A DNA stretch of 64,000 nucleotides from Ligustrum vulgare. Lineage: Eukaryota > Streptophyta > Magnoliopsida > Lamiales > Oleaceae. Below, in pieces: positions 1 to 64,000 of the stretch. The stretch is taken from assembly GCA_963555705.1 (NCBI GenBank), contig OY743170.1, positions 10,703,096-10,767,095 of the forward strand, read 5' to 3'. Within the stretch, counting starts at the first letter, position 1; every line of letters starts with the position of its first letter. The notes under the pieces are model-generated. The model did not search any database and had not been told where the DNA came from. It saw nothing but the letters and a program-made list of their open reading frames with translations. The position numbers were made by a program, and so were the translations under genes.

Positions 1-196
1 GGCTGATCAATGAATGTTTCTATCAATAATTTATATTCTCAGACCAACAATACAGATTGAAAAACAAGAGTATCATCTGTCATAAGATGTTAAATAAAAC
101 AAAATCAGACATAAAAACACCAGTGAAAAAAATATATTCTTAAGGGAAAAGAGAGGAGGGGGGGGGGGGGGGGGGGGGGGGGCAAATTAAATATAC
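1..196 (-). other. Intron 1 of CASP-like gene, with a G25 tract
   Basis: This is the 5' part of the first intron of the CASP-like gene whose first exon lies at 197-327. The donor reads GT at 196-195 on the minus strand. An uninterrupted run of 25 G on the plus strand (158-182; C on the transcript) sits about 14 bases inside the intron. No coding similarity is visible, so exon 2 is presumably beyond the left edge. Confidence 0.6.
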
Positions 197-327
197 CAGT
201 AAGCAGTGAAGTTAGAAAACCCATGAGCAGAAACCATAACTCCAATGGATCCAACTGCAAATATACATTGCAAAACCCTCAACAATAATCCACTCACAGA
301 CCCTGGACTCCCCATCAAATCCTTCAT
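197..327 (-). CDS. CASP-like protein (CASPL5B-type), first exon only
   Basis: The minus strand opens with ATG at 327-325 and encodes MKDLMGSPGSVSGLLLRVLQ, then a hydrophobic first transmembrane stretch and GFSNFTAY. This matches the N-terminus of plant CASP-like proteins of the 5B group: a short N-tail with a GSPG motif, TM1, then F-S-N-x-T-A before the first intron. CASPL proteins are small four-helix membrane proteins of the MARVEL-related family; Casparian strip CASPs are their best known members. The exon ends TTACTG|gtatat at 197, a normal donor, leaving phase 2. Family exons commonly break just before YLIAS. Only about 44 residues of a family that usually has 150-180 are in the window. 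No stop or frameshift is seen, so the gene may be functional. Family assignment is from recall, not alignment. Confidence 0.75.
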
Positions 328-480
328 CTCCCTTTCAATGTAAATCCCTTCAAATCAGAAACGGCCCTTTTCCTCAAAACCAAAAAGGGCCCTCTCCAAA
401 TCCCTAGATTGCTCCAATTTCCCACATTTCATCAACCCACCAAATAAATACTCGACAACAAATCATACATATTACTCCCT
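328..480 (-). promoter_or_regulatory. 5' UTR and proximal promoter of the CASP-like gene
   Basis: This is a GC-richer stretch than the flanking AT-rich DNA. On the minus strand it contains AGTATTTATTTGG near 445-457, a possible TATA region, and pyrimidine/purine-rich leader sequence up to the ATG at 327. No upstream ATG-rich ORF competes for the start. Confidence 0.4.
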
Positions 481-2185
481 GTAGTGGATTTATTTTTTTA
501 GCTAAGAGGATTCGGTTGGATAAAATTGATTTAGATGGCTACGATAGAGATTGAAAATGAAAATGAAATAAATGAATATTCCAAATCCATGCAACCAAAT
601 GAACCGTTGCGCTAAGAAAAATATTAGAAAATTCTTGATGGGTTTCTTCTTATAAGATGAATTTACCTCTTGGACAAATAAAGTTACGTTTTTAAGGTAA
701 AACATACTATTGAAAATAGGTTTAATGAAATGTGTACTTAAAAAGTGATTTTAAGAAATGTAAATTATTTATCAAATTTATTTATATATAAAAATAAAAT
801 AGTCATCACTAAAAATACACACATTTTTCCGTTGAAATTACTTGCTAAGTTTGAAATGTTTTTGCCAAAAAAAAAAAAAAAGAGAAAAGATTCATTTAAC
901 GAAAATGGGAATTGGAACAATTTCAAAATGTAATGGTTGAACAATCCAAATTTCAAATTGTAATGATTGGAAATTTGAATTACACTTTTAAGCACTACAT
1001 GCATTTGTTTCCAAAAAATAAAATAAAGTAAAAGTTTTGAGCACTGTTAAATCTATATTTATACATATATTAAAATAGAAGTGAAGAGAGAGAAACATTA
1101 AATGTTACTTTCCCTCCAAAATGTAGTTCCAATTTTTGTATATAAAAAACTAAAATTAAATATAATAAAATAAAAATATGTGTATATTAATGACGTATTT
1201 AAATTCGTGTTGATTAATGCAATTTTAATTTGTAATGTCATATTTACCTGTGTAGATAAATATGGAAGAAAAATGTTTTGTTTGTAAATAAATTTATAGA
1301 AAGTACATAAACCTCCGTTCGAAAGCTATGTTTTATTTATAAACAAAAATATTGTTGTTTTGTTTTATAACATGTTGAAAAGTGCTTCGAAAAATGTGTA
1401 TAGTTAAAAAATTGGTTTGAAAAATATGCATAGTTAAAAAGTGGGTAAAAAATACGTTGTTTGCAAATAAATTTATAAACAAAATTATCGAACTGATGCT
1501 AATATTGTTATTCATTCTTAATTTTAATATGTATAATGATTATATGGTATAAGATTTTCGATATAATTTTTTGATCTGCCATGTTGTCCAATTGTCGTAT
1601 CATGATAATTGGTGATTTTTGTAATTATTATTTTAACTACTTAATTTTGTAAATAAAATTTAATTTTATTGATTAAATGTAAATATTTCAAAATGTTTTA
1701 ACATATAAAAAAGATAAAAATAACTTATTTAGAAGAAAAAAAGTTGAACGAACAAATAAATAATAAATTAAAATATCTTTTAAAAAAAACATTTAAAAAG
1801 AAAAAGAAAAATCCTATAAAGATCAGGATCTTCTAATTTTGATTAGTTTCGTACATGTTACATTTCCTATTTTGATTAGTTATGTCTTTTTTTTTTTATA
1901 AAGTTTTGAATTCGATAATATTTTGTATTAAAATGTTACAGTACTACGTTTTTATTTGATATGATTGTATATATAATTAATATATTTTCATAAATTTTGA
2001 TTAAAATTATTATCATAAACATATTCCCATGCATTGCACGGGTGAAAATATTAGTTGAGGCTTAATGGCTTTGACTCAATATTGACACATTTACAAGCAT
2101 TCACTAAGAGCATTTTAAATACGACCTTTTATTTTAAATGTCTAGTCGATGTGGTGTTGATGTGGAGAAGCCAAAATATATGTGA
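481..2185. other. AT-rich noncoding DNA with repeat traces
   Basis: No gene is recognised in this stretch. About 1270-1500 has paired blocks around TTTATAAACAAAA like a MITE family seen elsewhere in the window (4.1, 15.5, 52.2 and 61.4 kb). At 2028-2060 the minus strand reads TCAACTAATATTTTCACCCGTGCAATGCA in two adjoining parts, resembling the 5' tip of many plant Helitrons (TC start, then a CCCGTGCNNNGCACGG hairpin). A weaker version lies at 30352-30382. Both are suggestive only. Confidence 0.3.
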
Positions 2186-2451
2186 TATTCCTCCATCTCA
2201 ATTTTATAGGCTTGTTTGACTTTTGAAACAGGTTAAGAAAACATATTTAATGTTACTAAAAGAATAATTTTTGTAAAGAAAAATTTCAATTTGCCTTTAT
2301 TTAAGCATCAAAACTACAATTATTTGAAGTAAGGAATAGGGGTGCATTAGTAAACAAATAAAATAACTATTTTCTAATAAAAAAATAGGTCTATATAGTT
2401 AGGACAAGAGAAAAAGCAAATGTAGCATATATAATTAGAACGGAGGAATTA
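2186..2451. mobile_element. Stowaway-like MITE (copy 1)
   Basis: The ends are inverted repeats: TATTCCTCCATCTCAATTTTATAGG on the left in two joined parts, and on the right ATAATTAGAACGGAGGAATTA, which reads TATTCCTCCGTTCTAATTAT in reverse. The tip CTCC(A/G)T(C/T)(T/C) flanked by TA fits the Stowaway/mariner consensus CTCCCTCCGTTCC with a TA target duplication. Length is 266 bp and there is no coding capacity. The body is similar to the copy at 4237-4497. Confidence 0.75.
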
Positions 2452-2454
2452 GCA

Positions 2455-2790
2455 TATACCGGATGCCACTATACTTTAAATTGTCTCTCGTATGCCATTA
2501 CACTTTCAAATGTATACATCGGATGCCACTCAATTTACTCTGTTTGAAATATGTTGCACATACAAGGAATTGTGCCACCGTTGAAATTTTCGGTAAGTAT
2601 TCTAACAGAGTAAATTAAGTGGCGTCCAGTATATACATTTGAAAGTGTAAAGGCATTCGAGAGACAATTTAAAGTATAGTGGCATCCGGTATACATATTT
2701 CAAAGTGTAATGGCATTCGAGAGACAATTTAAAGTACAGTGACATTTTAGATACATTTTCCAAAGTACAATGACATTTGAGATATTTAAC
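2455..2790. repeat. Foldback element with 90-bp inverted arms plus an extra half
   Basis: The left arm (2455-2545) carries GGATGCCACTATACTTTAAA, then GTCTCTCGTATGCCATTACA. The right arm (2605-2697) is its reverse complement with few changes. A third, partial copy of the right arm follows at 2698-2765. The core between the arms is about 60 bp. This is typical of a foldback MITE whose arm was duplicated. No target duplication could be fixed. Confidence 0.65.
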
Positions 2791-4236
2791 TCAAAATAAG
2801 TATGTAGAAATTGCATACAGTTGGGTAAATGATATTTAGATTTAAACTTTTAACTTCTTTACTTTAGTCTTTACATAAATACTATTTTCATTTCAAAACA
2901 AAAAGTATACATGTAACAAGTTGTTCGTATACAATTTTAACTCTATTTACTAGAAAATTCAATTATTCAAGTCAGTAACCGATCCCGAAACCCGAACACT
3001 GTAAGCCTCATTTTAACTTTTTTGTGGCATTCAATAATTATAGTTGAGAATGAAGTTGGACTGTTTTTAGGGAGGATGAAACATGCATAAATTAGAACAT
3101 AACTTTATTTTTGAAAAAAATTCACATTTTTTGCAATTGATAGAGATTAGAATTATTTCAAGAATACGTTCAAATTTTGATAAAAGTTATTATATAACTC
3201 ATTTCTACTAGAAAAGAAATCAAAACAGCATTCAAAATGACTTAAAGATTTCAATAACAATTTGAATTGATAAGTTATTTCTGAACTTATTTATTTTATT
3301 TTATTTTTAATAATTTGTTTAAAACTTAACGGGTTACAGTTTGAAATCGCGGTTTCGACAATTGAAATTTAAACCAAATCGTCTAAAGTGGTTTGAAATT
3401 TTTCCAAACCAAACCATTTCACGTTTGAAATCGAATCAAATCAAACTATTTGTTGTGGTTTGATTCGATTTAATCGATTGACCGTTTATTCGTTCACCAT
3501 TACCATCAAACAACAGTTTTATTATTTTAATCTTTCCTTGTTGGAATCATTTCCTCGTCGTCTACTCGAAATGGAATCCCGGATTCCTCTTTATCGATAG
3601 CTAGTGACAGGTGTACATTTTGAGGCAAGTAGAGTACAATCCTTCAACATATTTACGTCATGAAACAACATTATCCTAAAGCATAGGATTCGACTACTTT
3701 TGACAGAACATAGCCATAAACATAATACTTTTCAGAATTGGCGTGTAAGAATAGATAGATTTGGATGTGTAACTGTGTAAGGAATTAGGTAGAATCCCTT
3801 TTTTTTTGTTTTGATCCAAAAATCCCTTTTTTGTTTGATTTTGCGCAGGGCCGGACGTGGCTTTATTTGGATTAGTTTACTTTTTTATTCAACTCAAACT
3901 CAACCCAACTCTCTTTAATATTGTCTTAGCTTCTTTCGAGAGCATCGAGATGGCCCTCATTGTACCCCGTGCTAATGCTGTTCTTTTGACTGCATGCACT
4001 ATCTAGGTTGATGACAAAGAAGTGGGCTCAAGAAAGGTAGGACGGTATACAACTTGGCTTTGGACGATATGGCACTAAAACTAAAAGTTACAGGGCTGGT
4101 CGTCTTTTCATATGGAGCCATTGAAGGTAAAAGTTTTTGTTTATAAATAAGGAATGTAATATTTTCAATATATAATATGTGGTTGAAAAGTAATTTTAAA
4201 AATATGTATGGTTAAAACGTTATTGAGAAAATCTGT
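2791..4236. other. Noncoding, no gene recognised
   Basis: This is AT-rich DNA. At 3330-3490 there is an imperfect inverted set of AAACCAAACC and GGTTTGATTCGATTT blocks of the kind seen inside hAT-type MITEs. At 3900-4080 base composition is more balanced but every frame is interrupted. At 4100-4235 there are GTTTATAAATAA-type blocks of the window's common MITE family. Confidence 0.3.
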
Positions 4237-4497
4237 TACTCCCTTTATCCCAATTATATAGGCTTATTTCACATTTCACACAAATTAAGAAAACATTTTT
4301 AATGTCATTGAAATTTTTTTGTAAATAAAATTTATAACTTACCCTTATTTAATATCAAAACAATTATATTGGAATTAATAAATAGGGGTACATGGGTAAA
4401 CAAACAAAATAAATACTTTTCAATAAAAAAATAAATCTATATAATTGGAACAAAACAAAAAAAAAAGACAGCCTATATAATAGGAACGGGAGGAGTA
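4237..4497. mobile_element. Stowaway-like MITE (copy 2)
   Basis: Left end TACTCCCTTTATCCCAATTA plus TATAGGCT; right end AGCCTATATAATAGGAACGG plus GAGGAGTA, which is its inverted match. Flanked by TA on both sides, as for Tc1/mariner insertions. It is 261 bp long and its body matches the copy at 2186-2451 in the same orientation. Confidence 0.8.
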
Positions 4498-4863
4498 TTT
4501 ATAAATTCCTTTATGAACAATTTATCAAATGGAGGCTTAATTGATTTGATTTGGCCAAGCTGATTCGTTAGTTGCACATGCTGGTAGGTTAATTGTTCCT
4601 TCACATATTGGCAGCATATATACATCTACATTTACATCTTCTATATCTACATGTATATCTATCTATCGAAATTACCTTAAAAGTATGGATATAGAAGAAT
4701 CTTTCACATCAGGATTTTGTCCTCACTTTTTTTGTTCTAACCCAATTATACACTCATTGAAATACGTAAATAAGGTGTTTTAAAATACAAATTTCAAAAT
4801 TGATGTCAAATTTGTATAATTTCAAAAATCGGATTATAATTAAAATTACTTAACTAAATTAAA

Positions 4864-4865
<2 letters not shown>

Positions 4866-4919
<54 letters not shown>
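4866..4919. repeat. (TA)n microsatellite
   Basis: About 27 uninterrupted TA units. Confidence 0.95.
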
Positions 4920-4923
<4 letters not shown>

Positions 4924-4924
4924 G

Positions 4925-5150
4925 TCACAATATTGAATAATTTCAAGTCACAAAAGATAAATCTTTCAAATCACAAATTTATTTCACGTTACAACTCACA
5001 AGTCAAATTTTTATGGTCACAAATTTATCTTTAGGTCACAACTTTTATTTATTTTAGGTCACAACTTATAAATTATTAGGTCACAAATCTTATTAAATGT
5101 CAGTTACCAAATTATTAGGTTACAATTATTTGATTTCTAGGTCACAACAC
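4925..5150. repeat. Cluster of degenerate AGGTCACAA motifs
   Basis: Nine variants of (A/G)GTCACAA occur in about 220 bp, always in the same direction, spaced roughly 15-35 bp. Clustered short direct motifs of this kind are typical of subterminal regions of DNA transposons, but no matching opposite end was found. Confidence 0.5.
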
Positions 5151-5820
5151 CAACCACAACCCCCACCCCCAACGAACTCAACCCAATCCTCACTTTCCAA
5201 CCTAACCCCTTCCTCCACCATCACCGTCGACCGGGCCACCATGTCGCCATCATTGGAGAACACAGTCGTTCCCTCAAATTCACTGCAACCACCACCTATG
5301 CCACCCCGCCTCACCATAGCCACCAAACAATTATTCTATACCAACACCACCGCCTCCAATCACTAACATAGACCACCGCATCAACGAGACCGAAAACAAC
5401 AACACAACTATCAGCCGATGATCATCACTATCACCACCACCACAACACCACCACCTCAAATGAAGCACCACCAACCATACACATTGCACCACATATAGCA
5501 CAACAAAGGTAGTTAACTCCAACAACCGTTAGCAAACTATTGATGTGCGCCTGTCGTCGTGCACTTCTACTGCATAGGCTCATGTATTCGTCTTAGTACT
5601 GTTGGAAACAACGTCATCGCGTGCAGATCGTAGGGTCTTGTGCCTGTGATTTGAGAGCAGCATCTGCTACTGCCTCCATCGCCATCGTCTCAGATTCCGA
5701 TTGGCGTGGGTTGTGGCCGTAAGTGGAGGAAGTGGCGCCTCTGTTGAAATGAGAGTCCCAGAGAGATGAAATATAGAATTATAGATATAATGAGAAAATA
5801 AATATGGTTTGGTGTTGTGT
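5151..5820. other. Low-complexity C/A-rich stretch, possibly LTR-derived
   Basis: The plus strand is rich in ACC/CCA triplets, giving Pro/Thr/Ser-rich frames on one strand and Gly/Val frames on the other, without recognisable domains. The two Tekay-like LTRs at 9744-11984 and 43514-45833 contain very similar ACC-rich segments, so a diverged LTR piece is the best guess. I do not call a gene here. Confidence 0.35.
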
Positions 5821-6439
5821 GGGATTAGGATAGAATTGGATATTTAATTTAATTTATTAAATAATTATTAAAATTTTAATTACAACTTGAAATTTGAAGT
5901 TATTCAAGTTTGATCTCATTTATGAACTTGGATCTTAAAAGCGGGGGTTAGTGTAATTTTCACATTAACTAATTAAGTTAAACAAAACAAAGATTCATTA
6001 GTGTAATCCTATAAATGCAGAATAATAAAACAAAAGCTCTAAATGTTGTTGCTAAAATATTCACATTACATTACACGATCAAAAGATTTTTAAGTCATTT
6101 TTCTCACATTGCTTCGTCACTGGTAAAATATTTCTCTCTTTATTATCATTGTAGACATTCTACAAATTATTTTTGTTTGGATTATCAATTGTACTAGAAT
6201 GAAAACGATAATACTGTAATAGACTCAATAAGTAATTTTTTTAATCTTTCTTTGAAATTTTTCAAACTAAATATTCTCTAATCATTTTCTTTATAAGATT
6301 TGGAGATGGGTGTTTGAAGTTATTGAAAGGGAAAATTGGCTAAAGTGAGTAGTAAAGAAGTTTTTCATAATTTTTTTGAACATCCAAACTGTTCAAAGTA
6401 TGTGTCTTGGTAAACTTTTTTCTTACGTTATCTTTTCTC

Positions 6440-7255
6440 AACTCAAAGCATAAAATTTGATAGCAAGTTCATATCTTTGGGAGAAAATGGAAAACTTCCA
6501 ACTAAGTCAAAACATACATCCTTATAATGATAATCAATTTGCTAAATACTTTATCCAAATTAGTAATGGAATAGAAGCTTACATAAATGATGACTTCATT
6601 ACCTTACTGAAGGAGATAGTTATAGCACGTGATGATGTCGAAACTTCAGAGTTACAATTAATAAATGCAGTATTCCCAGGTTTAACAAACAATACATTTT
6701 ATCCTAATTATATAACACAAGGTGTAATTCTTTCAATGAAAATGAGTATGTCGACTACCTCAACGACAAAATGATTGGGCTATTTTCAGGAGAGTGAAGA
6801 ATCTGTGACCTTTCACCAAGCAACTAATGATACAAATCAATTTTGCAAAGAAGAATTCCTCAATACATTGTTACAAAATGATGTTCCACCACATAAGTTG
6901 ATCTTGAAAAGAAATTTTCCTATGATGCTCTAACGGAATTTAGACTCGTCCAATAGTCTTTACAATGGAACAAGAATGATTTGTCCTAATTTCAAAAACA
7001 TATTATCAATGCAGAAATAACCATTGGGCAATATGCTGGAAAATAAGTTTTCCTTCCGCGCATCCCGTTAAATCCAGTAAATGATGAAAGATATTCATTC
7101 AAATTTAAGAGGAAACAATGTTTGTGTTTCGCAATAAAAACTAACAAAGGTCAAAGTCAGACAATACCTAATATTGGAATATATCTTCCTGAACATGTAT
7201 TCTCTCATGGACAACTATATATTGCACTTTAGCATGGAATTTTAATGCAAACAAC
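6440..7255 (+). pseudogene. Helitron PIF1-type helicase, C-terminal remnant
   Basis: The frame at 6457-6774 begins with SSYLWEKMENFQLSQNI and continues with FAKYFIQISNGIE and INAVFPGL. This follows the helicase part of plant Helitron Rep/Hel proteins (SYLW...RLTQNMR...FADYLLRIGNG...VFP). Stop- and shift-ridden continuation to 7250 still gives FCKEEFLNTLL, DVPPHKLILKRNFPMML, YNGTRMI, FKFKRKQ and YLPEHVFSHGQLYIAL, the ordered C-terminal helicase motifs including the F-S-H-G-Q-L-Y-V-A-L signature. The helicase unwinds DNA in rolling-circle transposition. This copy lacks the Rep domain and has several stops, so it is dead. Confidence 0.8.
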
Positions 7256-7507
7256 AAAGGTCTTTGTAAAAGCCGAAAACAAAAATAACAAAAATTGTGG
7301 GATGTTAACAAAAATTATTGTGTACAAAAAAGTTTTGTTGTAAACCTAATGTTACATTTTAGTTCATTGAAACATTGCAGATATTGTTCAAAAAATTTTT
7401 ATTACAACAAAAAATTGCACAAATTATTCATCCTTTAAATAAGATGTGTAATGTACAAAAAAATGCTATTGTAGTCAAAGCATTACCTTTTAATTTATTC
7501 AACATTT
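7256..7507. other. AT-rich spacer between Helitron relic and CACTA
   Basis: No gene is seen. It contains repeated AACAAAAATTNTTG-like blocks and could include the Helitron 3' tail, but no clear CTRR terminus with its hairpin was identified. Confidence 0.3.
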
Positions 7508-8214
7508 CACTACAAAGAAAGACTCTAGTAGTGACAAGTATTTCTTAATATTGTAATAGTTATAAGTATCATAAAAAAAAATTGTGACGATTTCAAGAAG
7601 CGCATATATTTCGCGTGTCAGAAAATGAATTGTGACGTTTGTAGGCGTCGCTATAATTTGTGACAGTTTATTGTATCACTAAATATAGTGACGTTTTGAA
7701 ACGTCACTAATAAAGTGTGACACTTGCTTTTAGTGATGCATCAAGTGTCAGTATTAAATAAATTTTAGTCACACCTCCAAACATCACTATTACTTTAGTG
7801 ACATATAAAAGTGTCACTAAATACATTTTTTTTATTCTTTTAGCAACATATAAAAGTGTCACTAATTTTATGTATAAGTTTTTAAAAAAAAAAAAAAAAC
7901 TATTGTTGAATTTGAAATTATACCTATTAAACCATCCACAATATATAGCAAAAATTATTTAAAATATATTACCAATTCACAACAAAAATTCATAATAATA
8001 ATCTACACAAAATCTCACCAATATACACAATTAATATGCTAAATAAAAACATAATCATTAACAAAAACATGATCATTAACATATATGTTCCATGCTACAC
8101 AAAACAAGATTATCATATCATTAACAAAACAAAAGACTTAATTGTTCAAGTATCACGGTGATCTAAAGAATTCACTTAACGACCCTAAAGATGATTATAT
8201 TCTTCCTCTTACTC

Positions 8215-9210
8215 TTAATCATTAGCACCACTTTCATTGGGTGAAGTATTGTGTGCACCATTCTCAACCACGAGAATCCTGAAAAATAATAAATAACAAT
8301 AAGTAGCTATAATTCTTAGACATTCCCAAAAAAAAAAAAAAAAAAATTTGAATCAAATTAGCATAATAAGTGAAAGTTGTGTGATGATAATGAAGTTTTT
8401 CATAATTTGTAACAAACTTGTGGAATGGATACACGAGTGTCACGAGCATAAGTGCAAGATATTTGGTCAAACGACCCAAATGCAGTGGGATAGATCTGAA
8501 TTTCATCTTTCAAGTTTGCAATTGTTTCATTCGTCCTTGCCATATAAGTATTCATCATTTCCTGTCGTTGAGCAAGTAACATCTCAAGCTTTTGTATTTG
8601 AACATTTGGATTATTACGATTTGCCTCTTCACTTCTCATTCTTTTAATTTGAACACGAAATTCGGTCACTTGTGATTTCGTCACCCCAGTGCCATAACCA
8701 AGTGCTCGTCTTGGCCTATCTTCACCCATGAGTTTATACCAAACAACATTTTCCAATTCTTGTTCATTCTCATAAATCCCATGGCTTTGAGTTCATAAGT
8801 CTACGACACGTTGTCTACAACACAATAGAAATCAACTCAACTCAAATAATCAGAATAATAATACAGTAAAACCATTTTCGAAATGCTCACCACGAACTCT
8901 CTTGACTCATCTGACACAAAAGAACCATCTTTCTGCGTATGCGTAATTTCGAAGAGTTTAATAAGTCTAGGACATTTTTTTATTTTTGACAACCTGTGAT
9001 AAACAAAAAAATAATATATATATATATATATATGAAGTCAAGAAAGCAATCACATCTTTACCTAATGTAGAAAAATAAAAATTTAAAAATATGTATCCTT
9101 TCATATTCATCTTCAACTTGAGCTTAACTCTTAATACTCATGGTGTGCCCATGAGCCTGCATAGGATGAACATCCTTCCCTTTCCTAGAAAGTTCCTATA
9201 GAAAAAAAAA
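8215..9210 (-). pseudogene. TNPA-like CACTA protein (plant transposase_24 type), decayed
   Basis: On the minus strand, exon-like pieces appear in order. About 9130-9190 reads SRKGKDVHPMQAHG. At 8890-8970 it reads LFEITHTQKDGSFVSDESRE, the F-x-x-T-H-T-x-K-D-G-x-F motif of this family, ending at a GTGAG donor. At 8400-8820 it reads ELENVVWYKLMGEDRPRRAL then GYGTGVTKSQ and a coiled-coil-like stretch with RSEEANRNN and MLLAQRQEMM. An intron with acceptor TTTTTCAG leads to a last exon at 8215-8281 ending NTSPNESGAND then TAA. In active elements the protein binds subterminal repeats. Upstream exons are missing or unreadable; I saw no intact TNPD. Confidence 0.7.
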
Positions 9211-9743
9211 TCATATAATTGACAATGCATGCAATGAAGAATAAAGAAATATAATGAAATATTCTTCATTGTATGACCTTAATTTTATCTGATTTCATAT
9301 CACTCTTAAACTTAAGCCATTAGTGATTAGTAAAACCAGGTGGGGCCTCCATCTCATCAATCTCAGCCTCAATTTGAGCTTCTTGGAATACATGACTTTT
9401 CTCTTGATTATCCAACTCTTCACCATGAATCCCACAACATTCCCAATGTGCCTTTGACTTAGCCCTCACTCTGGTTTTTGCATCATCAAAAAACTTCTTT
9501 CTTAATAACAAAATATGAGTTCCGTTATTTTATTTTAACTAAAAAAAGGTATGAGTGTTTAATCAACATGTGTTTTAAGATGTTAAAAAATATGCTATTG
9601 TTAAAATTAGAAGGAAAAAAAGGGGTCAATCATATGCCATATTTGAGACTAGGAAAGTACCTGAATGAATGGACACTATTAATGGGCCAAACTATGCACT
9701 CTTGAAAAATTGAAAAACCACAATGGACGTTGAAGACTTGTAG
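9211..9743. other. CACTA internal DNA, weak coding traces
   Basis: The minus strand has a 63-codon frame at 9320-9511 with AKTRVRAKSKAHWE and acidic EAEIDEMEAP. It may be an upstream exon of the TNPA-like gene, but I do not recognise it with confidence. Confidence 0.3.
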
Positions 9744-11984
9744 TGTAGCGCTCGAGATTTTTTGAATAATATAAAATCATTTTTCTCAAAAAATATGTCG
9801 CTAAATTTTATCGCAATTTTTTTAAATGAAAACGTGTTCGTCTAGCCATTGTAAGACAAATTTAAATCAATTAAAAAGTCGAGTTCAATCTCGAATACTT
9901 TAAAGTATCAAATTCCTTGTCATTTTAATCCAAATTTTAATAATTTTGAGTTCAAAATTTTATTAGATCAAATCTTGATTATTTTTAAGTCCAATTAGGG
10001 TAATTCTTGTAGCCCAAATTCTTGGCCCACTTAGTACTTAGGATTTTGTGCCCTAAAATTTACTATTCATATAACTCTCATTCCTCCCTACTCAACAACT
10101 TACGCAGCCATCTCCAATGTCTTCGCTACCACCACCTCGAAACGACCACCACCTGAATGGCAACCATCACCATTGCCAAAAACCTCCACTGCTGACAGCT
10201 GGAAGCTAACCAACCGGACTAATATACATCCTTCCAACCATAAACAAACTCCATAAACAACCTCCCACAGTCACAAACCCAATCGATCGAACCTCCAGAC
10301 ACCCCAAATCAATCCAAATGCCATTGTCCACTCAAACAGTGAACAACATCACCACCCCAACCACTGTCTACATAGCCCAACAGGATCACCAACCACCACT
10401 GAACCAGCCGCAACACCACCCTCAACCTCACTGTCCTATCTCGAAAATCTCCTACCAAGAAATTTACCTAAAATTAGAACAAGCCAAGAAAAACCAAAAA
10501 AGTAACCTATATTCTTACCTCCACCTTAGGTCCATTCTTGACCTGAGTTACGCCAGAAAAACCATCCACACCGCAACCTCCAATCTTAGTTTAAGCCCAA
10601 AAATCGAGCCTATTCCTTCTTCCTTTCACCACTCCCAGCGTCGCCTTGTGCTGATGGCACTATCGCCAGCAGCAGCCTGGAATTGGAGGCAACACCATCG
10701 CTCTCCCATCTCTCCGTCACCACCTCTCTATCTCTCCTCTCCTTTTCTCTTTGGTGGAACCAACATTAGAGAGAGAAAGGATATGGATTGTCTATAAAAG
10801 TTTTAATTTTAATAAATTTACTCTTTTTCAGTCCCCAACCTTTTAAAGTTTTCATTTCAGTCCCTGTAGCTTTAAAATGTTTTATTCCAACCATTTCGTT
10901 TTAGTTAGTTTATAAAAGCCCTAATGTTTTAGGAGTCTTTTATTTTAGTCCCAGATCTTTACACTTTACCATTTTAGCCCAAGTTTTTAAAATAATTAAT
11001 TTCAGTCTCTCAAGTTTCAAAAATTATTTAATTAAGTCCCTTCAATTTTAAAATCACTTATTTTAGTCCCTATTTTTAAATTAATTTATTTCAATCCTCT
11101 TTGTTTTAAATATCTAATTTCAATCCCAAAAGTTTCAACACTTCACTAAATCAGTCTCTAAATCTCTTGACTCCTACAATCAGCCCACTACTTTCTAAAA
11201 AGTCCATGTCAGCCTCTAAACTTTTAAATCCCAATTTTATTTTAAATTTTGAAATACTAATTCAATGCTTATTTCCTATTTTAGCTAGACGAAACGTACG
11301 GACGATTAAGAGGTTGAGATTACTTCCCGCTCCACTTTTTACGTGACTCGAGATAAATTGAGGTAAACTCGCCCCCCACTAATTAGTTTATATTATAATT
11401 GTATGTGTTATGTAGATTTACTTGATTTATATGTTTAATTGCATGAGACAAGATAAGAATATCTCTAATGAGATAAGAAGAGAAATTTATGTTATGCATG
11501 TCATAACTTATATGCTTTATTTGCATAAGACAAGACAATGATATGTTCATTTGCACTCAGTTTGTGATGCCTATGATTAAGAAGAGAATGTTACTATATT
11601 ATTTGCATGATTATGTGTTCAATTATCTTATAAATTAATTATTGATGATGAGTCTACTGATTATTTCTTTTGAAATGCTCACTCCGTTATTTTAACAACA
11701 TTTGTATATTTCGGAGACAATGGCGAATGAAGGGTAGTAATGACAAACATTAATTTTAAGTTATTTTGAAAGTCATGCTTATTGAACCTTATTAATCCAA
11801 CTTGTTGAGATTTGGAATTTCATGGAATGTTTTCAAGTAAATTTATTTAAATTTGAGTCACTGTTGTTTATTTTCAAATAAATGTGATGTTTAAAATTTA
11901 GTTTATTTTCGCAGTATTTTGTTAAATAGTTAGTTTTAAATGACGTCGTGGCATTTCGAGTTTTATGGAATTCGGAGCGTTACA
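9744..11984 (+). mobile_element. Solo LTR of a Tekay-like Ty3/gypsy element
   Basis: Starts TGTAGCGCTCGAGATTTT and ends GGAATTCGGAGCGTTACA, matching end to end the LTR at 43514-45833 (starts TGTAGCGATCGGGAATTTT, ends ACACGGGGCGTTACA). Shared internal landmarks include GTCTAGCCA near the start, CCCCACTAATTNNTTTA, ATTGCATGAGA and TTTCGGAGAC. No primer site or coding sequence follows, so this is a solo LTR. Flanks TGTAG (9739-9743) and TATAG (11985-11989) agree at four of five bases, a decayed 5-bp target duplication. The C-rich frame at 10318-10797 lies wholly inside the LTR and is not a gene. Confidence 0.8.
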
Positions 11985-12595
11985 TATAGTACTTTGCTAT
12001 TGTAGAATTAGGGAAATCTACACATATGCCAATAGAATTTTCAATTTTGGAATAGATAAAATGAAAAATGTTCAAAAGTTTCACCATTTTTCAATACATA
12101 CCCAATTAAAGAAAAGGTAACAAATCCTCGTCCCCTATATTTATCCCTTAAAATTGATAATCATGTATCTTCTTGCAAAAAAATTCTTATGAACAATTGA
12201 AACAAAGGGAATAGAATGTAAACAAACTTCATATCAAATGAGTCATTGATGACACATTCATTATATGGCATAAGATAAATAAGAGAAGTGGGTAAATAAC
12301 TAGAATGTAATGGAAATCACATCCAACAATAAAACTCACATATAGCCACAAGAAGGTAAATAAGCGAACCATGGGTGGGAGTTGAATTGGGGCTGTTAAT
12401 TCAACCAAGCAGTTTTGATCTGGTGCCAACCGTTGGTACCGTTATGGTGCCAACGATAGACACAACTGTGGCCCCCACACACAGGCGGGGCCGCAACACA
12501 TGTGCCTGCCGCTGGCACCATAACGGTGCCAGCGGTTGACACTAGATCTTTTTCATTCAACCAAGACAAGAATGAACGACTTATCAAAAGTTATC
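11985..12595. other. CACTA internal DNA between two solo LTRs
   Basis: No gene is recognised. A GC-rich inverted repeat is listed separately at 12419-12541. Confidence 0.4.
12419..12541. repeat. GC-rich nested hairpin
   Basis: The outer left arm GGTGCCAACCGTTGGTACCG then TTATGGTGCCAACG pairs with the right arm CCGCTGGCACCATAACGGTG then CCAGCGGTTGAC. Inside, ACACAACTGTGGCCCCC pairs with GGGGCCGCAACACATGTG. Local GC is far above the surrounding sequence. Confidence 0.75.
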
Positions 12596-14038
12596 TGTTC
12601 ACTGATATCTCGCGATGCGAAATATCCCCACAAGTGTATGGGTCTTGAAGAGTAGTAAAAATGGATCTAGAAGTTCATATTGTCGTCCCTCAAAGACTGC
12701 TTACTAATTATCGAAATATGTAAATTCTTATCCTTATTTGAACCAATAAATGAATTTTGATTGTTTTAAACTAAAATTATGAACGATGACTAAAAGATTA
12801 AACTTTTGCACTAGATTGAGATTTCAAGATTGCTATTGTTTTTAAATATGGCTGAATGTAGTTGGGATTCACGAGTTCACCTAACCAATTAACTCAATTC
12901 CAATTCCAGATTTTATTTCCTAAATATGTGCTCGATCGAATTTACTAATTCAAATTGAGATTCCTCACTCGAGTTTAAATCAATCCTATCTAAATAAGTC
13001 AACATTGTATCTCTACAGCGGGTCTGAATATTCCTTACCTAGATGCATTACACACAAGAATTCACACACGATCGCAATAATCACAAGAGTATATCTCTAT
13101 CTCTCGTTCAATTACCAGATTTATTACCTAGATCTATATTATTAACTCGCCTCTTGGATTATGAAAATAACACATTAAATCATTAAAGAGTGGCCAGTTC
13201 ATTCACGCATTAAAAGCAATAATAAATCAACACATGCATCGAAGTGTTAAAACAAGAAATATGAAATTGAAATCATTGACTAGGCTACATCGATCATCCC
13301 AACTTTAAGATTAGTTACACATCAAGAATGAATAACAAAAACAATAAAATTCAGAATTAAACATGATGGAATTTAAGAGATTAACGACAAGAAAAAGAAG
13401 TCTTGCACCAAGAATTGAATTCCCGTGTTAAGCCCTTCAATTCCACCGCCTTTCTGTTCTTGAATCTCCCTCAAAATTGGTGTTGAATTGACAAGAATTC
13501 TCTGGTATTCAGCTCAGCAAAAGTGCTTCTCTCGTCGCCTATAGCGCTGTATATATAACTTAGGTTAAATTCCCGATTAACATCTCTCAAAATCGCGCAC
13601 AAAAGCCCAAACTAGGGCTAGTCGGAAACCCACGCGATCGCGTGGTAAGGATGCCAGCGATCACATGGTAGACCCGTTTTTGGTTCTGCATAAAAATTTC
13701 GCCTAAGTCGCGATCGCGGATTGGAAGGGCGGTGATCGCGTGTAAATGCTTTTTGATGCGAATCTCCATCTTTTCGTTGCCTTTCAAGTTAGTCCTCTAG
13801 TTTTATTTGCACAGTGTATCCCCAACTTTTGATTTGATAAATTTGACCCCAAAACTTCTGTTTCTCTTCAATTTTTCTACTTTTGACTTTTATTTTCCGC
13901 AATTGCTTCCTTGTTCCTATTTTTGAATAAAATCTGAAATAACAACAATTAAACACAATTTAGGTAGAATAAATTCATAAAACACAATGATATATTCTAG
14001 TTTTGACATATTTCCAAGTGTATAAAATACACTTATCA
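12596..14038 (-). mobile_element. Solo LTR, Athila/Tat-like gypsy family
   Basis: On the minus strand the LTR starts TGATAAGTGTATTTTATACA and ends GATATCAGTGAACA. A perfect 5-bp target duplication TTATC flanks it (12591-12595 and 14039-14043). Length is 1443 bp. It shares its first 24 bases with the LTR at 49305 and a long 3' part with the fragment at 47600-48581. A TATA-like TTATATATAC lies near 13550 in minus orientation. Two CGCGATCGCG-type palindromes lie at 13633-13740. No internal region is attached, so a solo LTR formed by recombination is the natural reading. Confidence 0.9.
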
Positions 14039-15204
14039 TTATCTAAAAAAAAATAGTCCTCAATGCTAAAAGAACTTGTTGATTGGAGATTTCCAACATC
14101 CCTATTTGTTGACATGATACTATAATTTGCAATTCTCCTTTAAGTTCTTCGACTCTTACATAATCTTCTTGCTTGGACAATTCGAAAGTCGGAGAAATAG
14201 TGTCATCTGTCTAAACAAACACGCAATTGATCTTGGATCAAAATCATTTCAGCCAACATAAAACTTTCAAATAGGTGCGCTGTGCTCCTTAAAACCTAAG
14301 GACACGAACACAACATTAGCCATGAGATCGGCCAACAAAGCAAGTCCAACATAGAGCCATTTCCTTTGTTGAGCCTTGGAAGTGTTAATCTCTACTAGTT
14401 CTGAAAATTTTAGCTTGTCTTTTAATGAAATTACACATCTAGGAATTTTTTAGTTCTTCCAATTTATTATTCACAATTACACAAAGCAAACCATGTGTTT
14501 TCCAAAAGTAAACTCCAATAAGGAAAGTTTATATTTCAAAAAAATTATTTATTCATGTTGGTGAAGGCTGATTAATTAAAGTTGCAATCACACTAGCAGT
14601 CAAAATTCCCATCATATTGCAACTCAAGATTAATAGATCAAAATCACATCATAAACTTACAAATCAAAATTACACATTAATTTAGCTTCATTTTTTCGAA
14701 GGACACAACTACAGGTAAAAAAAATAATTATGAAATAGAACATTTTTGACATTGATTATCTCTCCATCCCCACCGCATTTTGAGCAAGTAGTTACCTAGA
14801 GGTCAAGAAGTATAATTTTCACAGATTTCCAAAGAAAGAAATGGAGTTTATAAATTAGATTGTAAACATATAACATATTTCCTGGCATGATGCATTTCCA
14901 CTGACTTTGCAGCATAATGCATAAATAAAGATCAAGTAGAAGACAAAGCAACCCAAGCATTTATCTTTTTAGAAGCCCATGGATTACATTCAAAATATAT
15001 GCCACTGGTTGGAGTGACTTAACAAGTATAATGAGATATATAGAACCAGTGTGCTACTAGGTTATTGTTCTTTATTTGCTCTGCCATGTGCCCTAGGCTA
15101 TTGTTCTTTATTTGCTCTACCATGTGCCCAAGGCTCGCTCGCTCGCGCTCTCTCTCTCTCTCTCACTCACAAATATATATATATATATATATACACACAC
15201 AATT
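14039..15204 (-). other. CACTA internal DNA with two unidentified exon-like segments
   Basis: On the minus strand, about 14391-14301 follows a TTTTCAG acceptor and reads ELVEINTSKAQQRKWLYVGL then ALLADLMANVVFVSL, one hydrophobic membrane-like segment ending near a CTTAG|gtttta donor. After another possible acceptor, GTTTAGACAG, 14211-14045 reads SPTFELSKQEDYVRVEELKG and ISNQQVLLALRTIF without a stop. They look coding and share the TNPA strand. I cannot name the protein; a captured host gene fragment is possible. The rest to 15204 is AT-rich, ending with (CT)n and (TA)n runs at 15148-15195. Confidence 0.35.
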
Positions 15205-16140
15205 TGGTTCTCTTGCGCTTTAGAACCAAATCTATGCCCTTGGCAAAGTTGATTGACTTTTCAACTTTTGCTACTTTTTTTTTTTTTTTTTAATGTTTTG
15301 TTTGTTTAATTTTTTGTCTTTTTTTATTTTATAATTTGTTTGTTAATTTAATTTTTTTATTCTACTTATTTATCTTATAATTTGTTCTTTTTGTAATGAA
15401 TTATTTTTGTCTTAAAAAAATCTAATAGAGGTACATATATTAATTTATTTTTATTTTTATTTTTTTGATATTCTCCTAGCCTCCGTTTGGTAACAAAAAT
15501 AAACTAGTTTATAAATCAGTTTATAAATTGCATAATTTTTTAAACCATTTTTTAACTAAACACATTTTCTCTCTCTAATTTTCAAATACTAGTTTTTATT
15601 TCAAAATCATAGATAAACCTGTTTATAAACAAAATAGTGTACCAAACAAGTCTGATTTCAACCTCACATTAATTATTGACTTTTACTTGAAATTAAAACC
15701 AGATGGGTTTTGGTACACTGTCTGATTTATAAATTGATTTATCTATGATTTTGAGGTAAAAAATAGTATTTGAAAGTTAGAGAGAGAAAATGTATTTAAT
15801 TAAAAATTGGTTTGAAAAATTGAGCAATTTATAAACTGATTTATAAACTAGTTTATTTTGGTAACCAAACGAAATCAAAATCAAATAGGAGAATATATAT
15901 TAAATTTTTTTTTAATATATGTACCTCTATTAGATTTTTTTACGAAAAAATAAAAGATAAAAATAATGCATTATAAAGAGATCAAATTATAAGATAAATA
16001 AGTGGAATAAAAAAATTAAATAAACAAACAAGTTATAAGATAAACAAGACAAAAAATTAAACAAACAAAACATTAAAAAAAATGTAGCAAAAGTTGAGAA
16101 GTCAATGAGCTTTGCCAAATTTGGTTCTTCTGAGCTTAAA
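15205..16140. repeat. Large palindrome (foldback), arms about 450 bp
   Basis: Sequence folds around about 15677. Outer pair: TTTAGAACCAAATCTATGCC at 15221 against AAATTTGGTTCTTCTGAGC at 16119. Next pair: TAATGTTTTGTTTGTTTAAT at 15291 against AATTAAACAAACAAAACATTA. Next: TCTAATAGAGGTACATATAT against ATATATGTACCTCTATTAGA. Innermost: AATAGTGTACCAAAC against GGGTTTTGGTACACTG. The inner 15480-15880 part has ends CCGTTTGGTAACAAAAATAA and GTTATAAACTAGTTTATTTT-type repeats and could be a MITE that sits symmetrically in a longer foldback. No coding capacity. Confidence 0.75.
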
Positions 16141-16860
16141 GTCAAATGCATGAAGAAGAGTGAAATCGATGTTATGTGATGATAATCTTAAGCGCCAAAT
16201 GTATATTCTAGACCCTGTAGGACCCAAAATATGAGTGAAAGTAGTGTGTCTACACACACACATAGTTGCTACACACTTTCCAATCACGTGTGAACAATAA
16301 TTTCGAGTTTTCAACGAGGTGCAGGAATTGATTTTGAGTTGTATTCATAATTATTTCGGTGAAATAAGGAAAGAGAAGGTAAGAATTAGAAGAATCTAAC
16401 TCCCACATCACCCAACAATCCTAAATTCCACCACCGAAATCTTCCAAAATCGCGAAGTGCACGGACCCAGAATTTCTCCACACGCAAGAGCAGCCAATAT
16501 GAGAGGACCTAGCAACAAATTAGATTCGATCATCATAAATCCCAAAACAATGAATTCCCAGGAAGAATTCTATAAATTTTGGATAGCAAAAAAATAAAAA
16601 TAAAATGGATATATTACCAAAAATTGGAGGGCGTGCGCAAGGCAGCACTGGAATTGGCATGAAGTAGCCTTCAACTTAATAATCACAGATTTGAGGATTT
16701 TTCTTCAGGGTAAGAGATGGAGCTGGGGGCGCGCTTGAACTAGGGCACAAATGAAGAAAATAAGCGTGAAGGCAACATGCAGAGCTAGGGAAAGAGATGC
16801 AAGGAACTTTGATTAAAATTGGAGGTTTTACAATTTTGCGCGTTAGTGAAAATGGTAGAG
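16141..16860 (-). other. CACTA 5' region (minus strand), unexplained
   Basis: This GC-richer DNA lies between the palindrome and the right-end subterminal repeats. On the minus strand it is where the promoter and first exons of the CACTA gene should be. The only frames are short and unrecognised. Confidence 0.3.
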
Positions 16861-17156
16861 TCGGGGGATTAAAATTGTGACATTTGGATAGTGATGGTTT
16901 TAAATGTCATTAAATTAAAAATAAATTATTTTTTATTGATACAATTAGTTGTAACATTTGTAACTCTCATAATATTTAGTTGCGATTTAAAATGTTACTA
17001 AAGTAAAATAAATTATTTTTTTATGAATATAATTATTTGCGACACTTCAAACCATCATAATATTTAGTTATGATTTTTGGTGTCACAAAAATTGTTACAC
17101 TTGCACCACGCGTAGTAAAAAATGTGTCACTACTAGACATTTTTCTTGTAGTATTT

Positions 17157-17639
17157 TCACATTATATACATAAATTAAAAAACAAAAAAATCATATATAA
17201 CATTTAAACAATTTCAATTTTTTCTTTTAATAATATATTTTACCTCAACAACTTTCAAAAAATAGTATTAGTTCTACGAAGACACTGCGCATCACATTTA
17301 TCATAACGTAAGACGTGCAATTCACGTGCTTACTACTAGTATCATAAATAAACAAATAAAAGAGGCTAACAATACCACTATTCATCTCGTACACGTCACT
17401 CATGGAATTAGTAAAAAATGGAGGACGAAAGAATTTAAAAAAAATTAAAAATAAATAAACATTATGCCTTTTCATTTCAACCAGATTACTCTTTCATCTT
17501 CTAGGACCTTCCATATCATCTTTTCGTTTTCCTATCCAGACTCATTCGTTCATGTTTCATCAACATCAATATCTTCCCAAAATTTCTACATTTTGTCAAT
17601 ATCATCTATGTACGAGAATAATCAGTCTAAATTGATTAT
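17157..17639. other. AT-rich intergenic DNA
   Basis: No gene or repeat is recognised between the CACTA right end and the small MITE at 17645. Confidence 0.3.
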
Positions 17640-17644
17640 GTAAC

Positions 17645-17819
17645 ATGAGTAATGTTATTTATTTCAAGGTTAAGATCAATCTCAACTCAATTGACATACA
17701 TTCATTGGAGAATGGAGAGTTCCATGTACACATACACAAGTCACCTCTTCAATTTTCAATGAGGGAGTTTCAATTAGGTTGAAATTTATCTCAACCTTTA
17801 GATACATAGCATTATTCAT
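17645..17819. mobile_element. Small MITE with GTAAC duplication
   Basis: The ends ATGAGTAATGTTATTTATTT and the reverse of GATACATAGCATTATTCAT are imperfect inverted repeats that continue about 55 bp inward (AAGGTTAAGATCAATCTCAA against TTGAAATTTATCTCAACCTT). A 5-bp duplication GTAAC flanks the element (17640-17644 and 17820-17824). Length 175 bp. The superfamily is not determined. Confidence 0.7.
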
Positions 17820-17824
17820 GTAAC

Positions 17825-18796
17825 ACTACACTTCGTCGACCTTTTCGTTCGTATCTTGCTTGTTTATGCGTTGTTGTCGAACCCTAGCTTTTCGTATCGT
17901 AAGGAAGACCAAGAAATTGATGAATTTTTACAAAACGTTTTTTAAGGTTTTCTGGTTCTTGTGTAAAACTTTTAAGAAATATTTTTTCTTTCTTAAGTTG
18001 TTTTTGAATCCTCACTGTAAATCGTTTTTTGTTTTCTGAAAATATTTTTTGAGAGAAATTTTTTCAGTTTCGAAATTGTTTTTTGGAGATTTTTTTTATA
18101 AATCTCTTTGGTATTAACTGTGTGGATATTTTTTTCCTTTGAAACCTATTTTCAAAATTAGGTTTTCTGTATTTTGAATATCTGGATCTCTGAATCTGAG
18201 TCCATATTTTTTGAGGATTTTTTGAAATTCGGTATATTATTATAAAATATACTGATTCTTGAAAAGAATTCTACATTGTTCCTTGGTGGTTGTTCTTCGT
18301 GGTGGATATTGGTACTGTTACTTGGTGGTCCTGAACTTCTGGGAAACTGATTATTTGTGGAAGCTTCTGTAGCTTATTAAAATTGCAATCAGGTGAATCT
18401 TTTAATTACTGCAATCTTATACTGTAAATTTGTTTTCAAATTTTCTGTTCTCTCCCAAATCTCTCCGTTGAAGCCTATATCTTGGACCCCATTTCTTTCC
18501 TTTGTCCAGAATTTCATTGAGAATCCAGGAATCTGAGGGAGTTTGGGAATATCCAGTATAGGTTGAAGGATATACTGGAAGAACAGTTTTCTCAGTATAC
18601 TGTTCTGTGTGATTTCTTGATTGAGTAATTAACTCTGTTGATTAGTGATCACCTTGATTACTCTGTTTTTTGATTACTCTGTTTAACTGTTTTATTCAGA
18701 CTGTGACCTGCACTGTTGTTCTTCTGCTTGATTGTTTGTTTCTTGAACTATTAAAGCTCCATTACTTAAAATTTTCAAATCTTGGTCATTATTTCA
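17825..18796 (+). other. Leader region of copia element 1; no matching 5' LTR
   Basis: This T-rich DNA leads into the gag ATG at 18797 and is probably the 5' untranslated part of the element. It does not resemble the 3' LTR at 26903-27516, and no initiator-tRNA primer site (TGGTATCAGAGC) was found, so the true 5' LTR is missing or replaced. Confidence 0.4.
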
Positions 18797-19086
18797 ATGG
18801 CTACTGTTAAAGTCGATGTTGAAATATGGAATGACAAAGGGGATTTCAACATCTGGAGCCAGAAAATACGAGCTTTACTATTTCAAATGAAATGTGCTAA
18901 GGCTATAGATAAGTCCTGGCCCCTTGATATCCCTCAGGACAGACAACTTGAAATGGATGAAATTGCATGGAGTACTTTGTTTTTACACTTATCTGATAAA
19001 GTCATTAGACAAGTAGGCAAGACTAAAACTACTATGGAATTGTGGGATAAATTGGAAGAAATTTATGATACTGTGTCTCTGCCTGA
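18797..19086 (+). pseudogene. gag: copia gag, first half
   Basis: The frame starts MATVKVDVEIWNDKGDFNIW and continues with WSTLFLHLSD and ELWDKLEEIYDTVSLPD, the usual UBN2-type copia Gag (capsid) N-terminus. The chosen ATG at 18797 is preferred over an in-frame ATG 15 bases upstream because MA-x-V starts are usual for this family. The frame is cut after SLPD by the CACTA element. Gag forms the virus-like particle that holds element RNA. Confidence 0.85.
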
Positions 19087-19609
19087 CACTACAAGAAAAA
19101 TAGCATTTTGCAACACTCAAAAAATGTTGCCAAAAGGCTTTTGCAACGTTTGGCTTGGCAACATTTGGCAAGTGTTGCAAATCCCAGTGTTGCCGTAGAG
19201 TAAAAACTTTTTGCAACGTTTTTTGAACGTTGCAAAAGATTGAAATAAACTTTACAATAGACCTTTTGCAACGTTTATTAAGTGTTGCGGTAGACCCTTT
19301 TGCAACGTTTATTAAGTGTTGCCGTAGACCCTTTTGCAACGTTTATTAAGTGTTGCCATAGACCTTTTTGCAACGTTGTTTGAGTGTTGCCGTAAACCCT
19401 TTTGCAACGTTTTTTAAGTGTTGCAAAAACTTTTAACCCAACCTTTTACAACATTTATTGAGTGTTGCCGTAGACCCTTTTGCAATGTTTTTTGAACGCT
19501 GCTATATATATATATTTTAAATATTATTTTACAAATTATTTATAAAACCCAAATTTTTCTAATTACTTCATTAAAATGGTACTTTAAATAAAAAACAAAA
19601 GTAAATATA

Positions 19610-20197
19610 TTATGAATTTTCAAATTCATACAAAATAAAGTCTTGATAATGTTTAACAAATCCACAATACAAAATAACAAATCCACGAATGTCTCTCGAT
19701 TGTAAGAATTTAGGATCAGAAACCATTGGCACCTTCCTTTTTTCATATGCCGCGACGCAAACTTGTATCAACCTTGTAAATGGACTACCAGCAGGATCAA
19801 GATTTCTATACAAAGGGTAGCCAAATATGAATGCAATAATTGATAGAGCCATGACAATTGTTGGGATGCCAAGCCCCCATCCCCATCCAATATTATCTTG
19901 AATATAAACAATTACTGTCATTGCCACTAGTATTGATGCTCCCATGCAGAAATAATACCAATTGAAGAATTTCCATGTTGTGGTTTTCTGCTTAGGATCG
20001 GTTTCATCAAATTGATCGGCCCCAAACACCACCACGCAGGGCCGAATCCCTCCTGAACCTATAGCTGTTAGCAGCAGGGAGATGTAGAGAATGGCGAGTT
20101 GGCCGGAACTGGCTTCTGTACAAACATTATGATTTTGTGTACAAAGGGGAGGCCTTAGTTTGGGCAGAATTGCTGATACTGTCAAGCTGATCATCCC
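19610..20197 (-). CDS. Captured NPF/PTR transporter exon (exon B of chimera)
   Basis: After an acceptor CATGATCAG at 20198, the minus strand encodes GMISLTVSAILPKLRPP, SGGIRPCVVVFGADQFDE, FFNWYYFCMGASILVAM, GWGWGLGIPTIVM and AGSPFTRLIQV. These are hallmark segments of plant nitrate/peptide transporters (NRT1/PTR, NPF) spanning about TM3-TM6 of a 12-helix, roughly 570-residue protein. Homology ends near VSDPKFL about 19700; the frame runs on through CACTA DNA to a stop at 19610-19612. There are no internal stops. In a real NPF this exon follows the one ending ...IIYQI, which is present at 20564-20688. The subfamily is not determined. Confidence 0.9.
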   Translation of the reverse strand, partial: GMISLTVSAILPKLRPPLCTQNHNVCTEASSGQLAILYISLLLTAIGSGGIRPCVVVFGADQFDETDPKQKTTTWKFFNWYYFCMGASILVAMTVIVYIQDNIGWGWGLGIPTIVMALSIIAFIFGYPLYRNLDPAGSPFTRLIQVCVAAYEKRKVPMVSDPKFLQSRDIRGFVILYCGFVKHYQDFILYEFENS

Positions 20198-20509
20198 CTG
20201 ATCATGATTGAGTAATATTAAGCTAATTGTTTGAACATTCAAGTCATAATTTAATTTAAATAAAGATATTGGGCTTAAACTTTTAGATGAAGAGATTTAA
20301 CACGACTCTAGAGTATAAGTTCATTCCATATATAAAAATTGTGCATAAGTCAAGACTTAGATGAAAATCAGATATGAACATAGGGGCGGTTGTAAGCCTA
20401 ATTTAGCTCCTGTTTGAGCCTCATTCTTAAATTTTTTTTTTTTTCAGAATAATTTTTGACCAAATATTATTGCAATGAAATTAATTTTTACAAAATCCTT
20501 TCCAACAAC

Positions 20510-20512
<3 letters not shown>

Positions 20513-20558
<46 letters not shown>
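20513..20558. repeat. (GA)n microsatellite in the captured NPF intron
   Basis: About 23 AG units directly follow the donor of NPF exon A on the minus strand, where they read as (CT)n. Confidence 0.95.
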
Positions 20559-20560
<2 letters not shown>

Positions 20561-20563
20561 AAC

Positions 20564-20688
20564 TATTTGATATATGATAGAAGCAACTGTTATGGTCCAA
20601 AACCTTCCAGCGAATGCATCTGCGACAAACGCGCCGATTAGCGGCGTCAAGGCGCCGATTAGGTGCCAATGGTACTCAAAGTATCTCA
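20564..20688 (-). CDS. Captured NPF/PTR transporter exon (exon A of chimera)
   Basis: Minus strand, following acceptor TATGCTTCTTTTTAG at 20689: RYFEYHWHLIGALTPLIGAF then VADAFAGRFWTITVASIIYQ and I. TPLIGAFVADAFAGRFWTI is the conserved TM2-TM3 loop of NPF proteins. The exon ends CAAATA with a GTTAAC donor at 20563-20562. Joined to exon B it gives YQI-GMISL, the natural NPF sequence, with no phase shift. The part upstream of the LTPLIG core looks changed or was never NPF. Confidence 0.85.
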
Positions 20689-20910
20689 CTAAAAAGAAGC
20701 ATAGGCCCATCAACTTTTACATGCAAATCCAAAAGGGAAACAGGGATACAATTTGAGCCTACAACAGAAGAGATACAAATCTATAACACACTACACCTCA
20801 TATGCCCAAGACAAGAAGAAAACAAGAACTAACAAAAACCCAGATCTTTATAAGGTATATAAACACATGATCAAAAAATAGGAAAAGAAAGTGAGAGATC
20901 TGAATCTAAC

Positions 20911-20959
20911 CGTCCATCTCAACAATGGGATTGGCCACCTTGATCTTTTCAAATGCCAT
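20911..20959 (-). CDS. Captured first exon of cytosolic NADP-isocitrate dehydrogenase
   Basis: The minus strand ATG at 20959-20957 opens MAFEKIKVANPIVEMD, and GACG|gttaga at 20911 is a good donor. Plant cytosolic NADP-dependent isocitrate dehydrogenase begins MAF(Q/E)KIKVANPIVEMDGDEMTR, so this is its first coding exon with native intron start; the enzyme's other exons are absent. The normal enzyme makes 2-oxoglutarate and NADPH in the cytosol. The exon ends in phase 1, and the next good acceptor downstream (20689) opens NPF exon A with TG, restoring a codon. Sixteen residues plus one base remain. The match is exact enough that chance is very unlikely. Confidence 0.88.
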
Positions 20960-21175
20960 TTTTCTTGAATTTATTCTTTACAAATCAAACTGAGCAGTTC
21001 CTTCTGGAAAAATATATAAAATTACAATGAGATAACAAAGATTAAAGCAAAATTATTGGGCAAAGAGAGTGCCAAACTGAGAATTATGCACAGCCGGCGA
21101 AGTCTTGGAGATTACAGAGGACAGAGGATTTAAGAAATGAGAAATCGCCGCTTATAAATATTGAGAAATAAGGTC
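20960..21175 (-). promoter_or_regulatory. Captured ICDH 5' UTR and promoter region
   Basis: On the minus strand a TATA-like TATTTATAAG lies at 21151-21160, followed by pyrimidine-rich leader sequence. A TATATTTTTCCAG acceptor-like site at 21004 suggests a leader intron ending 44 bases before the ATG. The leader runs AAGGAACTGCTCAGTTTGAT up to AAGAAAAATGG. If intact, this gives the chimera its own transcription start. Promoter function is inferred. Confidence 0.55.
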
Positions 21176-22690
21176 TCGTATCCTTATTTTGGCCTTATAT
21201 TGAAATTAATTATATACCAACATGGCAAACATACCACTTTTTGCAACAAATTGAGAAATTTGTAATTCTTGGTGAGGGGTATTCCAGTCAATGTCATATT
21301 TTTGAGATAAAATAAATGGTTAAAGATTGATAAAGAAAATGTATAATCCAAATGAAGGCTAGGTTAAATGAAACATTTTTGAACACATTATATAAAATTC
21401 TATGTCCTACTAGCTTAAGATAAAGTTTAGAAGCCATGAAATAGTAGAATCTGTCCCAAAAACAGAATTCTGATTTTAATCTTTCCAGGTAGAACAGACT
21501 TTGACCCTGATTAGCCTTTTTCACCAAAATATCGAATGAATGATACTATTACTATTTCGAAACCTTAAACTCTGTCCAATTACTGCATCAAAATAAACTA
21601 AATTCACCCGTCCAGGTAAAAAAAATCAAAACAAGTATCAAAATAAACTAAATTCACCCGTCCAGGTAAAAAAATCAAAACAAAAATTTCCGGTTGAGTT
21701 ACTTCACTCAATACAAAATTTCATCGTGAAACCAAGTCCAAGAATACTTCATCCAATAACAATTTCTTTTGCTTTGGCTTGCATGATATTAGAATGAAAT
21801 CTGACAAAATGTGTAATTTGCATTTCTCAACATAGCAAAACAAACTTTCCAGCAGAGTCCAAGAAATAACTCGTTTTCATGCCGAAAATATTTAAAAATC
21901 CAAAATACACAAACAAAGAAATAAATTGAATCCAACAAAAATACTCACCAACCATAATAAAATCAATAATTAAAAAAAATCAAATGACAATAATCCATTG
22001 TATCCAATTTAAATAACATCATCCATATTTCAAATACAACACAATATCTTTAATTGAACACGCCCATCTTCATTCCATCAGCCACAAAAAATCCCAAAAA
22101 ATAATACATAATCAAAATGACGGAATTATATAACCAACCCAATATTTTAAAAAGTACAGAATTAGCAGATGAGACTTATCTCCTGGAGTTGAAAAGAAGG
22201 GCTTTTGGCTGTCTCCTTGTGCCAGCAAACCCTAGACCAATAAGAAGGGCTTTTGGCCGTCTCCCTGTGCCACAGTAAATAAATAGTCAGATGGCAAGAG
22301 AACAACTGCATAAGTCACTCTCTAATCAAACACAAATCAACTTATCCAGGTAACACAAGATCTTACGCTGCGGGTATCAATTCTGTTTGAGCACTGTCGC
22401 GCCCACTTCGTGCCTTCGGTGAATGGACGACGCAGAGGAGGAGGCTGGACGGACTGGGCAGTCGGCGTTCACTGGAGTTGGTCAACGGATTGAGCACTGG
22501 CGAGAAAGAGAGACGAGTCGCGACCCCCGCTGGAATTGAGAGAGGGATGGAATTTGATTGGGTTTGAGAATTGAGGGCTGGATCGAAATGGATATTTGGG
22601 TAAATTGGGGCTGTGTATTAGGTTTAAAGTTTTATAATATTTGCAATTTAGTGATCTATGTTTAAATAATGTTAATTAGCCCCCAAAAAT
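21176..22690. other. CACTA 2 internal DNA, includes a 48-bp tandem duplication
   Basis: No gene is recognised. TCAAAATAAACTAAATTCAC plus its continuation is present twice in tandem at 21588-21684. A second partial duplication, AGAAGGGCTTTTGGC(T/C)GTCTC, lies at 22191-22267. A GC-rich block at 22370-22560 could be further captured DNA or the element's own promoter; its frames show nothing familiar. Confidence 0.4.
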
Positions 22691-22972
22691 GCTATTGCAA
22701 CGTTTTGAGCTATTGCAACGTTTAAAAAACGTTGCAATAGGTAAATCTTTTGCAACGTTTGTAAAACGTTGCAAAAGCTTAATTTAAGTGTTGCAAAAAT
22801 TTCAACTTATCGTAACAATCTTTAAACGTTGCGAAAAGGTACAAATCTTAAAAATATGAACCAAAGGCAACATTCAGTGACTAAATGTTGATGTTGACCC
22901 CCTTTTAGCGACATTTAATTACTAAATGTTTCCGTTTAAGTGTTGCAAAAGCCCCATTTTGTTGTAGTGTGA

Positions 22973-23621
22973 TAAGTGTTTTCTGTGAAAACAATACTTC
23001 TCTTTTAAATTTGATCCATCTAAGGATGTGGATGAGAATATGAGTAGGTTTACTAAGATCACACAGAGTCTTTTAAACTATGATGAAAAACTTACTGATG
23101 AACAAAAGGTTGTTTGTTTACTGAATGCCATGGGGGATAAATTTAAGGATTTGAGGAATGCCTTAGAGTATGGGGGGCAGAAGTTGACCACTGAAATTGT
23201 CCATACTTCCCTTAAGAATAAAGAGTTAGAATTTAAAAGTAATCCTAAGGAAGCCTATAATGTTGTAGGAACCTCTAGGAAGAAGAACTCTTTTAGGCAG
23301 AATAAGTCTGGAACTAATTTCAATAAGAATTGGAATACTTCTAGCAAGAATAGGGATTGCAATAACAAGCCTGCAAAGGGTAATTTTCAGAATAAGGGCA
23401 ATTTCAATAGGTCTAAAGATAATAACTTTAGAGGCCAGTCTGGTTTCAGGAATCAAGACAATAATATTAGAAATCATAATAATTTCAGAAACCAGAACAA
23501 TTTTAGAACACAGGACAATAATGCTGGAACTGCAGATGTAGATAAACCTCCTAGAATTTGTTTTTACTGTGGCCAACCTGGACATCATATTAAATATTGC
23601 TTTAAAAGGAAAAATGACTAG
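22973..23621 (+). pseudogene. gag: copia gag, second half with zinc knuckle
   Basis: After the target duplication the frame resumes with AAGTGTTTTCTG then an in-frame TGA, and continues FKFDPSKDVDENMSRFTKIT, LLNAMGDKFKDLRNALEYGG and an Asn-rich basic stretch. It ends with a CCHC zinc knuckle CFYCGQPGHHIKYC at about 23559-23600. A TAG at 23619-23621 closes the frame; the same frame continues open into protease, so this stop separates gag from pol in this copy. Confidence 0.85.
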
Positions 23622-26600
23622 GGTATTAGTAACCAAACTGGGGCTGCAGTGCAAGATAATAATAATGGGGTGGTTTATGTTACTACTGAATCTGATAATA
23701 AGAATGAATGGATTCTTGATTCTGGCTGCACCTTTCACATGTGTCCTCAAAAGGACATGTTTGTTAATTTCAGTGATAATTGCTTTGGTTCTGTGAAACT
23801 TGACAATAATATTTCATGTGATGTGAAAGGCATTGGAAAAGTTTTGTTACAACTTGAAAATAACAAAACTCTTATTTTAAATCAAACCAGATATGTTCCT
23901 GATTTGAAAAGGAACTTGATTTCACTTGGTGTTTTAGATTCTAAATTTTTTGAGATTAGAATGCATAATGGTTATTTGAGTATTTTCAAAAATAACTGTT
24001 TCATTACTTGTACTCCCAAAATTAATGGGATATATGTACTGAATACCTTACCTGTTTATGCTAAGTCCTTTAATGTTGTGTCTGATTCGAATAAAACTGT
24101 GTTATGGTATAAGAGATTAGGACACATAGGTCAAAAAGGACTTAAATTACTTGAAACCAAAGGTGTATTTGGTAATGATGTGTTGCATAAACTTGATTTC
24201 TGTGAAAAATGTGTGTTAGGTAAACAGAAAAGAAATTCATTTGGTAAAGGTGTTCATAAATCAAATGATGTTCTCGAGTACTTGCATGCTGATTTGTGGG
24301 GTCCTGTTCCTGTGAGTTCTGTTTCAAGTTTTAGGTACTTTCTTCTTATAGTGGATGGCTTTTCTAGGAAAATCTGGGTGCATTTGTTAAAAACTAAGGA
24401 TGCTACTGTGTCTGTTTTCAAAAATTGGATCACTTTACTTCAGAATTTGAAAGAAAAAAGAGTCAAAACTATTAGGACTGATAATGGTTTAGAATTTTGT
24501 AACCAAGAGTTTGATTCTTTCTATAGCACCTTAGGTATTCTTAGGTACAGGACTGTAGCCTACAGTCCACAGCAAAATGGGGTTGCTGAAAGGATGAATA
24601 GGACACTCCTAGAAAGAACTAGGTGTCTTTTACTTGAATCCAATTTGCCTAAAAATTTTTGGGGTGAAGCAATCAAAACTGCTTCTTATCTGATAAATCT
24701 TTCTCCCTGCAGTGCCATTGATTTTAAAATTCCTGATCAAATCTGGAATAATTATCTTCCTGACTTTTCAAAGTTGAAATTTTTTGGGTGTGCTGCCTAC
24801 TCACATCAGTCTGAATCCAAACTTGACTCTAGATCTTTAAAATGTGTTTTTCTTGGGCATGGAGAGGGGGTCAAGGGTTATAGATTATGGGTCAGGGAAC
24901 AGGGAGGTTACAGGGTCATTCTGAGTAGGTCTGTGATTTTTAATGAAAATGTTTTCCCTGTAAAGATGAAAAACTGCTTGATCCCATTAATAAAAAGGAT
25001 TTCCTTATCTCTGAGCTGGGTGCAGACCATTTAGGTGATGAAAATGGTCTGCCCAATACTCATTTTCAGGTGGAGCAACCCCCAGTATCCTAATATCAAA
25101 CTTGAACCTGAACTGGCTGACACAGTGCCACTACCTGGTGACATCTGTGAAGCTGAAACAGACTTAGAAAATTATCAACTAGCAAGGGATAGACCTAGAA
25201 GAGAGATTAGACCTCCTCTTAGGTTTGAGGATCCTGATTTTGTGTCTGCATTTACCTATTCCGATCCTTTAGTTTTTGAACCTGAATCTTTTAAAGAAGC
25301 TGTTTCTTCAAAAGATTCCAAACTCTGGCTTGCAGCTATGCAAGAAGAGATGGACTCACTTCTGAAAAATGGTACTTGGATTTTAGTCAATAGACCTGTA
25401 AATAAAAGGATAATTGACTGTAAATGGATTTTAAAAATAAAGGAAAGTGAGTCTAAAGACATAAAACCAAGGTACAAGGCCATACTTGTAGCCAAAGGTT
25501 TTTCTCAAAATGAAGGGATTGATTACAATGAAATTTTCTCTCCTGTGGTTAAATACACTTCTATCAGAATTCTATTTGCTTTAGTTACACAATTTGATTC
25601 AGAACTTGAGCAAATGGATGTGAAAACTGCTTTCCCTTATGGTTTTTTGGATGAAACAATCTATATGCATCAACCTAAAGGTTTTAAAAAGGGTAGAAAT
25701 TTTGACTTGGTTTGTTTGTTGAAAAAATCCTTGTATGGCTTGAAACAAGCCCCTAAGCAGTGGTATAAGAGATTTGATTCTTATATCCAAAGCCTCAATT
25801 TTCAGAAAAGCAAATATGATTCCTGTTTTTACTTTAAACTTGGTAAAACTGATTTTATATACTTGCTTTTATATGTAGATGACATGCTTATTGTTGGGCC
25901 TAATATGCATGATATAAATGTTCTTAAAACTAAACTGCATTCTGAGTTTGAGATGAAAGACATAGGAAATGCTAAAAGGATACTTGGCATGGATATTTTT
26001 AGGGATAGACAATCTGGAAAATTGTTTTTGAATAAAAAACATTACATTGAAAAGGTTTTAAACAGATTTTGTTTATCTGAATCCAAATCTGTGTCTTTGC
26101 CTTTGCCTGCACATTTTAAACTATCTGTTGATCACTGTCCAAAGTCTGATGATGAAATGTTTAGAATGAAAAATGTGTCCTATTCTAATGCAGTTGGATC
26201 TGTTATGTATTTGATGGTCTATTCCAGACCTGATATTGCTTTTGCAGTAACTGTCTTGAGCAGGTTTATGAGCAATCTTGGTGAATTGCACTGGGAAGCC
26301 ATGAAATGTCTTCTGAAATATTTGAAAGGGTCTGCTAGACTTAGTTTAGTATTTTCTAAAACCAAAAATGATTTCAAACTTAAAGGTTTTGTAGACTCTG
26401 ATTTTGCAGGAAATGTTGATAACAGGAAATCAACATCTTCTTACTTTTTTACTTTAAACTCTTCATGTATTAGCTGGAAATCCCAGCTGCAAAAACTGGT
26501 TGCCTTATCTTCAACTGAGGCAGAATACATTGTTGCCACAGATGCTGTTAAGGAATGCATGTGGTTAAAGGGTTTACTATCTGAAATTTGCTGCATTGAT

Positions 26601-26845
26601 GATTCTGAAGTTGAATTATGTACTGATAGTTTAAGTGATTTACATTAGTGTAAAAATCCTGTTTTTCACAATAGGTCTAAACACGTTGATGTTAAATTTC
26701 ATTTCATAAGGGACATTATTGAAAAAGGCATTGTGAAACTTGTTAAGATTCCCACACAGGTTAATCCTGCAGATGCAGGAACTAAAATCATTCCCACTAA
26801 CAAATTTAAAGATGCTTTGAGTTTTTTAAACTTAGTAGAATTTTG
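23622..26845 (+). pseudogene. pol: copia pol: protease, integrase, reverse transcriptase, RNase H
   Basis: Protease motif WILDSGCTFHMC lies near 23709. The GAG-pre-integrase HHCC region has LWYKRLGHIGQKG and CEKCVLGKQKR. The integrase core shows DLWGP and D-N-G-L-E-F, followed by QNGVAERMNRTLLERTRCLL. Reverse transcriptase has DVKTAFPYGFLDE and the catalytic YVDDMLIVG near 25875. RNase H has SSTEAEYI. One frameshift near 24965 is undone by another near 25090, a TAG occurs at 25032, and a TAG at 26646 interrupts RNase H before KHVDVKFHFIRD. The final stop is at 26843. The enzymes copy element RNA and insert the cDNA. This copy is disabled by a handful of changes only. Confidence 0.9.
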
Positions 26846-26888
26846 ATACTGCTCTGTTCTATTTTTTGCAGGTACTGGAAGCAGCTAA

Positions 26889-26902
26889 ATTGAGGTGGAG
26901 AT
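26889..26902 (+). other. Polypurine tract of copia 1
   Basis: ATTGAGGTGGAGAT lies directly before the TGTTGG start of the 3' LTR; it is the usual plus-strand priming site. Confidence 0.75.
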
Positions 26903-27516
26903 TGTTGGACCAATTTGCTGATCCAGAGCCTGCATTCTTTTCAGTTTTTGGACCAATTTTTACTTAGCCCAATGTTTTGAAGCTGAGTCCATATCACTCT
27001 ATCCGGAACTGAGGCCCATGTCTGAGAACTGGGTCAAAAGCCTAGTGATCATCACTGCCTTATCTGAGCAATTGGATCAAATTGGTTTGATCTCAGCCAT
27101 CCACCTGGGAATAAAGGACGCCTGTTGATTTCAAGCGTCATTCAGACGCTTCCATTCTTCTTCTAGACCCTACTTTTCTCTCTGTAAAAGGCAATTTATC
27201 GCCTCCTTCATCTTCTTCGGGATTTCTTCCAGAAAACTATAAAAATTGCCTTGTTGTTCTTAGTGGTTATGTTTGATACTGCTTTTGTGTACATCAGTAT
27301 ACAATTTGTTGAGTTTTGGCAGAGTATTTCTGCAACTTTTGATCTTTGTGGTTTCTGTTGTGCGATTTATGAGTTTTCTGATAAGTTTTGTATAATCTTG
27401 AGTTTGAATACTGATTTCTGTACTTTTACGCACAGTCTATAAAATATTTGATTTTTGTGTTTAAACAGTTGATTATTTGTTCTTTGTGGTGCGATCTTGA
27501 GCCTTTAATCCCAACA
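26903..27516 (+). repeat. 3' LTR of copia 1
   Basis: Begins TGTTGGACCAATTTGCTGAT and ends TTTAATCCCAACA, with TGTTGG/CCAACA inverted tips. It follows the polypurine tract directly. Length 614 bp. No matching 5' LTR lies in the window. Confidence 0.85.
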
Positions 27517-28382
27517 CTTTGCTTTCCGTTGTGTTGTAGTTTTCTCGTTTTCTCGTTCTTGTTAGTTGACGTTTTTATATTTTTGTTCGAGAGTTATTTC
27601 ATTTATGTGATTTTTAGGTATTCGTTTTCTTTTCTTTTCTTTCTCCTTCTGCATATGTGGTTTCAATGCTATTGTGTATATTTTATTCTTTAGATTTACT
27701 TAACACTTTTGCTTATATTTATATTATGTTTGAATAAATATTTTCAAATTCGTATTTCACTGATTCCATTATTATTTTCCTTCCATTTCTGTAGTGTTAC
27801 TGTTCGTCATTGATTTCTTGATTTCTAATGTATTTATTTACCTAAATATAGTTTGATTCATGCTAATCAGTATTGTTATTTTTTCCCCATTTTGAGAAAA
27901 CTATTTATGAATCTTTTCTCCATTTGATCTTCTTTCCCAGTGATGACTTCCTGCTACCTTGGATTGAAAAGAAAAGGCATATATATCATTTCATATTTCG
28001 GAACTTTAATTTTTAGTGATATTAATAATGCAACGTTTTTTTTCATAAAATGCAAAACATATTATTCATGTATGATACTTATATGTCATTCTTCAATTAT
28101 TCCTCGTGTTAGGTTTTATATTGTACGCAATCAGTTTGACCAACACATTTTGTAAAATTTATTTATTTAGATTACTTGGACGACATGACTTATATGAGAA
28201 AGCAAAAATCCAAAAAGTAGAATTTTATTTTTTCCTCTTTGACTAAACTTTTGTATTTGTGATTATGGATTGATTATCGTTGCTTCTATAAACATAATTT
28301 TTCAATTCTTTCATGTGACAAACAACAGAAAATAGCATTATTTTATTTTCCAGGTAGAATAAGCTATATTCTCTCTAGAATG
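27517..28382. other. T-rich noncoding DNA
   Basis: No gene, repeat family or element end is recognised. Confidence 0.3.
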
Positions 28383-29245
28383 TTAACCCTTGTTCTCTTT
28401 GTTGTTTTGAGATCGTTTTCTGTTTTTATTTTCGAAAACGTTAAAAACGCGTTCTCTTTTCCATTTTCGAAAACGCATTTTAGAAAATAAAAAAAAAATT
28501 TGTACACAAAACGCAAAACGCCCAAAACCTCGTTTTGGACGTTTTGTGTGTATTTCGACAAAAAATGTCCAAAACGCGAAAAACGCGTTTTGGGATTTTT
28601 TTTTCTTTTTTTTTAAAGAATTATCTTAACTTAGAACTAAGCTTAATATAAAGTTTTTATTTTTTTATTACTTTATTTAGAATTATCCTAACTTGGAACT
28701 AAGTCTAAATAATTTTTTTTTTTTGAGAATTATCCTAACTTGGAACTAAGTTTAAATAGAGTTTTATTGAATTCAATATCAACATTACAAAAAAAAAAAA
28801 TTAAGAGAGAATTCTTGTTATTATATTTCAAAAAATGCACTGATAAATAGATTCTGGTGGTTTTGAAAGAACTTGCATTTTCTGAATTTTAATAGAAGTA
28901 GACTTTTTAAAATCCCGAACCTGACCAAGCTGTGTTAATATAGACTCTTAATGCTCACATTAGTGTATTGAATGTAACCATATTTTTAATGTATTGTGAA
29001 AGGAAATTTGAGTTTGAATTAGTAGTATTCTGCAAGCAAATTAATTAAAAATAGTTTAAGTAGTATTCTGCAAAATTTCAAAAAGAACGTGTTTTCCAGC
29101 TTTTCATTTTCAAAAACAGTTTTCAGAAATGACAAACCAAACGCGTTTTTAGCAAATTTGAAAACAAAAATGAAAACAGGAAATACAAAACATTTTCGAA
29201 AATGAAAACACAAAATAAAATACAAATAAAAATAGCTCTTCTTAG
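28383..29245 (+). repeat. 850-bp dispersed repeat, copy 1 (MITE-like)
   Basis: Matches 54190-55078 in inverse orientation over its whole length. It begins CCCTTGTTCTCTTTGTTGTT and ends AAAATACAAATAAAAATAGC. The tips (GTTCTCTTT / GTTCTGTTTGTA in the other copy) are weak inverted repeats. Inside, GAATTATCCTAACTTGGAAC followed by TAAG occurs three times (about 28617, 28679, 28727). It is rich in TTTTCGAAAACG-type blocks. No coding capacity and no clear target duplication. Confidence 0.65.
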
Positions 29246-30076
29246 GATCTTCACATTAAATAATTCTCATTGCATGCTAACCCCATGTTTGGCCCTCTTT
29301 AAATTTTTTACACGTTTTTCTATCTTATTTTCAACCACATATTTATCAATAAAATAACATAACACATAAATCCAAAGAATATTCCTTAGTTTTTAATCCT
29401 ACAATTTCCTAAAAATTACTATGATTTCAAATAAATTCTTTTTAAATAATATCAAACTGTATAAAATTCCTGTGGCAAACATTGAATTCCTAGTTAATGG
29501 GTTTTGTTCTTTATGAGAGACTTTTTTAAAAATTGTTACCATGAATATATTTATAGACAAAAGTATTATAATTTCGTTCATTGATCAATATCCTTCATTA
29601 GAATTCACTTCGTTTCATTATTACTTCATCCATTTTTTGTATATACTTGATTGTTTTTCTTCTGTCTAGATTTTATCACCAAATTTGTTACACCAGCTGA
29701 AACTTTATTCCAACAGATTGCTCTTTCATCTTTATGAAAAAGGTCACAAGATGCATGCTTTTCTTTCCAGTAGCACTTTGATAGACAATAAAATATCTCA
29801 CTACAATGCGAAGAATGTTATCTATCACGTTCCATAGTATTTTTTCGTAAGCTATTATTGAAGGGGTTATTAAAAGTCTAGTTCCTATTATAATATTTTA
29901 TGAATGCTATTAAGTCCGACTCCTTTAATAGCATTTTTCTGAATACTATTGTCAATTTCTATAAAAAGAATTTAAGATAGCATTTATTTTTCATTATAAT
30001 TTCAAATTTTTTATATCACTTTAATTGTCATAGTATCATTTTAATTGCATTTTTTTTGCTATGATTTCATTTCCAA

Positions 30077-30077
<1 letters not shown>
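29246..30077. other. AT-rich noncoding DNA
   Basis: No gene is seen. The part 29880-30040 has repeated AATAGCATTTNT blocks that may belong to a DNA transposon subterminal region. Confidence 0.3.

Positions 30078-30164
<87 letters not shown>
30078..30164. repeat. (ATT)n microsatellite
   Basis: About 29 uninterrupted ATT units; poly-Ile and poly-Leu frames here are artefacts. Confidence 0.97.
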
Positions 30165-32184
30165 TCATCGCACTATTTTATTAAAGCACATCAAGCTAAT
30201 ATTCTGGATAAAACGTCTAACATTACTTGAAGATTTCTTTCAAGAACACACTGAGATGAATCCATGTCTCACTACCAATTAGTTAGCTCTAGTAACAGAA
30301 CTTAAGAATTGCCGAAAAAAGCAAGCCTGAAATGGTTGTGATTAGTTAAACTAGTCTAACACCCGTGCGATGCACGATTATATTGTTCCAAGAATTTTCT
30401 TTAAATATTGTAATTTAAATTAATTTAAAGCTTAAAGTGAGAAAACAAAATAACATTTAAATAGAATTTGCAATAAGAAATAAATAGATATATCTCTAAT
30501 ATACTCTCAAAATTTTATCAAAAAGAAAATAAAAAATAAAAAATAGATTGATGAATGCTCTTATTTCATCCTCTTTCATTTTCAATTTTTTTTTTAAAAA
30601 AATATTTACGTGATATTGACAAAGTTTTTTATTCCACTTTTATGAATTTTAAAAAATGTAATATATTTTCAAGAGGAGGAGGCATACCAAGAAACTTTGG
30701 GACCCGAAAAACACTGCTATGTAAAGATTTGCACTCTTTTGGATTATTTTAAATCTGAATTTTGTCCAAAATGAATAATAAATAGTTAATTAATACTACT
30801 TACAATTTTAAGAAATATGTTTTAGCTGGAAAATGGGTCAATACCTATTTTGGGAAGTGATTTTATACGTTTAGAATTTTATCAAAACGAAAATGAAAAA
30901 TCACTTTCTAAAAAAAAAAAAAATACAAAGTTTTTTTTTTTTTCAAGAGGGAAATGCAGATCAATAAATTTTGGGACCTGAAAAACGCTGCTATTTAAAA
31001 ATTTGCATTCAAACATATTTAGTTCTTATTTAAGACATCATTATCTACAAAATGAGTTTTATAACAATGCTTTTTTAGAGAATGTGTACTTAAACCCCTA
31101 TTTGAGCTCCATTATTTCAAGAATCATTTTTTCTAAACATTCATTTTCAATCACACATTCTTTAGAAAATCACAAATTTTCATACTACTTTTTACTTACA
31201 CATTCTAAAAAATTCATTTTTCACAAAATCAATTATCAAAAATGAAAATAAAAAAGTTAAGTTACGTTTAAATCGATCTATGATATGAAATCACTACTGT
31301 TGATAGGAATTGAAAAGAAAAAAAATCACATATACAAACTATTGAAATATTCAAAATATTCAAAACTTATTCAAAATTTCCAATAAAACGTAACTTTTCA
31401 TTTTCTACCAATTAGTCAAATGGTCATGTCATTGATTTTTTTTTTTTAAGTGTTTTAAATACACGTGTTTAATCACATCCTATTTTGAAATAGAATGAGC
31501 TTGCTAACATGCGTTTTATTTTTATTTTGAAAAATATTAGTTAAACTAAATGTTAAAGTCTGTAATATATATTTGCACATTTGATCATGTAAATCTATAG
31601 TTTTAAACATAAAACTATATGACAAATGAGTAAAATAAAATTAATTTTAAAATGAAAAATAAATATATCGAAATATGAAGTTGTAAAAATTATTCGGACT
31701 TGATTGAATTTACTTAAAAAGTTTAGATATTTATTATTTTCTTTTAATTTGATAAGAAAAGCAACTCCAATTGAAATTAACTATTTAGAACCAAATTAAA
31801 TTTAGTTAAAAAATTATAAATATCATTGTAAGACTTAAATAAAACAATTTTGAAATAGTGGGACATTGAGAAAAAATAAAATGTATAAAATAAAGTTTTT
31901 ACCTTGAATCTTTGATGTTATTTTAGGGATGGCATGTTTACAGTTGACTCTCACTTGCAAGTTCGTGTTATAGTTCTCGTTGAGATGTTCTATTTGACAC
32001 CCATGTTGTATATTTTTCGATTTCAAAATAGTAGTATAATTATCAAAATTATTCCAATTCATTGAAATAATTCTATTTTTAGAAAGACATTTTGGCGGGA
32101 AAAGTTCCAAAATCTGTTTTTGGGAATTATCTTACTTTTATATATAGTATGATCTTCAAACCCAGATAAAATAAATTGCATTGG
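30165..32184. other. AT-rich noncoding DNA with MITE traces
   Basis: No gene is seen. About 31085-31250 begins with CCCCTATTTGAGCTCCATTA, resembling the end of the element at 51727-51930. About 30352-30382 has CTAACACCCGTGCGATGCAC, a Helitron-tip-like hairpin. Confidence 0.3.
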
Positions 32185-32189
32185 CATAC

Positions 32190-34411
32190 TGATAAGTGTG
32201 CTTAGCACACTTATTTTGCTTTTAAATCGACAATTTAATTGATAACTTGAGCTAATTGTTACTTATAAATTGTGTTTATCTTGTACAATTAGGTACAACA
32301 TCAATTGGAAAGAAAATGGACAAAATTGAAGAGCAATTGAGCTAAACGAAGAGCAAATTTGATGTTCAATGACCTAATTGAAAGAAATCAAAAGTTTGAG
32401 GACACAATTGCAACATCTCAAAAGGTTGGAGGACTCACTGTGCAAATATTTTCGGGTCAAAATCATAAAATGAAAGAGAATACTTCAAAAGAGAGTGAAA
32501 ATTGAGCAAAAGCACACAAAAGTGATTTGGGGACCAAAATGCATGAGTGCCAAAAGTTGAGGAATTTCAAGTGCAATTATCTAAGGACTTAGTTGCAAAT
32601 GGCACCAAAATCACACTTTTGTGACTTTGGACATATTGGTGTTGAAGACATGGGCCATCTTTAATTAAAAAAAGGGTTAGAGACTGATGTAGACCTACGA
32701 AAAAACCCACACAATAATTGAGTTCTCAACCACACGGATATCAACTCACGAAAAAAAACGCAATGTTTATTCAAAATTCGAAAATCCCTTCATAACGGAA
32801 GTAAGACAATCTTAAATACTGAAAACCTAATGCCCATGGGCCATTAAACGGACTAGGCTTATTAAAATAAAACGCGAACATAAAAATTAAATAATTAAAG
32901 ATAGAAAAGTGATGTTTTGAGGCTCTAAACGACCTCAAATGCTAAAAACCATCATACATCATGGAAAAGCAGTGAGTCTTGTCCGGCTCGTCGAGACCTT
33001 TTCGAAAAGGACTTATGGGCCCAAACCGGACACCGTATGACAAAGTTATGGCCGTTTGAAGTTGCGAAGCTCAACACCTCATGCGCGCCGATCCCAACGA
33101 TTCAGAAATGCTAGGGCTTGGTCCTGTACGCCATCATGATGGTTTTTAGTCGTTTGAGGTCGTTTAGAGCCTCAAAATGTCACTTTTCTATCTTTATTTA
33201 TTTAATTTTTATGTTCGCGTTTTATTTTAATAAGCCTAGTCCGTTTAATGGCCCATGGGCATTAGGTTTTCAGTATTTAAGATTGTCTTACTTCCGTTAT
33301 GAAGGGATTTTCGAATTTTGAATAAACATTGCGTGTTTTCTCGTGAGTTGATATCCGTGTGGTTGAGAACTCAATTATTGTGTGGGTTTTTTCGTAGGTG
33401 CGCCTACATCAGAGACCGTTTTGCTAACTTCCAAAATTCATGGATCAATGTTTCAAATTTTCTAGGTTTAAATTGATTCAAATTTGCTGGGCATAAAGGG
33501 GGACCTTCACTTTTCTTTCCCCTGGTAGTGAAATCAAAGAGCACAGGAGATTATATTTGAGGTAGAGAAATATTTGGGAAAATCATAATAAAGCTTCAAA
33601 AATGATTTTTTCTATAATTTTGTATTTTCTCATTTATTTTGTCATATTTGTGATGTATTGATATAAATATTCTCCTTTGTATTATTTATATAACATGGGT
33701 TAACTTATTTGTTGGGATTTATGGTACTAGTTTAACCTAACTTGGATTAATTTCAATATTTGCTATTTGATGATTAAATACTTATTTTCATGTCTGTTTG
33801 TTATTAGAATTATTACATGTGTTTGATTGATCACCAATTATATGATTTGTGGAGTGTATGATGATCGAGAGATATTGTACATTTTAAACCAAATAACAAA
33901 TTTCTTAGGTATTAATTTAGGAGGTAGAGATGTACTTATATCTCTAGGTGATCCATCGAGCTATTTTAACAAAGAGTTAATGCAATTTATTGAGTCTTAA
34001 TCGGCATAGAGATATAGCAGGTTAAACCCATTGATTATGGTTAATTTCACTCGAGAGAAGTAATTAGCTAAAATAGGACAATCAGGTCTAACATTGTGAA
34101 TGAGTAATTTATTAATTTGCATATTGAGAAATTAATTAGGTGATGGTTAAATGAAATCATGAATCCCAACCACGTTTTCCTCCAATATTTTCATGTATTT
34201 TTTATATTTCCTTCTTTTGTAGATTTTTAGTTATTTTCCGAAATCAACTTTTAATTGTGTGTTTCTCTTTATTGTTAGAATTAAATTAATTAAAGCTGTA
34301 TAATTTAAAGTAAACATTCCTCGTGGGATTGACAATTCGGACTTAAAAAGTCAACTTTGTTACTTGTACGCGACCCGTGCGATTGCGGTACGTACACTTT
34401 TAGCGAAAAGT
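32190..34411 (+). repeat. 5' LTR of the non-autonomous element, with foldback insert
   Basis: Starts TGATAAGTGTGCTTAGCACA. Without the 727-bp foldback and its duplication it is about 1490 bp, close to the 1583-bp 3' LTR. The 3' LTR carries about 100 bp (38020-38118, T/C-rich) that this copy lacks. Confidence 0.85.
32685..33411. mobile_element. 727-bp foldback element with 275-bp arms
   Basis: Left arm 32685-32956 and right arm 33131-33411 are almost perfect reverse complements, for example CCCATGGGCCATTAAACGGA against TCCGTTTAATGGCCCATGGG. Ends are TGATGTAG...CTACATCA, and a 5-bp duplication GAGAC lies at 32680-32684 and 33412-33416. The left tip lacks the GCGC present in the right tip. The 3' LTR copy at 37900 has no insert, confirming the boundaries. 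The loop (32965-33130) reads like LTR or UTR sequence. No coding capacity. Confidence 0.9.
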
Positions 34412-37400
34412 TTTGGCACCATTGTCGGGGAATGTTTTTACTTTGATTATTACTTTAATTAATTTTAGTTTTAACATTTTACATTTATATTTATTTTATG
34501 TTTTATTTTGTTACTTTTGGTTAACCTCCAAAATTCTAATCTTTCTTGTGTTTGTTTTTCTTTATATGCATATTTGATTCTAATATTGGTAAAATAGAAA
34601 AACAATTGCAATGAACAATCTCAACATGAGTGATGAATACATGCTTGAAAATATTCAAGTTGTGAAATTTCTTACAATGTGTATTGTAATGGACAATATT
34701 TGTATTCATGCAGTAAATTGCTTACTTCGAAATTTATTGGGTTTAGATAATACTTGAAATGTCGAAAACTAGCAATGACACATCGGATGTAAGTTACATG
34801 CTCTAGGGAGATTGTGTACTGGATGATTGGGATAAGGAAATCACTCTTATGGGAGATAATCCTCCACTATTGAATGAGAAGGTACCTGCAAAATATTACA
34901 ATGAGCTTGCCAAATTGAATGAAGATGATATGCTTATGGGAGATTACATGTATTGGGAAGGATTTCAAATGTGGGGGTATATCCACTATTGGGGATTAAT
35001 AAGAAAAACTTGTCCTTGAGCATGAATTCAAATTTTGGATCAGTCATTCAATTCAATGAGGCATCAACTAATAGAGATGAGCTTGAAGAGAATGACAATT
35101 TAATCATACAAGAATCACATGGGGAAGTGACAATTAATGAGGAAGAGATCAAATCAAATTCTCTCAACTCTATTGATTGTTCAATAATTGATTTTGTGCT
35201 TAAGCCATTTGAGGAGGTGCAAATCTACATAGTTGAGTTTTAATTGGATAGAATAGACAAGTCTCATGATATTGGAAGTGGCAAAGTGCAAGTATTTCGA
35301 ATCAATGAAGAGTGGGGAAAATCCAAAAAAAGCAAAATGGGCTAGGCATCAAAAGCTATATTTAGAGTGCAATGAAGAATTTATGCAGAGAGTCGAGTAA
35401 TGACTTTAAAATAAGCGTTTAATGGGAGGCAACCTATTCTCTATCTTTTACTTGCTTTATTTTTATTTTTTGCATTTTATTTACTTTCTTAGAAATAAGC
35501 TGGTTAGGCCCAAGTCTCAATCTTTCACATTTATTTTCCTCAAGTAGGGTACTGTGAAATAGCTCTAATGTAATCTCATTTAATTCTCGCATACATTCAT
35601 ATCAAACTTTCAAAGTCAAAAATTTGCTTAACGCTCATTTTAAATCATATAGTGCATATTGTATTTTATCTCCAAATTGTGATTTAATGTTGAGGTAAAT
35701 GGGCAAATTTTATTGAATTTATGAGTTAGAATTGAAATTTTGAATGTGATTTAAATTTTTGGGTCATTCACCACTTAATATCTACTATTTTCTTGTGTTT
35801 TCATAGGATGCTTACAAGGTATTCGGTGAAATGCCTCATGGGAGAAATTTGTATTCAATCGATTGGAGGCTTCAACACAAGTTTGAAGGTGGATTGTTGG
35901 TACTTGAAATGAGATTTTCACATGTCCAAGACTACTTATGAGTGCCCCACCACTTCTTGGGATGTCTAGTAACTTCTTTCCTCTTAATTTGATTTTATTT
36001 CACATTGAGGACAATGTGCATTTCAAGTTTGGGGTGATTTCTTATTGTGTATTGACTTGTTAGATAGTCTCGTTGACCAGGACTACTTGATGTTTAAAAT
36101 TGTTATTGATTCATGATTTATGACCAATATACTACTTGTGTCTATTTTTATAAAATGCTTATCCATGCAAGATCCTATTTATATTGAGTACAATAGTCAT
36201 GATTGATTGTTGGTGAAGTTTGGGAATTGTTGAAGGGTAGAGAGATTTATGGAGTTGAACAACTAGGTTGTAAGTTTGTATTTTTAAAATTTTATCAACC
36301 TATCAAATTCTTCCTAATGCTCTAAATCTCTTGATCCTATTGTGAGATAAGTTTGAGGGTGGTCAACTCGGTGAAGGAGATGGTCTAGATGTGTAATGAT
36401 TCCATGCATGTTGAAAATAATTTTTTTGTGTGGAGTGTCTTTTGCCAAGTATAACTTAAGTAATGACCATATGTTAGAGATCTAAGCCCATTTAAATTCT
36501 TGCATTGCTTTATCTCGGAGCCTTTTTGACTCGAGTGATTAAGCCCGTAGGAGTATCTTAAAACTTGGTGCCTTAAGTTTGAAACTTGGGAGTCACAGGC
36601 CTAAAGCTCGCTACATAGGTCAATTAAAAACCTTAATGAGTAGGGTACACACGCGAAAAATAATAATTGCATTTGCTTAATAAGTCTACCTTACTTCGTA
36701 GCCTTTTTTACTCGAGTTATTAAGTCCATAGGGGTATTTCAAAACTTGGTATCCTTTGATCTTAAAACAATCGGGAATTTACCGACATAAAGCTTGCTAC
36801 ATGGGTCAATTAGAAAGCTTAAGGGAGTGGGGAAGTCACGAGCATTCATCACATTAGTTTTTAGAAATCATGCATTTGTACTTGCATAAGTGCTTAGATT
36901 AATAGTGGGTTTGAATTGCTTAATATAAGCTTGAATGTCGAAGCACTCATTTAGTGGAGAATCAGTGCATTTCTAGATTGTCGAAATTGTCAGTAAAACA
37001 CATCCACACTATATTGGAAAAAAGAAATGAGTGATTTGAGAGTACCCTCTAAAATTTCATATCGAGAAAGAAAGAAATATCTATTGGGGGATAAATGTCA
37101 CGAGTGGGAAAGGAAAGAATTGATCACTAATGGTGGGTTAGTTTTGACTTGAAACCTCTTTACTTATCAATATTCTCTAATCTAATTGATGATTGAAAGT
37201 GACTATCCATACACACACACATCGATCGAACATCGGATAAGCCAAATTTCTTTTTGGTAACATTTTTTGGAATCATACTTTTGAATTGATTACATAATTT
37301 TACACTCATAAGTAATTTGCAAGTTATCTAACATTGTTGATCCATTTTCCATATTACTTGATTGCACTAGTAGATAATTTTGCTCGAGACAAACAAAAAC

Positions 37401-37415
37401 TCATGTTTGGGGGTG
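34412..37415 (+). other. Internal region of the non-autonomous element
   Basis: Contains the primer site at 34414-34431, then short frames such as 34953-35243 (96 codons, acidic, no known domain) and an upstream frame from 34612 reading MNNLNMSDEYMLENIQVVKF. Neither resembles Gag or Pol. The 3' third is noncoding and ends in TGTTTGGGGGTG, the polypurine tract, at 37404-37415. Confidence 0.65.
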
Positions 37416-38998
37416 TGATAAGTGTGCTTTACACACTAATTTTCTTTTAAATCGATAGTTTAATTATCAAATTGAGCGAATTTCTACTTATAAATTGTGT
37501 TTATCTTGTACAATTAGGTACAACCTCAATTGGAAAGAAAATGGACAAGATTGAAGAGCAATTGAGCTAAAAGAAGAGTAAATTTGATGCTCAAGGACCT
37601 AATTGAAAAAAATCAAAAGTTTGTGGACACAATTGCAACATCTCAAAAGGTTCGAGGACCAATTGTGCAAAAAATTCAAGGTCAGAATCACAAAATGAAA
37701 GAGAATATTTCAAAAGAGAGTGAAAATTGACCAAAAGCATACAAAAACATGATTTGGGGATCAAAATGCACAAGTGCCAAGAGATGAGGGACTTCGAGTG
37801 CAATTATCTAAGGACTTAGTTGCAAATAGCACCAAAACCACACTTTTGTGACTTTAGACAGATTGGTGTTGAAAACATGGGCCATCTTTAATTCAAAAAG
37901 GGTTAGAGAACATTTTGCTTAATTTCCAAAATTCAAGGACCAATGTTGCAAATTTTCTAGGTTTAAATTGATTCAAACCTGCTGGGCATAAAGGGGGACC
38001 TTAACTTTTCTTTCTTCTGGGGTGGATGTCTTCTCCCGATTCTTTCTTTTTCTTTTCGGTTTTTCTTCTCTTTTCTTCATTTTCGTTTCTTTTATATTAC
38101 TTTCAACTTGGCATTTTGGTAGTGAAATCAAATAGCAGAAGGATAATATATTTAAGGTAGAGAAATATTTGGGGAAATCATACCAAAGCGTCAAAAAGGG
38201 TTTTATCTATAACTTTGTATTTTCTCATTTAGTTTGTCATATTTGTGATGTATTGTTATAAATATAATCCTTTGTATTATTTATATAATATGGGCTAATT
38301 TATTTGTTGGGATTTATGGTACTAGTTTAACCTAGCTTGGATTAATTTCAATATTTGCTATTTGATGATTAAATACTTATTTTCATGTGTGTTTGTTATT
38401 AGAATTATTCCATTGTTTGATTGATCAACAAATATTTGATTTGTTGAGTGTATGATGATCGAGAGATATTGTATATTTTAGACCAAATAACAAATGCACT
38501 AGATAATAATTTAGGAGATAGAGATGTGCACATATCCCTAGGTGATCCATTAAACTATTTTCATAAATACTTAATGTAATTTATTAGATGTTAATAGACA
38601 TAGAAATATAGTAGGTTAAACCAATTGATTATGTTAATTTCACTCGAGAGAAGTAATTAGCTAAATTAGGAAAATCGAGTATAACATTGTAAATGAATAA
38701 TTTGTTAATTTGCATGCTGAGAAATTAATTAGGCGACGGTTAAATGAAGTCATGAATCCCAACCACGTTTTCCTTCAAGATTTTCAAGTATTTTTTATAT
38801 TTCCTTCTTTTGTATATTTTTAGTTATTTTCCAAAACCAACTTTTAATTGTGTGTTTTATTTGTTAGAATTAAATTAATTAAAATTGTATAATCTAAAGT
38901 ACACGTTCCTCGTAGGATCGACAATTCGGACTCTAAAAGTCCACTTTATTACATGTATGCAACTCGTGTACTTGCAGTACACACACTTTTGGCAAACA
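37416..38998 (+). repeat. 3' LTR of the non-autonomous element
   Basis: Starts TGATAAGTGTGCTTTACACA and ends ACTTTTGGCAAACA directly before the CATAC duplication. Confidence 0.88.
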
Positions 38999-39003
38999 CA
39001 TAC

Positions 39004-39505
39004 CAGTTTGTGAAATCTATGATGATTGTCTGTTTCACATTTATTTAGTAATCAATCAAATAACAAAAATTCAACCGTCGTTATTCTTACTGTATAAAAT
39101 CGAATCTAGATGAATCTACATGGTGCAAAAATACAAAGGTATAAACAATGTAAAAAACAACTAAATAGCACGAATTTAGGACAAAATCTTTATTTTTTAA
39201 TTCATGAAAAAATACCATTGGATATTTCATAGTTATTAGCAAAATCTCTTTCCCATTGTTTTCATCCACGAATCAACTCTGATTTTTCAGGCAAAAGACA
39301 CCTGAATAAAATTTAGGCTAAATTAATGGGCTACAGGAGAATTATGTCTCAAGATGAGGCAAGATATCAAGACCATAAACAGAAATCTTTTAGGATATTA
39401 ATTAGAAAGTACTCGAATAAAAATAAAAAATACCTGAAATTAACTTATTTAAGTATGAAACAAATTTAAAGTAGCTTTAAGACACGAGAAAGAGGCAATA
39501 CAATT
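39004..39505. other. Noncoding spacer
   Basis: No gene is recognised between the retrotransposon and the CLO fragment. Confidence 0.3.
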
Positions 39506-39962
39506 GCTTGAGAGGTCCTTCTCAAGCTCCCCAATGGGATCCCTTAACAATTGAATCATTTACAGCATTCAGCAAGCTCTTACCAACTTCACTTAAGAGA
39601 GTGTCATCTAATAGAATATTTGGTCCCTGCTTATCAGGCCCAAAAGCCCAAATGGACCTTGCAACAAGCAGATCCCAATCATATTTTGTCTGGAAAAAGT
39701 CCCCAAGTTTCTTTCAAGGCCATTCAATACTTATAACACCATTCTCAATGTCTTCAGCAAGTCCTCTCTCCAACGGCTCGGCAATCATGGTAATCTTATT
39801 CTTCTAGTTGGGAGTTTCAGTAAAACATTTCATTGAAGAGGGAGTCAACAACCATTTCAAAAAATGACACGACAGGATTTGCAACCTTTACTTCAACTTC
39901 TAAGTAAAGCTCCCTAATATACTTCATTATGGAATCCAGGTACAGTTCTCCAATAAATAACC
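39506..39962 (-). pseudogene. CLO: CLO/GFA1 (Snu114, U5 snRNP GTPase) fragment
   Basis: Read on the minus strand across shifts and stops, the order is GELYLDSIMKYIRELYLEVE, VKVANPVVSFFEMVVDS, then NKITMIAEPLERGLAEDIEN, GVISIEWP, stop, [40 protein letters not shown] and [18 protein letters not shown]. This is a continuous internal block of about 155 residues of the plant Snu114 homologue CLOTHO (EFTUD2 family), a spliceosomal EF-2-like GTPase of nearly 1000 residues. Two in-frame stops and at least one shift show it is dead. No introns are apparent in the block, so it may be a processed copy or a captured exon. No neighbouring CLO sequence was found on either side. Confidence 0.9.
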
Positions 39963-40191
39963 TTGACAGAATGAAGAGGGTAATATATGCCAACATAAAC
40001 TACTTCACTGCTACGAGAACTGGTGCATTTCCCAATGATAATATACATGTTATTCAACTAAAGTTTTATTAGTTACATCTAATTGTGTTATTGATTAACT
40101 TGATAACATAGTGAAGAACTGGAGAGGTGGAGCAAGATATTCCATCTTGATCAAAACCCAGTTAGAATACAGGGAAGCAAACTGTCACGCC

Positions 40192-40990
40192 CTGCGTGTC
40201 ACATGATCGAAACTGCAAACATGAAGGCATGCGGAGTAGCACAGGGCAAGCGCAAGTTCGTAGGCTAAGGACACATGCGGGATGCAATTCCTAAATCTTT
40301 GAGAGACAAATGCAAGAATATCAAGGATGGAAGGTACTCGAAGGAGATGGAGATGGAGGATTTCGGAAGATTACGATAGTTGATTATGCCGGTACGTTCT
40401 GGAAATATCCACGGTCGAGCTTTGAAAGATGTATCTCGCATATTGAAAGAAGTTATGAAATGCAAACATTTTGCATGGGGAAGGAATGTTTTAGAAATGT
40501 GTAGAACGTTCTAGATGAGTGTGAAATATTCTAGAATGGGACGGAACATTTAGAAAAGGGTGGAGTGTCCTAGAAGAGTACAGAAGGTTCTAAATTCAAC
40601 TAAGCCTCAACCCTCCGGAAGATTCTAGAAGAATCTAGGTTGGTAAGTAATGTTATAAAATATTCTAGAAAGTGGAATATTTGTACAGATTTTCCTAAAA
40701 TTCTCTAGATTGTAAATATTGGCCATTGGATTAAGTAAATCATGGCCATCCATTTGTAGAGGCTTGTCCTATAAATAGGTGGTTAGGAACATTTGTAGAA
40801 GAGAAGAGAGTGATATAGCCTTCAAGTATTGTAAATGTATTATTTTTCTTAGTAAAGAGTTTTCTTTAAAGTTTAAACTTTTGTATTCTTTGTTTTTTTC
40901 TACTCTTGCCTAATGTTGTTCCTAGTGCAAGGCGGAAATATAAGGCTGACTTAGCGTAGAACCGCAAGGATGTAGAAGTATGAGATGCTA
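40192..40990 (+). repeat. Possible solo LTR or TRIM
   Basis: Starts TGTCACGCCCTGCGTGTCAC, a common LTR-type start. It carries a TATA box CCTATAAATAGG at 40768-40779 in the right place for a U3/R boundary, then T-rich leader sequence, and may end near GCCGCACA at about 40999. GTTCTAGAA-like blocks recur between 40390 and 40680. No target duplication was found, so limits are uncertain. Confidence 0.45.
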
Positions 40991-41089
40991 AGGCCGCACA
41001 GTTGCTTGAAGATTTGTAAGACCATGACAAAACACACTCTTCACTTCCTATTTATCTACATATTTGCCCCCTTGTGCGATGGGATATAC

Positions 41090-41386
41090 CTATCCCCCAA
41101 GATTCCATTTAAGAGATCCACTCTCATCGTTCACCTCTTCAATTTCAACGTCAATAACCCTCCTCTTTCTCTCAAATTCCCTCATTCCTCTCTCATTTCC
41201 CAACATCATTTCATTCCCTCCATCCATTGCACCATTACTATCAGCTAGAATATTTGGTTCAACATGAAACAATTGCTCACTCCTACAATCTGCCACCTAA
41301 TTTAATGTAGTGGAAGTACACAGATTACCATCTAACTTCCAGCCATTCAAATCCCACTCTATGTTCTTTTTGCCCCACAACCTTCA
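41090..41386 (-). pseudogene. SPL1/SPL12-type squamosa-promoter-binding protein, N-terminal fragment
   Basis: The minus strand reads EWDLNGWKLDGNLCTSTTLN (about 41290-41380), then after a frameshift ADCRSEQLFHVEPNILADS, GNERGMREFERKRRVIDVEI, NDESGSLKWNLGG, a stop and VYPIA. SPL1/SPL12-class proteins start with K-R-S-x-E-W-D-L-N-D-W-K-W-D-G, then have E-K-x-K-R-E-L-E-K-R-R-R-V and L-x-L-x-L-G-G-x-x-Y-P just before the SBP zinc domain. The order and spacing match. The SBP DNA-binding domain itself is absent. These factors regulate transcription; this piece is broken. Confidence 0.78.
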
Positions 41387-41418
41387 AAACATATACTACT
41401 GGACTATAGTAAATATCT

Positions 41419-41441
41419 CCCCCCCCCCCCCCCCCTCCCCC
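41419..41441. repeat. C17-T-C5 homopolymer tract
   Basis: Seventeen C, one T, five C. It is the second long G/C homopolymer of the window besides the G25 at 158-182. Confidence 0.95.
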
Positions 41442-41954
41442 GAAAAAATAAATAAGTTTCCATCTTAACATATCATACCATACCATACTATATCATATAA
41501 CCAATACACAACAAACCAACCTACATTAAAAGAAAACTTCAGCTAGTCGACTAAGAATTATCTTATAGTATAGTATTATGGAACTCAAGGAAACCATGGT
41601 TCAATTGAGAACTATCGGAATTACATATTAAAGGAAAATCGAAATCAAAAGAATTATATTCAATATTCATTACATAGTCCAATTAAACTACAAATTAAAG
41701 GAAAAGCGAAAGCAAAAGAATTTTATTCAATCTTCACTATATAGTACAATTAAACTGCAAATTTTCTATATCACAAATGTAACAAACCTTATGGATGTTT
41801 ACATTATTTTATTTTATGCATAATAGCATAAACCACATAAAATGGGCACAAGACCTCTTCAACCAATCGTTATGAAATAATCAATTAATCAGTGCTCCAC
41901 AAAATAAAGTTATGGAAAATAGTATACAAGATGAATGAAAGCGCAAAAGCATAC
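41442..41954. other. Noncoding spacer
   Basis: No gene is recognised. A short duplication, AAAGGAAAA(T/G)CGAAA(T/G)CAAAAGAAT, lies at 41631-41722. Confidence 0.3.
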
Positions 41955-42030
41955 CATAATTAGTCACTTTGACATGAATTTTATCGAATTTTGATTGGAT
42001 ATTTGATTGCAACAAAGTCTTCTTCACCTT
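41955..42030 (-). other. Possible exon of an unidentified gene
   Basis: The minus strand has acceptor TTCTTCTCGCAG before 42030 and donor ATG|gtatgc at 41955. The 76 bases between are open: KVKKTLLQSNIQSKFDKIHV then KVTNY. It may belong with the frame at 42190-42363. Not recognised. Confidence 0.3.
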
Positions 42031-42189
42031 CTGCGAGAAGAAGCAACAACCGATTTTAATATACTACATTCTGAAGCAATGAATAAACTGTAAGAAAAAT
42101 TCGAAAGGAAAGGTATAATTTAAACCAAAAAATAAAAACAACTACATTGAATAATTGAATAGTATTGAGGACAAAAACTGACGTGGGCA

Positions 42190-42363
42190 TTAGGATGCGG
42201 TGGTCGATGATTTCGTTTGAGGGCTCTGATACTTCGAGGGGCCTAAAATTCGATTCCCATCAAAGATGAAGACAACGCGAGGGCCATATTTTGGAGCTTC
42301 AAAGATGGATACCTCGTAGGTGGAATTACCTTGGGTGGTGGTGGCGGGTGCTAGTGCAGGCAT
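42190..42363 (-). other. Possible first exon of an unidentified gene
   Basis: ATG at 42363 on the minus strand opens MPALAPATTTQGNSTYEVSI, then FEAPKYGPRVVFIFDGNRIL and a stop at 42190. Composition is more gene-like than the flanks and the context looks like a gene start, but I cannot name the family. It could be another captured or decayed fragment like its CLO and SPL neighbours. Confidence 0.3.
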
Positions 42364-42379
42364 CGTGAAAGGCAGCACT

Positions 42380-43513
42380 GCGAGAGATGAGAGAATTCTA
42401 AATTGGGTTTGGGGATTTTGAGGTTAGAAAGTACACTGGAGAAATGCACAATGAATTCAGCCTTACTAAACCCACCACATTCACCCCCACTAATGTAATA
42501 ACCGTAAAAACATTGGGAAGTGGGCCAAAAAAAAACTAAACGGACCATAACGTTTAGGTGGAATTTGAGATCCTGTTCACATTACAGATTCTGCTCTAAA
42601 TTGAAAATTGAACTGAAGATTTTCAGAATATCTTCCGTGTTTATTGATATATATAGAATAGATATAGATTATTACATCTTGGATAGCATTAAAGTATATA
42701 ATACATTTTAAACATCATTCTTTAATCAATATTTTCAAATATATTATATTATCTATTAGATAAACATGATAACATATCCATTCAAATCAACTAAAAAGAA
42801 TAACATTTTTATTCTAAATTAATACTTCCCATAAATAAATAATAAAATATGTTTAAAATTTCAAAACATTTAAAATAAAAGTAATAGTCTATCGATAAAG
42901 TCTTATAACATTCATAACCAACTATTTAAGAAATAATTTCATCATGACATATTACCCAGGGACATTAAATTGTTGTTCTTATGGCTCCTCTAGCAACTTC
43001 TTGCCTTATCTATGCATCTTTGCCACTACCTCGGAAATAGATGTAGACTTGCCGCATAATGGAAAAACACGGTTAGCAAAAAAGAAAAAGCAAATCGTGC
43101 TCATGTAGACAAGTACATCTACAAGATTAATGGAAGTTCATACACCACAATAAAGAAAATTAAGAAATAATAAGTCAAGTTAAAATGTGACAACAATTTA
43201 GTCTACATGGGATTTGAATAACAAAGATGCTGAGCACCGACTCAAGGCAGAAGAATTAGAAGTAAATGAAATAGAAAGCCTGCACAAAGAAAATAAAAAC
43301 ATTATTATACTAATGAGCAAATTTTGCAGAAATCTAATTAATGATATGTGGAAATGCACATTAAAAATCAGTCACTTCTACCCAATTGAAGACAGTGACT
43401 TGGGTTACAACTCAAATAAGAAACGAAATAGACTTTTCAAATTTATTCCAACAAACTAAACTTACCCCGACTAGTATGTGCTTTCCAATGAGATCTACAA
43501 CAGGAAGTATACC
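42380..43513. other. Noncoding, one unrecognised frame
   Basis: A plus-strand frame of 81 codons at 43214-43459 is Lys/Glu/Asn-rich and unrecognised. The rest is AT-rich and empty. Confidence 0.3.
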
Positions 43514-45833
43514 TGTAGCGATCGGGAATTTTCATTTCTTTCTAAATAAAATATTTTAGAACTTTATATGCGCGTCGCTACGACTTTTTCCAATTTAATT
43601 TAAAAGAGTATTCGTCTAGCCAAATTATAAATGAAATTTAAATTAATCTTCATCGTAATTAAATTTCTGAATTTTATTTAAAATATTTCAATGTCACTAT
43701 TTTAAAACCTTAATTCAAAATTTAATGATTTTAAAATCCAAGTTTTAAATAGTTTAAATCCAAACTTCGACTTTTGTGTTCAAATTTACTGATTTCAATA
43801 TTTTGATTCTCGTCCAATTTAAATTTTCTTTAATCCCAATTTAGATATTCAGAACAACCCCAATTGGGGAAAAAAAAAAAATCCATTTCCCCCCACGTTT
43901 CCAATAATTCCACCTCCCCACACGTTAATTCCATCTTCACACTCCCTGATTCTCTCCCTCAACTCCCTAAAATAACATATCAAATTTTGCAATGCCTGCA
44001 ATTCATCCCAATCAGAAATCTATCCTAATCTTCCCCTTTCAGCCCCCTCAATTCTGCATTTCAACTTATCATCATTCCTACAATTCTCCCCAAATCAACA
44101 AGACTCCCTCAACCTACCAAATTCAGCAAACGAACATAAGCAAGTTACCAAACTTCAGCAAGCAAAAACAGTAACATATACTCCAATTGTTTCTCCCACA
44201 CGAACTCACTCGAGACAAACCATCGTTCTGGTAATTTTCCCTCTCCTACTCTACTGAGATGATTTTTCAGCAACCGGACCACCACCACCTACCAACCCTC
44301 AATCAATCTGCAGCCACAACCATCAATTCCCCGGCCACACAGCTACAGACCAAAATCTGCCTCACCCAAACCTTCATCATCAAGCATCATCACACACACA
44401 ACCCAAAAACCTGCACCTGCCCTTCGTTCCCAAAATCACCACCACCAGCCGCCAAAACCAAAACGCCCTCAAGACAACCCTTCCGTCGCCAATCACCGAG
44501 AAACCACCCCTTGAAGCCACCACTACCCAACTTCAATCCACACCATTTTCCAAAAATCAAACCCAAAAACAAAAACCCAAAACAAGAAATGAGCGAGCCC
44601 ATTACCTTACCTCACTCACCGGGTCGTTCCACCGGAGTCTTTGCTAGAAATTGCCCAAACTCGAACCTCGATCTAAATCGAAATATATATATATGTGTCC
44701 AAACATCGCCCAAAATCTCCCTCCTCTCCACCAACCACCCGGTCACCACCACGCATCGACGGCGATATCGCCGGCTTTACCGCCGACGGTTGAAATTCAG
44801 AGTCGCCCCTCCCATTTTCGTCTCTGTCTCTCGCTGTTAATCAACAGAGAGATAGAGAAATATAAATGTTGATTTTTCAAATTTTGTCATTTAGTCCTCA
44901 ACTTTCAATTTTTAAGTTTTAGCCCTTCCAATTTAATAATATTTTAAATCTTCAACCCTATGTTTTTAGAAGTTATTATTTTAAGCCTCTGCAGTTTTAA
45001 AATATTTTTAATCAGCCCCTTATTTTTGAAAATACTATTTCAGTCCCAAAATTTCTTAAAATTCAGTTTTCTCAAAATTTCAATCTAACCCTCAAACTTT
45101 ATTTCTGTCACGTTTAAATCTTTAAATTTCAAAAAAAAATACTAATTTAATTAATTTACTTTTTGGCTAGAAGAAGCAATTGGTGATTTGAGAAGCTGAC
45201 GTACTATTCTCGCTCCTATTTTTGAGAACTCGTAAAGTTAAAGGTAGACTCACCCCCACTAATTGATTTAGACTATAATTGCATGTGCTTATGTGGATTT
45301 GTGTGATTTTTATATGCTTAATTGCATGAGAAAAGAAAAGAATATCTCGTATGAGATAAATTTGAAAATTTATGTTATGCACGTCATAACTTATCTGCTA
45401 GTATGAGACAAGAAAAGAATATGTTCATTTGCACTCGTTTTATGATGCTTATGAATAAGAAAAGAATATCACTACATTATTTGCATAATTACTTGTCCAA
45501 TTATCTTGTAGATTAATTATTGGAGTTGGATCTACTGAATATTTCATTTTGAAATGCTCACCCCGTTGCTTTAACAATTTTTGCAGATTTCGGAGACGGT
45601 GGCGAGTGATGGGCAATGACGGCAAATTACAAATTGATATTTTTTTTTTAAAGTCGTGAATTTTGAAATAATTATTTCATTTTATCAAGAATTGTCATTT
45701 TTATAAATTTGTACGAATTTCTAAACTTTTATTCAAATGTGATATTTAATATTTAGTCATTTTCCTCAATAAATTTTATTCAAAAATTTAGAAAAGTGAC
45801 GTTCCCGCGTTTCTTGGAACACGGGGCGTTACA
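43514..45833 (+). repeat. 5' LTR of the Tekay-like element
   Basis: Starts TGTAGCGATCGGGAATTTTC and ends ACACGGGGCGTTACA, directly before the primer site. It is 2320 bp and homologous to the solo LTR at 9744-11984. The C-rich Pro/His/Thr frame at 44259-44840 is inside it and not a gene. Confidence 0.88.
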
Positions 45834-45836
45834 GCG

Positions 45837-45850
45837 TGGTATCAGAGCGG
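45837..45850 (+). other. Primer binding site, initiator Met tRNA
   Basis: TGGTATCAGAGCGG lies three bases after the LTR end and is complementary to the 3' end of plant initiator tRNA-Met. Confidence 0.92.
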
Positions 45851-46242
45851 GTCTACATTTCTATAGACTTGCAAATTTTTTTATTAAAACAAGAAACTAA
45901 ATTTTTTTCTAAAAATAATAGAAAATAATGTTTTGATGACATTTGCCACTGCCATCACTCTTTCCGCCTACTTCGAAGGTAAAGAAATTTAGTATACTTA
46001 TTTATTTATTTCGGATACTCGAGAAAATAAATATTTTGAGAATTTGACGAGAAAAGAAAGAAAGGAGAAGACGAGAAAGAATTAGAAACTAGTATCCGAA
46101 ATAATGAGAAAGAAAGAAAGAAACGAGTTCTGGAGCATAATGAGAATTATTACGATTTAACATATTTTTCATAAAATATTTCGTCCCTAGGTTCAAATAA
46201 ATAATAAAACCCTAACTGGACTTTGCAAATTTGATTCTAGAC

Positions 46243-46857
46243 ATGGCACCAATTGATGGGATATCAAATCATATCCTTCGTTTTTGCGCCATACGTCATG
46301 ACGCCATAACTAGTGGACTTAGGCTGACTGATGCTCAATCTATTAGCTGCCTTTTGTCAACATTTCCAGAATGTCAGCGTGGATTGGCGATCGAGTTTTA
46401 TAATGACGTGAAGAGACGTCTAGGAGAGGACGTGAATTTCCAGACTGTTTGTGAGGAATTTGTTATGCGGTGGGACGGCTACCTAACCCATGCTCCAGCA
46501 CCAGAGGTAATTATCCTATCAGATGACGAGGAAGAACCAGTTGAAATACTCGACGCCAAGTCAGGCATATATGACTATACTCCTAGCTCACCGAGTTATA
46601 TTTTTGACTCTCCGAGTATGACATCGGGTGCACCCGACTATACTCCTGGCTTATCAGGGTATACCTTTGACTCACCGACTATGACCCCGGGCGCACCAAA
46701 TTATACCCCTGGCACCAGGATCGATATCTCCTATGTCACCACCAAAGATATAGAATATATGATAGTTATCTTAAATTTTACTCTAGCATTATTCCCATTC
46801 CCCGTATTGACAGTTCCATGTTTTGTACCCTCAATTGAAGGAATTTTAAAATATTAA
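46243..46857 (+). CDS. Extra ORF upstream of gag in the Tekay-like element
   Basis: This is an uninterrupted 204-codon frame starting MAPIDGISNHILRFCAIRHD. Residues 1-80 look like a small folded, helix-rich domain. Residues 88-98 read EVIILSDDEEE, which fits the consensus of a SUMO-interacting motif (hydrophobic V-I-I-L followed by acidic residues). Residues about 108-155 hold two 22-residue repeats of the form YTP-x8-FDSP-x-M-T-x-GAP, then NYTPG. The C-terminus is hydrophobic. It lies between the primer site and gag, where some plant gypsy elements carry an additional ORF. Its start ATG is the first good one after the primer site. No known domain is recognised. Function is unknown; the SUMO-binding idea is inference. 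Confidence 0.6.
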   Translation: MAPIDGISNHILRFCAIRHDAITSGLRLTDAQSISCLLSTFPECQRGLAIEFYNDVKRRLGEDVNFQTVCEEFVMRWDGYLTHAPAPEVIILSDDEEEPVEILDAKSGIYDYTPSSPSYIFDSPSMTSGAPDYTPGLSGYTFDSPTMTPGAPNYTPGTRIDISYVTTKDIEYMIVILNFTLALFPFPVLTVPCFVPSIEGILKY

Positions 46858-46965
46858 TGAGAATATTTTCATTTTCGTCCATATTGGAATTGAATTTATT
46901 ACTATATTTGGTCCAAAGTTTATCAGAAGTTACAAACACACTCCTTGTTTTCATTTTTAAAGGGA

Positions 46966-47592
46966 ATGGCTAGACGCATTGATAGGAGTATAATGGACCG
47001 TGCTACATCTGAGCAAGAGAACTCAGGACAGGGCCCCCACGGCCCAATCCAGTATCATCAGGGACTTACTTCTGGCCGTGCAAGATTTGAGGCAGGCCCC
47101 AACAGGTTCCTCAGTGCCAATTATCGAACAATTCAGGAGGTATCGTCTGCCCACTTTTGATGGCGAGGACAATCCATTGACCGTAGAGGAGTGGTTACAG
47201 GGGATCGAGAGGATTTTCAAGCATATCTCTTGCCCTGAGGACAAGAAGGTTACTTGCGCAAAATTTATGTTGATATGTAGGGCCGGCTTTTGGTGGGAGT
47301 CCACATCACGGACTAGGACCGATGAGGAGCAGGTAGTGTTGACCTGGGAAGAGTTTAAGGAAGAGATCAAAGACAAGTTCTTCCCACAAGCCCTCTGAGA
47401 CCACAAGGAGACTGAATTTTTACAGCTAGTTCAGGGTGAGATGGACATCACTGAATATAAACAGAAGTTCGAGGAACAATCACGATATGCTCCACATCTA
47501 GTAGAAACCGAAGTTAAGAAGGCACTGCGATTTGAGAGAGGCCTGCGTTCGGATATCAGGCAGATTGTTGGCTCACATGAACTGCCCACCTA
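46966..47592 (+). pseudogene. gag: Tekay-like gag, frameshifted and truncated
   Basis: Starts MARRIDRSIMDRATSEQENS. A frameshift near 47040 moves the reading to RRYRLPTFDGEDNPLTVEEW, LQGIERIFKHISCPEDKKVT, AGFWWES, LTWEEFKEEIKDKFFPQAL, a TGA, then KETEFLQLVQGEMDITEYKQ and KKALRFERGLRSDIRQIV. This is the Retrotrans_gag capsid domain (P-x-F-x-G-x-x-x-P...W...F-x-x-x-F-x-x-x-F-P). It ends at HELPT before the zinc knuckle. Confidence 0.85.
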
Positions 47593-47599
47593 GAATTAT

Positions 47600-48581
47600 G
47601 TTGTTTTCTTGCAAGGCCCCTACGCTAATTTTAACCTGATTTGTTTTCTTGTTTGCCTAGGTTTTCTCCTCTTCTATATATATAAAATCTCATGCATGAA
47701 TTAAGGGACCTTCACACAGCTTCAAAACAACATAATTCCACGTTCTTAACATCAAATTCTTTGGAGGAAATTGAAGACAAAGGCTTAGGAATTGAAAATT
47801 ATCAGCGGGCAGCAAAATACTTGGTGCAAGATTTCATTTTATTTGTTAATTTGATAAACTCAACATGCGTAGTATAGATTTTTACTGCATTTTTATCTCT
47901 TTATTGAAGAACAATTAATTTATTAGTTGGGATGTTCGATGTAACTAGTTTTACACTTTTAATTCTGTGATTCTAGTTTCACACTTTAATTGCATGCGTT
48001 GATTTTATTTTGTATTTAATGTATGAATTAATTCATGACTAGTTTATGATTTAATGAGTATTTTCATAATCCGAGAGGTGAGTTAACACTTAGATCTAAG
48101 AATAAAATTCGGTACTTGGACGAACGATAGAGATATACGTTCGTTATTATTACAATCGCTACATGAATCTTGTATTCCATGCACCAAGTCATTACGACCT
48201 ACTGTTTGTTAACATTGTCGACTAATTAGATAGAGTTAATTTAAACCTGAGAAGAGAATTCCATATGTATAAGTGAATTCGATCAAGCCTTATAATAGGA
48301 ATAAAACTAGACAAATGGAATTAAAAGTACTGACTATGTGAAATCAGATTTCCCAACACTTACAAACATCAATTTAGAATATTTAAATTTATTTTATTTT
48401 ATTTTTCCTTTTAGTTTAATATTTTAGTTCACTTCAAAACTCCAAATCTTACCGTTCAAATAAGGCGAGAACTAACACAATTTCGGTACTTAATTACAAT
48501 CTCCGTGAGACGATAACTCAGACTCAAAAAGTCCACTTAATTACTTGGATGCGACATCATATACTTGCGATTTAGCATACA
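47600..48581 (+). repeat. 5'-truncated Athila/Tat-like LTR fragment
   Basis: It follows the 3' two-thirds of the solo LTR at 12596-14038 read on its own strand: TTGGTGCAAGATTTC, GTTGGGATGTTCGATGTAAC, TTTCATAATCCGAGAGGTGA and AACGATAGAGATATAC. It ends TTGCGATTTAGCATACA. The 5' third is missing. Confidence 0.75.
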
Positions 48582-48589
48582 TCATGTGT

Positions 48590-48815
48590 TACCATTTCCA
48601 AATATATTTGTTTTTTGCGAAGCGAAGAAATTCCATAAAGAGACTAAGGGTTTTTGTTGTTCAAAAGGAACAATTAAACTAAAGGTGGATGACATACATC
48701 TAGAATTACATCACCTATTTACCTCTACGTCTAATGAATATATTCAATTTAGAACTTTTATTAGAAAGAGAAACTCTAACTCTCTACTAAGGAATCACCA
48801 TCTCGAAGTTCACTA
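48590..48815 (+). pseudogene. Helitron protein, N-terminal-side fragment
   Basis: The frame reads VLPFPNIFVFCEAKKFHKET, KGFCCSKGTIKL, ELHHLFTSTSNEYIQFRTFI and RK. Plant Helitron Rep/Hel proteins have L-P-P-x-C-x-H-C-x-A-K-R-F-x-x-E-x-x-x-F-C-C-x-x-G and E-L-x-x-L-F-T-S-x-x-x-x-x-x-x-F-R-x-x-I-R in this order. It is flanked by unrelated sequence, so only this block survives. It is separate from the helicase relic at 6440. Confidence 0.75.
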
Positions 48816-49049
48816 AGGTGAAATTGTTACAATATATTTGTTACATTTATAGATACTTGTACCCGGTACTGAATTTCATTAACTGTTTCATAAACTCAAC
48901 CCTCCATCTGTAATAACCAGCAATATTCATTAAGGATATGGTTTCAATTTATAGTGTTGCGACTATCTACTTATCAAATAATTTGTTTTTACCTTATGAA
49001 CCGTAATACACTTATTTAGTATAGTTAGCTAAGGTTGTCATCATTATTG

Positions 49050-49299
49050 AGTCTTTTTAATCAAGAAGTTTCAACCACATCCTACTCGATATTGATCTCA
49101 CTAACTCTCTTGCAAGAGGCTTAGTTAGTGGATCAAATAATTTTTTTCTTTACTTTACATATGTGAGAGAAATTATCCATGCTTGATTAATTTTCTCACA
49201 GTCATATCTTATATTCATGGTCTCGACTTTCTGTTATATACTTCATTATATGCTCGAGCGAATGTGGCTTGACTATCACATACGATAGGTATTGAAGAA
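49050..49299 (-). pseudogene. copia RNase H 3' end, remnant
   Basis: The minus strand reads IPIVCDSQATFARAYNEVYN then RKSR, and after shifts DPLTKPLARELVRSISSRMW. This is the C-terminal RNase H region of copia Pol (V-x-C-D-S-Q-A... and D-P-L-T-K-x-L). Several shifts and stops. Confidence 0.7.
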
Positions 49300-49304
49300 A
49301 TATC

Positions 49305-49824
49305 TGATAAGTGTATTTTATACACTTATTTAGATGATAAAAGTATGATATTTATTTTTCGTTTAAGAATAAATTTTATTAATTTCTTTGTTATTTGTAA
49401 TTATTTCAGAAATTATCCCAAAGTCAAGAGAATGAAAGAATTGAAGCAAATATGGATCAAATGGATGGAAAATTGGACTAATGTGTACAATGTGGAGGCT
49501 AAGGAGGCAAATCAAGAGACCTTTGAGCTAAATTGGAAGAATTCAGAAGTTCATGGACTCAATTAAATAAATCAGAAGATTAGGGGCAATTTAGAAGAGA
49601 GACAAACTTGTAGGAAATTAAAGAAGGAAAGAGAATGTAAAATCGTAAAACCATGCGATCGCACGATTGCACACAAAACAAGCATAACCACTTTTGAGTT
49701 AAGCACGCGATTGCGCCTCGTTACACCACGCAATTGCGTGGCTTTTCGGGCAACTAGATTTTGTTTCCTTATTTAACTAGAATTTTTCAACTTCGCTCTT
49801 ATGATGACAATATTTTTAACCTAC

Positions 49825-49916
<92 letters not shown>

Positions 49917-50575
49917 GAAATTAGGGAGCTCTCTCTAGACCTTTACACAACATATTATACATAATTCAAGGGAGATTGAAGAGGCGCAAGGATTAAAGGT
50001 TGAAGATTTATGCAATAAGAAGATTAAGTTTTACATCCAAATGATGAATTTCGTGAAGACTTCTTGTTATTTATTTTCAATCATGTTTCTAGGCTAGTTT
50101 ATTTTATGTTAGGATCTTGATGAAGCTTTTACTTTCCAAAATTCATGCTTTGATATTTGTTTAATTTAATGCAATTTATGGGTTTGAGAAATTAATCCCA
50201 ATTTACATGTTTCTATAATTATTTGATCACTAATTGTATGAATGTTGTGACGTGTTCTTAAGTTTGATAGATTAGGAATTTGTTAGACTTGTTCCGATAA
50301 GGGATAAAAATATACCACTACACTTTGCGTAATCTTTAATTGTTCATCAATCATGACGCTTTCCTATTTTTTCGCATTCTTCATAGAAATATAGGTCGGT
50401 CACGTTTAGGGATATGTTTAACTCACCGTTCGAAAGAAGGTTTTAAACAATTTAGAAATATTGATTTTCAAATCTCATGAATTGTTGTTAGACATTTAAA
50501 TCAAAATATGAATAATGGAACTTAAAGTGGATTTTCAATTCTAGCATATAATGATTTAACAAATTTATTATGTTC
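49305..50575 (+). repeat. Athila/Tat-like LTR, 3' limit uncertain
   Basis: Starts TGATAAGTGTATTTTATACA exactly like the solo LTR at 12596-14038. It holds CGATCGCA-type palindromes near 49657-49740 and a long TA run, then the same leader-like region. The right boundary is blurred, and I could not fix a target duplication. Confidence 0.65.
49827..49913. repeat. (TA)n microsatellite inside the LTR
   Basis: About 43 TA units; Tyr-Ile frames across it are artefacts. Confidence 0.97.
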
Positions 50576-50924
50576 ATTCTTTGATAGAACAAACCCTTCC
50601 TTTTGTTCTATATAGACATCATTGTCGATTATTAAGACGTATTGATGATGATAATGTACTCTTTTTCTTTTATTATGGTTTTTCTTCACTGGATTTTTCC
50701 TAGTAAAAGTTTTAATGAGGTATTACAACAACTATTTACGAGGTTTTATTTAACAACCACACCCTTAAATTATATAGGATTGTCAACGAAAAATGAAGAA
50801 AGTTATGTACAATATATAGTCAACGTTTGAAAAATATTTCAAATTTTGAGATGTTAAATATATATAGGACTTTCGTACATACAAATTTCAGAAGACTGAT
50901 TATATCAATGTTCAATAATTCGTT
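50576..50924. other. Degraded copia 3' leader-like DNA
   Basis: About 50654-50730 (TGTACTCTTTTTCTTTTATT ... TTTTCCTAGTAAAAGTTTTA) resembles 51045-51110, the stretch found downstream of copia RNase H. No gene. Confidence 0.4.
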
Positions 50925-51025
50925 ATAATGACAATGCGGCTGATTTATTAACAAAAGCACTGCCAACATCTACCATCAAAAGATTGGTTCACTATATTGA
51001 AATGCGTCGATTCAATGATTTATAA
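50925..51025 (+). pseudogene. copia RNase H C-terminus, remnant
   Basis: The plus strand reads YNDNAADLLTKALPTSTIKR then LVHYIEMRRFNDL and TAA, the usual end of copia Pol (N-x-A-D-L-x-T-K-x-L-P...H-x-I-G-M-R). It is followed by a TGTATTATTTTTCCTTCGCT region typical of copia 3' ends. The upstream pol is gone. Confidence 0.8.
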
Positions 51026-51726
51026 TGGTAAATATCAAGGAGAATAGCTGTATTATTTTTCCTTCGCTTAGGTTTTGTCTTACTAAATTTTCCTAACAAG
51101 GTTTTAATGAAACATCATTTATTTTAGTATTCCAATATAAATGTACTTTTTTTTTTTACTTCGTTTGATATATTTTCCATTGGATTTTTATCAAACAATA
51201 TTTTAACGATGCAGATATTTTGTAATATGTCATTCAAGTGTGCGTATTGTAAATAATACATTTACTGGTGAATAACATTTATAATTCTGTATTCTAGTTA
51301 TTATTATCATTGTATCCATAATTCTTCCATATATATAAGACTCTTATTCTAAATGAAACATATAAGTCTATTAACTTCTCTATATTTTCTCCTATTCTCT
51401 CAAGCTAGTTTATAACAATTATGATTTTTTTTTTCCTCTTAAAAACCAAGAGTTGATGATCCTAGGCCAGTCCATGGATGGGACACCATGTGTACTGCAA
51501 AAGGTCATATAATGATTTACACACCGTTCTTTTACGTCATGATTACAATTTATAAATAAATTTATAAACAACACAATTTCCCAAACTACTTTTTAATCAC
51601 ACATATTTTCTCTCTCCAATTTTCAACCATTGATCTACCTAAAAAATACCAAAAAATAAAAAATAAAAAAAATCCGACTGTAGTTGCCGAACAGACTGTT
51701 AATAAAAGGGATGAGCGTGCACATAT
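51026..51726. other. copia 3' noncoding remnant and AT-rich DNA
   Basis: No gene. About 51535-51610 has TTATAAATAAATTTATAAAC and CTCTCTCCAATTTTCAA blocks shared with the palindrome at 15.5 kb. Confidence 0.35.
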
Positions 51727-51930
51727 CGGCCCTTGTTTGAGCCTCATTTTAATGAGATTTTGAATGAAAATGTATTTTAAAATAGTGATTTTTGATAAAT
51801 GTGTTAAAAATAAGGAAAACAATTTTTATTTGCATGTAATATTATTTATTGGAGAATGTGGTTGAAAATAAGATTAAAAAAAATGCATTTTTTTTAATGG
51901 AGGTATAATGGAGCTCAAACAAGGCGTCGG
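51727..51930. mobile_element. MITE with GTTTGAGC ends
   Basis: Left end CCCTTGTTTGAGCCTCATTT and right end AATGGAGCTCAAACAAGGC are inverted matches. Length about 200 bp. Similar tips occur at 20395-20430 and 31090-31110. Superfamily and duplication not determined. Confidence 0.6.
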
Positions 51931-52743
51931 TATCACATCTGAAATTTAAGTCCTTTATAAGTGTGATACTTTTCAAATAATAATAATAATTTATTGAAAT
52001 TTACGTCCTTTAAAAGTATCACAATTTGACATTTTTTCATTTTTTTATGATACCTTTCAGTTATAACAATACGGTACTTTTGAAAAGAATTGACTTCCTG
52101 AAATTCACATCACATTTTGATAGTTTATAAATTTTTATGATAGTATCAAAGTAAATTACAGCGGGAGTAAATTTCGATTTGAGGATCTAAAGAGAGTTTG
52201 GGTGCAATTATCTTTGTTTGGTAAAAAAAATTTGTTTATAAACAAACAATGTAATATTTTACAGGTAAAATTATATGATTAAAAAATAATTTCAAAAAAA
52301 TGTGTATGGTAAAATAGTGGTGTGAAAAAATTGTATATTTTAAACAAAAACAAGTTACCAATAAGATGCTAAAGACTTCTTCCCCCGTCACGATTCAATC
52401 AATCTGCCTCAAATCTCGATTTCAAGTTTCAACTACCGTATTTCAAGTTGACTTGTCAAGTTGCTATAAATTGATATATCTTTGAGCTGGTTGACCCGAA
52501 TAAGTAGGGTTAGAGTTTCATTTCTTAATTTAAACAAGCTTACTTTTTATTGCAATATCCTCTAACCGCATCAGCTATCTCACTGATAAAAGAGACGAGA
52601 ACTGTTAACTAAAACAAAAATGACATTACTAATTTAAATCAGCAAAAAAAAAAAAATGAAATATATTTATTTAACATATCAACACAACAGTTGATCAGAA
52701 TTGAAAAAAAGCACAGCAAAAGCATGTTAATGCAACAAGAACG
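51931..52743. other. AT-rich noncoding DNA downstream of the DC1 gene
   Basis: About 51950-52150 has repeated AAGTCCTTTATAAGTGTGATA-like blocks in both directions. About 52220-52350 has GTTTATAAACAAACAATGTA, the common MITE signature. The 3' UTR of the DC1 gene should lie in 52600-52743. Confidence 0.35.
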
Positions 52744-53637
52744 TTAAGCAAAAACAGAAGTTAAATCCACTCCAAATATCATATTAGATAACACTCCAAA
52801 TCCAAGCTGTCCTACAAGAGAAAACACATTCTTCCCCAAACGCTTACCACCTTGATTATTTGCAGCACCACCCGCTGCCATTTGATTCTGCTGTACAAAG
52901 TTGTTGGGATACACCGGATGCTCGTGCATCTGACCATTGTACGTGTTATAACCAGGTCCAGGTCCAGGTCCAGGTCCAGGTCCAGGGCCATAGCCATACG
53001 GGAATCCATTTGCATAATAACCACCGTATTGCGGCGGGGGCTGAAAAGGAATACCTTGATCATACATGGGGATTCCGCGCTGAGTAGTTTGCGCATTCTG
53101 TGGGGGCTTTTTTGGGCACTGCACAATAGGTACTAATATGCACTCCAGGTGTATGTCAAAATTACAAGCCCGGCACTTGTAACGCCAACCCTTGCACAGA
53201 TCTTTGCAGACAGCGCAGAATCCAGGCAATGAGTTAGATTCCAGTTTCAAGGGGTGGATTTTGTGGAGGGCGTGCTGCAATTCGTTTGGAAATTGTGTGC
53301 AGAGTGGATGCACGTCAAACTCACATTCCTTGCATCTGTAGAACAGCCCCTCGACAGGATCGGAACACAGGTCACAGATACGAGTAACTTGGCGTGTGCT
53401 TTGTGCCTTCCGGATAACCATGGTGAGGGGGTGTCGGTGCATGGTTGAAGAGAAGGTTTGGGGACATGTTCCACAGTATTCGTGCAAGTCGAAATCACAT
53501 CCGTGGCACCGGAATCTTTTTCCGGTTCCTAGAGTTTTACATCCATCACAACGATATTGATCCTGGCCATCAGTCGCTTTCAACTGATGGCCAGGATGAG
53601 TGAAGTGTGTTATGCTCTTCTTTGGCAAAGGAGCCAT
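52744..53637 (-). CDS. DC1 (C1-like) zinc-binding domain protein
   Basis: This is a single uninterrupted 297-codon frame starting MAPLPKKSITHFTHPGHQLK at 53637; an in-frame ATG 72 bases upstream is less likely because the family starts just before the first H. Three DC1 domains follow. The first, about residues 12-58, has C-D-G-C ... F-x-C-x-x-C-D-F-D-L-H-x-x-C. The second (about 68-118) has C-D-L-C, CKECEFDVH and C. The third (about 125-165) has CAVC, CRACNFDIH and C. They hold paired zinc ions and are linked in plants to defence and hormone responses. The C-terminal third is Gly/Pro/Tyr/Asn-rich with a (GP)6 run, then a hydrophobic tail FSLVGQLGFGVLSNMIFGV. No intron or break. This is the only apparently intact host gene here. 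Confidence 0.92.
   Translation of the reverse strand: MAPLPKKSITHFTHPGHQLKATDGQDQYRCDGCKTLGTGKRFRCHGCDFDLHEYCGTCPQTFSSTMHRHPLTMVIRKAQSTRQVTRICDLCSDPVEGLFYRCKECEFDVHPLCTQFPNELQHALHKIHPLKLESNSLPGFCAVCKDLCKGWRYKCRACNFDIHLECILVPIVQCPKKPPQNAQTTQRGIPMYDQGIPFQPPPQYGGYYANGFPYGYGPGPGPGPGPGPGYNTYNGQMHEHPVYPNNFVQQNQMAAGGAANNQGGKRLGKNVFSLVGQLGFGVLSNMIFGVDLTSVFA
52949..52988. repeat. Hexanucleotide repeat in the DC1 gene
   Basis: CCAGGT is repeated about six times in tandem, coding for alternating Gly-Pro on the minus strand; it probably varies in length between individuals. Confidence 0.85.
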
Positions 53638-53800
53638 TTTCTTGATTCCTTCTCCTTTTTTCTCTGTAATGAAGCTTGAAGTTGTCAAGATGAAGCTTGA
53701 AGTTGTCAAGAAGAGGACAATATATGTCTTTATATTGATTGTGATGTTCTATTTCTGTAGCAGGGATTGACTTCATTAATTAAAAACTTGAGATGAGATG
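53638..53800 (-). promoter_or_regulatory. 5' leader of the DC1 gene with a 21-bp duplication
   Basis: On the plus strand ATGAAGCTTGAAGTTGTCAA then G occurs twice in tandem at 53670-53711. On the transcript this is a duplicated leader segment upstream of the likely start; it puts an extra upstream ATG in frame. A TATA-like AATATAAAGAC lies near 53729 on the minus strand. Confidence 0.5.
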
Positions 53801-54189
53801 AACAATTTGATTGGAGGGACATTAGGAGCAAGTGGGCCTAGAAAATTGGCAAGAAAATGAGTAGATCATTACACATTGACTCGTTCATGCTTTAGGAACT
53901 CACATCTGTCGTGTTAAGCCTTTGTTCGGATGATTTTTTTTTATTTTTATTTTTTTCAGTTTTCACGGAAGCTGATTTTGGTATCTGACAGACTGTTCAG
54001 ATGATAGACATGTTTTCAGAAATTTCATCGCAAACTTTGACTAATCCCTCTCCACTTGTCTACATATAGTTGGGTTTAGCCTCCAATTTCCCAATAAAGT
54101 ATTTAAAGCATCACAGCTTTTGTACAAAATTTGTCTACAAAAGTCAGAAGGAGTTACATTACTTTGGGTGCCATGATTATAAACCAAAA
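53801..54189. other. Intergenic DNA upstream of the DC1 gene
   Basis: No gene or repeat is recognised. Confidence 0.3.
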
Positions 54190-55078
54190 AATTTAAGTGG
54201 CGTTCTGTTTGTATTTTATTTTGTATTTTCATTTTCGAAAATATTTTGTGTTTTGTGTTTTCATTTTTGTTTTCAAATTTGCTGAAAACGCGTTTGGTTT
54301 GTCATTTCTGAAAACTGTTTTTGAAAATGAAAAGGTGGAAAACACGTTCTGTTTGAAATTTTGCAGAACGCTATTTAAACTATTTTTAATTAATTTGCTT
54401 GCAGAATACTACTAACTCCAACTCAAATTTCCTTTCACAATACACTAAAAATATGGTTACATGCAACACACTAATGTGAGCATTAAGAGTCTATATTAAC
54501 ACAGTTTGGTCAGGTTCGGGACTTGAGAAAACTCTACTTCTATTAAAATCCAGAAATTGCAAATTCTTTCAAAACCACCAGAGTCCATTTATCATTACAT
54601 TTTTTGAAATATAACAACAAGAATTCTCATTTAATTTTTTTTTTTTTTTTGTAATGTTGATATTGAATTGAATAAAACTTTATTTAAACTAAGTTCCAAG
54701 TTAGGATAATTCTCAACAAAAAAAAAAAAAAAAAAAAAAAATTCTTTATTTAGGCTTAGTTCCAAACTAGGATAATTCTAAAAAAAATAATAAAAAAATA
54801 AAAAAATAAAAAATTTATATTAAGCTTAGTTCTAAGTTAAAATAATTCTATATAATAAAAAAAAATTCTCAAAATGCATTTTCCGCGTTTTGGATATTTT
54901 TTGTCGAAATACACACAAAACGCCCGAAACGATGTTTCGGGCGTTTTCCGTTTTGTGTACAAATTTTTTTTTGTTTTCCAAAATGCGTTTTCGAAATTGG
55001 TAAAGAGAACGCGTTTTTAGCGTTTTCGAAAATAAAAACAGAAAACGACCTCAAAACAGTAAAGAGAACAGGGGCTTA
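54190..55078 (-). repeat. 850-bp dispersed repeat, copy 2
   Basis: Inverse copy of 28383-29245, from GGCGTTCTGTTTGTATTTTA to AAAGAGAACAGGGGC. It contains the same triple TTAGTTCCAAGTTAGGATAA block and long A runs. Confidence 0.65.
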
Positions 55079-55662
55079 TATTTCCGAACAGTATATTAAA
55101 TAATGAATTTCCACGAACAAGGGGTAGAAAGAGGCAAGAAATTGTTTACACTAATGCACGCGGGTCACGCAATCCACATGGTAGAGTGAAATATGGACTC
55201 AAAGAATTTAAGCACATTTCATGAGATTCATGATTTCATAACTACGTTATTCCCCATTGGTCTAAAGCTAACAAGTTACTGGAATGACATTAAATTTGTT
55301 ATTATGACATAAATTCAATTATTCAAACATAGGAATATTAATATTCTTTTTCACCTACGACCCGCTCCAGTATCCTATCTTTTATTCCAGCGAGGAACAG
55401 TAAGAGTGGACTCCAGGCTCCAGCACATAAATGTAAGAAATCTTTATGCATCTGCATATATAAATCGTAAAAGATTTCCCAGAGTCAGCTATAAGCTACA
55501 GAACTCCATTTACCGTCTGCAAACATTAGCAGCCCATCAGAGCTGAACTGAGCAGTTGGGTGGAAGAAACTTCAGGTATAGCACCATTGGTATAGAAAAA
55601 TTGAACCCGAACAATTATAGTAAAAACAAAAAAGCCCCCTACAACAAAGAAGCAAAGATCAA
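55079..55662. other. Noncoding, no gene recognised
   Basis: Composition is more balanced than the flanks at 55370-55660, but frames are short and unfamiliar. Confidence 0.3.
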
Positions 55663-55712
55663 TCACGCAATGCCTATATCACATCCTCCACAGTGACGTT
55701 GCTCCAGTCCAT
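55663..55712 (-). pseudogene. Possible PRA1 family protein A first-exon remnant
   Basis: From ATG at 55712 the minus strand reads MDWSNVTVEDVI, a TAG, then ALRD. Plant PRA1-A proteins (small membrane proteins of vesicle traffic) begin MDW(G/S)NVTAEDLIDALREVDW. The match is short and is broken by a small indel. Confidence 0.4.
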
Positions 55713-55866
55713 TTATAATATCACGCTTTCTATCCTTCCAATTTGATCAATCAGATGTTTAATCGAGTAACCCCTAGGCACATAATAAGCGTGAAATTAC
55801 AGGAAGACTTGTTGGAACAGTGATTAGTTGAATTGGGGTTTACGTAGATGATATTTGGGTGGGAAA

Positions 55867-56195
55867 AGATGAAATACAAGAAGAAATCTGAACGAAAATG
55901 TATATAAGCTATGCTTAATTCAAAAGCATAGCAAAAATGGAAAGTATACAGATATTTATATACAGAGAACCTATACATACAAAAATATATGAATACACAG
56001 AAATATATACAAAATGTCTATATCACCCAATGTACGATTAGTTGATCCTTTATTCCACGGTGGAGATGCACTGATGCCATGTGCAATCTGTTGAATTTGT
56101 TAGAGATTAGAAGGATTTAGATATTCTTCTTTTAAGTCAGCTTCCTTGCATTGGTTTCTTGTCTGTCTTGGTCCTTCGAGTTTTCCTTTCTAACA
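55867..56195 (-). repeat. 3' LTR of copia 2
   Basis: On the minus strand starts TGTTAGAAAGGAAAACTCGA and ends CTTGTATTTCATCT. It lacks 19 bp present in the 5' LTR near 60690. Confidence 0.92.
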
Positions 56196-59100
56196 CCCCC
56201 CCGTCGAGCTGGAGATCGTTTCAATAACTCCAAGCTTGTCAGCAAATACAAATGTCTGGAGTGATTAAGAGTTTTGGTTAAAATGTCTGCAACCTGGTCA
56301 GCAGTAGGAACGTAACCTATACTTAGTTGTTTCTCAAGAATTTTGTCTCGAACAAAATGCACATCCAATTCTATGTGTTTTGTTCTAGCATGGTATACAG
56401 GATTAGATGCTAGAGCACTTGCTCCTAGATTATCACACCAGATTTTAGGAATACCAGTCTGCGTAACATTGAGTTCTTTTAAAAGGGATTGAATCCATAC
56501 AATTTCCGCTATTGTGTGAGCTAACGCTCTATACTCAGCCTCTGTGCTTGATCTTGCCACTACTTGTTGCTTCTTAGAACTCCAAGAAATCAAGCTATCA
56601 CCCAAATACACACAATATCCTACAGTTGACTTCCTGTCATCCGGACATGATGCCCAATCCGCATCTCCATATGCATTAATGCTCAAGTCACTTGTTTCCT
56701 GGATAATCAGTCCCAAATCAAGTGTTCCTTTAATATATCTAAACAACCTTTTAAGCAAACTCCAGTGCACATCAGTAGGATTTTGGAGAAACTGACTAAC
56801 TCTGTTGACAGCAAATGAAAGATCTGGCCTTGTGTGTGTAATACTCGGCTTTATATGTTCAGCATTAAATCTCTTTAGCACATCAACATCATACCCTCTT
56901 TGTGACATATACAGTCCTATCTCATCTCTATAAAATTCAATTCCCAAGAACTTCTTCAGGTTTCCCATGTCCTTCAATGCAAAGCAAGTGTTCAATTTAT
57001 CAATCAGTTCTTGCAATTTTTCTTTGCAATTTCCAGTCAAGATGATATCATCTACATAAATTAGTAAGTATATCACATGTTTCAATGATGTCACATAAAA
57101 GACTGAGTTATCTTCCTTAGATTGTTTGAACTCCCACTCCAACAGAGTTTTCTTAATGTTTCGTGCCATGCCCTTGGGGCTTGCTTTAGGCCATACAAAG
57201 CTTTATTCAACTTACATACATATGAAGCTTTATTTTTATCAATGAACCCCTGTGGTTGCTCTAAGTACACAGTCTCCTCAACTTTTCCATTAAGAAAGGC
57301 ATTATTAATGTCTACCTGCCTAATTATCCACCCCTTAGACATTGCAACCTTGAGAATAATCTTCAGTGTAGGAGCTTTGGAAACAGGACTAAACGTCTCA
57401 TAATAATCTATGCCATGTGACTGCAAGTAGCCCTTAGCAACCAGCATAGATTTGTGCCTTACAACCTTCCCCTCTGAGCCAGTCTTAAGTTTAAATATCC
57501 ATCTACTTCCAATCACTTTCATATTTTGCTCAACTAGTACAAGAGTCCATGTTTGATTTCTTATTAGTGCATCATACTCTTCTTTCATTGCTTCAATCCA
57601 TTTTTCATTCTTTAGAGCTTCAGTGACATTCTCTGGTTTTGTGTTGTCCAAAGAATTTATTCTAACTGCAGTGAATGCTTTTGGTTTAAATACATCAGCT
57701 TTAGCTATAGTTATCATGTGATGACCCCTTTCATGCATATTGTTTGTCTCTTCAGATATACTTGCTTCATCATTTCCTTGAGTTCTGCTCTCATCAACAC
57801 TGTCAAACTGTGGCATTGACTCACTTATTCCCTCAACTTCTGTTCTGACTCTATCTGAAACATTATCAGTATTATCCATACTTCCATTGCCTACGTCTTC
57901 AGGAATACCTTGTGCTGAGTCAGCAAGAGACAGTAATATATCTGCTGAGTCTCTAGTAAGGCTTGAAGTATGAAGATCAAAAGGTAAAGGATGAAAGGAT
58001 ATTGAACAGTCTTTAGCTTGTGCTGATTTGTTTAGAAACCCTTCCTTAAATGGGAAGTGATTTTCATCAAACATGACACTTCTGGAGATATAAATCCTAC
58101 CACAGGAATTAATGCATTTGTATCCCTTATGACTGACACTTGGTTCAAGGTAAACACACTTTTGGGTATGAAAGTCGAATTTATGTTTTTGATAAGGTCT
58201 CAAACAAGGATAGCAAGCACAACCAAACACTTTAAGTTGATGATATTCAGGTTTTTGGTTAAAAAGGAGTTCAAATGGAGAATTTTGTTTGAGAAGTGGG
58301 GAAGGCAGCCTGTTGATGAGATAAGTTGCTGTAAGAAAAGCCTCCCACCAGTAGAACAAAGGCATGTTTGCCTGAGCTAAAAGGGTCAGTCCAACCTCAG
58401 TTATATGTCGATGTTTTCTCTTAGCTCTGTTGTTTTGAGCTAAGGTATATGGACATGAGAATCTAAGTTGAATACCAGATTCAGAGACAAGTTTAGTTAA
58501 GGCTTTATTCTCTCCTCCACAATCAAATTGAAGAGCTTTGATTTTTCTTTCAAACTGATTTTCTACAAGTCTTTTAAAGGTTAAAAAGTGATGGAGAACT
58601 TCAAACTTGTGTTTAAGTGGATATATCCAAGTATATCTAGAGTAGTCATCGATGAAAGATACATAATACTTAAATCCTGCAGTAGAATTAATAGGGGATG
58701 GTCCCCAGAAGTCTGAGTGAATAAGTTCAAGCGGTTTGGATGCATGAGTTGTGGATAGTTTAAATGGTGCATTGTTTGATTTACCAAATTGACAGGCTTC
58801 ACAGAATAAGAAATTTTTATTCACGAATTTGAAGCTGCTGTTAGACATGACTCATTACAAACGCATGAGGGTGGCCTAGTCTCCTATGCCATTTCTCTCC
58901 CTCTAGACACATTTTATTGACATTGACAGAACTAGATCACTCTTGTAAGATGGAGTTTAGGCAAAAGTTTGGATTGCTGGTATTTTTGTAGTAGTTGGAA
59001 CTTGAATTTGGAGGTCTGGTGTTGAGACTCAGCTGGTATAACCCATCTCTACGCTTCCCCTGCACTAAGTTCCTCCTTGTTTGTAGGTCCTTCACAACAC

Positions 59101-59300
59101 AACGGTTAGGGAGAAATTCAACAGATACTTCATTATCAGACATCAATTTAGATACACTTATGAGATTCTTTTTTATTTTAGGCACATGCAGTAGTTCTTT
59201 CAATTTAAGTGACTTCTCATGATCAACATCAAATATTCTAGTGCTAGTGTGAAAAATTTGTAAAGGTGTACCATTACCAACAAGCATTTTCTATTTACCT
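56132..59300 (-). pseudogene. pol: copia 2 pol: protease, integrase, reverse transcriptase, RNase H
   Basis: Going down the minus strand: protease active-site remnant YIDSGVQHQTKKM (about 59340); pre-integrase CEACQFGKSNNAPF; integrase SDFWGPSPINS, then NNRAKRKHRHI (E-R-K-H-R changed). Reverse transcriptase shows QVDINNAFLNGKVEETVYLE and, after a frameshift near 57150, catalytic YVDDIILTGN. RNase H shows SSTEAEYRALAHTIAEIVWI and DQVADILTKTLNHSRH. Between KRFNAEHIKPS and THTRPDLSFAVN about 40-50 residues normal for the family are deleted. The protease-integrase part is also split among frames. Non-functional. Confidence 0.9.
56196..56204 (-). other. Polypurine tract of copia 2
   Basis: The minus strand reads ACGGGGGGG immediately before the TGTTAG start of the 3' LTR. 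Confidence 0.8.
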
Positions 59301-59459
59301 TCATACTCCTTAGCTCCTATAACATCTTCTTTGTCTGATGTTGTACTCCTGAGTCAATGTACCGCGCCTGATCCTGCACAGTACCTGGACTAGCCATAAA
59401 AGCAGCTGGTTGACCACTGGCGTTTTGAGTGTGATATCTGCCTACTGTGTGTGGCTGCT

Positions 59460-60394
59460 CATCATACCTATTGAAACACCACTTGGCTATGTGATTGTTC
59501 ATCCCACATATCTAACAAGCAAGTCTGATTTCATTTACTCTACCTGCTCTTCCTCTTCCCCTGAATCTTCCTCTAGAGTTAGACATCCTTCCACCTCTAT
59601 AAGTTCTTCCACTGAACGAGTTTGACCTTTGTGAGTTCTCCTGTGCCAGATTAATAGAACCAAAATTGTTCCTAATCTGACTTAAATACTCCAGACGACT
59701 TTCATAAGTCATAAGTATGGATGATACTTCATGCCATGTTACTTCCTCTCTGCTGTTTATTTGAACAACAATTGTAGTATATTCATCATCAAGTCCAGCA
59801 AGGACTTGCGTAATCAAATTATTGTGCTCAATCTTCTTTCCCGCAACCTCTAAATTATCAGCCAATTGTTTGACTGTGTTGAGATATTCATCCATTGACA
59901 TTGACCCATTTCTGGTCCTTTGCAATTCAGAAGTAAGAAATGTAACTCTCGATCTGTTAAGGATTCCATAATTCTCATTGATCGCCTTCCATAGCTTGCT
60001 AGAAGTATCACACCCCATAACACGCATGACAATTTCAGATGTCATTGAAGAATATAACCATCTCATTAGTAATTGTTCCACAGACAACCAGTTACAATAT
60101 TCTGGATTTTATATCCTTTCAACAGATGTTCCTGTCTCAGTAGTTACCTGAGTACTTAGATATTCAGCCGGACACTCTTTGGTTCCCAGGAGAAAGCCTT
60201 CCAGGTTGTGGCCTTTAATGATAGGCATCACAATGTTTTTCCACAAGAGAAAGTTATTTTTGTCTAATTTGACAGATGGTATTTACGTCAGATTCATTCC
60301 AAATGGGGGTGAATTGATTAATGGAAGAATGATTCTGGGTTGTGGAACTTGAACCTGAGGTGGGGAACGAGTTGTTTGGATTTGTGTTTGCCAT
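59460..60394 (-). pseudogene. gag: copia 2 gag with zinc knuckle
   Basis: ATG at 60394, two bases past the primer site, opens MANTNPNNSFPTSGSSSTTQ. A frameshift then leads to KLDKNNFLLWKNIVMPIIKG, HNLEGFLLGT, a stop near 60117, and LSVEQLLMRWLYSSMTSEIV, LQRTRNGSMSMDEYLNTVKQ and an Arg/Gly-rich tail. The zinc knuckle reads C, stop, ICGMNNHIAKWC, where a TAG replaces a sense codon (likely Gln) inside the CCHC motif. Confidence 0.88.
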
Positions 60395-60396
60395 TT

Positions 60397-60410
60397 TGGC
60401 TCTGATACCA
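60397..60410 (-). other. Primer binding site of copia 2
   Basis: The minus strand TGGTATCAGAGCCA abuts the LTR end; it is complementary to initiator tRNA-Met. Confidence 0.93.
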
Positions 60411-60758
60411 AGATGAAATACAAGAAGAAATCTGAACGAAAATGTATATAAGCTATGCTTAATTCAAAAGCATAGCAAAAATGGAAAGTATATAGATATT
60501 TATATACAGAGAACCTATACATACAAAAATATATGAATACACAGAAATATATACAAAAAGTCTATATCACCCAATGCACGATTAGTTGATCCTTTATTCC
60601 ACGGTGGAGATGTACTGATTCCATGTACAATCTGTTGAATTTATTAGAGATTAGAAGGATCTAGATATTCTTCTTTTAAGCCAACTTTCACTTTGCCTCC
60701 CTCAGTCCTTGCATTGGTTTCTTGTCTGTCTTGGTCCTTCGAGTTTTCCTTTCTAACA
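60411..60758 (-). repeat. 5' LTR of copia 2
   Basis: Same ends as the 3' LTR (minus strand TGTTAGAAAGG ... TTTCATCT). Length 348 bp. Confidence 0.92.
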
Positions 60759-60763
60759 GGAAA

Positions 60764-61422
60764 ATTAATGGATGTAGAAATAAAAATTTGATAAATGATA
60801 ATAACTTGGATTCAAATCCCACACCTTCCCCCATTGGTTGGTTGGTAAGTGGTATTCGATCAAATAGAGAGTGGATTGAATTTATGGTGATAACCGTGCT
60901 ATTCGTATACAATGGGCTACAAATTTGGTTTAGAGATGGCAAAAAAAAATAAAATTGACTCGTCTCGAACTCGACGGATACCCGATTCTAATGTGACAAA
61001 AAAATCCGTCCATGGGTCGACGGATCGAGTTTGGGCGATATTGGACGATCCAAGCGGGTCGGGACAAGTTTTGGTCTCCCATCCGAAATAACTATTAAAT
61101 AAATATATATAGAGAGAATAATGTAAAAAGGAAAATGAAAATAAAAAAAATAATTAAACGTTCCAGAAAAGTAACACACCCTGCTCGAAATTCATGGGCG
61201 AGGAGTGAGTTTGAAATTAAATATTTTACGCGGGGAGGGACACGGAGGTAGGGGTACCTGATCCGAACTCGTTCCGTTGTCATTGCTAATTGGGTTACCA
61301 AATGAAAATGACATACCTACGGATTATGGATTGTAATCGGGACCCATTCAAAATAAAAAGAGGATCCTCCACTTGGTAAACCGTTTATAAACAGTTGTTT
61401 ATAAATACTGATGTGCCAATAT
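60764..61422. other. Noncoding DNA
   Basis: No gene. About 60960-61300 has GACGGATACCCGA / CGGGTCGGGAC-type short inverted blocks common in plant repeats. At 61371-61408 CTTGGTAAACCGTTTATAAA begins a MITE-like inverted repeat whose partner lies at 62334-62383. Confidence 0.35.
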
Positions 61423-62226
61423 TGATGTGATCCAGAACCCCGATAATACTAATCATAGTAGGCTTGATGGAAAGAACTACAGATCAAGCCAAACAAGGCT
61501 TCCAGCATGGTCGAAGAGTTTCAAAGATCAAGTATTGCGAGAGTGAACAAGGTTCGAGTCAAAACGACGAGTGGATCAACCTCATTCAATGCGTCAAAGA
61601 AAATTTTGAAATCACAAATTCACGGCCGTAACATACACTACTCACGGCCGTAACATACACTACTCACGGCCGTAACTTACAGTGTCACGGTCGTAATGCA
61701 GTCTCTGTTAAATTATGAATTTCCTGGGAAAAAGGATATACGGCCGTAAATAAAGTCTCACGGCCGTAACTGAGAATCAGAAAGCTTCTTACGGCCGTAA
61801 AGGAAGGAGTCACGGCCGTAAAATTCGATATGCGTAATTTTAGGGTTTTTTTATTTATTTCCTTATTTTTCGCAATTTGTTACCTAGTATAATTAAAACT
61901 CTTTAGACAGGTTTTGACACTATTTATAGGGATATAATTTTCATTATTATACACACAAGTTTGATATTATTATTGAGAGGCAATTTGCTTTCAAACCTTA
62001 TTCTTTATTGAATAAATTCCGAACTTGCGAGTTATTCTTGTTTGTTCAAATCTTGGGTGAGATTTATTTTCATTTTGATCAAGAGGTCAGCATATCAATC
62101 GATTGTGTTGGTTGCTTGGTTCAATTAATTTGAATCAATCTCGAAATCTTGATTCTTTGGCATTCTTGGGTCGATTTCAATATTTTGTGGGTTGCGTAGC
62201 TACAAATTGCTACGTGGTTTGCATCA
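61423..62226 (+). mobile_element. Solo LTR with TGATG/CATCA tips
   Basis: Starts TGATGTGATCCAGAACCCCG and ends GTGGTTTGCATCA. A perfect 5-bp duplication AATAT lies at 61418-61422 and 62227-62231. Length 804 bp. A TATA-like CTATTTATAGGGATAT lies at 61920-61935 and a polyadenylation-like TTGAATAAATTCC at 62008, in LTR order (U3-R-U5). No internal region is attached. It sits inside a MITE whose GTTTATAAAC ends are at 61380 and 62340. Confidence 0.85.
61620..61828 (+). repeat. Array of eight ACGGCCGT palindromes in LTR U3
   Basis: Eight copies of (C/T)ACGGCCGTAA (one with a C-to-T change) occur in about 200 bp. The first two are part of a 22-bp tandem repeat CTCACGGCCGTAACATACAC then TA. Confidence 0.95.
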
Positions 62227-63064
62227 AATATTTTTTGTGATCCATTTTTTGAAAAGTAAAAAATGGTGAGCCGAAATCTTTGATCAATAGAAATTGTTGG
62301 TTTTTCAAAAATATTGTCCAGTAAGATGTCACATGACCGTTTATAAACAAATTATATAAACACATTTCACCAAACAGATGCCAAAAATTAATCGATATTC
62401 AATGTCCATTTGACATGACTTCTAATGTACATCAGGAGTTACAGAATATTTAACATTAGATGATGCGTGAATAAGAGTGAAAATTCTTTCTTTATTTGAT
62501 TGAAGAAATTCTGATATAATTATATCTTACAACATTACGTATATGAATGTGTACAGAAATACATAGGTGTTAAAAGTTGATTTTCATCATTTTCGAATAA
62601 TTTGTTGAAGTCATTTGGGGACGCTTTATATGGCTTTCGAAAAGCTAAAATTAATTAAAGCATCTCCAATAAACTTCTTATTTTTAAAATTATTTTGATC
62701 ATAATGAAGAATGCTTTGAATTTAAAGAACTAGATTTTTCATATACTCCAACAAATTGAATGATTGCGAAATTCGTCATTATCATTTCAATTTTGCATTT
62801 ACACCCTCAAAATCACATTTCATTGCAAATCTCATTGTTTTCATCCATATGTTGAATTTCACTGTCAATTTTTTTTTGAGCCATTCATAGTTTATCCTCA
62901 TGCGTCAGGAGCTAACGTTAAAATGAAATATTATATGAAAGTAGGGAGCATAAACCTAACCTCCAAGAGAAATATAATGTAGCAAAATAACGAACATAAA
63001 GAAATAAATGAGGAAAAAATGCCCCGGACATCAAAAGAAAAACAGATAAAAACTAGACTATAGA
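62227..63064. other. AT-rich noncoding DNA
   Basis: About 62660-62760 has AAAGCATCTCCAAT and TACTCCAACAAATTGA blocks like ends of common plant MITEs. No gene. Confidence 0.3.
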
Positions 63065-63700
63065 CCTCTGAAGTTCGGAAGCCCATGTCTATCAATCTGC
63101 ATAAGTGCCCTGATGCTGCATGGTAGATCCCGTGATCCATATTCTCGGTAAAACTCTCCGATCCCATCCCTAGAAGCAAGTGAGTCAGCAACCTAATTAC
63201 TCTTACGATAGATGTGAGAGATAGTGTCCCTGTCCAGATGAAGAATATCTCTGATCTGTCTAAGAATCCCTTGAATTGACCAAGGTCCGCCCGTCCTGAT
63301 GATGCAATGAATAGCTGCTATAGAGTTAGGCTCAATCCAAATAGATTTGATACTCAGTCGACAAGTAAGAAGAATCCTATCAAGAATAGCTCGCAGATTC
63401 GCCTCAAGTATTAAACAGTCTCCGTAGAATGCTGAGAATACCCTGATACACTATCCACCATGGTTCCTGATGCTACCCCCTCCACTAGCAGACCCATTCT
63501 TGATCAGTGTTGATCTTGTAGGCTCCCACTAATGGAACGTGCCAAAGGACCAGAGTGGGGGTGAATGGGGCAGAAAGAGCAAATGTAATACCAAATAATG
63601 GGGTAATAGCTATATCTCCACACAAGTGCTGTTGTCTGATGAGACGCCCAGTGTGAAGGAATGAAATAATGTGATACATCCTCCAGATAATCCTCTAAAG
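63065..63700 (-). pseudogene. LINE RNase H-like domain, 3' end remnant
   Basis: The minus strand gives LVLWHVPLVGAYKINTDQEW near 63490, then across stops GDCLILEANLRAILDRILLT, CRLSIKSIWIEPNSIAAIHC, GGPWSIQGILRQIRDILHLD, RDTISHIYRKSN, VADSLASRDGIGEFYREYGS and LMQIDRHGLPNF. This is the RVT_3 RNase H-like domain that ends many plant LINE-type retroelement proteins (K-x-N-T-D-G ... E-x-x-A-x-x-x-G ... V-A-D-x-L-A). Stops at several points, so it is dead. The reverse transcriptase should lie to the right, but nothing clear is seen by 64000. Confidence 0.8.
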
Positions 63701-64000
63701 CTCCATCTGAATACCCCTGTGTTTCGCAGTTACACTCAATTCCATGTTTCGACTTGCCCTCAATACTAATTTCTACAAGCTATAGTAGATAGTTGTTTAG
63801 TATTGTTCTGCGGTTAGAGTGACAGATGACAGTCTCACCCCTCGTTCAATCCTTATGATTTGCCTTCAAGCGCAGGTATCTAATTTTATTCTTTTCCTGA
63901 TCGTTTTGTTATTTGTTCTCATTTGAAACACTTGTGCTAAAATTGAAGACACAACTAAATCATGTGCATCTATCAAAAAGGAAATGAGAATGTTGCTGGT
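63701..64000. other. Window end, nothing recognised
   Basis: No coding similarity or repeat is recognised. Confidence 0.3.

Follow-up and report, generated by a model that had tools for sequence, protein, structure and literature searches.

Background

Gene-carrying CACTA transposons are already known, and the merit of the locus described here is the completeness of its history within one genome. The soybean CACTA element Tgm-Express1 is described as containing five host gene fragments (PMC1947982); from maize and Arabidopsis, Pack-CACTA elements are described whose DNA comes from several loci (PMC8903248, PMC13317346). A tandem-insertion model has been proposed for the Arabidopsis Pack-CACTA elements, as set out in PMC8903248 and PMC13317346. 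The Pack-TIRs of animals are attributed in PMC8277862 to gap filling or FoSTeST, and the same report calls these mechanisms worth exploring in plant Pack-MULEs.

The element studied here lies in a window of 64,000 nucleotides from Ligustrum vulgare (C3:10703096-10767095), and related sequences were searched for in the genome of 1.38 Gb. It is probably a Pack-CACTA element that gained pieces of two donor genes by capture in gap repair and afterwards transposed, and whose captured coding sequence is drifting and not maintained. The coordinates are collected in Table 1.

Table 1. Features of the window element; the left and right parts of the backbone are named in element orientation.
Feature	Position in the window	Strand	Remarks
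Non-autonomous Pack-CACTA element	19087..22969, 3883 bp	(-)	CACTACAA/TTGTAGTG ends; right end common with L036
Target site duplication TGA, one side	19084..19086		
Target site duplication TGA, other side	22970..22972		
CACTA backbone, left part	21346..22969	(-)	Common to capture-free siblings
Captured ICDH promoter and 5' UTR	20960..21345	(-)	TATAAG about 197 nt upstream of the ATG
Captured ICDH exon 1, ATG to donor	20911..20959	(-)	
Captured first 240 nt of ICDH intron 1	20671..20910	(-)	Holds acceptor-like AG 20690-20689
17-nt filler, ICDH/NPF junction	20654..20670	(-)	Partly resembles nearby NPF sequence
Captured 3' part of NPF exon	20564..20653	(-)	90 nt
Captured NPF intron	20198..20563	(-)	
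Captured 5' part of following NPF exon	19707..20197	(-)	
17-nt filler, NPF/CACTA junction	19690..19706	(-)	
CACTA family sequence supplying last codons and stop	19610..19689	(-)	
CACTA backbone, right part	19087..19689	(-)	With subterminal repeats

The transposon and its insertion site

The sequence-only reading had described perfect ends and a TGA duplication. The direct TGA repeats and the CACTACAA/TTGTAGTG ends are present, and the CACTACAA-type terminal inverted repeats are perfect over the outer 8 bp at both ends, the perfection not extending beyond these. Subterminal TTTTGCAACGTTT-like repeats lie close to both ends. In the Pfam scan, which covered four frames of 50-84 residues in the left part and the fusion frame, no transposase was found: the four frames gave no match and the fusion matched a transporter family (see below). 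A further locus (L036) that matches the right end at 82% carries a TNP1/EN/SPM transposase (Transposase_23, E = 3.4e-05, 24 bits, cut-off 21). Since this locus shares the right end, its transposase match settles the assignment of the window element to the CACTA (En/Spm) superfamily. Duplications of 3 bp recur across the family: TGA in the window, AAT in a second copy on C11, and TGT, TAT, ATA and TAG in four siblings. The backbone stretch 21346-21461 (115-bp) is also found at six places on C7 (9.7-10.2 Mb, 87-90%), as if it came from a tandem gene family.

The element has inserted into a copia retrotransposon, since a frame in the scanned right flank matches Retrotran_gag_2 (5.2e-12); this host, at 22989-26648, has gag and integrase domains within long open frames. 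Elsewhere in the window, minus-strand frames at 56132-60108 resemble by eye another copia element, and a 334-residue frame on the minus strand at 52744-53748 with C1 domains (C1_2, 2.7e-27) is likely a host gene.

Donors of the captured sequences

The genome search with 20860-20980 found eight places: the window itself, the C11 element and a gene on C1 at 98% each, and five less similar sites (80-91%). The alignment of the element with the C1 gene (L030) has three blocks (97% over 59, 94% over 88, 89% over 546 columns, gaps included), which extend over the promoter and exon 1 and 240 nt into intron 1. The later exons of this gene read as ICDH, with GDEMTR in exon 2; one of them scored 3.6e-05 and 23.6 bits against Iso_dh, below the 27-bit cut-off, and a second gave no match in the Pfam scan. 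On these alignments the ICDH donor is the NADP-ICDH gene on C1. The earlier assignment of an ICDH exon 1 with ATG at 20959 and GT donor at 20910 holds, its identity resting on the C1 alignment and on the later ICDH exons. So does that of a captured promoter, as the ICDH promoter region aligns with the C1 gene and has a TATAAG before the ATG.

The donor promoter has about 0.65 and 0.15 kb of extra sequence between the aligned blocks (L030 3866-4517 and 4606-4752), both absent from the element. Because these stretches are flanked by short direct repeats (ATTGAC/ATTAAC at the first, ATAATTAAT at the second), the element appears to preserve a promoter that predates two insertions, and the captured ICDH promoter may be the older, pre-insertion form.

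For the second capture, the genome search with 19560-20700 led to C3, where an NPF gene at 60.85 Mb aligns at 93% across 954 columns (E = 0), and to paralogues on C21 and C12. The protein that matches the fusion best is an NRT1/PTR protein of Olea europaea (84% identity, 77% of the query covered), and several of the 120 listed protein relatives, the best 120 of 469, are named NPF3.1. By these matches the NPF donor is an NPF3.1-like gene on C3, so that both donor genes stand elsewhere in the genome. The captures are beyond chance.

The NPF donor at 20563 and acceptor at 20198 agree with the intron of the NPF gene, as had been proposed. The limits of the exons around it were drawn too widely. 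Within 20688-20564, taken before as an NPF exon, only the 90 nt of 20653-20564 are NPF, and the candidate that the whole stretch is NPF was rejected since 20688-20671 are 18 nt of ICDH intron and 20670-20654 are 17 nt of filler. Likewise 20197-19610 is NPF exon as far as 19707, followed by filler (19706-19690) and CACTA family sequence (19689-19610), and the final residues of the fusion were rejected as NPF because the last 31 codons are filler and CACTA sequence. The "strong acceptor" at 20689, said to open the first NPF exon, proved to be ICDH intron 1 sequence that is present in the C1 donor, and it was therefore rejected as an NPF acceptor. The C1 gene carries the identical CTTCTTTTTAGTGAGATACTTTGAGTACC at this site and its native exon 2 starts about 250 nt beyond, so the native ICDH gene is expected to skip this AG.

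Joints and capture-free siblings

At the left joint a TATA (21345-21342) is common to backbone and ICDH, a microhomology of 4 nt. At the middle joint ICDH stops at GAGTACC and is followed by 17 nt of filler and then NPF; the filler partly copies CTAATCGGC, which recurs 12 nt into NPF. The last NPF sequence at the right joint is CCTAAATT, followed by 17 nt of filler and then by CACTA sequence, of which 19689-19610 belongs to a 130-bp stretch found at at least 35 further genomic places at 96-98%.

Beyond the C11 copy, five backbone relatives were fetched whole or in part (L034, L057, L058, L059 and L060), and no ICDH or NPF match was found in any of the five. All but L060, which has no element ends in the fetched stretch, have both ends and their 3-bp repeats. 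At the position of the window captures three siblings have 849-854 bp, which indicates that about 850 bp of backbone were replaced by the captures. The four siblings with both ends also carry a fragment reading like ELAKEATTVRRVLEPLFNCFDTENYWSPEKGI (L034 2739-3089), which the window element has almost wholly lost, with about 20 bp in its place. It is open over the displayed stretch in L034, L057 and L058 and has one stop further on in L059. It looks like an ARM-repeat host gene, and Pfam gave an ARM family at E = 0.062 only. The fragment is possibly an older host gene capture, and gene capture may have occurred more than once in this CACTA subfamily.

Internal replacement, microhomology and filler, with sequence from two unlinked donors, fit template switching in gap repair. 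In the most probable course of events a member of the CACTA subfamily would have lost about 850 bp of its interior, and the repair would have copied the promoter, exon 1 and half of intron 1 of the ICDH gene as well as an exon end, the intron and the start of the next exon of the NPF3.1-like gene. The template switches would have left the 4-nt microhomology and the two 17-nt fillers. The composite would then have transposed, with two copies in different target duplications surviving, and its chimeric frame would have drifted, the 253-residue frame in the window requiring the ICDH intron AG, and frames of 230 or 219 residues AGs of the NPF exon. A similar map could result from sequential captures or from two tandem elements moving together. 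The tandem-insertion route, by which neighbouring elements and the host DNA between them move as one, has the merit that the left and right parts of the backbone could derive from two elements. With the donors on different chromosomes it needs two rounds, and the microhomology and filler agree with template switching of the kind reported for animal Pack-TIRs (PMC8277862); we consider the tandem-insertion route unlikely. Of the Pack-type exon shuffling proposed from the sequence, the capture itself stands on the donors, the second copy and the siblings. Clean exon shuffling is unsupported, because the breakpoints lie in an intron and within exons and the acceptor needed for the join is itself intron sequence.

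The second copy

The search for the chimera at other loci found one other copy, on C11 at 28.50 Mb, of 3842 bp with AAT/AAT repeats and the same captures. The two insertions have differing duplications and identical joints except for a 21-nt deletion in C11, and the composite therefore moved as a unit after the capture. The shorter middle joint of C11 was rejected as the ancestral form since the window copy keeps 12 nt of NPF that C11 is missing; the 21-nt difference is therefore most simply a deletion in C11 between 11-nt repeat copies.

The long frame is lost in C11. Because of one additional T past the acceptor, the frame spliced at 20689 stops at codon 21; a loss of 127 nt in exon B shifts the frame, 21 nt are absent from the middle joint, and TAA replaces TTA near the end. 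Decay of the captured exons in other copies, which the sequence-only reading had named as evidence against itself, is thus largely what the only other copy displays, with 150, 135 and 124 residues still possible as the longest frames from the 13 AG sites. The acceptor is a tandem AG (TAGTGAG; 20688-20685 in the window), and in C11 the second AG, 4 nt on, would restore the frame after the additional T and give the 150 residues.

The fusion frame

Joining ICDH exon 1, 20688-20564 and 20197-19610 reproduces the single open frame of about 253 residues that had been claimed, with its stop at 19612-19610. Of the 253 residues, ICDH exon 1 supplies 16, NPF about 194, and the ICDH intron and filler between them 12; filler and CACTA sequence supply the last 31. 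The glycine at the ICDH exon joint becomes a valine. The fusion scores PTR2 at 2e-46 in Pfam, with MFS_1 below the cut-off.

Thirteen AG sites lying between the donor sites of ICDH and NPF were tried in both copies. In the window copy three of them give long fusions, 20689 (253 residues) and two AGs within the NPF exon, 20620 (230) and 20587 (219), so that 20689 was rejected as the sole source of a long frame. The other ten give 20-76 residues, a skip to 20198 gives 39, retention of intron 1 gives 17 and retention of intron 2 gives 97. The share of pyrimidines upstream is 0.71 at 20689, 0.76 at 20759 (43 residues), 0.53 at 20620 and 0.41 at 20587, and compared with the other AG sites 20689 is therefore a fair and not an outstanding site. 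In a simulation of 20,000 random junctions with acceptor 20689 fixed, 25.5% left the fusion open and in frame through exon A. The open frame is not beyond chance, and the additional AG sites raise the chance further. As about a quarter of simulated junctions are open and the frame of the sister copy is lost, a single copy with an in-frame fusion is weak evidence of a new gene.

These results bear on the reading as a young working gene, in which the captured ICDH promoter would drive a spliced NPF fusion encoding a membrane protein of 219-253 residues. TATA box, ATG, NPF splice sites and open frame are all present, the fusion scores as PTR2 and three of the 13 AGs lead to long frames. Against this, ten of the 13 AGs, the skip to 20198 and the retention of intron 1 all yield short products, the site with more pyrimidines than 20689 gives a short frame, the sole other copy reaches at most 150 residues, only about 194 NPF residues are retained, and five short strings from the ICDH start, the fusion joint and the tail are absent from the 120 protein hits listed out of 469. 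Together with the codon changes on the captured branch described below, this makes a working gene highly improbable. We would give slightly less credence still to a gene on the move, in which a housekeeping promoter and start codon are carried along, the intron AG has been made a real acceptor and an expressed fragment interferes with the NPF donor. If it were true, the stages of its birth (donors, capture-free siblings and a decaying sister) would all stand in one genome.

Divergence and selection

Divergence was estimated from 1410 aligned bases in four blocks, with 272 gapped columns dropped in which 6 further differences between window copy and donor lie. Both copies share 34 differences from the donors, some of them in a CT repeat with uncertain alignment; the window copy alone has a further 14 and C11 alone 8. 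The two copies are 1.6% apart and lie 3.4% (window copy) and 3.0% (C11) from the donors, which makes the capture about twice as old as their split.

The NPF part of the window copy has no stop and differs from its donor in 11 of 193 codons (6 nonsynonymous, 5 synonymous). With the C21 paralogue as outgroup the captured branch has 4N:1S and the donor branch 1N:3S, with 1N:1S unresolved; A145V was assigned to the captured branch (where the script tally was 3 and 1) because the outgroup likewise has alanine. All four amino-acid changes on the captured branch are C>T or G>A. Donor and C21 paralogue differ by 13 nonsynonymous and 28 synonymous changes, and the Fisher test of 4N:1S against 13N:28S gives p = 0.055, or 0.086 when the unresolved codons are added. 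The codon changes thus point to a loss of constraint without proving it, and the captured coding sequence is most likely drifting and not maintained.

A regulatory role, in which small RNAs from the ICDH and NPF pieces would act on the donors or silence the element, could draw on the closeness of the captured pieces to their donors (3.0-3.4% substitutions) and on 8 of the 14 window-private substitutions being C>T or G>A, the type of change that methylation promotes. In C11, however, only 3 of 8 private changes are of this type, and only some of those in the window copy stand in CG context, so we regard such a role as improbable.

Discussion

The window CACTA element brings microhomology and filler together in a plant, and it is a well-resolved example of how a CACTA element gains host DNA, since with the donors, four siblings and a second copy its joints can be read base by base. 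It resembles Tgm-Express1, as described in PMC1947982, in being a CACTA element with exons and introns of several host genes and with chimeric frames. Transcripts of Tgm-Express1 were found there by RT-PCR, starting at the promoter of the gene into which it is inserted; the window element differs in carrying a captured promoter and in sitting within a retrotransposon. With the Pack-CACTA and Pack-TYPE elements, as PMC8903248 and PMC13317346 present them, it has in common the CACTACAA ends, the short target duplication and captured coding DNA, sometimes from more than one locus. What sets it apart from these is that a single genome contains both donors, a second copy and siblings free of the captures, and that the captures occupy the place of about 850 bp of sibling backbone. 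The animal Pack-TIRs of PMC8277862 are similar in their internal breakpoints, with microhomology at one and new sequence at another, whereas the window element is a plant element in which two unlinked donors lie adjacent.
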